64,000 nt of DNA from Brevibacillus laterosporus DSM 25 (lineage in GTDB: Bacteria; Bacillota; Bacilli; Brevibacillales; Brevibacillaceae): NCBI RefSeq assembly GCF_002706795.1, contig NZ_CP017705.1:2050001-2114000 (forward strand), given 5' to 3'. Position 1 is the first letter of the stretch, and every line of letters starts with the position of its first letter. The notes beneath the pieces are model-generated. The model saw only the letters and a list, made by a program, of their open reading frames with translations. It was not told where the DNA came from and ran no database searches. Made by a program: the position numbers and the translations under genes. Below are positions 1 to 64,000 of this stretch, piece after piece.

Positions 1-413
1 AAGCGGCATATAATGAAATCATTCCGCCAAAAGAACCGCCAATTATCCCGGTATATTCCGCTTCCGCTTTTGTTCGGTAGATTGAATCTACATGGGGCTT
101 TAAGGTATGAACAACGTAAGAAAGATATTCTGCACCGTTACCACCAAAATCAGGGTAGCTACTAAGCAATGCTTTAGCAGGCCATGGCGTGTATTCATCA
201 TTACGATTATGTGGTGTAATACACACAAAGATTAATTCTGGTAGCTCCTTGGTAATGAACAGATGCTCTAGTAGATTCATACATTTATGGACTAAATAGC
301 TGCCATCCTGTACGTACACCACAGGAAAGTGCCCTCCATTTTTATAAGTAGGAGGCAAATAAATCATAATCTGTCTATCGCCCACGATCTCTGTAATGAA
401 TGTCTCTCTCATC
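1..413 (-). CDS. Putative esterase of the enterochelin-esterase-like alpha/beta hydrolase family, C-terminus beyond the window
   Basis: The reading frame begins at the ATG complementary to 411-413 and runs off the left edge, so about 137 N-terminal residues are visible. The N-terminus has short beta strands and the phrase FPVVYVQDGSYL, typical of the Esterase D / enterochelin-esterase-like family, and later a nucleophile elbow GGSFGG in which the Ser would be catalytic. There is no signal peptide, so a cytoplasmic serine hydrolase acting on esters is likely, but the substrate cannot be told. A purine-rich stretch (GAGAGG) lies upstream of the start at a rather long distance. It is separated by a terminator from the GTPase/tubulin operon on the same strand, so it is probably an independent unit. 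Confidence 0.75.
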
Positions 414-540
414 TACTCATCATCCTCTCTAGCACGTATCCATGTCATTTCATTCATTATAAATAGTAGTTGAAATAGGGGTAAGACAACCATGGATTAA
501 ATCCCGAATCATAATGGAGGATTGGAGCTTTCAATTAAAA

Positions 541-573
541 AAAGGGACCAGTCGAAAATGACTAGTCCCCTTT
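541..573 (-). terminator. Rho-independent terminator of the seven-gene minus-strand operon
   Basis: An inverted repeat with arms AAAGGGAC-AGTC and GACT-GTCCC-TTT around a GAAAAT loop is followed, in the minus-strand sense, by a run of eight T residues. It lies about 60 bp past the stop of the GAP1-like gene and ends the 13904-634 operon. Confidence 0.85.
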
Positions 574-633
574 GTAACACGTAGGGTTCTGGAGCTTAAT
601 CTTATCCTACGGCTTCTTTCCTGTATGCTAGCT

Positions 634-3135
634 CTATTCAGTTGGAACAGACGACGCTATAACCGGCTTAACATTTGGCTGCAAAAGCATATAAATTGGT
701 GTATTTTCTATGGAATCAGCTTGTCCCTTCTCCACAAATATCGGAGTGACATCCTCCACTGCACCAGTAACAGGCGTCGTTTCTGTAGCAGGAAGCGTCG
801 CTGGAATAGGAGCCTGACTTTTGGAATAAAGCATTACACCTCCGACTGTACCAACCGTAAGCATCACTAGCAAACCAATCACAGCCATGCCTTTGTTCTG
901 GCGAAAGAATCTCGCCACAGCATTTGACGACTCCTTCTCTGCCTCATGTAGCATTTCTCTAAACTCCGGGTTACGAATGGCATACCAACGTTTTCGCCAC
1001 TCTTTATCCCGTAGCCTTTTAGCATGATCATGCAAAAGATACTGTTTCAATACGAGACGATAAGAAGGGACAAGCTTTCTGTCTACCAAAAACATCCTTT
1101 GTTTCAATAACCACTGAATAAACAGATAGGTAGTCTCGTCTCCACCATGTTGCTCAACAAAAGTAAGCATACCATCAAAATCAAACACCGCATGTGAATT
1201 CTGGGAATCACCACGATAAAAAACAAGCGCTACCTTTGGAAAGCTACCTTCGTCTAATGGACTGCCCAACATCTTTCGAATCAGCTTCTGCTGTATTTGG
1301 ATGTCATCCTTGTCCCAATTCCGATAAAACTCTTCGGGCATAGGAGTACCTGGCTCTTTCTCCAGGGAAAAGACGTTCATTAGTAGCTCAAGCTTATATT
1401 CGCTCTGTGAATCTAGCGCTTTGAAAAAGCTTTGCGGTTTATGTTCAAACAAAGAGACGACCTTCCTAACATCCTCCTTGGATAACGCCTCCAAAGAAAG
1501 ATGCTTTAGTAAACATTTGTCTATCTCTTCTAAAATCCTGTTCGTATAGCTGTGACCTACTCGCCACTTACCCAACATTTGATGAATCGATAGTGTCGCT
1601 TCTACCTTTTGTTTTTCTTCTTTCAATAAGCTCAGCAGTTTTTGCTCCGTACTGTTCATGAAAAAATGATTTTGAAATGCTTGGGAAGCATGATTTACCC
1701 AAAAATTCATTTCCTTGACTACATCGTCTAGTTTGTAGCAGCCTACTAAGCGCTGAGCCACATATTCCTCAAATAAAGGCTTCACGACCTTTTCATAGCT
1801 CAAAATGGTACTCATCATAAATGTAAACAATTCATGATTACCTGAGAGTTGCTTGTATATCTGAGTAACGTACTCTGTTTGTTGAGAGCTTTTCCCCTTG
1901 AGAAGAATATCCATCAGATACATAATGATCTCTTTACGGGAATCTTGATTCTCTACAACATTATACGCTTCGCTGATCAATGTAATCAGCTCGACGGAAG
2001 GGAGACTCTTGGATGCAACAGCCATTTTTTCCGCCTCAAATAAAAGCCCAAACAACGCAAATAATCTCTTTTTGTTCATCAAGCGTTCATTACGAATATA
2101 CTGTAGAAGTACTTGCCATACCGCCGTTTTATTACGCTCATAGACACTCAGCTTACCTGTTTCTATCAAAAACAGCGTACACAATTCATAATAGGTGGTA
2201 ATGCTCAAGCTCTTAGCAAGATCCTCTCCTGCAAGAATTTCGTCAGCAAATTCGTAAAACGACTTGAGCACAACAGCCTCATTCAAATTATTCCACGCAA
2301 AGGTAAGATACTCGTGCTCACCTTGAATATCAGCATGGAGTATTGATTTGTTTGCGAAATCAAACAGAAAATCTTTATTCATATGTCCGTTACCAGACCT
2401 TATGCTACCCTTTTCAACAAAAATAACATGAAGATACTTTTTACTCTCTGGTTCATTTGTATAGGTAAGGAACCCCAATTGTCTACGCATCTCATAAGGT
2501 AAGCACCCATACAGAATCTCTACTAATTGAGTAGCAGCTTCAGAGGCCTCACTGATATCAACATCTAAGCTAATAAATACCTTTTTCTTTGTTGATAGAG
2601 AGCTCATGGTAGCGAATAGCAGTTGTTTAAATGCTTGTTCATCAATCCCTAACCGAGCTAAAATCTGCTTTTTATCACCAGTGCTACGATTGTGATATGG
2701 CAAATCCTCTAATTCAGGCAGCTCTTTCCCATTGGTTTCTTCATGATGATTTGTAAAGGAACTAATACCAAAAATCTTTGCTGGCGTTTTGCAAAATTCA
2801 TCCCGTTGTACACTCGGAATCACATAATTATGCGTAAAGAATGTATTCCGTTGTCCTGTAAAGTCTGCTCCTACATAAACGCTTTTCCCGATTACCATTT
2901 CGCCTGATTCAGCGCGAAAACAGAAAAGTGCCTCTGGATACTTATCTACCTGTGTTTCTCCCTTTTCCTGTAGCTCTTTAGGAGCATTGTAGACACAAAA
3001 CGGATGAAGCGTCTTTTTGATAAATGAATTGTCCAGAGAAGCAGATTTAGAGACGGTGTCGTATCCTTCGTTTGAGCGGAAAATCCCTTGCCGCCCTCGC
3101 GTATAGTACTGCTGTTGAATATGCTGCCGTCCCAC
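634..3135 (-). CDS. GTPase-associated protein 1 (GAP1-N2-like), large protein with a C-terminal membrane anchor
   Basis: This 833-residue protein is the last gene of the minus-strand operon; its start overlaps the stop of the GTPase gene by one base, which suggests translational coupling and a direct partnership. The N-terminus (QQQYYTRGRQGIF, then a region ending THNYVIP near residue 105) resembles the N-terminal type-2 domain of GTPase-associated protein 1, a family defined by comparative genomics next to TRAFAC GTPases. The middle is a long helical, repeat-like region without catalytic motifs I recognise. A single hydrophobic helix at about 758-780 is followed by a Pro/Thr-rich tail of some 50 residues. 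I infer a membrane-anchored adaptor or effector for the neighbouring GTPase; orientation and activity are unknown. Confidence 0.7.
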   Translation of the reverse strand: MGRQHIQQQYYTRGRQGIFRSNEGYDTVSKSASLDNSFIKKTLHPFCVYNAPKELQEKGETQVDKYPEALFCFRAESGEMVIGKSVYVGADFTGQRNTFFTHNYVIPSVQRDEFCKTPAKIFGISSFTNHHEETNGKELPELEDLPYHNRSTGDKKQILARLGIDEQAFKQLLFATMSSLSTKKKVFISLDVDISEASEAATQLVEILYGCLPYEMRRQLGFLTYTNEPESKKYLHVIFVEKGSIRSGNGHMNKDFLFDFANKSILHADIQGEHEYLTFAWNNLNEAVVLKSFYEFADEILAGEDLAKSLSITTYYELCTLFLIETGKLSVYERNKTAVWQVLLQYIRNERLMNKKRLFALFGLLFEAEKMAVASKSLPSVELITLISEAYNVVENQDSRKEIIMYLMDILLKGKSSQQTEYVTQIYKQLSGNHELFTFMMSTILSYEKVVKPLFEEYVAQRLVGCYKLDDVVKEMNFWVNHASQAFQNHFFMNSTEQKLLSLLKEEKQKVEATLSIHQMLGKWRVGHSYTNRILEEIDKCLLKHLSLEALSKEDVRKVVSLFEHKPQSFFKALDSQSEYKLELLMNVFSLEKEPGTPMPEEFYRNWDKDDIQIQQKLIRKMLGSPLDEGSFPKVALVFYRGDSQNSHAVFDFDGMLTFVEQHGGDETTYLFIQWLLKQRMFLVDRKLVPSYRLVLKQYLLHDHAKRLRDKEWRKRWYAIRNPEFREMLHEAEKESSNAVARFFRQNKGMAVIGLLVMLTVGTVGGVMLYSKSQAPIPATLPATETTPVTGAVEDVTPIFVEKGQADSIENTPIYMLLQPNVKPVIASSVPTE

Positions 3136-4400
3136 TATTGCTCCCTCCCATCAATATAATCCAATTGATGTAACAGCCAAATAAATGGTTCATCTACACG
3201 AACAGGCGTCACTACGCCAGTCACCTTTTGGTTAACCGGGTTACTTCCCAGTGCAGATACAGCAAAATAAGCCGTATTTGTGAAATAAACCTCCAGTGCA
3301 TCCTTAAAGGGTCGATCTACTTTTTCAATGAAGCGACGTATCTCTCCATTGATGTTTTCAAATTCACTCGTGTTAAGGTACTCTTCATGAATGAAATTTC
3401 GAAAGACATTACTGTTTGATTTAATGTACTCACTGTCGTCTTCCTTCAGCATGTGTAGCATGTCGCTTTTGGTCAGAACAACAGCTGTCGGTATATTGGT
3501 TTTGCTGTGCTCCTCATAGCCGATAAAGTTTTCAAATAGAGTGATGAGAACTTCACGTGGCTCATCATATCTCGCTGTAAACTCCCCTGGCTCATCGCCT
3601 ACATTAAACATGATCTTGTCGCGTATCGTTCTAATTTGCAGAGGATCAACAAGGAATAGAATACCTGAGGAATTCTTCACATGGGAGGCATATAGCTCTA
3701 AATATTCACGATCTACCATTCCCTCACCCGCAACGTCAAAAAACACCAGAATGAGCGGGGCTTGTTCACTATCTTTAAAAATAAATTGAAAAATAAATGG
3801 CTCCTGCCGCTTTTCCTTTTGAGTAGAATCAAGCAGTTGGCCTCTCTCAAATAAGGGCGCCTCGTAATTTTCCCGGAATTTGCGACTAATCTGTGCGTTT
3901 AATGGCATGCAGGCAGCGTTGAAATGATTTGCAGTTGTATTTTGTAGCGTGTGAATCAGTGAAGTCATATAGACAGACTTACCCACTTGAGAAGCACCAA
4001 CGATCGAAATTATATTACTTGGTGCCTTCCCCGCTGTAATAGGGAGTTCGTTATGACATTTCGGGCAAAGTCTGCGTTTGGTAACCATACCGTATCGATC
4101 AGTCAGCCCTACCAAAACCTGATCAACATAAAGCTGATTCTCATGCGGTATCGTAGCCGGGTCAATTACCGCCTCCAGCTCCTCAATCGAATCAAGTCCA
4201 AATTTATCTCTATACTGATTTAGAATTTCATCTTCCTGCAACGCGTAATTTTCGTCATCATCACGATGATGTGTGGCTCTAAATACTACCTGATCAGGGG
4301 AATACTTCGCAAAACAATAGGGACAAACAATATCATAAAAAGGAAGCCGTTCCTTGATTGGCTGTTTTTTATCAAACATACTCTTCAAAAATGTAAACAC
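3135..4400 (-). CDS. TRAFAC-type GTPase with an N-terminal zinc ribbon
   Basis: A 421-residue soluble protein. Two CxxC pairs (Cys26/29 and Cys112/115) bracket the first 115 residues and would form a treble-clef or zinc-ribbon metal site. The GTPase core follows at once: P-loop GASQVGKS (135-142), a G3-like DVAGEG (222-227) and G4-like TKSD (310-313). The layout resembles the double-GTPase/TRAFAC families linked to GAP1 proteins. GTP binding is well supported; hydrolysis and regulation are inferred. It sits between a small beta-rich protein (11 bp upstream) and the GAP1-like gene (1-bp overlap), so it is probably the switch of this membrane complex. The zinc ribbon echoes the one in the membrane protein at 14255-15196. 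Confidence 0.82.
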   Translation of the reverse strand: MFTFLKSMFDKKQPIKERLPFYDIVCPYCFAKYSPDQVVFRATHHRDDDENYALQEDEILNQYRDKFGLDSIEELEAVIDPATIPHENQLYVDQVLVGLTDRYGMVTKRRLCPKCHNELPITAGKAPSNIISIVGASQVGKSVYMTSLIHTLQNTTANHFNAACMPLNAQISRKFRENYEAPLFERGQLLDSTQKEKRQEPFIFQFIFKDSEQAPLILVFFDVAGEGMVDREYLELYASHVKNSSGILFLVDPLQIRTIRDKIMFNVGDEPGEFTARYDEPREVLITLFENFIGYEEHSKTNIPTAVVLTKSDMLHMLKEDDSEYIKSNSNVFRNFIHEEYLNTSEFENINGEIRRFIEKVDRPFKDALEVYFTNTAYFAVSALGSNPVNQKVTGVVTPVRVDEPFIWLLHQLDYIDGREQ

Positions 4401-4411
4401 GTGGTTCCCTC

Positions 4412-5047
4412 CTATTCAGGAATCAGTTCATAGCTTTGCCCATATTTTTTTCCGTCTGTAAAAAAGAGGCGAATGTAATCTTTTTTCTTGATCTCGATTT
4501 CAGGCATAACGTTCTCTCCCGGCTCAAGATCACGGATAAAGGCATACTGAGTACCATCATCCTTATTCGCTGGAGGAGAGCCTTCTTTTTTCACATAACA
4601 TAAAGCTTCCTTTGGAATGAGAATCTCCGAAAAAATGCGAATCTGTAAAGTTTGATACTGGCTAAACCATTTTTTCCCTTTTTTAAAGGAATAGTAGATT
4701 TTAGCCTTACCTGAACTAACATGGATGATATGATCCTCACCATCTGGGATTAGCATAACCGGTTTGCCATTCTGTAGCTGACACGGAAAAATTCGATACG
4801 TATATCTTCCATATCCATCGATATATTCACGGTATCCCCTATGCACCTTGTACTCTTCACGTGTATATAGCTTCATATCCTTCTCATTGATTTGGTCGGG
4901 ATCAAACGGCGTGTCAAATCGAGATTTGTACACGTAGACGCAGGGAACGGATTCTGCCCAGTGCCAATTTAAAACGCATTCGTTACCCTGCATGTGGGAG
5001 GTGACATCCTTAATAAGCGCATTGGATAGTTCTTCCGTTCTACTCAT
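4412..5047 (-). CDS. Small beta-rich protein of the GTPase/tubulin system, function unknown
   Basis: A 211-residue acidic-to-neutral protein with no membrane segment, Cys cluster or catalytic motif. It opens with an amphipathic helix and then LNWHWAESVPCVYVYK, a strand pattern like the first strands of an Ig/fibronectin-type beta sandwich; the rest alternates short strands with Gly/Asp turns. It lies 11 bp upstream of the GTPase gene and 19 bp downstream of the vWA membrane gene, so it is surely cotranscribed. A role as a binding module (for example a lid or ligand of the vWA or GTPase partner) is only an inference from position. I do not recognise a named family. Confidence 0.7.
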   Translation of the reverse strand: MSRTEELSNALIKDVTSHMQGNECVLNWHWAESVPCVYVYKSRFDTPFDPDQINEKDMKLYTREEYKVHRGYREYIDGYGRYTYRIFPCQLQNGKPVMLIPDGEDHIIHVSSGKAKIYYSFKKGKKWFSQYQTLQIRIFSEILIPKEALCYVKKEGSPPANKDDGTQYAFIRDLEPGENVMPEIEIKKKDYIRLFFTDGKKYGQSYELIPE

Positions 5048-5066
5048 TACACATCATGCTCCTACT

Positions 5067-6353
5067 CTACCTATCAAACTTATTATTGCTTATCTGTCTA
5101 GCATCCTTGTTCTTTGCTGGTAAATATCTACCACCGGTAAAGCGACTTTTCTCATGGGATAGACCTTGGTTTGGCATAGGAATAAAAATCGTAAACAAAG
5201 GCATGACAGCAGCTAACAGCAAGTCAGCTACAAGCCGAACACCCATAGCTGGATACATACCAGATGCCAATCCCTTCTCAAGTATCAATCCAGCGAGAAG
5301 ACCTGACACTATTCCCCCTAATGTGAAGCCCTTGGCTATATATTTGTTATCAAAGAATAGCCCTACTGCCAAACCTAATAATGCTCCAATCACAAGTAAG
5401 CTCACAATACGCAGTATTGCGTAGAAAAGGCTATTTTCGGTTGTGCCTGTTCTTTCCTTTACAAGCTCACGATCTTGACGACTCATATCATAAATTTTAC
5501 CGAACACACCCGTGATTTGATCTGTATGTTCAATATCGTAGTAATTACCACTGGTTTCTTCTGCAATGCGCTTCAATAGCTGGGTTCCGTCTGCGCTAAC
5601 CGTACTCATCCCCACTGTATGAACAATGATTTGAGATTGTTTGAATGGCTGGAGAGACTTATCTAAATCCACATCACTATAACCATCTGACATGAGGATA
5701 ACCGTGTTATTTCCCGAATTATTTGTCTCACTGTTGATATGATTTAACGCGGTTTGCAATGCCTCTTCTATATCAGTACCACCAGAAGGGCCTTTATGAC
5801 TATTTAGTTTTTGAATAACATCATCTCTTACCTTTTGATTGTTCAATCGCACCAAGGGCTGTAGAATGCTTGCTTGTTGATTAAAGGTGATCACTGCTAC
5901 ACTTGTATCGTTATCCATTCTGCGGACCACATCGGCTGCCGATTTAAAAAGCTGACCGTCCTTATCAGAATCCTGCATACTAGAGGAAATATCTAGTAGC
6001 ATAACAATATTGTTCGAACCGGACGTCCTTTGGAAACTAGTTCCATAGAAAAATTGTAAAAGCATCGCGACTACACCTAGCATGATGAATGTACTTGGTA
6101 CAAGCATCTTCCATGAAAATCCGACGTAGCGTTGTCTCCAGCCTTGCCCGTTTAATTTTGGTGAAATTAATTCAGCTATTAAACACATAAGTCCAACAAA
6201 TAAAGCATACTGTCCAAAATAAAGTCCCATAACCACCCACTGTGGTAGTTCATTAGACAAAAGGTTTAAAATCATCTCGCCTACTACAAAGCCAATTATT
6301 CCACCAATCAAGCTACAGAAAACCATGAGCAGACTTATTTTTTTTTGACTCAT
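5067..6353 (-). CDS. Polytopic membrane protein with a vWA domain
   Basis: A 428-residue protein with about six membrane segments: three before the vWA domain (roughly 5-27, 40-62 and 82-102) and three after it (roughly 315-405). The vWA domain starts near residue 115 and has a complete MIDAS metal site: DISSS (Asp121, Ser123, Ser125), the loop SGGTDIEEAL, and ILMSDGYSD. vWA domains bind partners through a divalent metal; here the domain is probably extracytoplasmic or cytoplasmic between two membrane bundles, which the sequence alone does not settle. Its start overlaps the stop of the 782-residue gene by 4 bp. It is the second of two vWA proteins in the operon, so metal-dependent docking is likely central to the system. 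Confidence 0.8.
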   Translation of the reverse strand: MSQKKISLLMVFCSLIGGIIGFVVGEMILNLLSNELPQWVVMGLYFGQYALFVGLMCLIAELISPKLNGQGWRQRYVGFSWKMLVPSTFIMLGVVAMLLQFFYGTSFQRTSGSNNIVMLLDISSSMQDSDKDGQLFKSAADVVRRMDNDTSVAVITFNQQASILQPLVRLNNQKVRDDVIQKLNSHKGPSGGTDIEEALQTALNHINSETNNSGNNTVILMSDGYSDVDLDKSLQPFKQSQIIVHTVGMSTVSADGTQLLKRIAEETSGNYYDIEHTDQITGVFGKIYDMSRQDRELVKERTGTTENSLFYAILRIVSLLVIGALLGLAVGLFFDNKYIAKGFTLGGIVSGLLAGLILEKGLASGMYPAMGVRLVADLLLAAVMPLFTIFIPMPNQGLSHEKSRFTGGRYLPAKNKDARQISNNKFDR

Positions 6354-8698
6354 GACAATTGCCCCCCTCCTTGTCGGCGAAATAAAAAGCCATTTTTCCT
6401 ATAGGATTCATAATATTTCCTATTATTGCGGTAATACATGAGGTCTTCAATACCGAAACCACCCATGAGCTTGATTTTCTCAATTCCACTTTTATTTGCT
6501 TCATGAACACAGCCTTGCTTATAAGTCCGTATTCCCTGCTCTGTACGAAATACATATTGAACAAAATCATTCGTATAATCAGCAAAAAAGTATTTTTCCT
6601 CATATCTATACTTTTGCATAAATTGAAAGACTTCTATATGGACAGATGATCCACTTTCCAATTCTAAAGCCAAATCTCTATATAACTGCTCTCTGGTTAA
6701 AACAGTCTTGTTGTCGTAAGCAGCCGTCACATTCGCTCTGGCTAGGAGTTCATCCTCAAAGGAAAGAGAGAACGTCTCACTGGTCATAATCTCCTTACGG
6801 CACATGTCACATAGCCGCTGGATCATTTCAGTAACTCCTTTATCTAATAGTAGAGAGATGCTCCCCATGTATCTATCCTCAAAGTAAAAGCCTGCACCAC
6901 GTTTGGCTTCTACTATTTTAATCGATTCCTGTACCACAGCTCCGTAGTATTCTTCTATGTTTTTATCTAGATAGTCTACCGCCTCACGGATGCTTTGTCG
7001 CGACATTTCATTGACTTGTACCTTGAGTTCTTCTAGCTGCATGACCTGTTGTTTTAGTTTCTGATGCATGTCTTCCAATTGTTTTTCATAATCTGTAAGA
7101 AGCTCTACTTCCATTTCCAAACCCAAAATCTCATACTTCTTTCCATAAATCATCGGGAAAAAATGGCGTATAAAATTCCGTACACGCTCTTTATCTCGGG
7201 TGAAAAGGCCACCCGTTTTGATCTCTTGTCGGTCAACCCTCTGACGATAAATATCCTCTAGCTGATCCTTGCTATACTCTAGCTGTCGAATTGTTTCTTT
7301 GATTCTGGAACGCAACACACCAGCAAGGCTCTTCTCTGCGTCATGTCCCGAGGTTAATTGATAGGCAGCATATAATCCGTATTTTGGATTTTCAAGAATC
7401 CTCTCTTTAATAAGCTGAGTGAGCTTATTGTTGTCTTGAAGCGAATCTCGTTTAGACCGAGCATCGAGCAGAAAATTCGTTGCAAAAAAGGTCTGACTAC
7501 TATCTTCGAACAGTGCTACCTCTGCCTCTTTAAGAGTCATGCTTGTAAGTTCTTTGTAGCTAACGCCCGAAGTCATCAAACCTGTCATTTCTTCCAGCTT
7601 GCTTTCATCTGGTAAAATCGACTTTACTTTTCGTAGAATGTGGGAATCTGTGATCTCTAGTCTCTCTAGTACTTCTGAGATATCATACGTCCAATTTCGC
7701 TTTAATCGTTCTAGAAAGTGATCATACACTTTTGCAAGTACAGTATGTGCAATAGCGCGAGTAGGTCGCTTCACTTTAGAGAGTCCAGCCGAAGCAAATG
7801 TAGGTCGTCCAGTAACTCCAGTAATATTGTGTATAAATTGGGTGCGATTATAGCTTTCACTGCCTTCATGTACTTCCGATTCAACTCGTTTGTTGTTTAG
7901 CAGCACGATATCGCTAATCAACTCATAATTATCTTCCTTACCGTTATCTATAAACATTCCCTGCTCATTTTTATCACTTAGGATATACACAAGCGAATAG
8001 AGCGGAGAACGAATGTGCTCCACAGCTAGTTTCACTCGATCCTCAGTCATCTGAAGATCGGCACAGAATTGGTAATCACTCTGTTGGTATTCATTTAATT
8101 CGTCTAGGAAGCTAACACCTATCGACGTAGAAAATCCAAATTCCTGACCATTGTTCTTTTCCTGTATCAAAACATACAAATCCAATGAGACATTTTTAAA
8201 CAATTCATTAAGATAACTTTTAACAAGCAACGTAAATTCCGGTAATAGTACATTGGCAATATCATCTGCTCTTGTGACTACTGCGATATTAATTTGTTGA
8301 TGATAAGTGAATAGCTTACCCATTTCGGCTACACGAACACTTATCATCTTCATCATTTTATTTAATTCGATTAGCAATGATTCATCCTGATAAAACATTT
8401 CATGCAGAGAAGCCCGCATTGTTTTTTTATTAGTAGAAGGCTGTGGTAATCGGCAACTATACACATTCGAAAGATGTAGAGTTTCTTCCGAATAGGCGTG
8501 AACATAGAGCACTCCTTCGCTATTTTGCCACTTCTGTTCATTGGTAGCATAAATCGCCTGGAGTGCCTCTAAGCTCTTATCCCCTAGAAAGAGAAAAAGC
8601 ACAGGGTTCTGAATGCTACGCTGTCCGTTCTCACTATCCAGTTGTTTTTCTAAATCCGAAACATAGTGAGTTGCGAACTGTTCAATCAAATCCCTCAT
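6350..8698 (-). CDS. Large protein of the tubulin/vWA system, possibly a degenerate tubulin-like paralogue
   Basis: A 782-residue soluble protein. Its N-terminal NPVLFLFLGDKSLEALQAIY followed by a strand ending YVHAYSEE lines up by eye with NPMLVIGLGGTGIDALLRLK and the strand FVAFETNEHD of the neighbouring tubulin-like protein, but the glycines of the nucleotide-binding loop are missing and there is no GGTGSG motif. The central and C-terminal parts are rich in charged helices and probable coiled coil (about 510-620). It is 19 bp downstream of the tubulin-like gene and overlaps the vWA membrane gene by 4 bp. I infer a non-catalytic partner of the tubulin-like protein, to be tested by structure prediction. 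No enzymatic motif was seen. Confidence 0.65.
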   Translation of the reverse strand: MRDLIEQFATHYVSDLEKQLDSENGQRSIQNPVLFLFLGDKSLEALQAIYATNEQKWQNSEGVLYVHAYSEETLHLSNVYSCRLPQPSTNKKTMRASLHEMFYQDESLLIELNKMMKMISVRVAEMGKLFTYHQQINIAVVTRADDIANVLLPEFTLLVKSYLNELFKNVSLDLYVLIQEKNNGQEFGFSTSIGVSFLDELNEYQQSDYQFCADLQMTEDRVKLAVEHIRSPLYSLVYILSDKNEQGMFIDNGKEDNYELISDIVLLNNKRVESEVHEGSESYNRTQFIHNITGVTGRPTFASAGLSKVKRPTRAIAHTVLAKVYDHFLERLKRNWTYDISEVLERLEITDSHILRKVKSILPDESKLEEMTGLMTSGVSYKELTSMTLKEAEVALFEDSSQTFFATNFLLDARSKRDSLQDNNKLTQLIKERILENPKYGLYAAYQLTSGHDAEKSLAGVLRSRIKETIRQLEYSKDQLEDIYRQRVDRQEIKTGGLFTRDKERVRNFIRHFFPMIYGKKYEILGLEMEVELLTDYEKQLEDMHQKLKQQVMQLEELKVQVNEMSRQSIREAVDYLDKNIEEYYGAVVQESIKIVEAKRGAGFYFEDRYMGSISLLLDKGVTEMIQRLCDMCRKEIMTSETFSLSFEDELLARANVTAAYDNKTVLTREQLYRDLALELESGSSVHIEVFQFMQKYRYEEKYFFADYTNDFVQYVFRTEQGIRTYKQGCVHEANKSGIEKIKLMGGFGIEDLMYYRNNRKYYESYRKNGFLFRRQGGGQLS

Positions 8699-8717
8699 GC
8701 TTTTCTCCCCTAATTAA

Positions 8718-11700
8718 TTATTGTAATGTTTTGCGCATATCGTTTACTTTAGCCCACACCTTTTTATAAAAACGATACATGTCTTCCCCATTTACATAGT
8801 CATCCCGATCGTACTCAAGCTCGTTCTTCGCTTCCTGAAAAGCAGCAGTGATTTCCTCCAGCTTCGTAATCAATTCCTGGGTATCAATCGCTGATGTCAT
8901 TTGGTCGCTTCGTTTACTCGCTTTACGTTGAAGAGCCGTCATTTGTTTGCCCTCCAAGCTACGGTACTGATTGTAGATAGCAAACTCTACATGCTTGTTC
9001 ACCTTCATCAAATTGACGAAAGGCTCCCAAGCCTCTTCTTCTTCATCTTTATCATACACGTACAGCGCACCTTTTTTACAAATGGTACCAGTGTATAATG
9101 CTTCAATGAATCGATTGATCAGCTCTTCCTCACCTTGGATTGATTGGATGATCTGTTGTAGTTCACTGATTTTACTCTCGATTTCTTCATATTTACGCAC
9201 TTCCTGCTGAAGTAGACGAATAAGTTCTGGAGAGCGAATTAAATTTTCTTTGGCCATCTCTTCGTTGATGCTACCAAACAGATCCTTTGTATACTCCTGC
9301 TCCAATCCCTGCTCCATAAAGCCCTTCAATTCAGCCAGACATCTCTTGATCTCTCCCGGGCTACCTTTAGAAGGATCTTTGTCTAGTTGGTATTTAGCTA
9401 AAAAGGCAGTGATTTCAAAAGGCTTTGTAATGATACAGTCGTATCGGTTACTTGTTTTATTTTCACTGTCTTTTTCGACGATGCATCCGAAACGAACAGC
9501 TCTGTCAAATAGCTCACGAACTCTAGCATTGTACTCTTTTACGCGAGCATTCAGATACGTTTCTCCCCAAGATTTTTCTGGAATAGGAGATGGTAGGTAC
9601 GCCCAGTTATGCTTTTCTGATTGGACTAAGTGACGACCAACCCCCTCTTTTTCAAGAATGGTTCGCTCATAGCTCTCCTCATACACTTTTAGTGGAGTAT
9701 AAGCAAACAAAGGGACACCATTTTTCGTGTTCAACCAGAAAATACGGTTTTTAACTCCGCTCTCCTTAACGGTAAAGCGGGAGCCACTAATTGACGTATT
9801 CTGATAGTTCTTGATCCCCTTCAAAATAGAAGGAGCCTGAAGTGGTACAGAAACAAAGCCCCACGAAGGGAAATCCATATTACCTAGATTATTACTGAGA
9901 TGGAAAACCGGAATGGCCTCTTCATCTAATTTGCTAGCTATTTTTCTTTCTACGATACGATCTAGGGTTTCGTCTTGCCCGTATTTCATCAGCAAAAACT
10001 CTTCCATAGAAGTTGTAATCAACTCACTGAACTTATCAGATAAGAAGTCAGAAATAGCACCGACGATATCCACTTCCGTTTCCTTGATCCAATTATCGGA
10101 GCGTTTCAGCAATTCAGCAGTGAAATCACGTATTAAATCATCTGTATCCTTCTCATCAATAGTAGTAGCTATAACCTTCGCAATGTCAGGCACACTCACA
10201 ATATTCCAGTAATAGGTTTTATTCCCGGTGCGATCCAGCTCCTCCCCACCGTTAATGAGGATGTCACCGTTCTTTTCAAAGATTTGATTGAGCGTATTTA
10301 AAATCTCCGTAAATACACTATAAATCCGATTATTTTCATCACTTAATCGACGATATAGCTCCTCGTAGAACTCGATCATTTGCTCTAGCTTTTCATGATC
10401 AGCAAGGAGCTGGTATTCGGTGATTTTTGCTTCCAAATAGCTATTTTTCTTTCTTTCTTTTGAGATGAATGCACTACGAGCATCACCTAGCTTCTCATTA
10501 GCTGTTTCACGCGCTCCCTCAATCTCTCTTGGGAAACCTTCTAGATTCAATTTTAAGCTTTCGATATAAGACAGGACCATTTTAAGTAAGGAAAAGCCTT
10601 TATCGGAATGAATCAGACGCGATGCATAAAATGGTCCTTGTTGTGCATGTAAAAATACTCTTGTAATCAGCTCACCAAATGTAGTGGTCAGCTCACCTGG
10701 TAGCTGTTTCTTACACTTGATGTATTCCTCTCTCGCTTTAGCCAGATAGCCCTGCTCCAGCTCATGATCGATACTTACAACCTGTTGGCTAATGACATTG
10801 GTATAGCTGAGACGCTCACTATTTTCGTAGCCTGGAATAGGTTCAGGAACTCGCTCTTCAAACCTTTTGGAAATCGAGTCGATATCAATGCCTAATTTGC
10901 GAGCAAATTTTTCTGCATCCTCCTGTGTAGGAGCAGCGGTAAACATATTCTCCATCTTTTTAAATAATCGATACGCCAAATAAGTAGTCATCTCTTCAAT
11001 CGGTAGTACCGCAGATGAAGCACCAATTACGTTGTATTGGTAGTTGGCCGCATATGCTTTTGGCATCTGATTAATGTTGGTGCGAATATTACTAATATAA
11101 TCATGAATCGCAAACTCTTCGCCTGACCGTTTTTCTTCACTAGCCATGAAGTTGGTAATATTCTCTGCCGTAACATTCATGCAGTAATCGTAGGCATTTT
11201 CTAATGCTTTACCTTCAAGATTTGTTGCCGAAATAAGATGGCACAGATTGAACGGAGGCATTGGAGAAGAGACGTTTAATACATTGCCGTATTGTTGTTT
11301 AAAGCGATCCATACGTTCGTCTGCATTCATCCAATAATCCAGCTCTTTTAACGCTGCATAACCATTTTTCATAATGTAATCGCGCGTATGCGAGCTAAGG
11401 CTCTTATTAGACAGGTTAACATCTGGTGTAAACAAATAGCCAAGTGAGTTAACCTTATCTACTCCCGCACTGCCAAATTCCCGTTCCAAAATACCACGAA
11501 CAATATAGGCAATATCCATGAAGCAACCACTACCGGTTCCACCCGATATACCAGTTAAAATAAATACGATCAACTTCTTGTTAGTGCCCTCGGTAAGCAT
11601 CTTGATCTTTTTCTCAAGGGTTTGGACTACCTGTGTAATTTTGGTGAATAATAGTAAACGACCTGCCTGTCTAACTCCTGATGCTCCACTAATCCCATCT

Positions 11701-12107
11701 GTGATCGTCAGCTCAGGCGAGAGCCAATCCGTAATGTACGGTTCTAAAATGCTTCTGTTCTGTAATACTCCACCAATCTCTGGATTGGAAAGCAAAACAA
11801 ACTCCGAAATGGGATCAAGTCCAATACCCTTGTAGCGCTTGTTACGATCATGCTCATTCGTTTCAAAGGCTACAAATTCAATATTGTCCGGTTTTTCCTT
11901 CCGCTTTTTCGATAAAGAATCAACTGGTAGCTTAAAGCGTCTATTAACCTGATATTTTAAACGGAGCAAAGCATCAATCCCCGTTCCACCTAAACCAATA
12001 ACAAGCATAGGGTTATCAATCGTATCTACACGAATCTTCTCACTAACGATACCCCCGCCTAATGATACATCCAACTGCTGAATATGTTCTCTCACAACTG
12101 CTCTCAT
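8718..12107 (-). CDS. Tubulin/FtsZ-like GTPase (Tubulin_2-type), 1129 residues
   Basis: The first 250 residues form a Rossmann-like nucleotide domain: GLGGTG at 38-43 and the tubulin signature loop GISGGTGSGC with GGTGSG at 189-194, the phosphate-binding loop of tubulin and FtsZ. The protein is about three times the size of FtsZ; the remaining 900 residues are helical and carry several probable coiled coils (around 570-620 and 990-1010, and the last 60 residues). It matches the large bacterial tubulin-like family often found with vWA proteins. GTP binding is well supported, filament formation is an inference. It follows the secreted vWA gene by 15 bp. Its role may be as a cytoskeletal scaffold or force-generating part of the membrane complex. 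Confidence 0.82.
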   Translation of the reverse strand: MRAVVREHIQQLDVSLGGGIVSEKIRVDTIDNPMLVIGLGGTGIDALLRLKYQVNRRFKLPVDSLSKKRKEKPDNIEFVAFETNEHDRNKRYKGIGLDPISEFVLLSNPEIGGVLQNRSILEPYITDWLSPELTITDGISGASGVRQAGRLLLFTKITQVVQTLEKKIKMLTEGTNKKLIVFILTGISGGTGSGCFMDIAYIVRGILEREFGSAGVDKVNSLGYLFTPDVNLSNKSLSSHTRDYIMKNGYAALKELDYWMNADERMDRFKQQYGNVLNVSSPMPPFNLCHLISATNLEGKALENAYDYCMNVTAENITNFMASEEKRSGEEFAIHDYISNIRTNINQMPKAYAANYQYNVIGASSAVLPIEEMTTYLAYRLFKKMENMFTAAPTQEDAEKFARKLGIDIDSISKRFEERVPEPIPGYENSERLSYTNVISQQVVSIDHELEQGYLAKAREEYIKCKKQLPGELTTTFGELITRVFLHAQQGPFYASRLIHSDKGFSLLKMVLSYIESLKLNLEGFPREIEGARETANEKLGDARSAFISKERKKNSYLEAKITEYQLLADHEKLEQMIEFYEELYRRLSDENNRIYSVFTEILNTLNQIFEKNGDILINGGEELDRTGNKTYYWNIVSVPDIAKVIATTIDEKDTDDLIRDFTAELLKRSDNWIKETEVDIVGAISDFLSDKFSELITTSMEEFLLMKYGQDETLDRIVERKIASKLDEEAIPVFHLSNNLGNMDFPSWGFVSVPLQAPSILKGIKNYQNTSISGSRFTVKESGVKNRIFWLNTKNGVPLFAYTPLKVYEESYERTILEKEGVGRHLVQSEKHNWAYLPSPIPEKSWGETYLNARVKEYNARVRELFDRAVRFGCIVEKDSENKTSNRYDCIITKPFEITAFLAKYQLDKDPSKGSPGEIKRCLAELKGFMEQGLEQEYTKDLFGSINEEMAKENLIRSPELIRLLQQEVRKYEEIESKISELQQIIQSIQGEEELINRFIEALYTGTICKKGALYVYDKDEEEEAWEPFVNLMKVNKHVEFAIYNQYRSLEGKQMTALQRKASKRSDQMTSAIDTQELITKLEEITAAFQEAKNELEYDRDDYVNGEDMYRFYKKVWAKVNDMRKTLQ

Positions 12108-12122
12108 ATAATCGATCCTCTC

Positions 12123-13904
12123 CTAGATGATGTAGTCAATAAAGACTGATTTGTTTACACCAGAAAGGGTTACCTTGATTCGATCGTTCTTTTTTAATTC
12201 CCTTCCTTTACTTGCATCTAGTACTCTTCCAGCCTTTTCAATCTGACATTCAGATTTGTTTTGAATGATAAGCGTGTCATTTTTGCCTGGTACAAAAATG
12301 ATTTTGTCTGTCTCCTGAAACTCTGGAGCAAGCTGCAACAATTGATGCAATTTGACCTTTCCTTTAAAACCATTTAGTTTTTTATACTGCGGACTCGACT
12401 TTTCGCCTGTATCTTCATTGATAATTTCGATAGCCATTTGCCCCATAAATCCTTTGTTTGCCTTCTTCCACATGGACAGTACATATAAAACGATCGCAAT
12501 AAGTAAAATCAGACCAAGTGTACCACCAACCGTCATCAACCACGGGAATGGCTTTTCTTCCACTGTTGGATTAGTTGTAGGTTGCTGTGCTCCCGTTGCC
12601 CCTGTATTTGTTGCATCCACAGTAACAGGCTGCGTTTCTCGATAAAAACTGCTATCCTCCGCTTTAACCTTAATCTCGTATTGATGGGAGGATGGAATAG
12701 TAAATTTTCCAGTAAATCCACTACCAGTATTCGTTAGTTCAATTTCATTTGTTTTGTTGTCGGTTAAATCGTTAACCAGCAGCTTTGCTTTCATGCTTTT
12801 GTAAAGGTCAGTGCTAGTCATTTTTTGTCCATTACTAACTAGCTCCGCTTTGATTTGGATGTCATCACCAGCTTTATATGTCTTGGTAGGGATTGGCTCC
12901 ATTGCGAGCTGCAAGTCATAGTTAAAGATCATGTTAATATCAATCTTGTCCTTAGCTACTCCTTTGACCTGTAGCTTCCAATCACCTTGCTGGGGTTTTA
13001 ACATTTTAACCATGGAATACGCATTTGATTTCGAGAAATGGACTTGGTTAGACGGAATTGGTACCGCCTTACCAGATGGATCAAACAAGTTTACCTGTAC
13101 GGCATTCTTCGACATGATAGAAATATTTGCTTCCAATACATTGGTATTAGGAATAGAGATCGTTACGTCCTGAAAGGCTCCATTTGAGGTAAGGCTTTTA
13201 ACAGGAACAACCTTCAGCTTCAAATGATTAGCAAATATCTCGCTTAAAATTTGTGGTAATTTGTCAGCTGTACTTGTTTCAAAAAATTTACCATTCGTAT
13301 CTGCCGCGATCTGTTGCAGAGTTGTTCTGTTCAATTGACCATCTGCATTAAGTCCAATCGTATAGATTGGGTACCCTTTGCTTTTCGCCACTTTTACCGC
13401 ATCTTGCAATTTTTGATCTGACATCTGTTGCGTACGGTTGGAATCTTTATTTAGAAAATTGTTCCCATCTGCTAACAACACAACGATAGGAGAATGCGCT
13501 GGGTCATGTCCTGCATCTAGGATTTTTACCGCTTCATCGACCCCTACAGAGATATCCGTATAAGCCCCTTTTTGTAAACTATCAATAAAAGCTTTGATTT
13601 GTTGCTTATCTTGATCGGACTTAACCTCAACTAGTGCCTTTTCCCGCTCGATTTTATCCGTATAGGCGATGACCCCGATCTTATTCCCCTGAATAGAGGT
13701 CATATCCACAAACATTTTCATCGCTTCGTTACTTACTTTGTTTTTATCACTTTGAGTCATGGAATTGCTGACGTCTACAACCAACACAGCGTCCATTTTG
13801 TCTCCACCAGTCTGTGCAAAACCAAACGTGGCACCTGTGGTTAGAGAAGCCAACAGAAGTCCCACGCACAATATATGTTGAAAGACTCTCTTACATTGAA
13901 GCAT
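12123..13904 (-). CDS. Membrane-anchored secreted vWA protein with a cytoplasmic tail
   Basis: First gene of the minus-strand operon, 593 residues. A signal peptide (hydrophobic 9-29, cleavage near FGFAQ) is followed by a vWA domain with a full MIDAS motif DVSNSM (Asp44, Ser46, Ser48) and VVLLADGNN. A beta-rich, probably Ig-like region fills 235-430, then a single transmembrane helix (about 455-479) and a 115-residue, strand-rich cytoplasmic tail. The topology, outside vWA and inside tail, suits a receptor that passes a signal from the envelope to the tubulin-like and GTPase proteins encoded downstream. The start is preceded by a GGAGGTT Shine-Dalgarno sequence. Confidence 0.82.
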   Translation of the reverse strand: MLQCKRVFQHILCVGLLLASLTTGATFGFAQTGGDKMDAVLVVDVSNSMTQSDKNKVSNEAMKMFVDMTSIQGNKIGVIAYTDKIEREKALVEVKSDQDKQQIKAFIDSLQKGAYTDISVGVDEAVKILDAGHDPAHSPIVVLLADGNNFLNKDSNRTQQMSDQKLQDAVKVAKSKGYPIYTIGLNADGQLNRTTLQQIAADTNGKFFETSTADKLPQILSEIFANHLKLKVVPVKSLTSNGAFQDVTISIPNTNVLEANISIMSKNAVQVNLFDPSGKAVPIPSNQVHFSKSNAYSMVKMLKPQQGDWKLQVKGVAKDKIDINMIFNYDLQLAMEPIPTKTYKAGDDIQIKAELVSNGQKMTSTDLYKSMKAKLLVNDLTDNKTNEIELTNTGSGFTGKFTIPSSHQYEIKVKAEDSSFYRETQPVTVDATNTGATGAQQPTTNPTVEEKPFPWLMTVGGTLGLILLIAIVLYVLSMWKKANKGFMGQMAIEIINEDTGEKSSPQYKKLNGFKGKVKLHQLLQLAPEFQETDKIIFVPGKNDTLIIQNKSECQIEKAGRVLDASKGRELKKNDRIKVTLSGVNKSVFIDYII

Positions 13905-14039
13905 GTTATTGAACCTCCGCTACCTAATTTTTTGTAAAAAATACCCATATTTTTGAACAACTATTGCAAAGAATGTGACTATATGACAAGATTACCACTA
14001 TATTTTACAATAAAAAAGAGAAAAGCAATGTAAGATCCA

Positions 14040-14060
14040 TATAACGTTATACGGACGTAT
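14040..14060. promoter_or_regulatory. Two abutting palindromes in the divergent control region
   Basis: The 12-bp palindrome TATAACGTTATA (14040-14051) runs into a second inverted repeat, ATACG-GA-CGTAT (14049-14060). They lie between the two divergent operons of the GTPase/tubulin system, about 50 bp before the plus-strand start codon. A repressor or activator site is plausible; no clear sigma-A promoter could be fixed on either strand. Confidence 0.4.
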
Positions 14061-14108
14061 GTACTATTATGTTACATATTTCGACATTGAAGATTTGGAG
14101 AATGATAG

Positions 14109-14258
14109 ATGATAACTTATATCTTTTTGGCTATTGCTTTGGTACTACTGGGCTATCGTTTCACTCAACTATGGCTATTTAAACGAAAAAGTAAAACAGA
14201 AGCTGAGATGGATCAGTATCTTCATGCCATGTTAAACAATGAAGGTGAACAAAAATGA
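14109..14258 (+). CDS. 49-residue single-span membrane peptide of the GTPase/tubulin system
   Basis: This short gene starts at an ATG at 14109 preceded by TTGGAG. Residues 3-24 form one hydrophobic helix (ITYIFLAIALVLLGY), followed by a basic stop-transfer patch (FKRKSK) and a 25-residue acidic, helical tail. Its stop overlaps the start of the next gene as ATGA, the usual sign of translational coupling, which argues it is a real gene. The topology resembles small regulatory or anchoring subunits of membrane complexes. No family recognised. Confidence 0.7.
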   Translation: MITYIFLAIALVLLGYRFTQLWLFKRKSKTEAEMDQYLHAMLNNEGEQK

Positions 14259-15196
14259 AGACAAAAACTGGTGTTCAATTCAGGAAGACGATCAAAACAA
14301 CCCATGCCTTTGAACGTTTAAAATATTGTCCAAAATGTCGTTCCTATTCTGTCTTATGGGATACAGAATGCCCATTTTGCGAAAAAACGGTAACACTCCT
14401 TCCGATCCGTGCTGTCTCTGCTGCCACTACTAGACGAAACGTTCAAATTAGCTTTCTTTGGATTGGTCTATTTGTCTGTCTCGGAGCCATTTTTGCTGAT
14501 ACAACGACGAATTTGATACTCGCCTGTAGTGGAGGTGTTCTTTTCTTTGTACTCTTTTGGCTCATGCAGAAGCGTTACGGCTCCTACGAACAAAATGTTC
14601 ATTTTGAACAATTCATCAACACGGAGCAGGAGAATATAAAAAATGCTCTATATCAACATCTAGAGGATATTGATGCTGATGTAAAGGCAAAAAAATATAA
14701 GGATGCCTATGAAAAAATCCGAGAGGTTGGCTACTTTATCGACTCTGATTTAGTAAAAATTCTCAAGGTTAAATATCTTAATCACTTTGTGCTGCGCAAG
14801 GACATGGAGCTAGAGTTAGATACGCTGATTCCATCTGATTACAACCATCATTTTATTGCCTATCTTCATGAGGTACTAAAAGTCCAGCCATGGCTAGTAA
14901 AACAAGCCGTACTAGATTATGTTATTTCAAATAAGTCGTATATTCTTCAGGAAAGTAATGGTACACAAATCCTTGGTCAGGTCGCAGGTGCATCCCTACG
15001 AGTACGAGCTCATATAGAGCACTATCAGGATTTTATTATTGAGTTCATAGAATACTTGCCTAAGGAGCGTTTGATTCGTTTAGCTAAAATGGTTAGTGCG
15101 CATCAAGATGGTCATTGGGCCAAATTATATGAAGCTACCAGGAAACAAGTGGATCAGCATTACTCGTTTGATCCCGAACTGAAAGGATTGCTATGA
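14255..15196 (+). CDS. Zinc-ribbon membrane protein of the GTPase/tubulin system
   Basis: A 313-residue protein. A compact zinc ribbon lies at 25-42 (CPKC at 25-28, CPFC at 39-42), followed by two membrane helices (about 64-82 and 88-106) and a helical 200-residue domain, probably cytoplasmic, with the look of a TPR-type or other helical-repeat fold. It is joined by ATGA overlaps to genes on both sides, so the three plus-strand genes form one coupled operon. The zinc ribbon plus membrane anchor suggests protein-protein docking rather than catalysis. Its function is unknown; its place in the system is inferred from the shared divergent region with the vWA gene. Confidence 0.72.
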   Translation: MKTKTGVQFRKTIKTTHAFERLKYCPKCRSYSVLWDTECPFCEKTVTLLPIRAVSAATTRRNVQISFLWIGLFVCLGAIFADTTTNLILACSGGVLFFVLFWLMQKRYGSYEQNVHFEQFINTEQENIKNALYQHLEDIDADVKAKKYKDAYEKIREVGYFIDSDLVKILKVKYLNHFVLRKDMELELDTLIPSDYNHHFIAYLHEVLKVQPWLVKQAVLDYVISNKSYILQESNGTQILGQVAGASLRVRAHIEHYQDFIIEFIEYLPKERLIRLAKMVSAHQDGHWAKLYEATRKQVDQHYSFDPELKGLL

Positions 15197-17037
15197 AGAA
15201 ATTTATTAGCAAACTACTCCCTGTCTATCAACGGTCACTTTGGATACGGAATATCCTACTAGTTCTATTCCTACTAGCTTTAGTAGCCATGGGTGTAAAG
15301 ATTAGATATAGCCTGAAAAAAATTGATTTATATGAACAAGCAAAGAAGTACTATCAGGAGAAAAATCTACTCGCGGCGGAAGAAAGCTTCGCTAAAGCGG
15401 AAGCTATTACTACTATTACGTATGGCGATGAAGTATGGAGTAAGCCATTGTCAGCACTACGCTCGATTCGTCTGAAACTAGAATCCATTTCCCAACAGAT
15501 TCATTCTGCCATAGGGGATAACAATGTAGAGAATATGCTAGAGTTATATACGACCTATCACACGTTTAAACAGCAATCCCTGCAAGAAGAGCAGTTACTA
15601 GTACATTTTTTCACGCAGATTTCAGATGGTCATGCAATCGAAGCTACTGTAAAAAATTATTTCCTTACTATCAAAAAGACCTATACCACATCTATGCAGG
15701 AAAACCTAACCAAAAAGATTTATCGTGATGAACGTTTTGTTCATTCCCTTGTCGCCATTCCAGATGAATTTTTTGGTGGGGAAAAGCAGAAGAGACAGGA
15801 GCTCATTACCCTATTTCGTTCCTATGATCAAAAGAAATATAGAGATCTAACAAACAGAAATACCTTTGAACAGATAATTGAATCAGCCTCCAGAAGTTTA
15901 CGTGCCTATAAACAAGTAGATATACAAGCTGATTGGTTAATCACTCTACTAGAAAAGTATGCTAGCTCTGAGATCAGGCGCTCGATACGCAATAAAGACC
16001 TAGACACATTTATTGCACAGGCAAAGGCTTATCGTCAGATTAGTGACCTGCTACCTACTGATTCTGAAGCAGTCAGCCTCATTGACCAACATCTCACCTC
16101 TCAGCTAAAACAAGCGGAACGTTACACAAAAGCAAACCAGTTTGATAAGGCACGAGAACTGTATCAAAAGCTAAGTGGTCTTCAGGATACATCCCAGCTC
16201 GTAACAGAATTAGAAGAACACTGGACGAAGTATGATCCAACTCGCCTATTGAAGGAGAAATATCCAGATAAATCGTTTGGATTAGTCCTCACAGGAGAGA
16301 AGCACTGGGGTTCTCTCGTTTATGTAGCCGGTATTTCAGAGGCAGACCAACATCTTCATTTGGCAGCGAAAATGCCTGATGATGATTCTGTTCTGTATTT
16401 AGATGAATCATTTGATTCGGATACAAAACTAAAAAACCTCACTATCTCAGATGTATTAATTAGTAAAGAGACCCCCATCATTATTGTGGAAGCAGCAGGT
16501 AAAAATCGTCTCTCTACATATTATGGATTTGTTCCTGATTTATCCAAAAAAGATTGGGTAAAGCGATTTGAAATAGCCGCAGATGGATTTGCAGTGGAAG
16601 CTCCAGGTTCCGTAATAGTAGAAAATGCAGAGGGCAAAGGGGAAAATGAAGTTGCAGTTTTCAAGCTAGAAGCTGATGGACTTGTATATGAAGAAAAGAT
16701 AAGGGACTACCTGTCGTCACCGCCTGAAGCTGAGCCTGACACAGATTCGGACACGGAAACAAGTGAGGAAGCTGAACCAAGAACAGAAGAGGCTGAGCCA
16801 TCGGACAATGACTCACCCCCACATTCCAACAAAAACGCTAAAGTAAATAGCTCTTCTAAAAAATCCATCAATGTTTATGCCGGTCCAGGCGAGGAATATG
16901 GTGTAATTGGTGAGATAAAAAAGGGAAGCTCGATTGAGGGTGTAGCTGATCAAAACGGTTGGTACCAAATCTCTTTTAACGGAAATTCTGGTTGGGTACG
17001 TCTTGACCAATTGCGTGAAGTGGATACCCAGAGATAA
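15193..17037 (+). CDS. Membrane-anchored helical-repeat protein with a C-terminal bacterial SH3 domain
   Basis: A 614-residue protein with an N-terminal cytoplasmic stub, one membrane helix (about 19-36), a long helical region in TPR style to residue about 350, a beta-rich domain to about 500, an acidic Glu/Pro/Asp/Ser linker (about 510-545) and a C-terminal SH3b domain (about 548-605, with NVYAGPGEEYGVIGEIKKG and GWYQISFNGNSGWV). Bacterial SH3 domains commonly bind peptidoglycan or peptides, so the C-terminus is probably outside the cell, linking the complex to the wall. It is the last gene of the plus-strand operon, ended by the hairpin at 17061-17096. Confidence 0.75.
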   Translation: MKKFISKLLPVYQRSLWIRNILLVLFLLALVAMGVKIRYSLKKIDLYEQAKKYYQEKNLLAAEESFAKAEAITTITYGDEVWSKPLSALRSIRLKLESISQQIHSAIGDNNVENMLELYTTYHTFKQQSLQEEQLLVHFFTQISDGHAIEATVKNYFLTIKKTYTTSMQENLTKKIYRDERFVHSLVAIPDEFFGGEKQKRQELITLFRSYDQKKYRDLTNRNTFEQIIESASRSLRAYKQVDIQADWLITLLEKYASSEIRRSIRNKDLDTFIAQAKAYRQISDLLPTDSEAVSLIDQHLTSQLKQAERYTKANQFDKARELYQKLSGLQDTSQLVTELEEHWTKYDPTRLLKEKYPDKSFGLVLTGEKHWGSLVYVAGISEADQHLHLAAKMPDDDSVLYLDESFDSDTKLKNLTISDVLISKETPIIIVEAAGKNRLSTYYGFVPDLSKKDWVKRFEIAADGFAVEAPGSVIVENAEGKGENEVAVFKLEADGLVYEEKIRDYLSSPPEAEPDTDSDTETSEEAEPRTEEAEPSDNDSPPHSNKNAKVNSSSKKSINVYAGPGEEYGVIGEIKKGSSIEGVADQNGWYQISFNGNSGWVRLDQLREVDTQR

Positions 17038-17060
17038 AAAGCAAATTGAAGCCTAGTAGA

Positions 17061-17096
17061 AATAAGCTGGCATATCCAAAATTCTGCCAGCTTATT
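17061..17096. terminator. Bidirectional terminator between the SH3 gene and the chemotaxis receptor
   Basis: Arms AATAAGCTGGCA and TGCCAGCTTATT form a perfect 12-bp stem with a 12-nt loop, followed by TTTTG on the plus strand. It serves the plus-strand operon and, in the opposite sense, could end the receptor gene. Confidence 0.85.
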
Positions 17097-17121
17097 TTTG
17101 TTTCTACTTTTATAAAAGGAG

Positions 17122-18843
17122 TTATGAGTTTTTAATCTTAAACTGAGCTAGTAGCTTCTCTAGTTCCTTGACTGTCTCATTCATTCTCATAGAATGATTA
17201 GCCATTTCATTTGTAGAAGCTGACTGAGCTTGAATAGATTGTACAGTTTCATTGGTAGACCCAGCTACTTGGGTAGAAGTAGATGATATTTCCGCTAACG
17301 ATGCATTTATTTCTTCTGTACCTGCTGACATTTCCTCAGTTGTTGCAGATACTTCTTGAATCTGATACGTAATCTCATTTATTTCTTCCACAATAGTAGA
17401 GAAGGCTTTGCCTGCTTCATTGGCCGTAATGATTCCTTGTTTTGCCTCTTGCTGCCCCTTCTCCATTACATGAACGGCATCTTTCGAATCCTGCTGGATA
17501 AAGGTGATTAAATGATTGATTTCACTTGCCGATTGTTTTGATTCCTCCGCCAGTTTTCTCACCTCATCTGCAACTACAGAGAAGCCCCTTCCAAATTCAC
17601 CAGCACGTGCCGCCTCAATCGCCGCATTTAGCGCCAATAGATTGGTCTGTTCAGCAATATCAGTGATGGACAACAAAGCTTTATCAATTTGCTGTGTATT
17701 AGTCAGCAAACGGCTTATAACAGCCGATGTTTCCTCTACAGAATTATGAATCGTATCCATTTGTGTAATGAATTGTTCCACTACCTGACTGCCCTCTTTT
17801 GCCTGTTCCACTGTAGTTATCGCTAATTCAGCAACAGTAGACGAAGATTCGGCAACCCTCTGTACTCCAGTTGACATTTCATCCATAGCCTTAGCACTTT
17901 CCTGTATACTAAACATTTGTCTCTGCACTTGTTGATTCACTTCATCAATGGTTACTACAGCGTTACTAGAAATAGCAGAAACATTTTGTGTTTCATGTAG
18001 CATATTGTCTGTTGAAGTCATTACCGTATTTGTTGTTGCTTGGACTTTTCCCATCAACTGCTGAAGGTTCTCTAACATGTTATTGAAAGAGGATACGATA
18101 CTTCCCATCTCATCTTTTGATTCGTAGGAGGTGCGAATGGTAAGATCTCCTTGGGTTACTTGCTTCATATCTGCTTCTAGTAGATCGATAGGATGCTTTA
18201 TTGATTTGCTGATAATGTAGCCTATAATACTAATAAAGATAACAACTAGTAAGGCTACAATAGCAAACATGATGACCGTAAAATTGGCTTCCTTATAATT
18301 TTCAGTTTGGATCTTATCTGCTTTTTCTTGTAGGTAGGTAAGCAATTTGTCAAGGGAAACAATTGCTTCTGTTCTAGAAGGTTGAAGCTCAGACAAATAA
18401 TACGCATACGCTTCTGCGTTTTTATTTTGACTAGCCAATAAGATCGCTTTGCTTGTAAGATCACGTAGCTTGTCAAAACTAGCGCTAAATCCTTCGTACA
18501 ATTCTTTTTCTTCCACTGGAATACGGGTGCTTTCCAATTTTTTGATTAAATCATCATTCTCTACGCGTAATTCCTTGATGATTTTATCAATCTCGTTGTT
18601 CCTTTTTTCATCAGTGGTAATCATATATTCCACAACATTCATATGAACCCTAAAGAAATTCGATTCTAAATCTCCTAACCACTGAATCGGAAGCAAACAG
18701 TCTTCATACATGCCTAAAGCCGCTTCATCCCCCTTTTTTAATCCACTGTACCCTAATGACGATAAAGCTACGAAAGATAAGATAGACGTTAAAATAATGA
18801 GTAATAATTTCGTTCTTATTTTCAAGTTTTGAAATATTCGCAT
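17122..18843 (-). CDS. Methyl-accepting chemotaxis protein
   Basis: A 573-residue receptor starting at the ATG complementary to 18841-18843, preceded by AAGGAGA; an upstream in-frame ATG at 18894 lacks such a site. It has membrane helices near 12-34 and 190-213, a small extracellular four-helix-type sensor between them (4HB_MCP-like), a HAMP segment, and a C-terminal signalling hairpin with the highly conserved tip [20 protein letters not shown]. It would signal to CheA/CheW; the ligand is unknown. It is a lone gene with a long AT-rich upstream region. No chemotaxis partners are in the window. Confidence 0.93.
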
Positions 18844-19358
18844 GGAGTTCTCCTTACTAGTAGAATTTTCTAATTTAATTATATAATGCACCAATGTAAA
18901 AACGATACTTAATTTAAAAAAAGTGATGAATTTTGTCGAATAAAATAAAATAATGTCGATATTTATAATTTTTATCCAAATAGTAAAAATTATAACTATA
19001 TGATTTTACTTTACCCAAACAAAAATGAATCTCCTTTCTTAGGTATTTGTATACCCAGCCCTTCTCTTTTATTATCGAACTTTTTATAGTAAAAATTTAT
19101 TCTATCCAACAATTATGTAACTCTTGAGACTTACTATGTGCATATACATTTATAGCCTAATAGCTTTTTTGCTACTAGGCCTACGTGCTGTCATTTTTAT
19201 GGAGTGAGGTAGTAATTTCCATTCCCTCTTATACAAATATTCAATCTAAAACATCACACAAAAAATGGACAGGGAATTTTTCCTGTCCATTTTCTTACTT
19301 ATACGTATTTCAGTATTATTTTCCTTACCCCAACTATTTTCCTCGCAACCATCATTTC
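18844..19358. other. 515-bp gene-free, AT-rich interval with two hairpins
   Basis: I find no convincing gene here. It holds the unmapped promoter of the chemotaxis receptor, a hairpin GCCTA-TAGC/GCTA-TAGGC with a T6 loop at 19153-19181, and the anti-sigma terminator at 19263-19294. Confidence 0.6.
19263..19294 (-). terminator. Terminator of the sigma/anti-sigma operon
   Basis: Arms AAAATGGACAGG and CCTGTCCATTTT form a 12-bp stem with an 8-nt loop; in the minus sense more T residues follow. It lies 65 bp beyond the anti-sigma stop codon. Confidence 0.82.
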
Positions 19359-20858
19359 TCATTTATCTTCTTTTGGCATTGGCAATGGTACTCTCCAATC
19401 CAGGTCATAGCTCTTTTTTGCCAGTTCGGAAGTAAGGCTGATCTTTTGCGGAAGTTCTTTCATTTCATAACTTTGCAATTTCATTCGGATGTGGTTTCTG
19501 CCTTGTTCGTCCTTTCCTATCATTTTAAAATCTCCACCTGTATCCTTATATATTTTGCCCTTTTCATCTTTTATCGTCCATCCAAAGCGATTAATAATTT
19601 TATCTGTATCATCATCCACGAAAATCGTATCTGCTATATTAATATATGTTACATCCTTTGCATAAATATCTAGTGTAATAGTAGCATGCTTCTCATCCTT
19701 TGGAGATGCTTCATTTAAAGGTTCGTCAAAGGTTACTGACTTAATCTCAATCGTTTTGCCATCCTTATCTACTCTTACAGGTTTATCAGCAAGCTGCTTT
19801 GGCTCAAATGATATGTCCAGCTTATATGGTTCTGTTTTTACTAAGGAATCCAATACTAGTGTATATTGATGATCAGGAGACAGAGGAGCAAATCCATACT
19901 TCCGGATAGAATGACCGTATTCATCCACTGCCTTGCGTGGAATATCAAGCGCTCTGGTTAAATCTTTTACTTTCTCCCCCTTTTCATTTTCAACATGAAA
20001 ATTCAACTTATAATCATCATAGCGAACATAAGGGGCAGCTGAAGCTATTTTTCCTTTCACTTGTTTGCTTTCCTGTACTAATCTTTTCTTTGCCTCTTCC
20101 GTCCATTTCGTTTCATATTCGACACGCGCAGCAGTCGGTGAATACATAATGCTGTTCAAATTGATTTGCAGCCCCTGTGGTGTGGTATACGACCCATTCA
20201 TTGGTAGCACCTTTGAAGCCGTAATTGATTTTTCTAAATCAAAAGGAATCTTTAAGGACCAATTCCCCTTAACAGAGTCGATCTGATCTCCCTGGAACTG
20301 TAATAAAAGCTTCTGTTCTTTTGTTTCCCCTGGGTTTTTTAGAGTGAGATATCCATATTTCTCATCGTTACGACTCATCCCAAACATTCTAGTTTCTTTA
20401 ATTACATTCCCTTTCAAATCTGTTACCTCTACTTTACTTATATCAAGCTTATCCGGATGAATAAAGTTATTCTGCTGATCCTTGATCGAATATACGGCCA
20501 CAATTCTCATTGGGTCAGCCAATATCTCCTTTATTTCAAGAGTATATCCCTGATCCGTAACAGAGGCATTTACCTTCTGTGAAAAGCCCTCCTGTGCTGC
20601 ATATTGCAACTCTTTATCAGAACTGCCTTCAAATAACGATTTTACATAGGCAGCAAAGGTAGGTGATACATATGAACCGACCGATACCGTTAAAAGCAGA
20701 GCGCAGCTAATTGAGACTGGAAATACCAAAGTACCTAGTAGACGTGACCTTTTTCTTTTATAGGTTACCGCTTGGTCAGGCATCACAAAAGTAGGCTGAT
20801 CCAATTCTCCAGCTACCTTTTTTAGAGTTTGTGTAATCTGTTTGTCAAGATTAGTCAT
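19359..20858 (-). CDS. Anti-sigma factor with DUF4179/DUF5643-type extracellular domains
   Basis: A 499-residue protein with a short cytoplasmic N-terminus (about 1-35), one membrane helix (about 36-60) and a large extracellular beta-rich part in two domains, matching the DUF4179 plus DUF5643 layout of Firmicute anti-sigma proteins. Its start overlaps the end of the ECF sigma gene by 8 bp, so it is the cognate regulator. It should hold the sigma factor at the membrane until an envelope signal releases it. The signal is unknown. Confidence 0.85.
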   Translation of the reverse strand: MTNLDKQITQTLKKVAGELDQPTFVMPDQAVTYKRKRSRLLGTLVFPVSISCALLLTVSVGSYVSPTFAAYVKSLFEGSSDKELQYAAQEGFSQKVNASVTDQGYTLEIKEILADPMRIVAVYSIKDQQNNFIHPDKLDISKVEVTDLKGNVIKETRMFGMSRNDEKYGYLTLKNPGETKEQKLLLQFQGDQIDSVKGNWSLKIPFDLEKSITASKVLPMNGSYTTPQGLQINLNSIMYSPTAARVEYETKWTEEAKKRLVQESKQVKGKIASAAPYVRYDDYKLNFHVENEKGEKVKDLTRALDIPRKAVDEYGHSIRKYGFAPLSPDHQYTLVLDSLVKTEPYKLDISFEPKQLADKPVRVDKDGKTIEIKSVTFDEPLNEASPKDEKHATITLDIYAKDVTYINIADTIFVDDDTDKIINRFGWTIKDEKGKIYKDTGGDFKMIGKDEQGRNHIRMKLQSYEMKELPQKISLTSELAKKSYDLDWRVPLPMPKEDK

Positions 20859-21420
20859 GCATGATCACTCCCATCTCGTTAATTACCTGTGTTTCTTTTT
20901 CAGCTTGTATTTTTTCTGCGATTAGCTTTCTGGCCTTATGCAGCCTTGACTTTACCGTTCCCTCAAACACACCAAGGATTTTTGCAATTTCAGCTATACT
21001 AAACTCTTCGTAATAATAAAGAACAACTGCAGAGCGATGCTTCGGCGTCATCGTCTGGATCGCTCGCCAAATCTGTTGCTCTTTCTCCTTTTGAAGAATG
21101 CTCTCCAATGGGTTTTGGTCAGGATCAATGGAGTCTGCGTATTCCTCCGTTTTTTTCTTTCTACGCACCAGATTAAGTGCCCGATGTGTCACAATTTTCA
21201 TAAACCAAGCTCGAAACGATGTCCCTTTTCGTTCATCATATCGATAAAGTGATTGATACGCCTCCCACAGTGCTTCTTGAACGGCATCCTGAGCTAAATG
21301 GTAATCATGGACGATCAAAAAAGCGACTCGAAATGCCGTAGTTAAGTGAGGCTGAACAAGTGCTTCAAAACCAACTGACCCTCCTCCTCTAGCTATTGGA
21401 AAATGATGATTTTCCTCCAC
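20851..21420 (-). CDS. ECF-type RNA polymerase sigma factor
   Basis: A 189-residue sigma-70 family protein with region 2 (FRVAFLIVHDYHLAQDAVQE, then RAWFMKIVTHRALNLVRRKK) and region 4 (LYYYEEFSIAEIAKILGVFE, then GTVKSRLHKARK), and no regions 1 or 3, as expected of the extracytoplasmic-function class. The start is a GTG at 21420 set 8 nt after GAGGAGG. It is transcribed with its anti-sigma gene. A self-regulated promoter is likely but I could not identify a convincing one upstream. Confidence 0.92.
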   Translation of the reverse strand: MEENHHFPIARGGGSVGFEALVQPHLTTAFRVAFLIVHDYHLAQDAVQEALWEAYQSLYRYDERKGTSFRAWFMKIVTHRALNLVRRKKKTEEYADSIDPDQNPLESILQKEKEQQIWRAIQTMTPKHRSAVVLYYYEEFSIAEIAKILGVFEGTVKSRLHKARKLIAEKIQAEKETQVINEMGVIMHD

Positions 21421-21731
21421 GTAAAAAACCTCCTCGTTTTCCCTTTCACTCCTTATTCACCAGTTCTCGTACTTTGGTTCATCGGAAGAGAAAAAAATTT
21501 TTTCCCTCACTTGGTAAACCAGTACTTGGGCCATTGATGCAATCTATGTATTCTTTTCTAATGAAGTAATTGATGATTCGGACACTTAGGCAAATCGTCA
21601 TAGTTCTGAGATTTCCGTTATAGCCGTTGTTTCGTCAGAAAACAAGCGCTTTACTTGAAAAAATCTTTGGTTACTATTGCTTCACTATAAACACTACTCA
21701 AAAAATAACCTTTGTCAGAAACGTTACCAAC
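21421..21731. other. Gene-free upstream region of the ECF sigma operon
   Basis: About 310 bp without a supportable gene. It must contain the promoter of the sigma operon. I see no clear ECF-type or sigma-A boxes apart from an isolated GAACC near 21480 on the minus strand. Confidence 0.5.
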
Positions 21732-21779
21732 AAAAAGAAGCGTCAAAGGAACGAGGTTGTTCTTTGGCGCTTCTTTTTT
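21732..21779. terminator. Terminator downstream of the HAD phosphatase
   Basis: Arms AAAAAGAAGCG-CAAAG and CTTTG-CGCTTCTTTTT form a long stem with T runs on both sides. It ends the HAD gene on the minus strand and may work in both directions. Confidence 0.85.
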
Positions 21780-21808
21780 ATAAGCATGAAAATGATTCAT
21801 ACCGTTTT

Positions 21809-22633
21809 CTATGCTTGTAACATTTTATTTAGAATAAAGGTTTCAACAACCTTTGCCACACCATGATTCATATTTGTATCTGTCACATAATTAGCTGCTT
21901 CCTTAATGTCATCTGGTGCATTGCCCATGGCGACACCAAGCCCTGCAAAGGTAATCATAGCAAGATCATTATAGCTATCACCGATCGCAATAACCTCTGC
22001 TTGTTCAATCCCTAATTTATTAATAAGCTGATGTAGGCTGGTTCCTTTATCTACACCCGCTTCTGTGAACTCCAAAAAAAACGGCTTCGACCGCATCACA
22101 CTCAATTGACCCTCTAGCTGTTTTTGCAGTTTCTTTTCCACAATTGCTAGTTTAGTAGGATCGTCTACCATTAGTACTTTTACTACTGGTCGTGTAATCG
22201 CTTGGGTAAAGCTTTCTACCTCTTTAATATTCATTCCCGTAATTTCAGATTCTTTTTTGGTATAAGCAGTAACAGTTTCAGCTACGATATCATCCCCGTC
22301 ATATGAGAGAATCCCAACTTGTTCTTTTTTACTGATATCGTATAGCTCATGTACAGTTTCTACTGGTAGGGTGCTACTAAATAATTCTTCTTTTGTTTTC
22401 CAATTTATAATTTTTGCACCATTGAAGGATAAAATAAAGCTACCGTATTTTTCTAGCTCCAATTCTTCAGCAATATGCGTCATTGCATAAGTGGGACGAC
22501 CAGATGCGAGAACTACTTTTACTCCAGCTTCTTGTGCCTTCATTAGTGCACTTTTTGTACGTGTTGAAATGGTGTGATCATCTTGAAGCAATGTATCGTC
22601 TAAATCGAGGACAATCATTCTATAATTTTGCAT
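21809..22633 (-). CDS. Cof-type HAD-superfamily phosphatase
   Basis: A 274-residue member of the Cof/YkrA-like sugar or nucleotide phosphatases. Motif I is VLDLDDTLL with both catalytic aspartates, motif II is the Ser of VVLASGRP, and motifs III/IV are the Lys of DKGTS and IGDSYNDLAMI. The large C2-type cap domain lies in between. I chose the ATG at 22633, which is 7 nt after GGATGG, over the one at 22648 lying inside that sequence. The physiological substrate cannot be predicted. It is a single-gene unit. Confidence 0.9.
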   Translation of the reverse strand: MQNYRMIVLDLDDTLLQDDHTISTRTKSALMKAQEAGVKVVLASGRPTYAMTHIAEELELEKYGSFILSFNGAKIINWKTKEELFSSTLPVETVHELYDISKKEQVGILSYDGDDIVAETVTAYTKKESEITGMNIKEVESFTQAITRPVVKVLMVDDPTKLAIVEKKLQKQLEGQLSVMRSKPFFLEFTEAGVDKGTSLHQLINKLGIEQAEVIAIGDSYNDLAMITFAGLGVAMGNAPDDIKEAANYVTDTNMNHGVAKVVETFILNKMLQA

Positions 22634-22763
22634 GACAAAACCATCCAATCTAATCTAGTTGTATAAATCACTATAATCATATCATCGATATTGTAATTTA
22701 TGTGTAAAAAAAGTTAGATGGATGACTTTGGTTTCATAGACCACCAATATTTTTTCATAAAAA

Positions 22764-22785
22764 AGAACGCTCCTAGGAGCGTTCT
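22764..22785 (-). terminator. Terminator of the receptor/pheromone operon
   Basis: AGAACGCTCCT and AGGAGCGTTCT form a perfect 11-bp stem with no extra loop bases; TTTT follows on the minus strand. It lies 13 bp beyond the prepeptide stop codon. Confidence 0.8.
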
Positions 22786-22797
22786 AAAAAAATGAAA

Positions 22798-22932
22798 TTA
22801 GAATCCTGGATCATATACATACTGAATAACATGGGGTTTACTAGCTTCTGCGACATGAGAGAAAGAATCAATAGAACCTATAGAAATTACCATTGCTAAA
22901 GTCATGAAGATCGTTATAATTGCCTTTTTCAT
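22798..22932 (-). CDS. 44-residue exported signalling prepeptide (Phr/NprX-like)
   Basis: The gene begins at the ATG complementary to 22930-22932, 8 nt after AGGAGG, and follows the HTH-TPR receptor gene by 16 bp. The product has a Lys-Lys start, a hydrophobic core (IITIFMTLAMVISIG), a likely signal-peptidase region around VAEA, and the C-terminal tail SKPHVIQYVYDPGF. Small exported prepeptides just downstream of RRNPP-type receptors are matured by proteases, re-imported by Opp, and bind the receptor. The SKP stretch resembles the active NprX heptapeptide SKPDIVG of the Bacillus cereus group. The mature form here is unknown; the link rests on context and architecture. Confidence 0.82.
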   Translation of the reverse strand: MKKAIITIFMTLAMVISIGSIDSFSHVAEASKPHVIQYVYDPGF

Positions 22933-22948
22933 CTCAATCCCTCCTACG

Positions 22949-24244
22949 CTAATTAATATCTTTATTCTGTATAATCCTATTATATACGTCTTGAAGCTTC
23001 TGCACCATTTGTAAATCTATAGATTTATTGATAGAGAAATAAAAAGAGAGAATACTTTTCATACATTCATTAATTTCTTGATAAGCATTTATTTTTCCGT
23101 ATATTTCCATACTTGCAAGATAACTATCCAATCCTTCTTCATATGATTTGATTACAATTTGATAGTTTCCTTTATATTGATAATATAATCCCATTGAATA
23201 ATATTTATAAGGTGTTTTCGATTCAACCTTCAAAAAATTATCTTCTTGGGCAATTAATTCTGCAATGGAATCAAACTTTTCCATTTGCAAATATAATTCA
23301 ATTAGCTCATTTACTGCATGAATTCTTGAATCCTCACTCGTATTTTGTAAGCAATCTAGTAATAATGGAATGGCTACTTCATAGTCCTTCTTCTTTGCCT
23401 TTACGATTGCACCAGTTAACATTGCTGATTCATGGACAAAATGGAAATTAAAAGTTTTATAGATAGAAAGATGCTTTTCTACTTCCTCATAATTACCTGA
23501 TAATAGGAGGGCATTAATCATAGCTAGGTAGGCTCTAACTTTTAACTCGTTTATTGTGTGATCTCGTAAAAGCCCCATTTTTGTTAATTCAATACATTGC
23601 TGATATTTTTTGATCGCAAATGCATGAAGACCCATTCTAAAATAGAAAGTGATTTTTTCTTCCTCAGACAAAAAATCTGCATAATGACTGATTTCTTCTC
23701 CAATTTTAAATGACTCCTCTAAATTCTTGAAATCTTGTCTCTCTATTAGGTATTTTTGTAAGGACGGTTTGGCTATATAATTTGGTATTCCATGTACTCT
23801 AGCATACTTAATGATAGCGCTATATAGAATAAGTCTAATCTCATCGCTAGTAATGCTATTGCATAGATCATAAAGACGCTCTAAAGCTGTATATGTATCT
23901 TCTTGGGGATTTTCAAGAATTTTTTGAGCAACCTTACTAATTAACGTTGTATTAGATAGTTCAATCATCTCTAAAAGAAGCTCATATAAAATTTCCACGC
24001 GTTGCTGTATTTCTATATAATTCTCGATAATCTCTTCATATGGCAATACTAATACAGTTGTAATTGCCTTTATGGTTCGTAGCTCTGGTCTCTTGGTTTC
24101 ACATGATTCGATTTTGGAGAGCACGCCCTTACTGACACCTGATAGCCTTCCCAATTCTGATAAACTCAAATTTGCTTGTTGTCTTTTATTTTTTATTAAT
24201 TCACCTAGAGAGGAGTAAAGTACTGCTCCATTTCCTTCCATCAT
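22949..24244 (-). CDS. RRNPP-type peptide-responsive regulator (HTH-XRE plus TPR)
   Basis: A 431-residue protein with an N-terminal XRE helix-turn-helix (about 12-65, with LSLSELGRLSGVSKGVLSKI) followed by about nine helical TPR-like repeats. This is the design of PlcR, NprR and related quorum-sensing regulators that bind a short re-imported peptide. The prepeptide gene directly downstream supports this. Two ATG codons lie in tandem at the start, after AAGGTGG. Its targets are unknown; in relatives they include proteases, sporulation and virulence genes. Related HTH-TPR proteins without a peptide exist, so the pairing is the key evidence. Confidence 0.85.
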   Translation of the reverse strand: MMEGNGAVLYSSLGELIKNKRQQANLSLSELGRLSGVSKGVLSKIESCETKRPELRTIKAITTVLVLPYEEIIENYIEIQQRVEILYELLLEMIELSNTTLISKVAQKILENPQEDTYTALERLYDLCNSITSDEIRLILYSAIIKYARVHGIPNYIAKPSLQKYLIERQDFKNLEESFKIGEEISHYADFLSEEEKITFYFRMGLHAFAIKKYQQCIELTKMGLLRDHTINELKVRAYLAMINALLLSGNYEEVEKHLSIYKTFNFHFVHESAMLTGAIVKAKKKDYEVAIPLLLDCLQNTSEDSRIHAVNELIELYLQMEKFDSIAELIAQEDNFLKVESKTPYKYYSMGLYYQYKGNYQIVIKSYEEGLDSYLASMEIYGKINAYQEINECMKSILSFYFSINKSIDLQMVQKLQDVYNRIIQNKDIN

Positions 24245-24441
24245 ATTCCCACCTTAGGACATAATTTCTCAGGACAATATTCGCCAATGGTATCCTCTTC
24301 CATTCAATTACTCCTCTATAATTCTAGTTTAATTGTATATTATTGTAAATATAAATAAAGATTAGTAGTGAAATTATTGTTAAATAAGTAATTTATTAAT
24401 GAAAATTAAAGGAAAATCACCCTTTATTTAGTTATTTACCT

Positions 24442-25160
24442 TTATCTTGCTTCTGCTAATGCTTGTTTTAATCGGGAGTAATGGATTTGGAAAGGTTTAC
24501 GATGGCCTTCTTTACGAATAATACCTTCTGCTGTGAAATCTTGTAATAATCCCGTCACTGTCTCACGAATACTGCCCATCATTGTTGCTAATTCTTGATG
24601 CGTAACAGCTATATCAAGCTGAATCCAGCCTTCTTCATGATACAAGCTCTCTTCCATAGATATTTTAACTCCGAATTTATCCGATAGTTTATGTAATAAA
24701 AATAGAAGCCGTTTTCGAACACTTCCATATGCCATGTATTCAAGTAGCTCCTCTACCTCCTGTAAACGTTTAGACAGAATTTCAATAAACTTAACGCAAT
24801 ATCAGGCTTCTTTTGCAGAAATTTTTCGAACTCAGTTTTATCGATCGTACAGATCAGAGAATCCTCCCATGTCTGTGCATACAGATTTTCAGACCCTGTT
24901 GTAAACGTACCAACCTCCCCGAATATATGCCCAACACCTAATACATCAAGAGTCAGCTCACTTCCTTCTGACGTTATCTGATATAAGCGAACCTTTCCCG
25001 ATTTGATTAGATATAAGAATTTTTGAGTGTGATGTGGAGCTGTAATCAGCGTTCCTTTTTTCATAATCGTAATCGGCGCAACAGGTTCAATTTTTTCTAA
25101 TTCCTCTACCTCAAGCTCACTAAATAATTGTATTCTTGATAAATATTTTATCTTTTCCAT
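24442..25160 (-). pseudogene. Crp/Fnr-family regulator, split by a single-base frameshift
   Basis: The N-terminal part (25160-24753) is a cyclic-nucleotide-binding-like domain with GHIFGEVGTF. The C-terminal part (24735-24442) is the winged HTH with QELATMMGSIRETVTGLL. They join perfectly if one A is added in the AAA run near 24784: the frame then reads SLLKILSKRLQEVEELLEYM, the usual dimerisation helix of the family. As it stands the first product stops after CLNVYRR. So this is either a real loss of function, a phase-variable homopolymer, or a sequencing error. It is divergent from the DoxX gene, whose promoter has a Crp-like palindrome; it is the best candidate to bind there if functional. 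Confidence 0.8.
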
Positions 25161-25182
25161 ACAACCACCCCATAATTTGTAA

Positions 25183-25233
25183 ATGTAGTCTACACTACAT
25201 CTTTTTAATCAAAACCCGGGTATACTCTCCTAC
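25183..25233 (+). promoter_or_regulatory. DoxX promoter with a Crp/Fnr-type palindrome at about -41.5
   Basis: The inverted repeat ATGTAG-TCTACA-CTACAT (25183-25200) has the 5-6-5 spacing of Crp/Fnr sites (TGTAG-N6-CTACA). A -10 box TATACT lies at 25221-25226, giving a start near 25233 and placing the centre of the palindrome about 41.5 bp upstream, the classic class II activator position. There is no good -35 box, as expected for an activated promoter. Confidence 0.6.
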
Positions 25234-25273
25234 AATGACATCTCATCTTATCTTATCAGAGGAGGGCACCATC

Positions 25274-25615
25274 ATGCATTTCACTATTTTACTTTTCCAA
25301 ATTGTATGTATTGGTTTGTTTTCCATTTCAATTTTCAACAAATTTTCAAGTTCAAAAACAATGGTTCAGCATTGGAATGACTATGGTTATCCAATGTGGC
25401 TCATGTACGTCACAGCCACTTGCGAATTAATCGGTTTCATTGGAGTAATCGCCTCCTTTTGGATACCTGCTGCTTTGAAGTTTTCGGCTTCTATTTTTAT
25501 TGTGATTATGATTGCCGCCTTGTACGCCCATATCATTAGGGCGAAGCATAAGCCAATCACGTCACTTCGAGCTGTTATTGTACTTATCTTATGTATCTTA
25601 GTGGTTTCCGGGTAA
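25274..25615 (+). CDS. DoxX-like small membrane protein
   Basis: A 113-residue protein with four predicted membrane helices and the DoxX-family pattern (FNKFSSSKTMVQHWNDYGYP, then a helix with CELIGFIGVIAS). I chose the ATG at 25274 preceded by GAGGAGG, not the longer upstream frame. DoxX-like proteins have been tied to redox and thiol stress in other bacteria; the biochemical role is unclear. It is transcribed divergently from the frameshifted Crp/Fnr gene and carries a Crp-type operator in its promoter. Confidence 0.85.
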   Translation: MHFTILLFQIVCIGLFSISIFNKFSSSKTMVQHWNDYGYPMWLMYVTATCELIGFIGVIASFWIPAALKFSASIFIVIMIAALYAHIIRAKHKPITSLRAVIVLILCILVVSG

Positions 25616-25704
25616 AAAATTAGCTTTACTTAACGTATTGCAATGAAAAATTGAAGGTTAAACACATTTTTCGTCACATCCATTTTTCATATATCTGCTA
25701 ATCC

Positions 25705-25764
25705 TGTTATAATCTCTATTAATAAACAGTAAAGCGAAAGTCAGAGGGTTCCGACTTTCGCTTT
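25705..25764 (+). promoter_or_regulatory. Promoter and leader hairpin of the second Crp/Fnr gene
   Basis: An extended -10 box TGTTATAAT lies at 25705-25713 with no strong -35 box. The transcript would then start with a perfect 12-bp hairpin, AAAGCGAAAGTC/GACTTTCGCTTT (25731-25764), 8 bp before the Shine-Dalgarno sequence. The hairpin could be a leader regulatory element or simply the terminator of the DoxX gene. Confidence 0.5.
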
Positions 25765-25782
25765 ATTCTTATGGAGGTTACT

Positions 25783-26295
25783 ATGAGATTACATAGGGGT
25801 GAAACTCTGTTTCGCCAAGGAGAAACGGGCCCGCTGTACCATCTGAAAAGCGGCCTACTGAAAATTATTAGAATTCACGAGGATGGAACGACGACTCTGG
25901 TTAATATCATCGTGCCTAATGAAATCATCCCACACCATTCTCTCATTAGTCCGAATCCCTATTTTGGAACCGCTGTCGCACTTGTAACTTGTGAGATCGA
26001 GGTTCTCAATGCACGGGAGTGGTATCAGGAGCTGCAAAACAATCCAGACAGATGCCGGACGATTGCCTTACAGCTTCAGGAAAAGCTCCGCATGATGCAG
26101 CATCGGATCGATCAATTAACGGAAGTATCGGCCGCAGATAAGTTACGAAAGCTTCAAGCCTGGTTTGAATTCTATATTGCTCCCACCACTTTGACGGATG
26201 TGCTAACACAGGATGAAATCGGGCAATTTATCGGACTTCGCCGTGAGACTGTAAATAGATTGTTACGAGCTCAATCTACCTCTAAACCCGATTGA
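25783..26295 (+). CDS. Crp/Fnr-family transcription regulator
   Basis: A 170-residue, rather short member with an N-terminal cupin sensor domain (starting MRLHRGETLFRQGETGPLYH) and a C-terminal HTH with LTQDEIGQFIGLRRETVNRLL. I chose the ATG at 25783, 5 nt after GGAGG, rather than the upstream ATG that contains it. The two cysteines do not form an iron-sulphur cluster pattern, so it is not a classical Fnr. It converges on hmp, whose promoter has a TGTGA-N6-TCACT site, and a matching site lies before hcp; it is a candidate controller of both nitrosative-stress genes. Confidence 0.85.
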   Translation: MRLHRGETLFRQGETGPLYHLKSGLLKIIRIHEDGTTTLVNIIVPNEIIPHHSLISPNPYFGTAVALVTCEIEVLNAREWYQELQNNPDRCRTIALQLQEKLRMMQHRIDQLTEVSAADKLRKLQAWFEFYIAPTTLTDVLTQDEIGQFIGLRRETVNRLLRAQSTSKPD

Positions 26296-26300
26296 TAGTC

Positions 26301-27515
26301 CTACAAGCTATCAGCAGGGCCAAAAAACTCAAAATGAATGTCTTCTTCAGCAATTTGGTATTCCTTCAGTGTCTGGTTCAAAGCCTTCATGAAGGGGGTC
26401 GGACCACAGAAATAGAAGCTGGCATCTTTAGATGGAACCATTTGCTCTAATGTAGATAGATCTACATAGCCTTCTTTATGAAAAGCCTTTGTTGCTCTGT
26501 CAAGGTCAGTCGGATTGTCATAACACCAATGAACAGATAATTGCGAGTGCTGGCGAGCAAGTTCCTCCACATGTTCTCTCATTGCGTGAACCTGCCCGTT
26601 TTGAGCCGCATGAATGAAGGTTACTTGGCGGTTAGGATTCGTCTCTACAAGTGTGTTAAGCATACTAACTAAAGGCGTTAATCCAACCCCTCCACTTATG
26701 AGGACGACAGGACGATCGTCTTTTTGATCCAAAACAAAATCCCCTGCCGGTGCCGAAAGCAATAACACATCCCCTTGCTCGACCTGTTCATGTAGATAGA
26801 CAGATACCTTACCGGCAGGCTGATCCTGCTTGCCATCCTCTCTTTTAACAGAGATTCGATAATAAGGCTTTCCTGGAGCATCAGATAAGCTATATTGACG
26901 AATATGGGTGTTCTCTTCACCAGGAATGTCCACTTTCACACTAACGTACTGGCCTGGTTCAAATAAAGCGATCGCTTCTCCATCCTGAGGAACAAGATAA
27001 AAGGAAGTAATGACGTCGCTCTCTTTTACCTTTCTGTCCACTTTAAATGCTCTAAATCCTTCCCAGCCACCTTGTTGTTGCTCTGCTTGCTTATAGAATT
27101 CAGCTTCTACACCGATAAAAGCATCTGCAATTACACCATAAGCCTCTGCCCATGCTTGCAAAATCTCGTCTGTAGCCAGATCGCCGAGTACATCCTTAAT
27201 CGCAGCAAGCAGATTTTCTCCAACAATTGGGTAGTGCTCTGCTTTAATTCCAAGACTACGATGCTTATGACCAATCTGCTTTACAACAGGAATAATCGTT
27301 TCTAATTTGTCTATATATTGGGCCGCAGCATACACTGCATTGGCTAATGCAGTCTGTTGTCTCCCTTGCTTCTGATTGGCATGATTGAAAATGTTTAACA
27401 GCTCTGGATGTTTTGTAAACAATAATTGATAAAATCGTTTTGTAATATCGATTCCGTGTTTTTCTAATACGGGTACCGTAGATTTAATGATTTTAATCGT
27501 TTTTTCACTTAGCAT
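26301..27515 (-). CDS. hmp: Flavohaemoglobin (nitric oxide dioxygenase)
   Basis: A 404-residue protein converting NO and O2 to nitrate with NAD(P)H. The globin domain (1-140) has Tyr29, Gln53 and the proximal His85 in HKHRSLG; the FAD domain has RQYSLSD and the NAD domain GGVGLTPL and FCGPTPFM. I chose the ATG at 27515, which has GAGG at good distance and matches the usual start MLxxKTI, over the one 6 bp upstream. Its promoter has a Crp/Fnr-type site. Stop codons of this gene and the Crp/Fnr gene are only 5 bp apart on opposite strands. Confidence 0.96.
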   Translation of the reverse strand: MLSEKTIKIIKSTVPVLEKHGIDITKRFYQLLFTKHPELLNIFNHANQKQGRQQTALANAVYAAAQYIDKLETIIPVVKQIGHKHRSLGIKAEHYPIVGENLLAAIKDVLGDLATDEILQAWAEAYGVIADAFIGVEAEFYKQAEQQQGGWEGFRAFKVDRKVKESDVITSFYLVPQDGEAIALFEPGQYVSVKVDIPGEENTHIRQYSLSDAPGKPYYRISVKREDGKQDQPAGKVSVYLHEQVEQGDVLLLSAPAGDFVLDQKDDRPVVLISGGVGLTPLVSMLNTLVETNPNRQVTFIHAAQNGQVHAMREHVEELARQHSQLSVHWCYDNPTDLDRATKAFHKEGYVDLSTLEQMVPSKDASFYFCGPTPFMKALNQTLKEYQIAEEDIHFEFFGPADSL

Positions 27516-27553
27516 CTTCATTACCTCACTTTCGTTTTGCGTGGTATGACCTC

Positions 27554-27597
27554 AGTATATAGAGTGAGAAATGTCACCCTATGTGATTAAGATCACT
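27554..27597 (-). promoter_or_regulatory. hmp promoter with Crp/Fnr-type operator
   Basis: TGTGA-TTAAGA-TCACT (27582-27597) matches nine of ten conserved bases of the Crp/Fnr consensus TGTGA-N6-TCACA. On the minus strand a -10 box TATACT (27559-27554) puts the transcription start near 27547, so the site is centred 41-43 bp upstream, the class II activator position. Confidence 0.65.
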
Positions 27598-27680
27598 GTA
27601 AAAGGCACAGATTTGCGAAGATAGTTTCTTCTAGTAACCTCGTATATACAAATATCCATTGAAGTAGAATGAATTTTGGG

Positions 27681-27863
27681 TTAATAACTTCCTTGGTTAG
27701 CTATGCTCTCAATGGCGGAATAGTATAGTTTGTTTTCACCCAATGGATTACAGACATAAGGCTGGATGCTTCGGCGTATTGGTTGTAATAGGATATCCTC
27801 ATGACTATTTTTCAATGCTTTGTTCATGAACTGGATAACGACATGAGAAAAAAATGAAATCAT
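27681..27863 (-). pseudogene. Possible coding remnant, unknown
   Basis: A 60-codon minus-strand frame without a good ribosome-binding site, whose second half (IQPYVCNPLGENKLYYSAIE) has a protein-like composition. It lies in the 400-bp interval between hmp and the first HxlR gene. It may be the degraded end of a lost gene; I cannot name a family, and a chance frame is just as possible. Confidence 0.2.
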
Positions 27864-27916
27864 AAGAATCTTTTGATTTCATAACTATGTTTTATCTTAC
27901 AACCATTTTCATATTG

Positions 27917-28267
27917 CTAATTTTTACGGGTAATAATAATTGATTCCCCCTCCTGTTGCCTCTTTTCAATATGACTTCCTCCCCAATCACACATAAAATC
28001 AAGAACTTTGGTAAGTGTTTTCCCATAACCACTCAGGGAATACTCGACCTTTGGTGGAACTTGATTGTATACGGTTCGAATAATAATCCCATCTCTTTCA
28101 AGCTCACGCAACTGCTGTGTGAGCATTTTCTGTGTAATATCAGGTATTGCGCGTTTAAGCTCGCTGGTTCTCTTTTTCTCTCCAGTAAGGATGCACAAGA
28201 TAACAACCTTCCACTTTCCTCCGATAACATCAAGCGTCGCTTCAACAGGAAAATTATATTTCTTCAT
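27917..28267 (-). CDS. HxlR-family transcription regulator
   Basis: A 116-residue winged-HTH protein with the family signature VEATLDVIGGKWKVVILCIL and QKMLTQQLRELERDGI. It is a close paralogue of the HxlR protein at 31806-32183. HxlR proteins in Bacillus (YodB, HypR, CatR) sense quinones, aldehydes or oxidants and repress detoxification genes next to them. It is divergent from a quinone/NADPH oxidoreductase gene that is now broken, and the shared upstream region carries a four-copy repeat array that is its likely operator. No N-terminal Cys like that of YodB is present. Confidence 0.9.
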   Translation of the reverse strand: MKKYNFPVEATLDVIGGKWKVVILCILTGEKKRTSELKRAIPDITQKMLTQQLRELERDGIIIRTVYNQVPPKVEYSLSGYGKTLTKVLDFMCDWGGSHIEKRQQEGESIIITRKN

Positions 28268-28284
28268 GATACGCCCCCATAGTT

Positions 28285-28350
28285 ACTTTAAGGTACTTAC
28301 ATACAAAAAAGTTCCTATATTACATTAAAGTATCTACAGCACTTTTAAGT
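28285..28350. repeat. Four-copy operator array between HxlR and the oxidoreductase
   Basis: Ten-base boxes start at 28285 (ACTTTAAGGT), 28303 (ACAAAAAAGT), 28322 (ACATTAAAGT) and 28341 (ACTTTTAAGT), a spacing of 18, 19 and 19 bp. The common pattern is AC-N6-GT with an AT core. The layout copies that upstream of the second HxlR gene, including a shared CCTATATT spacer. Confidence 0.6.
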
Positions 28351-28461
28351 ACGTTCTTTCTAATTTGTGACATATATTACATACTAGCATTAGAAATAAA
28401 GCTACGGAATGGCCATTCCTGTATTCTGCTAAACACCTTTTTCGAGGAGAGAAATAAACTC

Positions 28462-28989
28462 ATGAAAACTCTTGTGATTGTCGCACACCCCAGTATTGAA
28501 GATTCTCGCATCAATAAAAGATGGGTGCAGGAATTAACAAAACATTCAGATATCATTACCGTCCACCAATTATATTCAACCTATCCTGACTGGACATTTC
28601 AAATTGAACACGAGCAAAAACTAGTGATGGAGCATGAACGTGTTATTTTCCAATTCCCTTTCTATTGGTATAGTTCACCCCCATTACTCAAAAAATGGCT
28701 TGACGATGTTTTTACCCATGGATGAGCATATGGTTCTCTAGGAGATAAGCTACAAGGTAAGGAATTAGGTCTCGCTATCTCAACTGGTGTGCTTCAAGCT
28801 GATTATCAGGCTGGAGGAGCCAATCAATTCACTTTGAGTGAACTGACAAGACCTTTTCAGGCAACCTGCATTTATACAGGCATGAAATTTATACCTATAT
28901 TTTCTATTTATGGTGCTGAACATCACCTTACAGATGGAGAAGTAGAACAAAGCGCTATAGATTATGTGACACATATCTTGAAATCTTAA
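28462..28989 (+). pseudogene. Flavodoxin-fold NAD(P)H oxidoreductase with an in-frame stop codon
   Basis: The full frame encodes about 175 residues of a KefF/MdaB/YwrO-type NAD(P)H:quinone oxidoreductase (MKTLVIVAHPSIEDSRINKR at the start; FPFYWYSSPPLLKKWLDDVF as the flavin-binding region). A TGA at 28723-28725 interrupts it at HG-stop-AYGS, where the family normally has Trp or Phe (HGWAYG/HGFAYG). A single TGG to TGA change explains it. The reading frame is otherwise intact to its end, which implies a recent mutation, error, or readthrough. It has a good ribosome-binding site (CGAGGAG) and the HxlR operator array upstream. Confidence 0.88.
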
Positions 28990-29031
28990 TTACTACGTTT
29001 GCTATTTTTATTACTTCAAATCATATGACAC

Positions 29032-29078
29032 AAAAACAGCCTACTTCACCTTTTTTGGGGAATAAATAGGCTGTTTTT
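29032..29078. terminator. Bidirectional terminator
   Basis: Arms AAAAACAGCCTA and TAGGCTGTTTTT make a 12-bp stem with a 23-nt loop and T runs on both sides. It separates the broken oxidoreductase from the minus-strand genes that follow. Confidence 0.8.
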
Positions 29079-29083
29079 ATTAT

Positions 29084-29248
29084 CTATTTCTTTATGTCGC
29101 TCACCTTCACTAGCTTTCCATCTTTATAACCAATGATGCAGGCCTCCAGCACATCTCCTTTGCCAACTTCTGTTTGTGTCACCTTCATAGCATGGTTAAA
29201 AGCAAATATTTGTTTCGTCTTGTCGTTGTAAACAACATCCTGCTCACG
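29084..29248 (-). pseudogene. Orphan C-terminal fragment without a start codon
   Basis: This 54-codon open frame is bounded by a stop at 29249-29251 and ends at 29084. It reads like a real beta-rich protein (VYNDKTKQIFAFNHAMKVTQ, then VGKGDVLEACIIGYKDGKLV) but has only an internal ATG and no ribosome-binding site. It is probably the tail of a gene whose front is lost. I cannot name a family. Confidence 0.35.
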
Positions 29249-29273
29249 CTATGCAATTGATATTTTCTACTAC

Positions 29274-29825
29274 CTACTCTATCTTATTAGGAAACAACGG
29301 AAGTTCTTGTAAAAATAAAATGTCACTTCGCTTGGCTGCTTCGCCCTCAGCAAGAATAGCCGCCCTAGCCACCACAATGCCACCAGCTTGAATGACCAAA
29401 TCCTCAATAGCCTGCAAAGACTTACCGGTACTAATTACATCATCAATGATGGCAACACGTTTACCTGCAATCTCACTGGCGTCTGCACCATCAAGGCAGA
29501 GAACCTGTTTTTTCTGAGTAGTGATTGATTCCACTTCATTAATTAATGGTGTTTGCATATAAGGCTTTGTGCTTTTACGAGCAACATAATACTTCTTCAT
29601 CTGAAGTACGCGTGAAACCTCATGAACGAGGGGAATCCCCTTAGCTTCTGCGGTAATTATCACATCAACTTCAGGTAGCTTTGCTGCGAGAAGTGGTGCT
29701 GCCGCGGTTACCAGCTCTGTATCCCCTAGAATGACAAAGCTAGCAATATTGAGTTTTTCTGTAATCGGAATAATTGGTAAATGCCGAGTGATTCCTGCGA
29801 CCTTTAGCGTATAAGTCTTTTCCAT
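29274..29825 (-). CDS. Purine-type phosphoribosyltransferase (APRT-like)
   Basis: A 183-residue type I phosphoribosyltransferase with the PRPP loop VAIIDDVISTGKSL at 124-137 and flexible-loop region YYVARKSTKPYM. It transfers ribose phosphate from PRPP to a base, most likely a purine, in the cytoplasm. It lies 11 bp downstream of a NCS2-type permease gene, so the pair imports and then traps a base. The fold is clear but the base specificity is not; it differs from the usual apt, hpt and xpt genes. Confidence 0.8.
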   Translation of the reverse strand: MEKTYTLKVAGITRHLPIIPITEKLNIASFVILGDTELVTAAAPLLAAKLPEVDVIITAEAKGIPLVHEVSRVLQMKKYYVARKSTKPYMQTPLINEVESITTQKKQVLCLDGADASEIAGKRVAIIDDVISTGKSLQAIEDLVIQAGGIVVARAAILAEGEAAKRSDILFLQELPLFPNKIE

Positions 29826-29836
29826 TATACTCCCTC

Positions 29837-30898
29837 CTACATCCCAAATAAGCTGATTAATGCTCTCATAAGTAAGCCTGCTATCATCCCAAAGAATGGA
29901 TCGGAAATTGCAGTAACTACCATAGTTACACCACCCACCAAGCTAGAAGAAGCTTCGCCACCAGTCAATGCGGAAATAGCATTGGTAGGTACAGTTACAA
30001 TTGCACCTAAAACAAACAGAAATCCAGAGATAGATTCACTAGGAATATAACGACCGATTTTTGGCAACAAGCCAGCTAGAAGAATGGCTGCCATTACTAG
30101 CATCATCAAGACACCTGAGGCAACAGGATGCGGAGCACCTGCTGTAGCAGAAATAATCGCTTCAACTGGGGCACCACCAAAAAGGGCTGACACCATATCA
30201 GCAACACTGCTAATCACGCTAAGCGTGTCGATGTTCACATCCGACTTGGCAATTTCACCATTAATTTGGCCAAAAGCAATATTTGCGCCAATATTGAGAC
30301 AAACCATCGCCATAGCGCCTCGTAAAATACTCGCGGAAAACGATAGTTTCTGAAAAGCAAAACGATCATTTTCTAGTGGTTTAATAGTAGTACCTTTTGT
30401 AAGAAGTAGAGAAATGAGACTAGAAATAAGAACGGAAATGGTAACGGTATAAACTAGGTCTCTTGTTACAAAATAGGTGAGTAATCCTGTACTCATCGAA
30501 ACGACCCCAACAGGCATATTATTGCGCGCCATATCCCAAGAAACTCGTGCCAGCATGATTCCAACGCCAGCCATCATTCCACTTGTAATGACAGGTCCAA
30601 TGAAGTGAACGATTTTCTCTAAGAAACCAAATAGACCGATCGTGGCCATAATTGCTCCCCCGACAAAAATCATGGATAGCCTGTCCCTCATCGTTTTTCC
30701 CAGCGTTCCAGCTAATGCAATCGTCTCCACTTGATAAGATACAACGGCTACAGAGCCAGTAATGGCATTTCCAGTAGCACCAATTAAGAACGCTAAGGCT
30801 GTAGGTACGGAAGCAAAACCCAGAGATAGTGCAAGTAGACCCTGTGGCAATCCGTTAAGTACAACGCTGAATGCCGCGATAATATCTTTCCATTCCAT
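29837..30898 (-). CDS. NCS2-like nucleobase permease, short
   Basis: A 353-residue protein with about ten or eleven hydrophobic helices and the NCS2-like stretches LPQGLLALSLGFASVPTALA and GPVITSGMMAGVGIMLARVS. The family normally runs to 430-450 residues, so this is a compact form, or its front or end is reduced. Together with the phosphoribosyltransferase 11 bp downstream it suggests proton-coupled uptake and salvage of a purine-like base. The start is preceded by AAGGAG. Confidence 0.78.
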   Translation of the reverse strand: MEWKDIIAAFSVVLNGLPQGLLALSLGFASVPTALAFLIGATGNAITGSVAVVSYQVETIALAGTLGKTMRDRLSMIFVGGAIMATIGLFGFLEKIVHFIGPVITSGMMAGVGIMLARVSWDMARNNMPVGVVSMSTGLLTYFVTRDLVYTVTISVLISSLISLLLTKGTTIKPLENDRFAFQKLSFSASILRGAMAMVCLNIGANIAFGQINGEIAKSDVNIDTLSVISSVADMVSALFGGAPVEAIISATAGAPHPVASGVLMMLVMAAILLAGLLPKIGRYIPSESISGFLFVLGAIVTVPTNAISALTGGEASSSLVGGVTMVVTAISDPFFGMIAGLLMRALISLFGM

Positions 30899-31438
30899 TT
30901 CTGAATTTCTCCTTCTGTCATATTAAATAATTTTCACAACTGTAAAATATCACAGAATCCGATCTATTTCAAATTATAACTTTAAATCGTTCGTGTTTTT
31001 ATGTATTTTATAAAAACAAAAGGTTATATCATTCGTATTTTAAAGGTAAAACTAGAATTTATTGGTTTGATTCTTAGTTGAAAGTGGGTACATTTCGTAT
31101 ATTTTAAGGTACATATAATCACTTTTTTCATAAAAAATATCCAGATTTATAACTGGCTATTCCATACACTAGTTATCAAAACTAAAAGCCCATGATCCCC
31201 ATCTATTTTAGGAAATCACAGGCTTTTCAATTGGTTAGATATCTATAATTACGGAATAGACTTTGTTACGGTGTTTACCTCAACTCTCATAGTCAAGGTA
31301 AACACCTTGCTCATACTGTCATCAATCAGTAATTTGACACGTGAGACGCTGTTTTACACATGATTTTTATTTGGAAGTGTGCAATATACCCTATCACATT
31401 TTACACCCAAAACCACGTTGTGCTGTTGCCCTTACATA
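30899..31438. other. 540-bp interval with three ACGAA-type repeats and hairpins
   Basis: On the minus strand the interval carries CACGAACGAT (30986-30995), TACGAATGAT (31028-31037) and TACGAAATGT (31090-31099) upstream of the permease. They resemble single PurR boxes (CGAAC core), but spacing and orientation differ from the Bacillus subtilis pair. Also present are a terminator-like hairpin at 31184-31227 (AAAAGCC/GGCTTTT) and a perfect 11-bp hairpin GGTGTTTACCT/AGGTAAACACC at 31270-31306. No purine riboswitch core was found. Confidence 0.45.
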
Positions 31439-31573
31439 CTAATGTTTGCAAGGATGATGTGGCTTTCTAACAGGTTTTTTTCTTTTTTTCTTGACCCAGC
31501 ATTTACAGACCAATACTACCTTCTTCTTTACATTCTTCTTTACATGCTTCTTTTTATGATGGAATTTGCTCAT
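31439..31573 (-). CDS. 44-residue Lys/His-rich small protein
   Basis: The gene starts at the ATG complementary to 31571-31573 and follows a strong GGAGGTGAG site at a spacing of a few bases. The product is extremely basic: 17 Lys, 2 Arg and 6 His in 44 residues, with three Cys, starting MSKFHHKKKHVKKNVKKKVV and ending KPHHPCKH. There is no signal peptide or membrane helix. Such composition occurs in spore-coat/core proteins, nucleic-acid-binding proteins and cationic antimicrobial peptides; sequence alone does not decide. The hairpin at 31184-31227 is a likely terminator. Confidence 0.65.
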   Translation of the reverse strand: MSKFHHKKKHVKKNVKKKVVLVCKCWVKKKRKKPVRKPHHPCKH

Positions 31574-31747
31574 GTGTCTCACCTCCATCGTCTGACTTGC
31601 TATATTCTATGTTGCAGTTCACGACATGTACTAGACAAAAGACAACCTTTTTAAAATTTGGATTCATGTGAAGGTGGAATAAGTGGGTTTTCGACCTCTA
31701 ACCGTTCAGAAGCGAAACGGGGACTTAAGAATAATCAGGGGTTAGGA

Positions 31748-31780
31748 AAAAGCCTACGAGTAATTCCTTCGTAGGCTTTT
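31748..31780 (-). terminator. Terminator of the second HxlR gene
   Basis: AAAAGCCTACGA and TCGTAGGCTTTT form a perfect 12-bp stem with a 9-nt loop, 26 bp past the HxlR stop codon. Confidence 0.85.
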
Positions 31781-31805
31781 AGAGTATCTTTATTTAGGTA
31801 ATGCC

Positions 31806-32183
31806 TTACATGTCTTTATCCCTATTATTTAATATGTTATCTTCCAATACAGCGAATTTATCTCCGTATTCCTTAACAATATGCTTCTCTCCCCATGTAC
31901 ATAAGGAATCCAATATCGGCTTTAAGCTCCACCCGTACTCACTTAGCTCATACTCCACCTTTGGAGGAACCTGATTATAGATAATCCGATTTACAATGCC
32001 GTCCTGTTCTAATTCTCTAAGCTGTTGCGTTAACATTTTTTGTGTAATGCTTGGCATAATACGTTTTAAGTCACTTGTGCGTTTTTTCCCATGAGTTAAA
32101 TGGCAGAGAATCACACATTTCCATTTACCGCCGATGACTTCTAGGGTCGCTTCAACGGAAATATTATATTTTTTCTTAATCAC
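31806..32183 (-). CDS. HxlR-family regulator (YtcD-like)
   Basis: A 125-residue winged-HTH protein starting at a GTG (32183) after AGGAGGGATAAGCT. It shares most of its core with the HxlR protein at 27917-28267 (QKMLTQQLRELEQDGI, YNQVPPKVEYELSEYG). It faces an MFS exporter and an aldo/keto reductase, the same trio as ytcD-ytbD-ytbE of Bacillus subtilis. It likely represses the exporter/reductase operon and itself through the 19-bp array at 32214-32280, releasing in response to an electrophile or toxin. Confidence 0.9.
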   Translation of the reverse strand: MIKKKYNISVEATLEVIGGKWKCVILCHLTHGKKRTSDLKRIMPSITQKMLTQQLRELEQDGIVNRIIYNQVPPKVEYELSEYGWSLKPILDSLCTWGEKHIVKEYGDKFAVLEDNILNNRDKDM

Positions 32184-32213
32184 AGCTTATCCCTCCTAAA
32201 CATGGATATGGGA

Positions 32214-32280
32214 ACTTTTTAGTACCTATATTACTTTTTAGTAAGTATATTACTTTCTGGTTCATATATTACTTTTTAGT
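32214..32280. repeat. Array of four 19-bp direct repeats, likely HxlR operator
   Basis: Boxes ACTTTTTAGT at 32214, 32233 and 32271 and ACTTTCTGGT at 32252 recur with an exact period of 19 bp, separated by 9-bp spacers that mostly end TATATT. The array fills the control region between the HxlR and MFS genes, so it probably regulates both. Confidence 0.75.
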
Positions 32281-32358
32281 GCGTACTATTCTTTTTTATT
32301 ATAATAAATCATAATAGCATCTACCGGCCGGTAATACCATACTGTAGGAGTGGAGCGA

Positions 32359-33570
32359 ATGTTATTAGATCGAAAGAAAAGCACGTTGGCGCTCCTTGCG
32401 TTAGCGATAAGTGCATTTGCAATTGGAACAACAGAATTCATCAGTGTGGGACTACTTCCGCTTATCGCTGATGACTTAAATATATCCGTTTCAACATCAG
32501 CATTAACCGTTACTTTATATGCGCTAGGGGTAACTTTTGGGGCTCCGATTTTAACGTCCCTAACCTCTAGCATCCCACGCAAATCATTATTATTTTGGAT
32601 TATGCTGGTTTTTATTATAGGAAATACTCTTGCCGCCACTGCAAATGGGATTGTCATATTGCTGATAGCGCGAATCATCTCCGCATTTTCACATGGTGTA
32701 TTTATGTCAATTGGTTCCACGATCGCCGCTGATCTGGTACCAGAAAACCGCAGGGCTAGTGCTATCGCCGTTATGTTTTCCGGACTTACAGTGGCGACTG
32801 TTACTGGGGTTCCCTTGGGTACATTTATTGGACAGCAATTAGGATGGCGTGCTGCTTTTATTGGAATCGTCGTAATTGGCATCCTAGCTTTCATAGCCAA
32901 TATGATTTTAATTCCTTCCGATCTGCGTAAAGGAACCAAAACACCACTGCGAGAACAGCTTAAACTGGTTACTAATGGGAGATTGCTCCTTGCGTTCATC
33001 ATTACTGCTATTGGCTATGGGGGCACATTTGTTGTCTTTACTTATTTATCCCCTTTACTTCACGATATTACTGGATTTAAGGAAACGACCGTTGCCATCA
33101 TTCTTCTTGGATATGGAATTGCTATTGCGATTGGAAACGTCATTGGTGGAAAAGCAGCCAACCGCAACCCTATTTCCGCCTTATTCTATATGTTTACTAT
33201 ACAATTCATTGTACTCTTCATCTTAACGTTCACCGCTCCGTTTAAAGCTGCCGGTCTAGTAACCATCTTCTTCATGGGCTTATTAGCTTTTATGAACGTG
33301 CCCGGATTACAGGTCTACGTGGTCATGTTGGCTGAACGTTATGCACCGAAAGCGGTAGATGTAGCTTCCGCTATGAATATCGCAGCTTTCAACGCAGGTA
33401 TCGCAATCGGAGCATACTTGGGTGGAATCGTTACTGATAAACTCGGACTGATTCATACAGCCTGGGTAGGAGCCTTGATGGTTTTGGGAGCGGTTATCTT
33501 AACAGGTTTGGCTCGTGCTCTAGAAAGAAAAGATAAGACTACCAACAAAAATGAGCCAGCTCGTTTGTAA
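32359..33570 (+). CDS. MFS drug/metabolite exporter (YtbD/AraJ-like)
   Basis: A 403-residue, 12-helix transporter of the DHA1 type with AIGTTEFISVGLLPLIADDL at the first helix and motif ALGVTFGAPILTSL. I chose the ATG at 32359, 8 nt after AGGAG; the upstream GTG at 32350 falls in that site. It should export a small compound with proton antiport. An aldo/keto reductase gene follows after about 140 bp, with only a weak hairpin (33608-33638) between, so both may be under control of the divergent HxlR gene. Confidence 0.88.
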   Translation: MLLDRKKSTLALLALAISAFAIGTTEFISVGLLPLIADDLNISVSTSALTVTLYALGVTFGAPILTSLTSSIPRKSLLFWIMLVFIIGNTLAATANGIVILLIARIISAFSHGVFMSIGSTIAADLVPENRRASAIAVMFSGLTVATVTGVPLGTFIGQQLGWRAAFIGIVVIGILAFIANMILIPSDLRKGTKTPLREQLKLVTNGRLLLAFIITAIGYGGTFVVFTYLSPLLHDITGFKETTVAIILLGYGIAIAIGNVIGGKAANRNPISALFYMFTIQFIVLFILTFTAPFKAAGLVTIFFMGLLAFMNVPGLQVYVVMLAERYAPKAVDVASAMNIAAFNAGIAIGAYLGGIVTDKLGLIHTAWVGALMVLGAVILTGLARALERKDKTTNKNEPARL

Positions 33571-33708
33571 GCTCTATGTTTAGATGATCGTTCTTGTTTA
33601 GAAGACAGAGGCTCGTTAGATACTGGCTACCGAGCCTCCGTTATTGATCATTTGTACAGCGTTTTTTCAGCACAGTATATGTAAAAAATGATATAGGAGG
33701 CTATTATA

Positions 33709-34551
33709 ATGGCAAAAAATTTACAAGCTACAACAACACTACACAACGGCACTAAAATGCCTTGGTTTGGAATCGGAGTATTTAAAGTAGAAGAAGGTTC
33801 GGAGTTGGTATCAGCAGTAAAATCAGCTATTAAGCATGGTTACCGCAGTATCGATACAGCTGCTATTTATGGAAATGAAACCAGTGTAGGGCAGGCGATT
33901 CACGAAGGCATTCAAGAAACAAACTTACCTAGAGAAGACCTCTTTGTAACTTCAAAGGTTTGGAATGCCGATCTGGGATACGAAGCCACACTCGCTGCTT
34001 TCGAAACAAGTCTAGATAAACTCGGATTAGAGTACCTCGATTTGTATCTCATTCATTGGCCTGTGAAGGGTAAGTATAAGGAAGCTTGGAGAGCACTAGA
34101 GAAGCTATATAAAGATGGACGTGTAAAGGCAATCGGGGTAAGTAATTTCCAAATCCATCATCTTGAGGATTTGATGGAAGAAGCTGAAATAAAACCAATG
34201 ATAAACCAAGTGGAATTCCATCCATACCTGACGCAAAAGGAATTGATTACTTTCTGCCGGGCGCATGATATTCAAATGGAAGCATGGTCTCCATTAATGC
34301 AAGGTCAATTGTTGGATAACCCTGTATTACAGGAAATTGCTGATAAGCACGGCAAAACAGTTGCCCAAGTCATTCTTCGTTGGGATCTCCAGCATGGTGT
34401 TATCACGATTCCAAAGTCTACAAAGGAGCATCGGATTGTTGAAAATGCATCCGTGTTTGATTTCGAGTTAACAAAAGAAGAGATGGATCGCATTGATGCT
34501 TTGAATCAAAATCATCGAGTCGGTCCAGATCCGGACAACTTTGATTTTTAA
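33709..34551 (+). CDS. Aldo/keto reductase (YtbE-like)
   Basis: A 280-residue TIM-barrel NADPH-dependent reductase. The catalytic tetrad is visible in SIDTAAIYGNE (Asp, Tyr), VTSKVWN (Lys) and LIHWP (His), with the coenzyme-binding end IPKSTKEHRIVEN. It resembles Bacillus subtilis YtbE/YvgN, which reduce glyoxals and other reactive aldehydes. Strong TAGGAGG site 8 nt before the ATG. Its neighbours suggest it detoxifies the signal sensed by the HxlR regulator. Confidence 0.93.
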   Translation: MAKNLQATTTLHNGTKMPWFGIGVFKVEEGSELVSAVKSAIKHGYRSIDTAAIYGNETSVGQAIHEGIQETNLPREDLFVTSKVWNADLGYEATLAAFETSLDKLGLEYLDLYLIHWPVKGKYKEAWRALEKLYKDGRVKAIGVSNFQIHHLEDLMEEAEIKPMINQVEFHPYLTQKELITFCRAHDIQMEAWSPLMQGQLLDNPVLQEIADKHGKTVAQVILRWDLQHGVITIPKSTKEHRIVENASVFDFELTKEEMDRIDALNQNHRVGPDPDNFDF

Positions 34552-34564
34552 GGCATGACCGTAC

Positions 34565-34604
34565 TAAGCCGCCATTTCTTTTTTGGGAGAGAAATGGCGG
34601 CTTA
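34565..34604. terminator. Terminator after the aldo/keto reductase
   Basis: A perfect 15-bp stem (TAAGCCGCCATTTCT / AGAAATGGCGGCTTA) with a 10-nt loop lies 13 bp after the reductase stop. T residues are sparse after it, but the stem is very stable. Confidence 0.8.
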
Positions 34605-34653
34605 CTTGTTTAGGCGAATGGTTGTAAAAGATATAAGACTTACATTACCCATA

Positions 34654-35382
34654 TTACTTCTTCAATATCTGCTTAAGAAACTTGTCTTTATTAGTTAGAA
34701 AATACTTTGTAATTTGATAGTGGTCTGTATTCTCATATTCAACTTCAGATATAGCTTCACCATCAAAGCTGAATAGAGTGGCATTGGGATAGCCAAGTAA
34801 AATAGGTGAATGTGTAGCAATAATAAATTGAGAGCTACCTTCCCTTTCCAGGTCACTAATTATTTTTAACAGACTAATCTGTTTAGAAGGAGAAAGAGCG
34901 GCCTCTGGTTCGTCAAGCAAGTAAATCCCTTTTTTCCCGAACCTATTCATAAGTAATGAAATGAAAGATTCACCGTGGGATTGCTTGTGTAGCGATTTTC
35001 CCCCATAAGATTTATAAACGTCAATTTCAGGATTTTGTATTTGTAGCTCATCTATATACGTAGCGAAATTATAGAAGGTTTCTGCTCTTAAAAAGAATCC
35101 ATTTGTAATTTTAGGAAACCAAGACAGACGTAGATGTTCTCCTAATCGTGAAGACTCGGGTTCATTCAAAATGTTATTTCTACTTCCGCCTGTTTCACTA
35201 AATCCTATTTTATAGGCTATTGCTTCTAATAAGGTCGACTTTCCAGTCCCGTTCTCCCCTACGAAAAACGTAACATTCCTAGTAAAATCAATATGCTTTA
35301 GATGTCTAAATAGAGGGATATTAAAGGGGTATTCTTCAGTAAGGAGTCTTTCTTCTAATACTTTCAGCTTTTTTAAATACAT
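34654..35382 (-). CDS. Stand-alone AAA/ABC-type ATPase
   Basis: A 242-residue ATPase with Walker A VGENGTGKST (41-50), an ABC-like signature QSHGESF (134-140), Walker B YLLDEPEAAL (154-163) and the switch His in IIATHSPIL. This is the head domain of SMC/RecF/OLD-like ATPases without coiled coil or nuclease domain. Such small ATPases occur alone or in defence and repair modules. The next gene upstream on the same strand (35532-36212) is 150 bp away and unknown; no clear operon. The region is AT-richer than its surroundings, which hints at acquisition. Confidence 0.82.
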   Translation of the reverse strand: MYLKKLKVLEERLLTEEYPFNIPLFRHLKHIDFTRNVTFFVGENGTGKSTLLEAIAYKIGFSETGGSRNNILNEPESSRLGEHLRLSWFPKITNGFFLRAETFYNFATYIDELQIQNPEIDVYKSYGGKSLHKQSHGESFISLLMNRFGKKGIYLLDEPEAALSPSKQISLLKIISDLEREGSSQFIIATHSPILLGYPNATLFSFDGEAISEVEYENTDHYQITKYFLTNKDKFLKQILKK

Positions 35383-35531
35383 GTGTTTGAACCTCCGTAT
35401 TACAGTAAAATGCCAAAATATTATTTACAAAATAAATGATTCAAATATGCCTTTCCATACTATGATTAATCACTAGAAGTTAACTTATAAGGGTAACAAG
35501 TTTTAATTTGAAGGAATATTTAATGTGTATA

Positions 35532-36212
35532 CTAGTTAAAATTGAGCTGAATATACATTACTTTAAGAGAATTTGATTCAACCATTAAAATAATATCTTT
35601 AACCTTTTTACTAAAATATTTGATTGATATAGAATCCATTAATCTATCAGTAAATTGCCAATTACATGGCTCGAGGCAAATGCTTTTATAAGGATAAAAG
35701 CTCTCATACACAAAGTCCCATACTTCATCAAAAGATTCCATTTCAACTTCTTTAATTTTTTCAAGGTTAACCCTCATATAAATAAGATCACTAACGTTCA
35801 GTACTATGTTTTCTTTTTCCTCTCCTCTTCCATACAAATCATTAAGTATAGGATGGAGAAGTTGACTATGATATAAAGCTTTCACATGTTCTTTTGATGA
35901 CTGATTCAAATCTTGTAAAATCAAATTACTTGTCTCATCATTAGCACAGAAAAACCTCACTTTCTCAAAATGAATTCCTACTTCTTCCATAACCTTATTG
36001 TAAAGATTTATTTTATGAGCAGGAATCTGTAGCACCATATTATTATCATTAATAACCAGAGGTAGCAAAAAGAATTGTGCAAGTAAAGACATCTTATCTC
36101 TATTTCCATATGGAAGTACTTTTTTTATTTTAAAATTATTATCATTTAAAGTTACGTATACTGTAGATAGAAAATTATACTCTTCTTTACTTATTTTCTT
36201 AATCCACTTCAT
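35532..36212 (-). CDS. Hypothetical protein
   Basis: A 226-residue protein with no membrane helix, signal peptide, Cys cluster or catalytic motif that I recognise. It has alternating strands and helices and a good GGAGGAA ribosome-binding site. Codon use is AT-rich, like the flanking ATPase and secreted protein. It may belong with them as an acquired patch. No function proposed. Confidence 0.7.
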   Translation of the reverse strand: MKWIKKISKEEYNFLSTVYVTLNDNNFKIKKVLPYGNRDKMSLLAQFFLLPLVINDNNMVLQIPAHKINLYNKVMEEVGIHFEKVRFFCANDETSNLILQDLNQSSKEHVKALYHSQLLHPILNDLYGRGEEKENIVLNVSDLIYMRVNLEKIKEVEMESFDEVWDFVYESFYPYKSICLEPCNWQFTDRLMDSISIKYFSKKVKDIILMVESNSLKVMYIQLNFN

Positions 36213-36256
36213 TTTCTTCCTCCTTTTTATTGGTTATATAAAATAGTCCTTAAACT

Positions 36257-36286
36257 AACCACACCTTCAAATTTGAAGGTGTGGTT
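36257..36286. terminator. Perfect palindromic terminator
   Basis: A 30-bp perfect palindrome with arms AACCACACCTTCAAA and TTTGAAGGTGTGGTT lies just beyond the stop of the secreted protein gene. TTTT follows on the plus strand. Confidence 0.75.
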
Positions 36287-36318
36287 TTAAGTCTAGAATG
36301 ATCTTAAGAAAAATATTC

Positions 36319-36843
36319 TTATTTAATGGTGAACTTAGCTGGCTTACTCCCCGAAGCAGCATAATCAGTACCATCATGTCCTTCAAATGTGCCCCCTAGA
36401 GTCGCAGTATAGTCACCTTTTGAAGTGTGAGTTTTTATCGACTGATTATTGATAAAGTTAGTCAGTGGTACGTCATACCTGAACAAAATAGAGCCATCTC
36501 CAGTATTACCCCTTTTGTATCTAACTGTAATATTTGATTTTTTGATCTTTACCCCAGGAGCTAAAATTCTCCAATCGCAATAAGAAGTCATCCCCTCAAC
36601 TTCACACGTAATCATTCCTCCCCCTATTGCTTTAGCACCTAAGGATTCTAAATCTATTGAATTTTCCGATTTTATAAGATCTTCCATTTTATAAAAAAGT
36701 ACTTCTTGTTCGTTAATTTGTTTATTATCCCTATTAATTTCCTCGTTAGGAGCAAAATAGTCATCGACATTTGCAAAAGCATATAAAGGGACTACAAGTG
36801 TAAAGACAGCTAATACTATTGATAATAATAAGTACTTTTTCAT
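36319..36843 (-). CDS. Secreted hypothetical protein
   Basis: A 174-residue protein beginning at the ATG at 36843, preceded by AGGAGGA; the longer frame to 36882 has no such site. It has a clear signal peptide (hydrophobic 4-20, cleavage near YAFANVDD) and a beta-rich mature part with CEVEGMTSYCDW that could form one disulphide. No known domain recognised. Its AT-rich base use and lack of relatives nearby suggest an accessory gene. Confidence 0.72.
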   Translation of the reverse strand: MKKYLLLSIVLAVFTLVVPLYAFANVDDYFAPNEEINRDNKQINEQEVLFYKMEDLIKSENSIDLESLGAKAIGGGMITCEVEGMTSYCDWRILAPGVKIKKSNITVRYKRGNTGDGSILFRYDVPLTNFINNQSIKTHTSKGDYTATLGGTFEGHDGTDYAASGSKPAKFTIK

Positions 36844-37372
36844 AAAAGTAAATCCTCCTAAAATGTTTTTAATCCCCTTCATTTCAAAATGTACAGTTTA
36901 ATCCATCGTTACTTATAACAATCTCAGTAACAATATATTTAATTTTTATGGTTTTCTTCTAGGAGAGAGCCTTTTATAAAATATTGTTTAAATGACATCC
37001 CCTTTTTCTATCAATACAAGAGTGATAAAATAGTCGTAAGTAAAAATTTTTATGGTATAAAGATAAGGATGTTCTCGTAGCGGGCAAGCACCTGAGAACG
37101 TCCTTATTTGTTATACAAAATACATTGCATAACAATCCCTCCTTTCTACTGTACACTTGTTACTATATTAGCTGTTTCATAAATTACCTTTTTATTACAT
37201 TTGTAGAAACTTATACAATTAATTTTGTATTTCATTAGTATAATTTGAACAATTGTTGACCATTTGAAAATGTATCATCTACTCTCTTAATACTTCTTAC
37301 CTAAATTAAAGTCACAACCAACTACTTCAATTTCCCCTTGCAATTAAGTTAGCATTCACTTACCATATTATC
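36844..37372. other. 530-bp AT-rich gene-free interval with a strong orphan hairpin
   Basis: No gene is supportable here. At 37063-37107 a 14-bp stem (ATAAGGATGTTCTC / GAGAACGTCCTTAT, one U-G pair) with a 17-nt loop ends in TTTG, terminator-like on the plus strand, with no gene upstream on either side close enough. It could end a small RNA or be left from a lost gene. Confidence 0.5.
37348..37363. promoter_or_regulatory. Putative TetR operator upstream of the TetR gene
   Basis: GTTAGCATTCACTTAC shares GTTAG and ACT-AC arms with the perfect repeat at 38015-38030. It lies 10 bp before the tetR-like start codon, consistent with autorepression. Confidence 0.55.
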
Positions 37373-37945
37373 ATGAAGAAAAAACCACACGTTGACAGTA
37401 AAAAGAAAGATATTTTACAAGCCGCTATGCGCCTATTTGCAACAAAAGGGATCGATGGCATCTCGGTCAAAGAGATTGGCGACGCGGCGGGTGTCACAGA
37501 TGCCGCAATCTACAAGCATTTTAAGAACAAAAATGAGGTAGCATCAGAGGTATTTACCCAGTATTGCAATAGTTACACCAAAATGATTGATTTTTATGTA
37601 AGCCAGTCTGGAACGTTTCATGACAGATTTGACTGTTTAATCGATCAGCTAGTAGAGATGCACGACGAGGATCACTGCGGATTGCTATTGCTATCTCAAC
37701 ATCACGATGTGTATCAGCAGGTTGCTCAGAAAAACATGAGACAGCCACTAGATGCTTTGATTGATTTAATCCTTCAAGGAATCGAGAGCAATGAGCTTCC
37801 TGAGCAAGACGCAAGACTCTCCGCTGTTTTGATTATTGGTGCTTTTACAGGCCTAGCAGTCTCTAGTTTTCAGGGGGAGCTCCCTAGTCAGCTAGAAGCA
37901 TTGGCTTCTCAAATTAAGAAGCGATTATTTGCTTTATTACAATAG
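37373..37945 (+). CDS. TetR-family transcription regulator
   Basis: A 190-residue repressor with the N-terminal TetR HTH (AAMRLFATKGIDGISVKEIG, then AAIYKHFKNKNEV) and a divergent ligand-binding domain. No clear Shine-Dalgarno sequence precedes the ATG, so translation may be weak. It is followed by a quinone reductase gene with a near-identical operator, which it likely controls. A small hairpin AGGTC/GACCT with T-rich tail follows the stop. Confidence 0.9.
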   Translation: MKKKPHVDSKKKDILQAAMRLFATKGIDGISVKEIGDAAGVTDAAIYKHFKNKNEVASEVFTQYCNSYTKMIDFYVSQSGTFHDRFDCLIDQLVEMHDEDHCGLLLLSQHHDVYQQVAQKNMRQPLDALIDLILQGIESNELPEQDARLSAVLIIGAFTGLAVSSFQGELPSQLEALASQIKKRLFALLQ

Positions 37946-38014
37946 AAATATACTATGCAGTCATTGTTTCTTAACAGGTTAGGTCGAAATTGACCTTTTC
38001 CTTTTTATCATAAA

Positions 38015-38030
38015 GTTAGTAAACACTAAC
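38015..38030. promoter_or_regulatory. TetR operator upstream of the quinone reductase
   Basis: A perfect inverted repeat GTTAGT-AAAC-ACTAAC. With the related site at 37348-37363 it identifies the recognition sequence of the adjacent TetR protein. Confidence 0.65.
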
Positions 38031-38058
38031 CATTTCAACTTATACAGGAGGCTCATTC

Positions 38059-38637
38059 ATGAAAAAAATTCTCATTATTCAAGGTAATCCCGTGAAAGAA
38101 AGCTATGGGGAAGCACTAGCGGAGGCTTATCAAAAAGGTGCCGTGTCAACAGGGGCTGAGGTGAAAAGCTTACGTCTGGCTGATCTTGATTTTAATCCTA
38201 ACTTAGCTGGCGGCTATAAAAATAAACCACAATTGGAGGATGATCTAATCCTTGCTCAGCAATTAATTAGCTGGGCTGATCATCTGGTGTTCGTCTATCC
38301 AATCTGGTGGGGCGCTCCACCTGCATTGCTTAAGGGTTTTCTCGATCGCGTTTTCATGCCAGGCTATGCTTTTTCCTATAAGAAAGGCTCATCCCTCCCT
38401 CAGCAATTATTGAAAGGAAGATCAGCAAGACTGATCGTCACCATGGATTCCCCCTATTGGTACTACAGTCTTGTTCAAGGAAAACCGGGCCATCGGATGA
38501 TGAAAAGGTCTACCTTGCAATTCTGCGGTATTAGTCCAATAAAAATAACAACCCTTAGTCAGGTTGGCAAGGCAGATGATGAAAAGAGAAAGCGGTGGCT
38601 AAGGACCGTGAACCAACTGGGTAAACAGCTTAGGTAG
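38059..38637 (+). CDS. Flavodoxin-fold NAD(P)H:quinone oxidoreductase
   Basis: A 192-residue protein of the NQO1/KefF/MdaB family (MKKILIIQGNPVKESYGEAL at the phosphate loop, YPIWWGAPPALLKGFLDRVF at the flavin ring). It would reduce quinones or related electrophiles by two electrons with NAD(P)H. Strong CAGGAGG site. A TetR operator lies in its promoter, so it is probably induced by a quinone-like compound. It is a distant paralogue of the broken gene at 28462. Confidence 0.9.
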   Translation: MKKILIIQGNPVKESYGEALAEAYQKGAVSTGAEVKSLRLADLDFNPNLAGGYKNKPQLEDDLILAQQLISWADHLVFVYPIWWGAPPALLKGFLDRVFMPGYAFSYKKGSSLPQQLLKGRSARLIVTMDSPYWYYSLVQGKPGHRMMKRSTLQFCGISPIKITTLSQVGKADDEKRKRWLRTVNQLGKQLR

Positions 38638-38882
38638 GTGTACATGTCAGAGGGATTGGTGGAAAAGCATTAGTCGTAAAGCAATTTGATTCACAGCCTG
38701 TTTTAGAAATAGAAAAGCGTCAGAAGGTAACAACGAAGGTAGGCGAAGCCGTAGTCCGTATCCTTAGAGCCGCACTGAACCCATATATCCCGATTACCGT
38801 TAAAAATATCAGCATATACCAGAAAGGGACCGCCACTTTTCTATTTACATTTCCCTCTTGCTACAACCAATGGCTAAAATAA
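38634..38882 (+). pseudogene. Orphan protein-like reading frame without a usable start
   Basis: An 82-codon frame opens directly after a stop at 38631 and has no ATG, GTG or TTG near its front, although an AGGTAGGTG site and an ATG (38644) lie there in another frame. Its sequence is protein-like (KALVVKQFDSQPVLEIEKRQ, then VTVKNISIYQKGTATFLFTF after a helix). A single-base frameshift after the ATG would repair it. It overlaps the convergent gene by 22 bp. No family recognised. Confidence 0.35.
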
Positions 38883-39682
38883 TGGTCTACAGCCTGCGCG
38901 GAGTATCCGTCCTCACCACGCCAGTTCACAATGGCAAAAAAATCATTTTTTCCTCCTCGACCCGGTCGATCCTTGCTAGAGGTTAGTATTCCTACTGTTG
39001 CCAAAATTTCAAGCAAGGCATCCCGTTCGTTTTTACTTGAAGGAAGCACGCCCTTAAGCCGTTTCTCCAGCTGACGGGCTGCATCCGTAGGCTCGCAGCT
39101 ACTAATCGTCTCCATAACCCTGCGAAAAATCTCGACATCCTCTGCTTGTACCTCGATGTCCTCTTCCTTGATCAATAGCTCCAAATCAAGCAGATTATAT
39201 ACAATGTGGTTGAGCCGGATTCCGCCCCATTTGATTCTCTCAAAATTCAACACGTTCAGGTCTTCATTCTTGTAAGCTTGCAGACTGGCAACATGATAAC
39301 CGTCACAGATATAGCAATCCCCAAACATCGCATAGGTACTGCCATTGTTTATAGTTGCATACTTTCCAGCGTTGCTCTCAAAAGCATGCTGTGGAAGCTG
39401 GTGAGTTAATATCCAGCTGGAAAGCGCACTTCGAAGATGTAGCTTTCTTGTCGACAAGCTATGTAGGAATGCTTTTGCCACCTGTTCTTTTGTTACGATT
39501 TGATGCAAATCAATTAATCTCTGCACGCACTCATCATGGGTGATCGTGAGCGGTTCAAACATCAGTCCCTTGCTCTTGGCATAGGCAAAATCTTCGTCTG
39601 AGATGCTACGTGATTCTCTATCAATCCAGCCCGTACTGTTCCAGAAGGTCTTCATTACGATCTGTTTCGCTTTTTTATCCAT
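38861..39682 (-). CDS. Hypothetical cytoplasmic protein
   Basis: A 273-residue soluble protein with GAGGAGA before its start. It has a helical N-terminus, a central segment with CYICDGY, and a C-terminal helical part ending in Trp-rich DHYFSHWL. I do not recognise the family and no metal-site or catalytic signature stands out. It stands alone, with a 550-bp gene-free region upstream. Confidence 0.75.
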   Translation of the reverse strand: MDKKAKQIVMKTFWNSTGWIDRESRSISDEDFAYAKSKGLMFEPLTITHDECVQRLIDLHQIVTKEQVAKAFLHSLSTRKLHLRSALSSWILTHQLPQHAFESNAGKYATINNGSTYAMFGDCYICDGYHVASLQAYKNEDLNVLNFERIKWGGIRLNHIVYNLLDLELLIKEEDIEVQAEDVEIFRRVMETISSCEPTDAARQLEKRLKGVLPSSKNERDALLEILATVGILTSSKDRPGRGGKNDFFAIVNWRGEDGYSAQAVDHYFSHWL

Positions 39683-40138
39683 AGACTATTCTCCTCTCCT
39701 TTGCTCATGTAGCAGATATTTAATTTGAAAATGCCATAGCTTGATAGGCTCTGTTTTTTACCTATTTCATAAGTACTCAAACCCAAAACACGAGCATCCA
39801 AACATACTGTGAAAAAAATATCTTACTTACGTTATGTGATATAGACGAAGAAGGTAAGGCTTGGTTGTAAGAAACGGAAATAATCATCTGTTTTGGAATG
39901 TATCTCTTATCATTACAGTACATACGTTTGTGTGTTTGTATAAAAAATAAGTCGATGCCTCTTCTTTTCTGGTCTAATAAGGAAGCTTCTGTAGCATGAG
40001 AGATAAACATTTTTACATAAAAGACGACAATCAAAACCACTATCTAGCTACCTATAAAATACCGAAAGACCTTATCGTTAAAAAAGAGAATCATAAATAA
40101 ATGTCCTATCTCTTTCATCCAAAATTCCAAAATGAAAA
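39683..40138. other. Gene-free interval
   Basis: About 450 bp in which I find no supportable gene, repeat or RNA. The upstream control region of the 273-residue protein must lie near 39700. Confidence 0.5.
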
Positions 40139-40179
40139 AAGTAGACAAACGGAATCACACTCATCCCGCTTGTCTACTT
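40139..40179 (-). terminator. Terminator of the siderophore import operon
   Basis: Arms AAGTAGACAA-CGG and CCG-TTGTCTACTT form a long stem about 55 bp after the permease stop, with T residues following on the minus strand. Confidence 0.8.
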
Positions 40180-40235
40180 ATCCATTTATAAATCTACGAT
40201 ATTTGATGTCGGTGGAGGGCCAATGTCGAGCCCAC

Positions 40236-42317
40236 TCACTTGACCGAACGCGCCGATCGAATCATCAACAGGAATAGGTAAGGTGCCCCTAGCAAAGCGA
40301 CAACGATACCTGAAGGAATATCCTTAGGAATGAGGATGACTCGCCCGATTAGATCGGCAGATGCTAGAAGTACCGCTCCCAGCAGGGCAGAGATAACAAC
40401 CATCCGTCGATGATAGGAGCCGACCAGCATTCGTGCCGCATGAGGAGCAAGCAAGCCGATAAATCCAACTGCTCCCACACTGGCAACCGCAGATGAAGCA
40501 AGCAGAACCGCGATGACCGCTACAATCAACCTCGTCAGACGTACATGTAAGCCCAAACCCATCGAGCTCTCGTCGTTAAAGGACAAGAGATCAACTCTGC
40601 GTCCCAACCACCAAGCAATTGGCGTCAGGAGAAGTATGGTAGGTAGCAAGCGGCTCACTTCCGTCCAACCGCGTCCATATGTACTCCCTGCCATCCAAGC
40701 AAGAGCTGGCGCTGCTAGAAGCTGGGCTTTCACGATCAAAATATTGATAAAGGCAGAACCCACCGCTGCTACCGCAATACCCACAAGAGTCAAAATGACT
40801 GGGTTTAGTCCTCGACGCCAGGAAACAGCGTATACAATAGCTGCTGAGATAATACCCCCTAGCATAGCTCCTAGGGGCATCCACCCCGAGAACTGTGGAA
40901 ATACAAGTAACAGGAGGATTGCGCCTACCCCCGCCCCACTGGTAACCCCAACAATTTGCGGATCAGCCAAAGGATTTCGAACCGCGCTTTGCATAAGACT
41001 CCCGCTGATTGCTAATGCCACTCCTGCCAACATAGCCGTTAAAAGCCTAGGCATTCGCAGATCAAACAGCAATTGACGGTACAAATCATTTCCTTGCCCC
41101 ATGAAAATGGCAGCGATCTCTGTCCACGATATGTACAGGTTTCCGCTCGACAGGCTGATCATCCAGACAACAGCTAGCATGACACAAAGCAGAAGAACCA
41201 GTAGTGGATAAGAAATTCGGCGACGCCAGACTCCTACACTCATCGAAGTACCCGAAGCGGAGCCTGCACTCAAATTCCGGGAAACGCGTAACGCCAGCCA
41301 AATCAACCATGGACCGCCGATAGCAGCAGTGATGGCTCCTGCCGGAAGCTCCCCATAAGCATTTACAAACGTGCGGGCAATCGTGTCAGAGGCAACAAGT
41401 AAGGCGGCACCCCAGATCGCACTGATCGGCAACAACCAAATGTGGCGGTTCAATCCTGACAACCGTACTAAATGGGGAGCGACCAGTCCAATGAACCCGA
41501 TTGGACCTACTACACTTACACTGACACACGTAATCATAATCGCCAGAAGCATAGCAAGCAGACGAGTCTTGCCTACCTTTTGTCCAAGCGAACGCGAGGT
41601 TTCCTCATGAAAGCTGAGTACGTCTAGCTGGCGAGCCATCAGACAACCAACTGCGATTCCCCCAAGGATCAAAGACCAGCTAAACTGAACTCCTGTCCAG
41701 TCATTTTGTTTCAGTGAGCCTGATCCCCAGAGGAAAATTCCTTGTGTTGTTTCTTCGTTAAATAAAATGATGGCACTTGTAAGTGAGGAGAACACCAACG
41801 TGATGATCATCCCAGACAAAGCCACTCGTACAGGAGTTCCTTTTCGCCCGCCTGACATGAAGTAAACGGCAACCGCAGCAAGGATTCCTCCAGCCATTGC
41901 AAAAGGAAGCGGGAACTGATGGAGGATCGAAGGCCAAAAGACCATCCCGAACACCACAAAGAGATATGCGCCCGCATTCACTCCCAGAGTCGTCTCTGAG
42001 GCGAGCGGATTTCGCGTCACGGTTTGCATCACCGCTCCTGCTACAGCCAAGGCCGCACCAGACAAAAGCCCCATTACGGTTCGTGGCAGTCTAACCCCTC
42101 GAATCATCTGATGATCGGCGATATCCTGAGGAGAGATAATCGCCTGAACTACGGAGTGAAGAGAAATATCAGCCAAGCCCTGTGTCAGACTGACAAAGGT
42201 AAGGACCACTAAAACGGCAAGCCCTCCCAATAGCATCCAAAACGGCCTCCAGCCTTTTCTTTGAGAAGAAGGATGGATGTCGGTTGAGACAGACGATACA
42301 TGCTTGGCAAGGCTCAT
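40236..42317 (-). CDS. Fused FecCD-type siderophore ABC permease
   Basis: A 693-residue protein made of two homologous FecCD halves (about 25-345 and 370-690), each with some ten helices and a GAVMQTVTRNPLA / GSLMQSAVRNPLA motif and a GPIGFIGLVAPH / GAVGFIGLLAPH motif. In most importers two separate subunits provide these, so this is an FhuB-like fusion. It overlaps the binding-protein gene by 4 bp (ATGA). No ATPase gene follows; it must borrow one, as Bacillus does with shared ATPases such as FhuC or YusV. Confidence 0.93.
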   Translation of the reverse strand: MSLAKHVSSVSTDIHPSSQRKGWRPFWMLLGGLAVLVVLTFVSLTQGLADISLHSVVQAIISPQDIADHQMIRGVRLPRTVMGLLSGAALAVAGAVMQTVTRNPLASETTLGVNAGAYLFVVFGMVFWPSILHQFPLPFAMAGGILAAVAVYFMSGGRKGTPVRVALSGMIITLVFSSLTSAIILFNEETTQGIFLWGSGSLKQNDWTGVQFSWSLILGGIAVGCLMARQLDVLSFHEETSRSLGQKVGKTRLLAMLLAIMITCVSVSVVGPIGFIGLVAPHLVRLSGLNRHIWLLPISAIWGAALLVASDTIARTFVNAYGELPAGAITAAIGGPWLIWLALRVSRNLSAGSASGTSMSVGVWRRRISYPLLVLLLCVMLAVVWMISLSSGNLYISWTEIAAIFMGQGNDLYRQLLFDLRMPRLLTAMLAGVALAISGSLMQSAVRNPLADPQIVGVTSGAGVGAILLLLVFPQFSGWMPLGAMLGGIISAAIVYAVSWRRGLNPVILTLVGIAVAAVGSAFINILIVKAQLLAAPALAWMAGSTYGRGWTEVSRLLPTILLLTPIAWWLGRRVDLLSFNDESSMGLGLHVRLTRLIVAVIAVLLASSAVASVGAVGFIGLLAPHAARMLVGSYHRRMVVISALLGAVLLASADLIGRVILIPKDIPSGIVVALLGAPYLFLLMIRSARSVK

Positions 42318-43342
42318 TTCGCTAGTAGATCTGCCGCTTTTTTAGCCATGATTTCTGCGGACAATGGCCCGCCGTAAGGCCACATGTCTCCTCCCAACGC
42401 ATAGATGCGATTTTCTTTCACAAAGGTTAACCCATTCCATACAGGATTGTTTTTCAATTGATTGTTGATGACATTATCATCATCCTGAATGATATGCAGG
42501 AAGTTAGCATCCTGCAACGGTGGAAGCGCCTCCACATCCGTGGTCGTCATTCCATTTTGCTCAAACTTCTTCGGCTTGTACGCATTTTTCAAACCGATAT
42601 GCTCCAGAATTTTTACTGCTGTAGAGTTATCAGAAGATAGGCGGAATTCTACCGCATTTTGATTACTGTAGCCCATTGCCAATACGAACGGTATTTTGTC
42701 CATGCCGGCTTTGACAATTCTGTCCTTTGCCTCTGCATAAGTCTTGTCGAGGTTTTTCAAAACGTTATCTGCCTCTGCTTTTTTATCCAGAATATCGGCA
42801 ATCTCTGTAAAAGTGTCAATCATTCTGGAATATTGGTCACCTTGACCCTCAAGCGGGTTAGAATCATACACGATCGTAGGAGCAATTTTGCTCAGCTCGT
42901 CGTAGTTTGCTTCCACATTACGTTTTATCCCGATGATTAGGTCTGGCTTCAACAGCATGATCGATTCCAGATTTGGTGCAATACGGCTTCCCACATCCAC
43001 TACATCTGGTGCAATTTCCACTGGGAGCTTGACCCACTTTTTCATATTCTTAATATCAGCAATCCCTACAGGCTGCATACCTAATGCCAGCACATGCTCA
43101 GCACTGCTCCATTCCAATGCAACGACACGCTTAGGAACCCCTTTGATCTTTGACTCACCCATTACATGCTTCACTGTTCGTTCTTGCTGTTCTCCGGATT
43201 TGTCAGACTCTGACTGGGCTGTTGGAGCTGATTGTGTCTGTGTTCTCCCTGTTTGTGGGGCTGTGCCTGAATTACCGCATGCTGCAAGTACCAGCATCAA
43301 CGACAGAAAGACAAAAAAGACTGGCAGTTTAACAAAACGCAT
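42314..43342 (-). CDS. Siderophore-binding lipoprotein
   Basis: A 342-residue class III substrate-binding protein. A signal peptide ends with the lipobox VLAAC (Cys22), followed by a Ser/Gln/Thr-rich linker and the two-lobed periplasmic-binding domain (VKHVMGESKIKGVPKRVVAL, then LKPDLIIGIKR). It captures a ferric siderophore and delivers it to the fused permease. The promoter upstream is overlapped by a Fur box, so it is made under iron limitation. The siderophore is not known. Confidence 0.92.
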   Translation of the reverse strand: MRFVKLPVFFVFLSLMLVLAACGNSGTAPQTGRTQTQSAPTAQSESDKSGEQQERTVKHVMGESKIKGVPKRVVALEWSSAEHVLALGMQPVGIADIKNMKKWVKLPVEIAPDVVDVGSRIAPNLESIMLLKPDLIIGIKRNVEANYDELSKIAPTIVYDSNPLEGQGDQYSRMIDTFTEIADILDKKAEADNVLKNLDKTYAEAKDRIVKAGMDKIPFVLAMGYSNQNAVEFRLSSDNSTAVKILEHIGLKNAYKPKKFEQNGMTTTDVEALPPLQDANFLHIIQDDDNVINNQLKNNPVWNGLTFVKENRIYALGGDMWPYGGPLSAEIMAKKAADLLAK

Positions 43343-43426
43343 TGAATGATTCCCCCTACTTTAGTTCTATGATGTAGCACAAAATGATTGCATAGTTGAA
43401 CCAGATGATATGCCTCCTAAAGAAAG

Positions 43427-43455
43427 ATGATAATGATTATCATTTTCTGTGTCAA
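43427..43455 (-). promoter_or_regulatory. Fur-regulated promoter of the siderophore operon
   Basis: On the minus strand TTGACA (43455-43450) and TATCAT (43432-43427) are 17 bp apart. A 19-bp Fur box, GATAATGATTATCATTTTC on the plus strand (43429-43447), matches 17 of 19 consensus positions and covers the spacer and -10 box, so Fur-Fe binding would block polymerase. Confidence 0.88.
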
Positions 43456-43616
43456 TATTAGAATATGCATATGTTTTTTTGTTTCTTTATTGGTAGCGGG
43501 GGAAATTTACTTACTGTTGTGAGGATTAGGTGGTTATGCTTTTGATAAACCCCAGAATTTTCCAATCATTTTTCATGAGAAAAAACTCAATGAGATCGAA
43601 AAAAACATTCCCAAAT

Positions 43617-43655
43617 AAAAAGATGGCAGATCTATATTAGGTCAGCCATCTTTTT
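43617..43655. terminator. Bidirectional terminator
   Basis: AAAAAGATGGC and GCCATCTTTTT form an 11-bp stem with a 17-nt loop and A/T runs. It ends the minus-strand lipoprotein gene. Confidence 0.82.
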
Positions 43656-43724
43656 TAGTCTTGAATTTACAAATAGCTGAACAACTTAGTATTTCAGAGA
43701 AATCTTAGACGCTGGTATTTCTAT

Positions 43725-44501
43725 TTAATCTACTTCAGGGCTAGGGAAAAATGCAGAATTAACAGACGGCAAGGAATTTGCCAGATTAATAATATTTTGT
43801 TCACTTACATTTCCTGAAACAACAATTGTTTTTCCGGTATCAAAATAATACAAATAGCTATTTTTCAAATGATCTTTAGAGATATATGCTTCATTTCCGT
43901 TGCTCAAGGATATCTTTTTAGGATCAGAATGTTCAACAAAAGAAACCCGATTAGATACAGTGATTGTAACTATTTCTTTTTCATCTGCAAATGTCCAAAT
44001 TTTTTTATCTGATATTGTAAGGTTGAGTGCATTGAACTTATTCATCGGTAAATCTAAACCCTCTTTATCCGTAAACCCTTTACCTCCCAGTAATCTTAAA
44101 AGCCCATTTATAATCCATTTATTAGAACTATTATATTCATACAGAAAAATGGCATAATTATTTTCTCCTTCAGGAGAGTGAATAGCAACTATACTACTAC
44201 CACCAAGAGTTGTTTCGAAAATTACAGAATCTTTTTTAGGGAATTCTTTTTTCCCATCTTTAAAAGTAACTTCATATTGGTGTAGTACAGCTTCGGAAGG
44301 GGAAGAGATATTTTTAGGTGACTCAAGTACCTTAACCCACTTAACCTTTTTATCTTTAGTCGCTTTAGATTCTTTATTAGGTATTTTTGTATCTTCCAGT
44401 ACTGTCTCTTTATTTTGATCTTTTAATTTATCATCCTGACATCCTAATAAAAAACCAAATAAAATAAAGAATAATATGGGTGTAAATAATTTGAATCTCA
44501 T
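43725..44501 (-). CDS. Lipoprotein of unknown function
   Basis: A 258-residue protein with a signal peptide and lipobox FLLGC (Cys21), then a Lys-rich linker and a beta-rich domain. The C-terminal stretch (LKNSYLYYFDTGKTIVVSGN, then SEQNIINLANSLP) resembles the DUF4367-type domains found in extracellular parts of Firmicute anti-sigma proteins; this is a tentative reading. AT-rich codon use. GGAGGAAG precedes the start. It stands alone, with a small fragment directly upstream. Confidence 0.75.
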   Translation of the reverse strand: MRFKLFTPILFFILFGFLLGCQDDKLKDQNKETVLEDTKIPNKESKATKDKKVKWVKVLESPKNISSPSEAVLHQYEVTFKDGKKEFPKKDSVIFETTLGGSSIVAIHSPEGENNYAIFLYEYNSSNKWIINGLLRLLGGKGFTDKEGLDLPMNKFNALNLTISDKKIWTFADEKEIVTITVSNRVSFVEHSDPKKISLSNGNEAYISKDHLKNSYLYYFDTGKTIVVSGNVSEQNIINLANSLPSVNSAFFPSPEVD

Positions 44502-44531
44502 TGAAATAATCTTCCTCCTTCCTAATGATTA

Positions 44532-44705
44532 CTAGAATTTTTCTGTTTTTGCTAATTTGGATTTATATTTTGGACCCTTTACTTTGATGTCTGTACTATC
44601 TTTTATTGTACATGTAGGTGATACATAATAGTATTCTCCATTCAAGTGAAATGGTGTTTTTTTCAACTCATTTGTGCGGGAGAAGAATAAGGTATTAATC
44701 TCCAT
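44532..44705 (-). pseudogene. Short 57-residue frame, probable gene remnant
   Basis: From the ATG at 44705 to the stop at 44532 the frame reads as plausible protein (LKKTPFHLNGEYYYVSPTCT, then a basic tail KVKGPKYKSKLAKTEKF). It has no ribosome-binding site and a stop codon two codons before its ATG. It looks like the C-terminal remnant of a longer gene of similar base composition to the lipoprotein after it. No family named. Confidence 0.4.
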
Positions 44706-44740
44706 TGATAGCTAAATGTGGTCACTTTTGCTCAAATAAG

Positions 44741-44783
44741 AAAGACAGTCCAAAACTTTTAAAGCAAGTTTCAGACTGTCTTT
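44741..44783 (-). terminator. Terminator of hcp
   Basis: AAAGACAGTC and GACTGTCTTT form a 10-bp stem with a 23-nt loop about 15 bp after the hcp stop codon. Confidence 0.78.
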
Positions 44784-44798
44784 GTGGTTTATAGAAAT

Positions 44799-46094
44799 TT
44801 ATTGGGTAATCCCCATCATCTGCTTCATATCCTCCTGCGCATGTCCGATCAGTTTAACGTTAAACAAGTCCTGCAAGACCGTGAGCACGCCTGGCTGAAT
44901 AAATTCAGGCAGCTTTGGACCAATTCGGATATCCTTGATTCCCAAGCTGAACAAACCGAGCAAAATAGCCACTGCTTTTTGCTCAAACCATGAAAGCACG
45001 ATGCTTACCGGCAAATCGTTGACCTCGCAGCCAAACGCGTCTGCCAGAGCCGCTGCGATCTTGATTGTAGATACAGAGTTGTTACACTGTCCCAAATCAA
45101 TATAGCGGGGAATGTCAGTTCCTGGCACTGTTCCAAAGTCCACATCATTAAAACGGAACTTTCCACAGGACGTGGTAAGAATAACTGTTTCCTTTGGTAA
45201 AGAAGTGGCCAATTCCCGGTAGTATTCGCCGCCTTTCCCCGGTGCGTCACACCCTGCGATCACGAAGAAGCGTTTGATCTTGCCTGCTTTTACAGCATCG
45301 ATAATTTCCGGCGCTAACCCCAAAACCGTCTCGTGATGATATCCGGTGATTAAAGTTTGATCAGATTCGATATTTGCCTCTGGCAGGGAGAGTGCTTTTT
45401 CAATCAGTGGAGAAAAATCGTCGTTTTCAATCTTAGTTACTCCCTCCAGCCCGGCGACATCGTAGGAGTAAAATCTGTCAGCATAACTGCCTTTAATCGG
45501 CATGACGCAGTTTGTTGTCGCAAGAATTGCCCCTGGAAACTCCTCAAACAGCCGTCGTTGATCGAACCATGCTTTGCCGATGTTTCCTTTCAAATGTGGG
45601 TACTTTTTCAAAGCAGGATATCCGTGGGCAGGTAGCATCTCGGAATGAGTAAAGATGTTTATGCCTCTCCCCTCTGTCTGTTTCAGCAATTCCTCCAGAG
45701 CAAACAGATTATGTCCAGTAACCACAATGCATTTGCCTTCGATTTTATTTTGCGATACGGTTACAGGCTGGGGAATACCGAAGTGCTCAGTATGGGCTTT
45801 GTCTAATAGCTCCATCACCTTGATTGCTGCCTGACCTACTTTCATCGCCATTTTTAGATGATCGTCCAGATTAAAGTTAACATTAGTCAAGGTGAAATAT
45901 AGCGCTTCCTGGGTGATGCCATCCACTTCGGAGTCGATATAACCCAGTTGGCGAGCATGCGTTGCATACGCCGCAATCCCTTTTAACGCAAAAACGATCG
46001 TGTCTTGAATGCTAGCCAATTCCTCTGTTTTCCCACAGACACCGATCACCTTGCACCCACCGCTTGGGGTTTGTTCGCACTGGTAACAGAACAT
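44799..46094 (-). CDS. hcp: Hybrid-cluster protein / hydroxylamine reductase, short type
   Basis: A 431-residue iron-sulphur protein. The N-terminal cysteines (MFCYQCEQTPSGGCKVIGVC, C-x2-C-x7-C-x5-C) bind a cubane cluster; further conserved Cys residues in TNCVMP, AGCDAPGKG, TTSCGKFRF and LGQCNNS bind the hybrid cluster. It lacks about 100 residues found in the 540-residue class I/II proteins, as do compact forms. The family reduces hydroxylamine in vitro and handles NO in cells. I chose the ATG at 46094, 8 nt after GGAG, over the GTG just before. It has a perfect Crp/Fnr site upstream, like hmp. Confidence 0.92.
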   Translation of the reverse strand: MFCYQCEQTPSGGCKVIGVCGKTEELASIQDTIVFALKGIAAYATHARQLGYIDSEVDGITQEALYFTLTNVNFNLDDHLKMAMKVGQAAIKVMELLDKAHTEHFGIPQPVTVSQNKIEGKCIVVTGHNLFALEELLKQTEGRGINIFTHSEMLPAHGYPALKKYPHLKGNIGKAWFDQRRLFEEFPGAILATTNCVMPIKGSYADRFYSYDVAGLEGVTKIENDDFSPLIEKALSLPEANIESDQTLITGYHHETVLGLAPEIIDAVKAGKIKRFFVIAGCDAPGKGGEYYRELATSLPKETVILTTSCGKFRFNDVDFGTVPGTDIPRYIDLGQCNNSVSTIKIAAALADAFGCEVNDLPVSIVLSWFEQKAVAILLGLFSLGIKDIRIGPKLPEFIQPGVLTVLQDLFNVKLIGHAQEDMKQMMGITQ

Positions 46095-46132
46095 CACGAT
46101 CTCTCCTTTTCTCTTCCGCCCTTTATAAGTTG

Positions 46133-46175
46133 ATTATAAAAATCAACCATCCTATTCGATGTGATACGGCTCACA
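46133..46175 (-). promoter_or_regulatory. hcp promoter with perfect Crp/Fnr site at -41.5
   Basis: TGTGA-TACGGC-TCACA (46160-46175) is an exact consensus Crp/Fnr palindrome. On the minus strand TATAAT at 46138-46133 sets the start near 46126, so the site is centred 41.5 bp upstream. The -35 box is absent, as is usual for class II activated promoters. Confidence 0.82.
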
Positions 46176-46659
46176 AAAAGGGTGGAGAAACGGTGACAAG
46201 CGAGTGGGTGCTAAAAAAACTAACCATTCGTGGAGTGATTTTTTATCAATGCAAAAAGGCCCCTTCTGCGCTTGTCACAAAAGGGGTTAGTTAATAAAAG
46301 TGGTATCCCTTATTTCATTAAAATTCAATGCTTTTGATCTTTCTATTGTCGTTCCTTCTTTCTATTCGAAGGATTAGGTGAAATTTCCCAGTTACTTATG
46401 ATAAGGCTCACCGTAGCCTCTCTAACTGCGAATTTTGAAAAAAGAACCTTCAATCCAAAGATAGATCACAAGGTTCTATGTTTTATTTTCAATGATATTC
46501 TATTGTTTACTCAATATTTTATGAAACTTTTTATGTTATCTCTGTTTTTTTGCAATCATTGCCTTTTCAATCTCTTCATCATAGAAACAATTGTCCATTA
46601 ATGAAAAAAATGTTGCTCTAATTTTTTCATTAAATACCTTTGTTTCTACATCCAAAGAA
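46176..46659. other. Gene-free interval between hcp and mqo
   Basis: About 480 bp without a supported gene. A hairpin AGAACCTT/AAGGTTCT (46443-46477) followed by TTTTTT on the minus strand looks like the mqo terminator, although about 180 bp past its stop. Another weak hairpin (CCCCTT/AAGGGG) lies near 46260-46287. Confidence 0.55.
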
Positions 46660-48162
46660 TTAACTATAGACCGTTTCTTTTTCGCTTAGACCAAGCGTCT
46701 GCGCTGTTGAAGTATGAATTTCTTGGAAAAGCTCTGGGTTTTCCACTAGTGACACGCCATAAGAAGGAACCATTTCTTTTATTTTCGGTTCCCAATCTTT
46801 CATATGTTGTGGGAAGCATTTTTTTAATACTTCAAACATAACGTGAACGGCAGTAGAAGCACCCGGAGAAGCGCCGAGCAATGCAGCTATCGAGCCATCA
46901 GCGGCACTAACAACTTCCGTACCAAATTGAAGTGTTCCCCTGCCGCCGGCCTCAGTATCTTTGATAACTTGCACACGTTGGCCCGCTACCACTATATCCC
47001 AATCCTCGCTTTTGGCGTTCGGAATAAACTCACGTACCTCTTCCATACGCTTTTCATTCGATAACATAACTTGCTGGATCAGGTATTTTGTCAATGCCAT
47101 CTCTTTTGCGCCTGCCGCCAACATAGTGAAGACATTATTCGGTTTTACGGAACCTATCAAATCAAAATTTGAACCAGTTTTTAAGAACTTTGGTGAGAAG
47201 CCGGCAAACGGTCCAAACAGCAATGATTTTTTGTTGTCGATATATCTTGTATCAAGATGCGGAACAGACATTGGAGGAGCACCAACCTTAGCTTTACCGT
47301 ATACTTTTGCATGATGCTGCGCTACAACTTCCGGATTGTTACATACCATAAATAGTCCGCTTACCGGGAATCCTCCAATATGTTTTGACTCAGGAATACC
47401 GGTTTTTTGTAGTAAAGGCAGACTTCCGCCCCCACCGCCGATAAAGACGAATTTTGCAGTATGGTATTCGATTTTACCGCTATCGATATCATGCACTTTC
47501 ACTTCCCACGAGCCGTCGCTAGTACGTTTCATATCCTTAACACTATGCTTGTAGTTTATCTCGACGTTTTTACTCTTTAAGTGGTCAAACAATATGCGTG
47601 TTAAAGCACCAAAGTTGACATCCGTTCCAGAGTCGATTTTTGTTGCCGCTATCGGTTCATTCGGTGTACGGCCTTCCATGATAAGCGGAAGCCATTCCTT
47701 CAGTTTTTCAGGATCATCGGAAAATTCCATCCCTTGAAACAGGGGATTGTTTGACAGCGCTTCAAAACGTTTTTTCAAAAACGTTACATTTTTTTCACCT
47801 TGTACTAAACTCATATGAGGTATTGGCATGATAAAGTCCTGCGGATTACGAATCAGATTGCTGTTTACAAGATAAGACCAAAACTGTCTGGAAAGCTGAA
47901 ACTGTTCATTAATTTTTATAGCTTTGCTAATATCTATAGATCCGTCAGATTTTTCGGATGTATAGTTAAGCTCACACAGTGCAGAATGGCCCGTACCCGC
48001 ATTATTCCATTCGTTAGAGCTTTCTTCTCCTGCGTTTGGGAGTTTCTCAAACACTTTGATTTCCCATTCCGGTGCTAACTCTTTCAGTAATGATCCCAAA
48101 GTCGCGCTCATGACTCCGGCACCTATTAAGATAACGTCTGTTTTTTTCTGTATGCTACTCAT
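46660..48162 (-). CDS. mqo: Malate:quinone oxidoreductase
   Basis: A 500-residue FAD protein oxidising malate to oxaloacetate and passing electrons to the quinone pool at the membrane. It has the dinucleotide-binding start [20 protein letters not shown], the family-specific [19 protein letters not shown] and [12 protein letters not shown]. Length and motifs match Mqo throughout. No membrane helix; it is a peripheral protein. It appears as a single gene with an unidentified promoter in the 300-bp upstream region. Confidence 0.96.
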
Positions 48163-48474
48163 TATAATCTTCCTTATCTCCTATATTTGCAAAAATTGAG
48201 TAGGCGCTCCTGCTTAGGTGTCACAAAAAGCAAGGCGCCACCTAGGAACACACCTTTACTGTCTCAATTATAACCATATCATAAAATTATTTATAGATTA
48301 AAATATCTACTATTTTCTGATAGTTATAAACTATTTAAAGCTGGTAAAAAAGTGAGAACTCCGTCCACAAGGCCCTAGGAACACACAAAAACCAAGGCCT
48401 TAACCCAGCTTCTTGCAAGGGTTGAGACTTTGGTTTGCCGTTATTAGTGGACAGACATTCTCTAATTTTTGTTG
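48163..48474. other. Gene-free interval with a direct repeat and the rlmH terminator
   Basis: The 13-mer CCTAGGAACACAC occurs at 48241-48253 and 48374-48386, each shortly after CAAGGC. At 48387-48436 a hairpin (AAACCAA-TTAACCC / GGGTTGA-TTGGTTT) with T residues on the minus strand ends rlmH. Confidence 0.6.
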
Positions 48475-48954
48475 TTATTTGTGGTATGGCTCCCCCCGAC
48501 TAATCCGAAACGCCCGATAAACCTGCTCCACCAGCACCAACCGCATCAATTGATGGGGAAACGTCATCTTGGAAAACGACAGCTTCGCATCCGCTCGTTT
48601 CAACACCTCATCTGCCAGACCCAGCGAGCCGCCAATCACAAACGCCACCTGACTACGTCCGTGCAGCGCTAGCCTATCCATTTCGCTAGATAGCTTCTCA
48701 GACGACCACATTTGCCCTTCGATAGCCAGCGCGATCACGTAATGGTCCTGCTTCATATGCGCTAGTATCCGCTCGCCTTCCTTGCGCTTCACCTGCTCCA
48801 TTTCCGTGGCACTTAGTTCTTCTGGAGCTTTCTCATCGTTCACTTCGACGACATTAAGCTTGCAGTAAGCCGTTAGACGCTTGGTATACTCGGCGATGCC
48901 TTCCTTTAGATACTTCTCTTTTAGCTTCCCGACCGTAATAATTGTAATCTGCAC
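48475..48954 (-). CDS. rlmH: 23S rRNA (pseudouridine1915-N3)-methyltransferase
   Basis: A 159-residue SPOUT methyltransferase that methylates pseudouridine 1915 in helix 69 of 23S rRNA. The knot motifs [18 protein letters not shown] and [20 protein letters not shown], and the C-terminal YHK, match the family. Its place just downstream of the wal/htrA block is conserved in Firmicutes. Confidence 0.97.
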
Positions 48955-48959
48955 TTCTC

Positions 48960-49193
48960 CTACATTCCCTTCACATGCAATAACACAATCTTGCCTGGTT
49001 GATTACACTCCATGCAGGTAGCTGGGATGTCTCCTAATTCTACTTCATCTATGGAAAATGTATCTGGTGCCACATCGTGATAATTCACGTAATCGTCCAG
49101 CTCAGTTTCAATATGCTCCATGCAGCTCACACGGATTGGATGCTCCTCATGAAGTGGTGTTTCTTTTCCTTGAATCACGATTGTTTTTGCCAT
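48960..49193 (-). CDS. Small CxxH/CxxC protein (BA_5709-type family)
   Basis: A 77-residue protein with a CMEH (residues 24-27) and a CMEC motif (61-64), which together could bind one zinc ion. Members are found beside rlmH in Bacillaceae. It lies 5 bp upstream of rlmH, so both are cotranscribed; function unknown. Confidence 0.85.
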
Positions 49194-49553
49194 GATGTAT
49201 TTACCCTCGCTTTATAGTAAGTCGTCTTTCTCACTCGGAAAAGATCGACTTTAGATTCATAGTAAACTTGCTCGTATTTCTCACTCTCCTAGTCTACCCC
49301 AGATGAGTAATGAATCAAAGGTGGTTGGGCATAAAAAAGGACAGCTCTTTTAATAAGATGTTCCAAAAACGAAAAGATTCGACTTCTTGTTATCTATTTA
49401 TTACCAACCTAAGAACTAACATCAAAACGCAGATTTACTAAGGACATCAAGACACGAAAATAGCCGGTTTTCACCATGGTAAGGATCTAACCAGCTTTCT
49501 TTATAGCTCAAAACCTCCATCTCCATCGCCTTTATATATCTATGATAATTGTA
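49194..49553. other. Gene-free interval with a terminator
   Basis: Holds the promoter of the CxxH/CxxC-rlmH pair near its left side and a hairpin at 49464-49497 (AGCCGGTT/AACC-GCT), followed by T residues on the minus strand, which ends the DUF4288-type gene. Nothing else found. Confidence 0.5.
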
Positions 49554-49973
49554 CTATTGCTCTTCCTCTCCATCTAAAGCCTCAGGATAGTACCTTTTAA
49601 TAATGTCATTAGTGGTTTCTTTGTTTGTTGCATGTATAAATCTTGAGTAAACCTCTACCCCAGTTGTTAACTCCAAATCGTTAAGCTCAAATGCATGCAG
49701 TGTACATACGAATTGATCCTTAACTTGTTCACCATAGTAATTTAGATATTCATGCTCGGCTTTTTTTGCATATTCTTCTGCCAATTTGCAAGCCTGTTCA
49801 GTGTCTGTAGCTTTCACTATTATGATGCTTTCCTCCAGAAGTTTATTGTCCTTGCTTACGTAATAGTCGGCATTTATTTTATCGGGAAGTGGAGCGCCTG
49901 AATGGATAGATTCAAAAAGAACCTTTACTGAATACCATTTCATTCTACATTCATCCGATAAAGCATTTTCCAT
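49554..49973 (-). CDS. DUF4288-type small protein
   Basis: A 139-residue soluble protein; start at 49973 chosen because AGGAGAG lies 7 nt before, unlike the longer frame to 49994. The segment MKWYSVKVLFES followed later by IVKATDTEQACKLAEEYAKK fits the DUF4288 family, single-domain proteins of unknown role. Acidic C-terminus. A single gene in its own unit. Confidence 0.75.
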   Translation of the reverse strand: MENALSDECRMKWYSVKVLFESIHSGAPLPDKINADYYVSKDNKLLEESIIIVKATDTEQACKLAEEYAKKAEHEYLNYYGEQVKDQFVCTLHAFELNDLELTTGVEVYSRFIHATNKETTNDIIKRYYPEALDGEEEQ

Positions 49974-50196
49974 ACAAATCTCTCCTCTCATCAACTACAA
50001 CTTTTAGGTATGTTAACGAAAAGCTAACCCTAGAGTGGGTTTAAGTAAGCCTATTATTACTTTTCAAATCAATCACCTGTTAATAGATGTACCCGCTTTT
50101 TTGGCTTGGAATCAGACCATCATTTCATTTGTCTTGCGTTAATGTTAGAATATTGATGTAATTATCTCACTTTTAAAGGTAAGGAGGAAATACCCG

Positions 50197-50262
50197 ATGA
50201 AAAAGAGATCGATTAAATCTTTATCTTTTGGTATTGGGTATTCTACCGCTGTTTTTTTCTAG
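50197..50262 (+). pseudogene. Truncated or decayed small exported protein
   Basis: A strong AAGGAGG site precedes an ATG that opens a frame of only 21 residues (MKKRSIKSLSFGIGYSTAVF). Reading on after a one-base shift gives VLGILPLFFSRID, a better signal-peptide core, and a third frame reads FLELINDGISLSKIKKD. Frame changes of this kind suggest a decayed gene that kept its translation start. A leader peptide for the RidA gene that follows is a less likely alternative. Confidence 0.4.
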
Positions 50263-50375
50263 AATTGATTAATGACGGGATAAGTCTGTCTAAAATCAAG
50301 AAAGATTAAAAAACAGTGAAAATATATGACATATCCATAAGTTATATGTTTTCTATTTAAAAGGAGACTTTTACA

Positions 50376-50771
50376 ATGAATAATCATGTGATCAAAAGAT
50401 ATAATCCAGAAAATATAGCGAGACCTGTCGGGAACTATAGTCATGTAACAAAAATAAGCAGAAATGCTGAAATGTATGTATTTTCTGGGCAAATTGGTAT
50501 AGATCAAAACAATAATATACCCACAGATTTTAATCAACAAGTGACAAATACAATGAATAATATCGTTGAAATCCTTTCTTCTCAAAAATTGACTCCCGAT
50601 CACGTCATTAAGGTTAATATTTGGGCCACAGAAGAAATTGATTGGGAGCATTTCGATGAGGTTTGGAATCAAGTATTCGGTACCACACCTCCTTCAATGA
50701 CGATTGCATACATTAAAGGATTAGGGTTACCGGAATTAAAAATTGAATTAGATGTTTGGGCAGCAGGTTGA
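50376..50771 (+). CDS. RidA-family protein (YjgF/YER057c/UK114-like)
   Basis: A 131-residue trimer-forming protein with IARPVGNYSHVTKI, VFSGQIGID and LGLPELKIELDVWA. Canonical RidA hydrolyses reactive enamines/imines; the catalytic Arg near the C-terminus in RidA proper (IEIEAVA context with R105) is not evident here, so it may belong to another Rid subgroup with a different task. AAGGAG precedes the start. Confidence 0.85.
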   Translation: MNNHVIKRYNPENIARPVGNYSHVTKISRNAEMYVFSGQIGIDQNNNIPTDFNQQVTNTMNNIVEILSSQKLTPDHVIKVNIWATEEIDWEHFDEVWNQVFGTTPPSMTIAYIKGLGLPELKIELDVWAAG

Positions 50772-51196
50772 TTTTAGTAACTCTAAAACAGGCTGTCTCC
50801 AAAACCATTAAGTTAAGATCATGATATAAAAAGATAAAAATGACCATCCTTATTCAGTGTAAAATCTGAAAATGAAGGATGGTCTTTACTTTGTTGCCTA
50901 CATGCTCTCCTCAAAGAATTGATTGGAGAAAAAGCACACTATCTCTCTCGTATAAAATCTAATACGCCGGTGTATTAGCAAAATACCAAGTCCGAGGAGT
51001 ACTTTATCTATCACCGATGCTTGTATTGGAATGAGCGAGAAATTACCCGATAGGGCTTTTCACATGCCTAACATTTATGCTGGCAAGGAAAATGACAGGT
51101 TTTCCATTCTCAGCTTTTCCTTTTCACTAGCTTGATGACGAAGGAGACCGCCAGCAACACTTGATTTGCTGGCGGCCCCCCTCATTACCCTATTAC
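50772..51196. other. Gene-free interval with terminators and a near-palindrome
   Basis: The RidA terminator GACCATCCTT/AAGGATGGTC lies at 50842-50884 and the htrA hairpin CCGCCAGCAA/TTGCTGGCGG at 51148-51175. Between them is an 18-bp near-palindrome, TAATACGCCGGTGTATTA (50960-50977), with unknown role. No gene is supported, though the sequence 50885-51110 reads partly like decayed coding DNA. Confidence 0.5.
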
Positions 51197-52474
51197 TTAC
51201 GGTAATTGCGGTTGTAGCTGTTCCTGATCCTGCTGTGGTTTTTCCCCGAGCGTTACTTTAACCACTTTCTTAAATCCATCTCGATACAGGGTAATCGATA
51301 CAGATTCACCTGCTTTTTTATTCAGAGTGAAATATTTCAATAGCTGGGCGCTGCTATTAATTGGGGTATCGTCTAACTGAGTGATGACATCGTACTGTTT
51401 CAATCCACCTTTAGCTGCTGGAGAGAAGCTTCCTACTTCCATAGCAACTACGCCTGTTGTCACTTCGTTTGGTAGATTTAATACTTCTTTCCACGCATAT
51501 TTCGGTACATCTGTTAAGTCGCGTGGCGTTACGCCGAGGTAGGCGCGTTTGAGATAGCCATCCTGCATCAGACGCGGAATGATATTTTTCACATCGTTAA
51601 TAGGGATCGCAAATCCTAAGCCTTCTACGCCCTCACGAGAGATTTTCAAGGTATTAATCCCGATTACTTGTCCATAGATATTGACCAGAGCCCCACCGCT
51701 GTTTCCTGGGTTAATGGCCGCATCTGTCTGGATAACGTCCAGCTCCCAATCTACAATACCGTCATCATTGACGTCTGTCGGCATGGAGCGGCTTTTCGAG
51801 CTGATAATTCCTTGTGTAACGGTACGGGAGAAGTCTAGACCTAACGGGTTACCGATCGCAATGGTTGGTTCCCCTACTTTTAAGGTGCTAGAATCGCCTA
51901 GCTCGGCAACCTTTGTTACCTTTGATCCATCTATTTCTAACACGGCCAAATCGTTGTATGCGTCAGCTCCAAGGACTTTAGCCGTTACTTTGTCCCCGCT
52001 TGCTAAACTCACTTCAATGCTTTGCGCTCCCTGTACAACGTGATTGTTCGTGATGATATGTGCTTTGCCATCTTTCTTTTCAAAAATGACACCAGAGCCC
52101 ACACCTGCTGCCACGTTACCTGTTTGTCTGGTCCAGAGGTTAGCTACCCGTTTGATATTGGTAATTCCGACGACGGCATCCTCTGTCTTTTCCACTGCAC
52201 TGGTAATCGCGGTTTCCACGTTAACACTTACAGGCTGGTTGGTTTTCGTAGAGATCGTCGATGCTGTCACGGCTGCTTGATTAGCATCTGCTCCTGTTTT
52301 CAAAGGTAGATTCAGATAACCTGTTTTGGAGATAGCTGGCGTAAGCATAAGCACGACCAGACCTCCAATGACAGCAGATGTGACAGAGGTCACGATATAT
52401 TTGCCCATGCCGGAACGGCTGGCCTTTTTCTTTGGTTCCATTTCATAAAAATCATCATTATCGTAATAACCCAT
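51197..52474 (-). CDS. htrA: HtrA-like membrane serine protease (S1C) with PDZ domain
   Basis: A 425-residue protein: short cytoplasmic N-terminus, one membrane helix (about 25-46), a trypsin-like domain with catalytic His145 (ITNNHVVQ), Asp175 (YNDLAVL) and Ser259 (PGNSGGAL), and a C-terminal PDZ domain (about 310-405). It degrades or refolds damaged exported proteins at the outer face of the membrane. Its place after yycJ matches yyxA/htrC of Bacillus subtilis. A GAAAGGAGT site precedes the ATG. Confidence 0.94.
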   Translation of the reverse strand: MGYYDNDDFYEMEPKKKASRSGMGKYIVTSVTSAVIGGLVVLMLTPAISKTGYLNLPLKTGADANQAAVTASTISTKTNQPVSVNVETAITSAVEKTEDAVVGITNIKRVANLWTRQTGNVAAGVGSGVIFEKKDGKAHIITNNHVVQGAQSIEVSLASGDKVTAKVLGADAYNDLAVLEIDGSKVTKVAELGDSSTLKVGEPTIAIGNPLGLDFSRTVTQGIISSKSRSMPTDVNDDGIVDWELDVIQTDAAINPGNSGGALVNIYGQVIGINTLKISREGVEGLGFAIPINDVKNIIPRLMQDGYLKRAYLGVTPRDLTDVPKYAWKEVLNLPNEVTTGVVAMEVGSFSPAAKGGLKQYDVITQLDDTPINSSAQLLKYFTLNKKAGESVSITLYRDGFKKVVKVTLGEKPQQDQEQLQPQLP

Positions 52475-52721
52475 AACAATTACTCCTTTCGTTCTAGCAG
52501 GAATAAAAGATAATTTTGTAATGAAGAGCTTTCATATTCTTGCTGTAGTAACAGTATACGCAGGCATTGAGGCAAATTAACGTTAGAAATATGGAAAGGT
52601 TGTGGAATGAAACTTGTCCACTCGCATAAGATGAGTGGTAAGCGTCAAGAATGGTCTTATGAATACATGTACAAGGCTTATCCACCGCACTTCATTCATA
52701 AAAAGAAAGGACGTGCTTCAC

Positions 52722-53036
52722 ATGAAACAGCCCTTTTCTCCCTTAGACCAGCTAGACCTTTTGGCCAAGCTTAGCGATCTGCGACATGTGGATTACCATA
52801 ACACGTTGGTGCTTCATGCCATTATTGAGTTATTGACCGAAAAAGGTATTCTTAATCATGAAGAAGTAACTGCTAAAGTCCAACAATTAGACAGCCACAT
52901 GAATACACAGATCGTTGAAAAAACTTGTCCAAAAGGATTGGCGTCCTTGCAAAAAAGCCAAAACCATGCTGCCGTTAATTTTCAAGCCTCACCAAAAGCA
53001 CCCAACGGAAGCTATGTGCCTACCAAGCCACAGTAA
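52722..53036 (+). CDS. Small hypothetical protein
   Basis: A 104-residue protein on the strand opposite to its neighbours, starting at the ATG at 52722 after AGAAAGGACG. The first 55 residues form helices (LDQLDLLAKLSDLRHVDYHN, then an ALL-type helix ending GILNHEEV); the C-terminal third is Pro/Asn/Gln-rich and probably disordered. One Cys. No family recognised. It interrupts the otherwise colinear wal-htrA block. Confidence 0.65.
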   Translation: MKQPFSPLDQLDLLAKLSDLRHVDYHNTLVLHAIIELLTEKGILNHEEVTAKVQQLDSHMNTQIVEKTCPKGLASLQKSQNHAAVNFQASPKAPNGSYVPTKPQ

Positions 53037-53059
53037 TTCTATGAAAGCTGATAATGATA

Positions 53060-53848
53060 CTACAACACTTCCATTTTCGTCGGACGATGCGGGTAGGTTT
53101 CTCGCAAATGCACATCATTTCCGACATGTAAGCCCTGTTCCTCCAAGATATTTTTAACCGTAAGCTTTGCCAGATCCATCATATTGTTTTCTTTGCTTAA
53201 ATGCGCCAGGAATACGCGCTCTGCTCGTCCACCAAGAATATCTGTCAAAGCTTCGCCTGCCATTTCATTGGAAAGATGACCAATGTCGCTTAAAATTCGG
53301 CGTTTAATGCTCCATGGATATTGCGACATGCGCAGCATATCCACATCGTGATTTGCTTCAAAAATGTAAGCATCTGCTCCACGAATAACTTCCTTGATTC
53401 GGTCACTTACATAGCCTAGATCGGTAGCGATACTCAGCTTTTTATGATCCGCATGCATACAAAAACCCATTGGCTCGACAGCATCGTGGGAGATTCCAAA
53501 TGACTCAACCGTGATATCTCCGAATTCCAACGTTTGGCCCACCTCAAAGAGTTGCTTCTGACCCTCTGGGATCGTTCCTACTAGCTTGTCCAGCTCACCC
53601 CAGGTTTTTTGTGTGGTATAGATCGGGATGCCATAGCGTCTCGCCATAACACCCACGCCTTTGATATGATCGGAATGCTCGTGTGTTACTAGAATTGCCT
53701 GCAAATCACTTGGCTTTACACCAATCTCTTCCAAACATGCCTCCGCTTGTTTCCCCGTAAGACCGACATCGATCAATAAAGAAGTACGCTCTGTTCCTAC
53801 ATAGATGGAATTCCCTGTACTTCCACTGGCTAAAACACTAAATTGCAA
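53060..53848 (-). CDS. yycJ: Metallo-beta-lactamase-fold protein YycJ/WalJ
   Basis: A 262-residue metallohydrolase with the metal motif THEHSDH and downstream His/Asp ligands (GISHDAVEP, ATDLGYV). YycJ-type proteins are dsDNA/RNA-exonuclease-like MBL enzymes conserved with walRK and linked to coordination of cell division and DNA replication or repair. It lies 18 bp downstream of yycI. Confidence 0.94.
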   Translation of the reverse strand: MQFSVLASGSTGNSIYVGTERTSLLIDVGLTGKQAEACLEEIGVKPSDLQAILVTHEHSDHIKGVGVMARRYGIPIYTTQKTWGELDKLVGTIPEGQKQLFEVGQTLEFGDITVESFGISHDAVEPMGFCMHADHKKLSIATDLGYVSDRIKEVIRGADAYIFEANHDVDMLRMSQYPWSIKRRILSDIGHLSNEMAGEALTDILGGRAERVFLAHLSKENNMMDLAKLTVKNILEEQGLHVGNDVHLRETYPHRPTKMEVL

Positions 53849-53866
53849 CAGATATCCCTCTTTCCT

Positions 53867-54649
53867 CTATTCGACCATTCCTCTTTTATCTAGTGGCCGC
53901 TCCATCGTCCCAGTAAATCCATTCATATATTCAACCTTATTGCCATGCTGAAAACGCCACACCGGTGCTAACACCTGTATCTCAGCGTCATATTTAAACC
54001 CATAATATCCGAGTGAAATGCTATCTATACTTTCTCCGCTCTTAATTACTTCTTTTTCGATCAGTGAGCGTAGAGCTGTATAAGCAGTAATAATTTTGCG
54101 ACCTGATCCTTGATTTTTCACCAGTAAATAGGTCTGCTTATATCCTCTAATAAATCCATCAGCAATGTGTAGCTCTAGTGGCGCGACGAACATCGGTAAC
54201 CCATCATGCATCTGCCAATATACCGGGGCAGATAGCGTCCAGTTGACATCCTCTTTATACTGATCTGCGAATTTAATGGTGCTGTGTAGTTGATTTAAGA
54301 CATCCTTTGGGCTTTTAAAATCGCGGATGGCGACGGGCTTTTCAAGTCGTGATTCTAGTACGGTATTGTCTACAACCACCTGCTGGTCTGCCATCTCCTC
54401 CTGTTCAAAGGTCGCTGACGTCACATACTCCACATACAGATAGTTTAATAAAGGTGTTTCCTGTGGGATATCCATCTTGAGCGTGATGTTTTGCTTTGAT
54501 AGATAGTTTTCAATCTCCCACTGCGTGTTTTGAGCAGATTCCGACTCTACGCCATGCTGCAATTTTGATAGGTAAACCTGATAGCCAAGAAAAAGATTAA
54601 GCGTCAGGAAGGCAAGAATCAGAATGGTTTTCGTCTTACTCCAGTCCAC
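53867..54649 (-). CDS. yycI: WalK regulatory protein YycI
   Basis: A 260-residue protein with one N-terminal membrane helix (about 7-25) and an extracellular domain of the YycI/YycH type. With YycH it holds WalK in an inactive state through membrane-helix contacts. Its start overlaps the end of yycH by 14 bp, and the gene order is that of Bacillus subtilis. Confidence 0.93.
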   Translation of the reverse strand: MDWSKTKTILILAFLTLNLFLGYQVYLSKLQHGVESESAQNTQWEIENYLSKQNITLKMDIPQETPLLNYLYVEYVTSATFEQEEMADQQVVVDNTVLESRLEKPVAIRDFKSPKDVLNQLHSTIKFADQYKEDVNWTLSAPVYWQMHDGLPMFVAPLELHIADGFIRGYKQTYLLVKNQGSGRKIITAYTALRSLIEKEVIKSGESIDSISLGYYGFKYDAEIQVLAPVWRFQHGNKVEYMNGFTGTMERPLDKRGMVE

Positions 54650-56021
54650 TCACTTTCCCTCCTTTTGGCACAGCGCTGCGAACATCAATGATTTTATTAT
54701 ACACGCCTTCCAACTGCACCACCCAGGCTGGGATTAATTGCATGTATCCCTTTTGCTCTATCAATTGATACGCCAAATATATGTTACTGACTTTTTCCGT
54801 ATCGATTTTATTCTCTTGTAAATAGGTAATCAGATCAGTGCCAGAAGCGACATTCACTTCCTTATAGCCAAAGAACGTATCTAAATCAATCAACGACCTT
54901 CTCATTGATTGAACCTGACCTTTATCCATATTAAGCTGGATGTTGTCTATTAATTTAGAATCCTGGCTGATTACCGGGAAGGCTCCTAGATATTGACGGA
55001 AAATGATTTGAGAGTTACTCTCCGTGCGTTCTTCCATTGAGCGTAAGCGGAAATCATCAATCCATCCCATGTGCTGGTTTATAAAAGAAACACTCTCTTG
55101 AAGCTGTTCATAGGCGGTCATTTGTGTATCGCCAGCTTGCCAAACTGGTGTGGTGAGAGTCATTAAGTGTTGCCCATTACGCACCTGAACAGACCGAGTA
55201 CCATCCGTATAAATATTCGTACCGTCCCTCTCTACGATCTGTCTGACCAAGCCCGGATCGAGAAAGTAGCTCTCTAGTAACTGCTTGCGTGAAATAGGTA
55301 GATAGTTGTAATTATACATACTCATGACACTTGGCTTTTTGGGTAGATAATAAATGCTCCAGAAGGATAGCTTATCTTGTACGATATACGGTGATCTTTG
55401 TGGGTCCTTATACGTTTTTAGGATCTGCTCCGGCAAATTCTTGCCAAACAAAAGATAGGAATTGCGTAGGTCTTTAGGACTTACGGCTGTCTTGGCCCGA
55501 AAGCTTTGGTGATCCTTCGTTGACAAAAATAGAGCATACACCGTATCATCTGCTTCCTCATAGTACAGCCAGACTCGGTCTATTCCTGTTAAACGCTGAT
55601 CAACGTCACGCAACGTCAGTACCTGTTCCATAACGGAAATGGGGATGAGAGAATTATATTGCAGCTCTAACCCCAGCTTTTTGCGAGTTAAGCTATCCCA
55701 CTTTTCTTCCGTCATAGGGTAATAGCTAAATTCATTAAAGTACCAATTCTGCACCTGTCCCATCAGGATTCGATACACATCATCACTGGAGATCGCTTTG
55801 GTATGACGATCTTCCCCATAATGAAAAAGAATAGCATCAGGGACCACAAAATCCTTCGCTTGCTTAGATGCACCCTGTTTGTCGGCAGGGACGAAGGTGG
55901 CAGGTGATATAAATTCTAGCTGAGGCTGATTGTTAAGAAGAAGGGAAGTCCAAATCAGACTGAGCAGTACCAGTACCACAAGCACGACAGACTTGATATT
56001 CTCTATCCGCTCTCTGCTCAA
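54636..56021 (-). CDS. yycH: WalK regulatory protein YycH
   Basis: A 461-residue protein with one N-terminal membrane helix (about 11-28) and a large extracellular part of three domains typical of YycH. It acts with YycI to restrain the WalK kinase. Overlaps walK by 4 bp and yycI by 14 bp, so expression of the set is coupled. Confidence 0.93.
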   Translation of the reverse strand: MSRERIENIKSVVLVVLVLLSLIWTSLLLNNQPQLEFISPATFVPADKQGASKQAKDFVVPDAILFHYGEDRHTKAISSDDVYRILMGQVQNWYFNEFSYYPMTEEKWDSLTRKKLGLELQYNSLIPISVMEQVLTLRDVDQRLTGIDRVWLYYEEADDTVYALFLSTKDHQSFRAKTAVSPKDLRNSYLLFGKNLPEQILKTYKDPQRSPYIVQDKLSFWSIYYLPKKPSVMSMYNYNYLPISRKQLLESYFLDPGLVRQIVERDGTNIYTDGTRSVQVRNGQHLMTLTTPVWQAGDTQMTAYEQLQESVSFINQHMGWIDDFRLRSMEERTESNSQIIFRQYLGAFPVISQDSKLIDNIQLNMDKGQVQSMRRSLIDLDTFFGYKEVNVASGTDLITYLQENKIDTEKVSNIYLAYQLIEQKGYMQLIPAWVVQLEGVYNKIIDVRSAVPKGGKVSGLE

Positions 56022-57850
56022 GCTTCCTCTCCTCCTTTACCTAACGGAATCCAGAACGTTACGATGGTCCCTTCATTCCACTCACTCGAAATTTGTATCT
56101 CTCCGCCATGTGCTTCTACCAAATCCTTCGCGATAGCTAGTCCTAAGCCTGTGCCCCCCTGACTGCGAGACCTTGCTTTATCTACGCGATAAAATCGCTC
56201 AAAAATCAACCTTACATCCCGCTTGGGAATCCCGATGCCTGTATCTTTTACAGAAATATATGCGCGCTGTTGTTCGTTATCAGCACGAGCCTCTACCGTT
56301 ACTTCTCCGCCCTCTGGCGTATATTTGAGTGCATTAGACAACAAATTATCCAGAACCTGAGTAATTGCATCATCGTCCATATAGACATTGTCCAGACCTT
56401 TTGTATGGGATAGCGTTAGCTTGATCCCATTTTGTTCACACTGCATCGTAAAACGCTGGGTTGCGTAGAGTAAAAGCTCAGTCATGCTTACTTGTTTTCG
56501 GTTTAATTGAACACCTTGTGCATCAAATCGTGTAAGTTGCAATAAATCATTTACCAATCGAATCATACGATCCGTCTCATTCATTGTGACACGCAAGAAT
56601 TGGTTCGATAGCTCTGGCACTTCCACAGCTCCATCCATGAGTGCTTCTGTGTAGCTTTTAATGGTAGTAAGCGGGGTACGCAGCTCGTGTGATACATTAG
56701 CCACAAAATTACGGCGTTGTTGCTCTGTGCGTTCCTGCTCTGTAACATCCTGCAACACAGCAATAATTCCACCCTTTTTGCCACTATCCTGTTGGAGTGG
56801 AGTAATTAAGACCCGCAGCATAATCACTTCACGATTGGATACCATCATCTCTAAGAGAAGGGGCTCCACCTCTTGAAACAAAGGCATTTCTTCCTCAGGT
56901 GGCAGGCGAAGTACATCATAGATACTACGCTTTTGCTCTAAAACATCTGCTTCCTTTACCTCAAGCATCTCTTCTGCTGATCGATTCATTAGAATAATCG
57001 TACCATCTCTGTCGGTCGCCATGACACCATCGCTCATGTTTGCTAATATTTGCGATAGTTTTTCCCGCTCTTCCTCTTCTAGTAAAACTGCCTCTTTTAA
57101 GCGTGCCGTCATATAGTTAAAGGTACTGCCAAGCTGACCAATCTCATCATCGCTATAAATGTGCACCGATCGGTTAAAATCTCCGTTAGCTACGGCCTTC
57201 GCCTGACGCGTCATTTCTTTGACAGGCTTCGTGATGGTTTGCGCTAATAAATATCCCAACACACCTGTTACTACTAAAGCGATAAATGTTCCTGTAGCAA
57301 AAATATTAGTGGTCTGACGAATGGTCGTATACAAGCCTTCAATCGAAGCAACCATGTATACAGCTCCATATACCACATTACCCTTTTTGATGGGGACAGC
57401 TAAGACCTTTACTCGCCCTTCAGTAACCGGGTCGATACGCATCGACTCGTTGCGTGTCCCAAGGAGTGCAATGGTAATCTCCTTCTGGGCAGTACGCTGC
57501 CCGATAATCGCCGGATTATCTTCCGAGGTGCTAATCACCGTTCCATTCGCATCGACTACCTGTACATGTGCCTCTTTAAAGGACATGTTACGAATCAGAT
57601 TATCTATATCGGTTTTTACATCCTGTCCATTATGGTCATCAGGACTGCGTGTCTGGCTAAAATATTTCTCTAATAGAGTAGACAATAAGGTAGCCTGTCC
57701 GTTTAAGCCTTCTGAAAAGTTGTTGGTATAGTATTTTTCTACTTCACGAGTAAAATAGGCCCCGATGACCTGCATCGCCATTAGTAGTAGCAACATATAG
57801 ATGACGACTACTTTCCACTGAACTGTTTTGAACAGCTTCAGCTTACCCAT
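56018..57850 (-). CDS. walK: Essential sensor histidine kinase WalK
   Basis: A 610-residue kinase with two membrane helices (about 12-32 and 181-203) around an extracellular PAS/Cache-type domain, then HAMP, a cytoplasmic PAS ([20 protein letters not shown]), the His-containing dimerisation helix ([19 protein letters not shown]) and the ATPase domain ([33 protein letters not shown]). It phosphorylates WalR to match autolysin activity to wall growth. Overlaps walR by 8 bp. Confidence 0.96.
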
Positions 57851-58553
57851 GAAGTGATCCCCCCGTGGAAGGTTGTTTCATGGTGTAGCCAAGCCCACGT
57901 CTCGTAATGATATAAGTAGGCTGACTTGGATCATCCTCAATCTTTTCTCTAAGACGTCTAATTGTGACATCGACAGTCCGCACATCACCGAAATAATCAT
58001 AGCCCCATACCGCTTGTAGCAAATGCTCTCGTACCATGACCTGTCCTTGATGCTTTGCCAGATAGACGAGCAATTCAAATTCCCGATGGGTTAATTCCAG
58101 GGTCTCATCTAACTTTTTTACTGTATAAGAATACAAGTCAATCTCTAGGTCTCCAATACGGAAAAGATGCTTGTTCTGTTCCCCTTGCTTTGGTTTTTGC
58201 CTGCGAAGCTGGGCTTTTACACGAGCTAATAGCTCGCGTGTACCAAATGGTTTCGTCACATAATCATCAGCACCTAATTCTAAGCCTAGTACTTTATCCA
58301 ACTCCGAATCCTTAGCTGTTAGCATAATGATCGGCATCTCGTATTCCTGTCGTACAATCCGACACACATCCATACCATCTCGACCAGGCAACATAATATC
58401 TAATAAAATTAAATCAGGCTTTTCTTGATGTACCAACCGAAGAGCTTCCTCACCATCGTATGCGCACACCACCTGATAGCCCTCTTTTTCTAAAGCAAAT
58501 TTCAATATATCAGCAATTGGTTTTTCATCATCCACTACGAGGAGTTTCGCCAA
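57843..58553 (-). CDS. walR: Essential response regulator WalR
   Basis: A 236-residue OmpR-type regulator: receiver domain with VDDEKP and the phosphorylated Asp in [13 protein letters not shown], and a winged-helix DNA-binding domain ([17 protein letters not shown]). The start is best set at the TTG at 58553, because AAAGGAG lies 8 nt before and the protein then begins [10 protein letters not shown] like other WalR; the frame extended to 58571 has no site of its own. It controls peptidoglycan hydrolase genes. Confidence 0.95.
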
Positions 58554-58670
58554 TGGATTCACTCCTTTCAACTACTCGATCTATTCTCGTACTCTATCCA
58601 TTCCACTTTAACGAATAATTCCCTTTCAAGCAATCTACAAAGCCTCACATAACTAGTAGAGAAAAAGAAA

Positions 58671-58707
58671 ACAGACCACCCTGACATATCTGTCAGAATT
58701 GGTCTGT
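58671..58707 (-). terminator. Terminator of the M23 endopeptidase gene
   Basis: Outer arms ACAGACCA/TGGTCTGT and inner arms CTGACA/TGTCAG stack into one hairpin, 15 bp past the stop codon, separating it from walR. Confidence 0.8.
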
Positions 58708-58721
58708 TGAATTGTCTATAG

Positions 58722-60215
58722 TTAGCGTAACACAGAAAGCGGGTTTACCAAACGCCCGTTTTTGTGCACTTCAAAATGAAGATGGACACCTGTAGAGTCA
58801 CCTGTAGAGCCCATAATACCAATGGCGCCACCTTTGCTGACAACTTGTCCAACTTTTACTTTTGCACTACGCAAATGTCCATAAAGGGTTTGCGTTCCAT
58901 TTCCATGATTAATCGTAACGGAAATACCATAGTCTCCATTCCAGCCAGCTTGGACAACGCGACCGTTATCTGCTGCTTTCACTGTACCTGATCCCGCAAT
59001 ATCAATACCTTTATGCATACGTCCCCAGCGAGTTCCAAATCCACTGCTGATATAGCCTCTAGCTGGCCAAGCAATTCGACCGGTACCACGGTCTGCAATG
59101 ACCTTTGTACCTTTTTCAATAATTTTTGAAACTGGTTGTTGAATCATATCTTCATCGATCATCTTCGTTGCTACAAGCTGACCATTTTCTTTTATATATT
59201 CGTATTGAACACGTTTTAAACCATTCTTACCTTCTTGAACTACTTTCGATTCGCCTTTAGGCATTTTTGCATTCGATTTTGTTTCAATTTGATAAAAAAT
59301 ATTTTCGTCCTTAGTTGCGTTTTCCACCACTTGAACCGTCACATAAGGGCGAATCTCTGTAACATTTAATTTTTGATCCAATTGAAGCAACGTATTCTCA
59401 GTAACACCAGGATTGTTTTTAAAAATCTCTTTTTGGGTAATTCCATATTGTTTAGCAATTCCGCTAACTGTATCACCAGACTTAACAGAATGTGTTGTTT
59501 CTTGTGCCGTACCCTTAACCAATACTTCTTCTAGTTTTTCAGCCGGTATAATCTTGTCAGCCGGTACAGTTTCTGCATCAAGGGAGATCTTTTCCTTGAA
59601 TTTAACTGACTTAACCTGTTTGTCAGTCGGTAGGGAAGCCGCCATAACTTCTTGATTCTTCGTTTTCTTCATCGGAACGCCACTGAATCGTTCCTTGATA
59701 TCAGCTAAAATTTTATCTGCTTGTTCTTGATTAGCCGCATAACCTACAAGTTTGCCTTCAACCATTACCTTTATTGCTTCAACCTGAATATTTGCTTCTT
59801 TTTCAAGTGTTTGAAGTGTTTCTTGATTATTTACCTGCCCTTTAAATACCTGTTCTTCTGCAAACGTGATATTATCACTTAGCGTAAGCGGGGCATGATG
59901 TTTCTGTTCCTGTTCCTTTAAGCGTTCTTCCGTCCATTGCCTCACCACTTCAGGGTTGTCCACCACACCCATCTCTTTACCATTTAGCATGACATGATAA
60001 AGGGGAGTCATATTAGAAGTGTAGTAATAATTCGCATAGGTTACGCTAGTAGCACCCATTACAAGTGTTACAGCTACAGTAACAGATTGTTTCTTATGGC
60101 TAAGGATATATGCCCAAGCACGGTCTGCAATTCGTCTGGAACTTTGATTACATGTATCAAGCAATGGCTTGACACGCTGAACCAACCAGTCTTTCCATTC
60201 GGCCGGTCGCATCAT
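58722..60215 (-). CDS. Cell-wall endopeptidase with LysM, G5 and M23 domains
   Basis: A 497-residue protein with a cytoplasmic N-terminus, one membrane helix (about 43-62), a helical stalk, a LysM peptidoglycan-binding domain (about 238-282, HSVKSGDTVSGIAKQYGI), a G5 domain (about 290-370) and a C-terminal M23 zinc endopeptidase (HKGIDIAG, GHLRSAKV, HLHFEVH). It cuts peptide cross-links of peptidoglycan outside the cell. Its place next to walRK suggests control by WalR, though no clear WalR box was found. Two ATGs in tandem follow AGGAGG. Confidence 0.93.
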   Translation of the reverse strand: MMRPAEWKDWLVQRVKPLLDTCNQSSRRIADRAWAYILSHKKQSVTVAVTLVMGATSVTYANYYYTSNMTPLYHVMLNGKEMGVVDNPEVVRQWTEERLKEQEQKHHAPLTLSDNITFAEEQVFKGQVNNQETLQTLEKEANIQVEAIKVMVEGKLVGYAANQEQADKILADIKERFSGVPMKKTKNQEVMAASLPTDKQVKSVKFKEKISLDAETVPADKIIPAEKLEEVLVKGTAQETTHSVKSGDTVSGIAKQYGITQKEIFKNNPGVTENTLLQLDQKLNVTEIRPYVTVQVVENATKDENIFYQIETKSNAKMPKGESKVVQEGKNGLKRVQYEYIKENGQLVATKMIDEDMIQQPVSKIIEKGTKVIADRGTGRIAWPARGYISSGFGTRWGRMHKGIDIAGSGTVKAADNGRVVQAGWNGDYGISVTINHGNGTQTLYGHLRSAKVKVGQVVSKGGAIGIMGSTGDSTGVHLHFEVHKNGRLVNPLSVLR

Positions 60216-60582
60216 TAATACCTCCTATAAGCCTTTCCAACATCAACATTACTCGCGAAAAGTTGAAAAAACAAAATGTTCCAGCACAATGTGTCTGGAG
60301 TTAAATTATACCTGTCAAATTTCCTAATTAAGCCAACTTATTAAACTGTATCACATCACAGCAATCGACATCAAGTGTAAAATCCAGTCGAATAAATAGT
60401 TATGTGTCGAGTAATAATAAAGTCACAAGAGTGCAAAAGAATAACAAGGTACTTTTTACCTGTATTATAACGATTATTTTCATAGGAAATAATACCCATG
60501 ATATGTGAAAGAAATAAAGGTCGACACTGGTGAAAAATGGGTCAGTTCATTTCATACTTCTCAACGATTGGAGGTAATTTCT
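60216..60582. other. Divergent control region of the endopeptidase and a small protein
   Basis: About 370 bp without a gene. On the minus strand a TATAAT lies at 60310-60305, a possible -10 box for the endopeptidase; no matching -35 at 17 bp was found. No palindromic operator stands out. Confidence 0.45.
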
Positions 60583-60954
60583 ATGAAAGAAATTAGTATT
60601 TTAGCAGGCTTTTCATCTCTTCAAAGCGCTCAACAGGCAGCAGACGAATTACGGCAGCTGGGGTGCTCTACAGTTCAAATTGATGATGTAAGTAGTTATC
60701 CTGGAAAAGGTGTAAATAACATAATGAATCCCATTACTGGGGATATACCCAATTTGGGAAGTATGACGTTAAGCGGAGACTTCCCTACTGGCCGTGATGC
60801 TAGTGTTCTGGCAGCTGCCGACCCTTCGGCTAGCGGCATGACTGATCGAGGTGCTGAAGCTAGTATGCCAGGTCTGCTGCTAACCTGCCTAGTTGATGAT
60901 GCCATCAGTAGTAAGGCCAATCAAATTATCCAATCCCATGGTGGTATGATTTAG
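60583..60954 (+). CDS. Small conserved-looking protein of unknown function
   Basis: A 123-residue soluble protein starting at the ATG at 60583 after GGAGG; the longer frame to 60505 lacks such a site. It has a beta-alpha-beta N-terminus (KEISILAGFSSLQSAQQAAD, then LRQLGCSTVQIDD), a Gly/Asp/Ser-rich middle and a second strand-helix unit (LLLTCLVDDAISSKANQIIQ), like ferredoxin-fold stress proteins that have a flexible insert. No named family could be set. It is ended by the hairpin at 60970-61027. Confidence 0.75.
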   Translation: MKEISILAGFSSLQSAQQAADELRQLGCSTVQIDDVSSYPGKGVNNIMNPITGDIPNLGSMTLSGDFPTGRDASVLAAADPSASGMTDRGAEASMPGLLLTCLVDDAISSKANQIIQSHGGMI

Positions 60955-60969
60955 CTTGGGGAAAAGGGA

Positions 60970-61027
60970 AAAGGACTGTTTTTTATCGTCTACATGTATC
61001 CACATAGACGAAGAAGACAGTCCTTTT
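60970..61027. terminator. Terminator after the small protein gene
   Basis: Arms AAAGGACTGT and ACAGTCCTTT with an inner GTCT/AGAC stem, followed by TTTTCTTT on the plus strand. Confidence 0.8.
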
Positions 61028-61149
61028 CTTTGCTACTATGGTTTTTTGGCGATTTAGACAACAACAAACCAATTTAGTGGTTCATTGCGTTTCATTTCCA
61101 TTTCAATCGTTATCCCCTGCTATTCTACTGTTCATGAATCCTGCATAAC

Positions 61150-61359
61150 CTAGTTAATAGCTACCATTGAAGTAATGTCACGGATAGATAATCTACGAAT
61201 TTCTTTCTTTTTGTTTGTGTCATCTTCTCTTTTGCCAAGTACGAAGCAAACATATCCCTTGCTTACATGGGTCATGGTTCCGCTGATGATTACACCATTA
61301 AACATTTTAACTTCCACGTCTTTGCCAACCAATGTCATCGCTCTTTGATCGAATCCCAT
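61150..61359 (-). CDS. Small Sm-like-fold hypothetical protein
   Basis: A 69-residue protein starting at the ATG complementary to 61357-61359 with GGGGTG upstream at 9 nt; the longer frame to 61431 has no better site. The strand pattern (LVGKDVEVKMFNGVIISGTM, YVCFVLG, RRLSIRDITSMVAI) resembles DUF2642/LSm-type five-stranded small barrels, seen in spore-related and RNA-binding proteins. Function unknown. Confidence 0.6.
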   Translation of the reverse strand: MGFDQRAMTLVGKDVEVKMFNGVIISGTMTHVSKGYVCFVLGKREDDTNKKKEIRRLSIRDITSMVAIN

Positions 61360-61474
61360 TATCAAGCACCCCGTTTTCATTTGGTATACGATACGATATG
61401 CCCAGATGGTGGGTACTGGTGACTGTCCCAAAATAATTTTTTTGTAGAGGAAGAAAATCCTTATTTCCGTATAT

Positions 61475-61520
61475 AAAAAAGCGGCTCTATGCTATTTACT
61501 AGCATAAGAACCGCTTTTTT
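61475..61520 (-). terminator. Terminator of purA
   Basis: AAAAAAGCGG and CCGCTTTTTT with an inner ATGCTA/TAGCAT stem, 15 bp past the purA stop; T runs on both sides. Confidence 0.88.
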
Positions 61521-61534
61521 ATTTTGGGAAGAAA

Positions 61535-63129
<1,595 letters not shown>

Positions 63130-64000
63130 TTACCCTACTTCTCGATAACGATGGTCTAGGCTGACGAATTTATTGAATTCCTTTAAGAAAACAAGCTCAA
63201 CGGTTCCCGTAGGACCATTACGTTGTTTGGCAATAATAATCTCGATAATATTTTTCGCTTCCGTTTCCTTATCGTAGTAGTCATCACGATATAGGAAGGC
63301 AACAATATCAGCATCCTGCTCAATTGAACCTGATTCACGGATATCTGACATCATTGGACGTTTATCTTGTCGTTGCTCAACAGAACGGCTTAACTGTGAC
63401 AAAGCAATGATAGGTACGTTTAGCTCACGAGCAATCCCTTTTAACGTACGAGAGATCTCAGATACTTCTTGCTGACGGTTGTCACCTTTTCCTCGGCCCT
63501 GAATTAACTGCAAGTAGTCAATTAGAATGAGTCCTAATCCTTTTTCCGTTTGAAGACGTCTGCATTTCGCACGAATATCCTGTACAGTTATACCTGGTGT
63601 ATCATCAATATAGACGGGGGCCTTAGCTAAAGTACCGATCGCCATCGTTAGCTTTTGCCAATCATCTTCTTCCAATCCACCAGAGCGCATACGGGAAGCA
63701 TCTAAGTTACCTTCCGCACAAATCATACGTTGAACAAGCTGAGATGCTGACATCTCGAGAGAAAAGATAGCTACTGTTTCATTCGCCCTTGCAGCAACGT
63801 TCTGCGCCACATTCAAAGCAAACGCTGTTTTACCTACAGAAGGACGGGCAGCTAAAATAATCAGGTCAGACCGTTGAAAACCAGCCGTCATTTTATCTAA
63901 ATCAGGATAACCAGATGGAATACCTGTTATATCGCCTTTTCTTTGGCTCAAAAACTCAATACGTTCATAGGTTTCCATCAAAGCATCACGAATAGGAATA
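63130..64000 (-). CDS. dnaB: Replicative DNA helicase DnaB (C-terminal part; start beyond the window)
   Basis: The visible 290 residues are the RecA-like motor domain of the hexameric helicase (dnaC in Bacillus subtilis nomenclature): Walker A AARPSVGKTAFALN, Walker B LGLILIDYLQLIQG, the Arg finger region and the motif MSDIRESGSIEQDADIVAFL. The frame remains open through the right edge (residues IPIRDALMETYER), so the N-terminal domain and linker lie outside. No intein interrupts the visible motifs. Confidence 0.95.
   Translation of the reverse strand, partial: IPIRDALMETYERIEFLSQRKGDITGIPSGYPDLDKMTAGFQRSDLIILAARPSVGKTAFALNVAQNVAARANETVAIFSLEMSASQLVQRMICAEGNLDASRMRSGGLEEDDWQKLTMAIGTLAKAPVYIDDTPGITVQDIRAKCRRLQTEKGLGLILIDYLQLIQGRGKGDNRQQEVSEISRTLKGIARELNVPIIALSQLSRSVEQRQDKRPMMSDIRESGSIEQDADIVAFLYRDDYYDKETEAKNIIEIIIAKQRNGPTGTVELVFLKEFNKFVSLDHRYREVG

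Follow-up and report, generated by a model that had tools for sequence, protein, structure and literature searches.

A predicted four-box operator array with a 19-bp period beside a YtcD-type HxlR regulator gene in Brevibacillus laterosporus

In Brevibacillus laterosporus DSM 25, four short dyads stand in a row between a ytcD-like regulator gene and a divergent gene for an MFS exporter. What might such a row be, and is it a peculiarity of this genome or a property of the regulator that it accompanies? We examined the array in a 64,000-nucleotide stretch of contig NZ_CP017705.1 (the window) and compared it with the upstream regions of related regulator genes. The features of the window are collected in Table 1.

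Table 1. Features of the window (coordinates within the 64,000-nucleotide stretch).
Feature	Coordinates	Strand	Remark
Paralogous HxlR regulator	27917..28267	-	68% identical over residues 2-108
Paralog's own array	28284..28351	.	dyads 28284, 28302, 28321, 28340
ytcD-like HxlR/DUF24 regulator	31806..32183	-	125 aa, GTG start; presumed array binder
Box 1, AACTTTTTAGTA	32213..32224	.	regulator-proximal
Box 2, TACTTTTTAGTA	32232..32243	.	sole perfect TACTNNNNAGTA match in window
Box 3, TACTTTCTGGTT	32251..32262	.	degenerate copy
Box 4, TACTTTTTAGTG	32270..32281	.	target-proximal, 35 bp to TATTAT element
Lone half-site TACT (AGTA on regulator strand)	32284..32287	.	14 bp from box 4
CATAAT, candidate -10 of exporter gene	32310..32315	+	overlaps regulator's candidate -10; no good -35
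TGCTATTAT, candidate extended -10 of regulator gene	32311..32319	-	TG-C-TATTAT
CTACCGGCCGGTAA dyad	32321..32334	.	predicted exporter start site
MFS exporter gene, ytbD-like	32359..33570	+	presumed target; PF07690 E 9.8e-49
Aldo/keto reductase, ytbE-like	33709..34551	+	PF00248 E 1.7e-60

An earlier note, made from the letters of the window, had proposed four like boxes at an exact 19-bp period. The number and the period are borne out: each unit is a dyad, TACTNNNNAGTA, with cores at 32214 (ACTTTTTAGT), 32233 (ACTTTTTAGT), 32252 (ACTTTCTGGT) and 32271 (ACTTTTTAGT), at successive intervals of 19, 19 and 19 bp. The likeness of the copies holds for boxes 1, 2 and 4, the third being degenerate. Compared with itself at lag 19 without reference to any motif, the array matches at 43 of 57 positions, a figure that no shuffle reached: the maximum was 35 over 2000 dinucleotide-shuffled versions of the intergenic region and 36 over 20 of the whole window. 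Tandem Repeats Finder reported a period of 19 with 4.4 copies and a score of 101, the top of its 13 rows in the 64 kb. Its partial fifth copy was rejected as a box; it contains instead the lone half-site TACT, a counterpart of which is kept in 88 of the 95 anchored arrays of relatives (see below). The single box pattern is at chance level in the window (27 matches with at most one mismatch, 26.88 expected), so the evidence for the array is its regular spacing. At 10.5 bp per turn, 19 bp corresponds by arithmetic to 1.81 turns, which would set neighbouring dimers about 69 degrees apart.

The regulator gene encodes a member of the HxlR/DUF24 family (PF01638, E = 3.6e-39, 133 bits against a cut-off of 20.8). 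The best of its 15 matches to solved chains, and the closest solved structure, is Bacillus subtilis YtcD (2hzt, E = 1.7e-52). Among the characterised relatives, HypR (4a5n, E = 2e-33) and HxlR (7bzd, E = 3.6e-30) of B. subtilis, of the same Pfam family, score far better than YodB (E = 1.1e-14) and QsrR (E about 1e-7). Closest to YtcD and facing a divergent MFS exporter gene, the window gene is classed as a YtcD orthologue. The neighbours of ytcD in B. subtilis are ytbD and ytbE. In the window, the ATG of the exporter gene at 32359 follows AGGAG (the listed open reading frame starts at an in-frame GTG, 32350), and the aldo/keto reductase gene is likely in the same operon. The genome holds six matches to the window regulator, one of them partial and with stops.

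The literature drawn on here (PMC7835342, PMC6798810, PMC9239112, PMC8457756, PMC6943732, PMC4776306 and PMC10458429) describes HxlR, of the window regulator's family, as a dimeric winged-helix protein and gives YodB, CatR and QsrR, also of this family, oxidoreductases as targets. In these papers HxlR uses Cys11, and YodB and CatR an N-terminal redox cysteine. The first cysteine of the window regulator is residue 23, in MIKKKYNISVEATLEVIGGKWKC; it therefore lacks this feature and is not classed as a redox sensor of the YodB/CatR type.

Arrays with a 19-bp step are not peculiar to this genome. The first relatives were the best 80 of 564 from a protein scan, mostly from Paenibacillus with some from Cohnella, Brevibacillus, Bacillus and Ectobacillus. 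With the window and its paralog they gave 82 upstream regions, which contain 97 dyad pairs at lag 19, whereas 50 shuffles averaged 0.2 and never exceeded 2. A class-wide search added 70 relatives (the 30 best and 40 chosen to spread over genera), and the resulting 151 loci (80, 70 and the window) were reduced to 113 by removal of near-duplicates; the paralog lies outside the 113. Loci were chosen by protein similarity, and the array was not a criterion. Two or more boxes occur in 109 of the 113 loci (two in 54, three in 44, four in 10 and five in one; three loci have one box and one has none), whereas a shuffled set yields about 11 loci with a chain of two or three. The 176 spacings in the 113-locus set are 19 bp in 161 cases, 18 bp in 10 and 20 bp in 5, and the 19-bp spacing persists while the sequences of the boxes vary between loci.

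The conservation, which the earlier note had proposed to check among strains, extends far wider, and the view of the array as exceptional for its regulator is not supported: several dyads per promoter, rather than the single inverted repeat that the note gave as usual for HxlR operators, are the rule in the YtcD-type clade, in which two or three boxes are the norm and four is high. The nearest congeneric loci (L007 and L008) have four boxes each, and the printed sequence of L024, from B. laterosporus, is identical to that of L008. Regulator and target are divergent in 110 of the 113 loci, and 103, the window included, have an MFS homologue; these orientations were assigned by a longest-ORF rule, without annotation. 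The co-directional loci L268, L284 and L304 have at most one box each, as does L286, although it is divergent.

The end of the array that faces the target is fixed. A TATTAT-like element (at least 5 of 6 positions) lies exactly 35 bp from the target-proximal box in 95 of the 109 arrays, and TG-N precedes it in 84 of these 95 anchored arrays. At the other end, the last box stands anywhere from 4 to 224 bp away from where the regulator starts. With one end fixed and the other loose, the array seems tied to the promoter element and to have gained its copies towards the regulator gene. Distances of 37 bp to the -10, seen in the 82-region set, were rejected as the product of a loose pattern; tests on the larger set gave 35. 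The consensus on the regulator strand, which writes strong and weak columns alike, reads CCGGCCGG.AAATG.TATTATG, 15 weakly conserved bases, and AATGAA.AGTACGTACTTT.AAGT.CTATAGGTACT.AAAAGT.CC. The last box tends to precede CCTATA, the mirror of the TATAGG before the other boxes, and so the box, not the linker, is the better candidate for the centre of a 24-bp dyad.

Of the two candidate -10 elements, the one reading towards the regulator gene is the better formed. Matches to a -35 are poor both ways (the best match averages 3.03 and 3.05 of 6, against 2.50 at random), so that the exporter does not stand out by its weak -35, and a sigma-70 scan returned one weak site compared with 2.6 expected in shuffles. 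Between 32310 and 32319, -10-like elements overlap on the two strands, possibly as a shared divergent promoter. A search of positions 31000-34000 for structured RNA in the leader gave no Rfam match at the gathering threshold. At the predicted exporter start, the CCGGCCGG dyad is exact in 41 of the 95 anchored loci; within one mismatch, TTACCGGCCGGTAA occurs at one place in the genome, the exporter-start dyad itself. One relative (L078) has CCGACCGGTCGG at this position, which resembles TetR-family sites, and a second regulator may act there.

Taking the spacing, the anchoring and the constant company of the regulator gene together, we consider it fairly probable that the four boxes form an operator on which several dimers of the YtcD regulator bind cooperatively, with activation of the exporter operon as the likeliest use of the stack and autorepression allowed by it. 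The part of the earlier note that assigned the array, as a strictly periodic operator, to the adjacent HxlR regulator is upheld as a prediction. The boxes would be four adjacent dimer sites, one dimer per dyad, each comprising TACTNNNNAGTA with its outer arms (about TATAGG-TACT-NNNN-AGTA-CCTATA). The 7-bp linkers would serve as outer arms in common, and neighbouring dimers would touch at the 19-bp step and bind cooperatively. The earlier note had suggested that dimers could polymerise along the DNA; since the arrays are short (2-5 boxes), a cooperative stack of a few dimers is a better fit than open-ended polymerisation.

Such a stack would be anchored by the target-proximal box, upstream of an exporter promoter with a poor -35. 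With CATAAT taken as the -10, arithmetic puts the predicted exporter start near 32322 and the box centres at -46.5, -65.5, -84.5 and -103.5, and the regulator could from there activate the exporter and reductase operon in response to a signal, as for HxlR and HypR. The inducer would probably be an electrophile. We regard activation of the exporter operon as somewhat more likely than repression, because the boxes are placed upstream and the regulator is akin to HxlR and HypR. The same stack could also repress its own gene, since TG-N-TATTAT faces the regulator and the boxes lie in its predicted leader, about 28-85 nt downstream of the predicted regulator start. A more elaborate scheme, which we think rather unlikely in full, is that a short YtcD filament, cooperative through a 19-bp, 1.8-turn step and 7-bp linkers in common, sits 35 bp from one common -10 and would switch two overlapping divergent promoters oppositely, with the number of boxes tuning the threshold.

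Three other accounts of the array have to be weighed. The stack could be a repressor array that covers the edge of the exporter -35 and the regulator leader and is released by an electrophile, as for YodB, CatR and QsrR, an account that we hold to be possible if doubtful. Redox-released repressors exist in the HxlR/DUF24 family according to the literature drawn on, box 4 directly adjoins the -35 position, and the candidate -10 of the regulator has the boxes downstream of it; moreover, koreenceine is reported to raise a gene annotated ytcD in two bacteria, which derepression would fit too. The boxes nevertheless seldom extend over the exporter -10 or start: among the 109 arrays, one (L276) was flagged with a further 19-bp pair on the exporter's side of the -10, a count of pairs and not of single boxes. 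The nearest characterised relatives also speak against repression, the papers drawn on calling HxlR a positive regulator and HypR activated, although those papers likewise call MarR/DUF24 family members repressors, HypR included.

The link between YtcD and the array comes from sequence, and another regulator might bind the boxes, ytcD being adjacent merely since both control the exporter. This is improbable, given that the array accompanies ytcD-type genes across target families, the window paralog included, and that a strict two-box test tracks identity to the window regulator (passed by 104 of 121 loci at 70% or more, 2 of 14 at 60-69% and 2 of 39 below 60%). For this count, removal of near-duplicates also discarded L162 and L165, which have a 19-bp pair, and retained L158, which lacks one. 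Lastly, an AT-rich unit whose copy number ranges from 2 to 5 could be a neutral tandem repeat born of slippage. Here the units diverge, yet the dyads, the 19-bp step and the 35-bp register persist across many genera, with lag-19 pairs as far above the shuffles as given above; this conservation contradicts slippage and leaves it a very slim chance.

Some loci depart from the common layout. The window's own paralog, the second-best match to the regulator in the genome, lies with its array 4 kb from the main one; the steps are 18, 19 and 19 bp, and the gene faces a divergent flavodoxin-like gene. That oxidoreductase gene (28462-28989) has one in-frame TGA, after which the frame is open to the next stop. 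Elsewhere, the non-MFS targets facing arrays are an aldo/keto reductase (L075), short-chain dehydrogenases (L303, L310), flavodoxin-like proteins (L302, L136) and a nitroreductase (L144). Both L144 and L145 have, read by eye, three dyads at 19 bp with half-sites ACG/CGT and a nitroreductase gene downstream. The presumed recognition helix hardly varies across the YtcD set (Q53 in 148 of 150, R56 in 150 of 150), and the regulators of these two loci have Val for Gln at 53 and Lys for Arg at 56, plus other changes; the pairing of a changed half-site with the Gln53/Arg56 changes is suggestive only, coming as it does from one lineage. The whole module of -10 and array is present twice, in tandem, at L273, and at L276 the boxes of the two pairs flank the -10 on both sides. 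L276 fits either sign of control, and L273 favours neither.

The 19-bp step fades away from the YtcD type. In a motif-free test of the first YtcD set, lag 19 was the top lag at 30 of the 46 loci; in the second set (n = 16), lag 19 (4.8) and lag 38 (5.1) scored about equally. The 60 distant loci were hand-picked from those listed to spread over similarity. In the distant groups, lag 19 was top in group A, though at just 3.7 of 18, and scored 1.6 of 18 in group C; it was outside the five leading lags in groups B (16), G (13) and the phylum set D (23), where the single locus over the lag-19 threshold (L231) is a YtcD-type place (87% identity). Lag tests by palindromes only are weak: with full arms, lag 19 came third in the YtcD set (4 of 46, behind lags 45 and 26 with 11 and 9), and with looser arms it led there (16 of 46, shuffles 0.33) and did not lead in the distant groups. 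With so little 19-bp signal at distant loci, we do not extend the array to HxlR regulators at large.

A different common element, about AGTACGCAC, is seen at L149, L153, L178 and other distant loci, followed in L149 and L153, by eye, by a second GTAT...ATAC-like dyad about 19 bp beyond; in the groups carrying it, the lag tests raised no 19-bp step above other lags. At L309, which we take to be the hxlR orthologue, there is one box-like match and no 19-bp pair. HxlR itself has two binding sites. A search of the B. laterosporus genome with the two-box pattern (at most 3 mismatches) gave 207 and 212 matches versus 384 and 346 for the reversed control, and so revealed no regulon. Among the matches listed, of 419, the places with one mismatch outside the two HxlR loci are 445859 and 4571793, and the latter, at a gene end with a likely terminator, was judged a chance match and rejected as an operator.

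A locus whose protein is 98% identical to YtcD of B. subtilis (L238) has two boxes upstream, TACTTGAAAGTG and CACTTTTTGGTA, 19 bp apart, compared with four in the window. We found no description of a YtcD operator or of 19-bp HxlR arrays in the literature searched, which included few subscription papers. An HxlR regulon in lactic acid bacteria is listed in PMC3616900, so that a regulon database may already hold related sites. If the stack is real, it would resemble that of BldC of Streptomyces, described as a MerR-like protein that forms cooperative multimers on direct repeats, although BldC belongs to a different family. For YtcD, the array provides a testable operator code (TACTNNNNAGTA, a 19-bp step and 35 bp to the -10) and would place the exporter and the reductase in what is likely a response to electrophiles. 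It also provides, in laboratory B. subtilis, a clean system for asking whether dimers that are off phase on the DNA cooperate.
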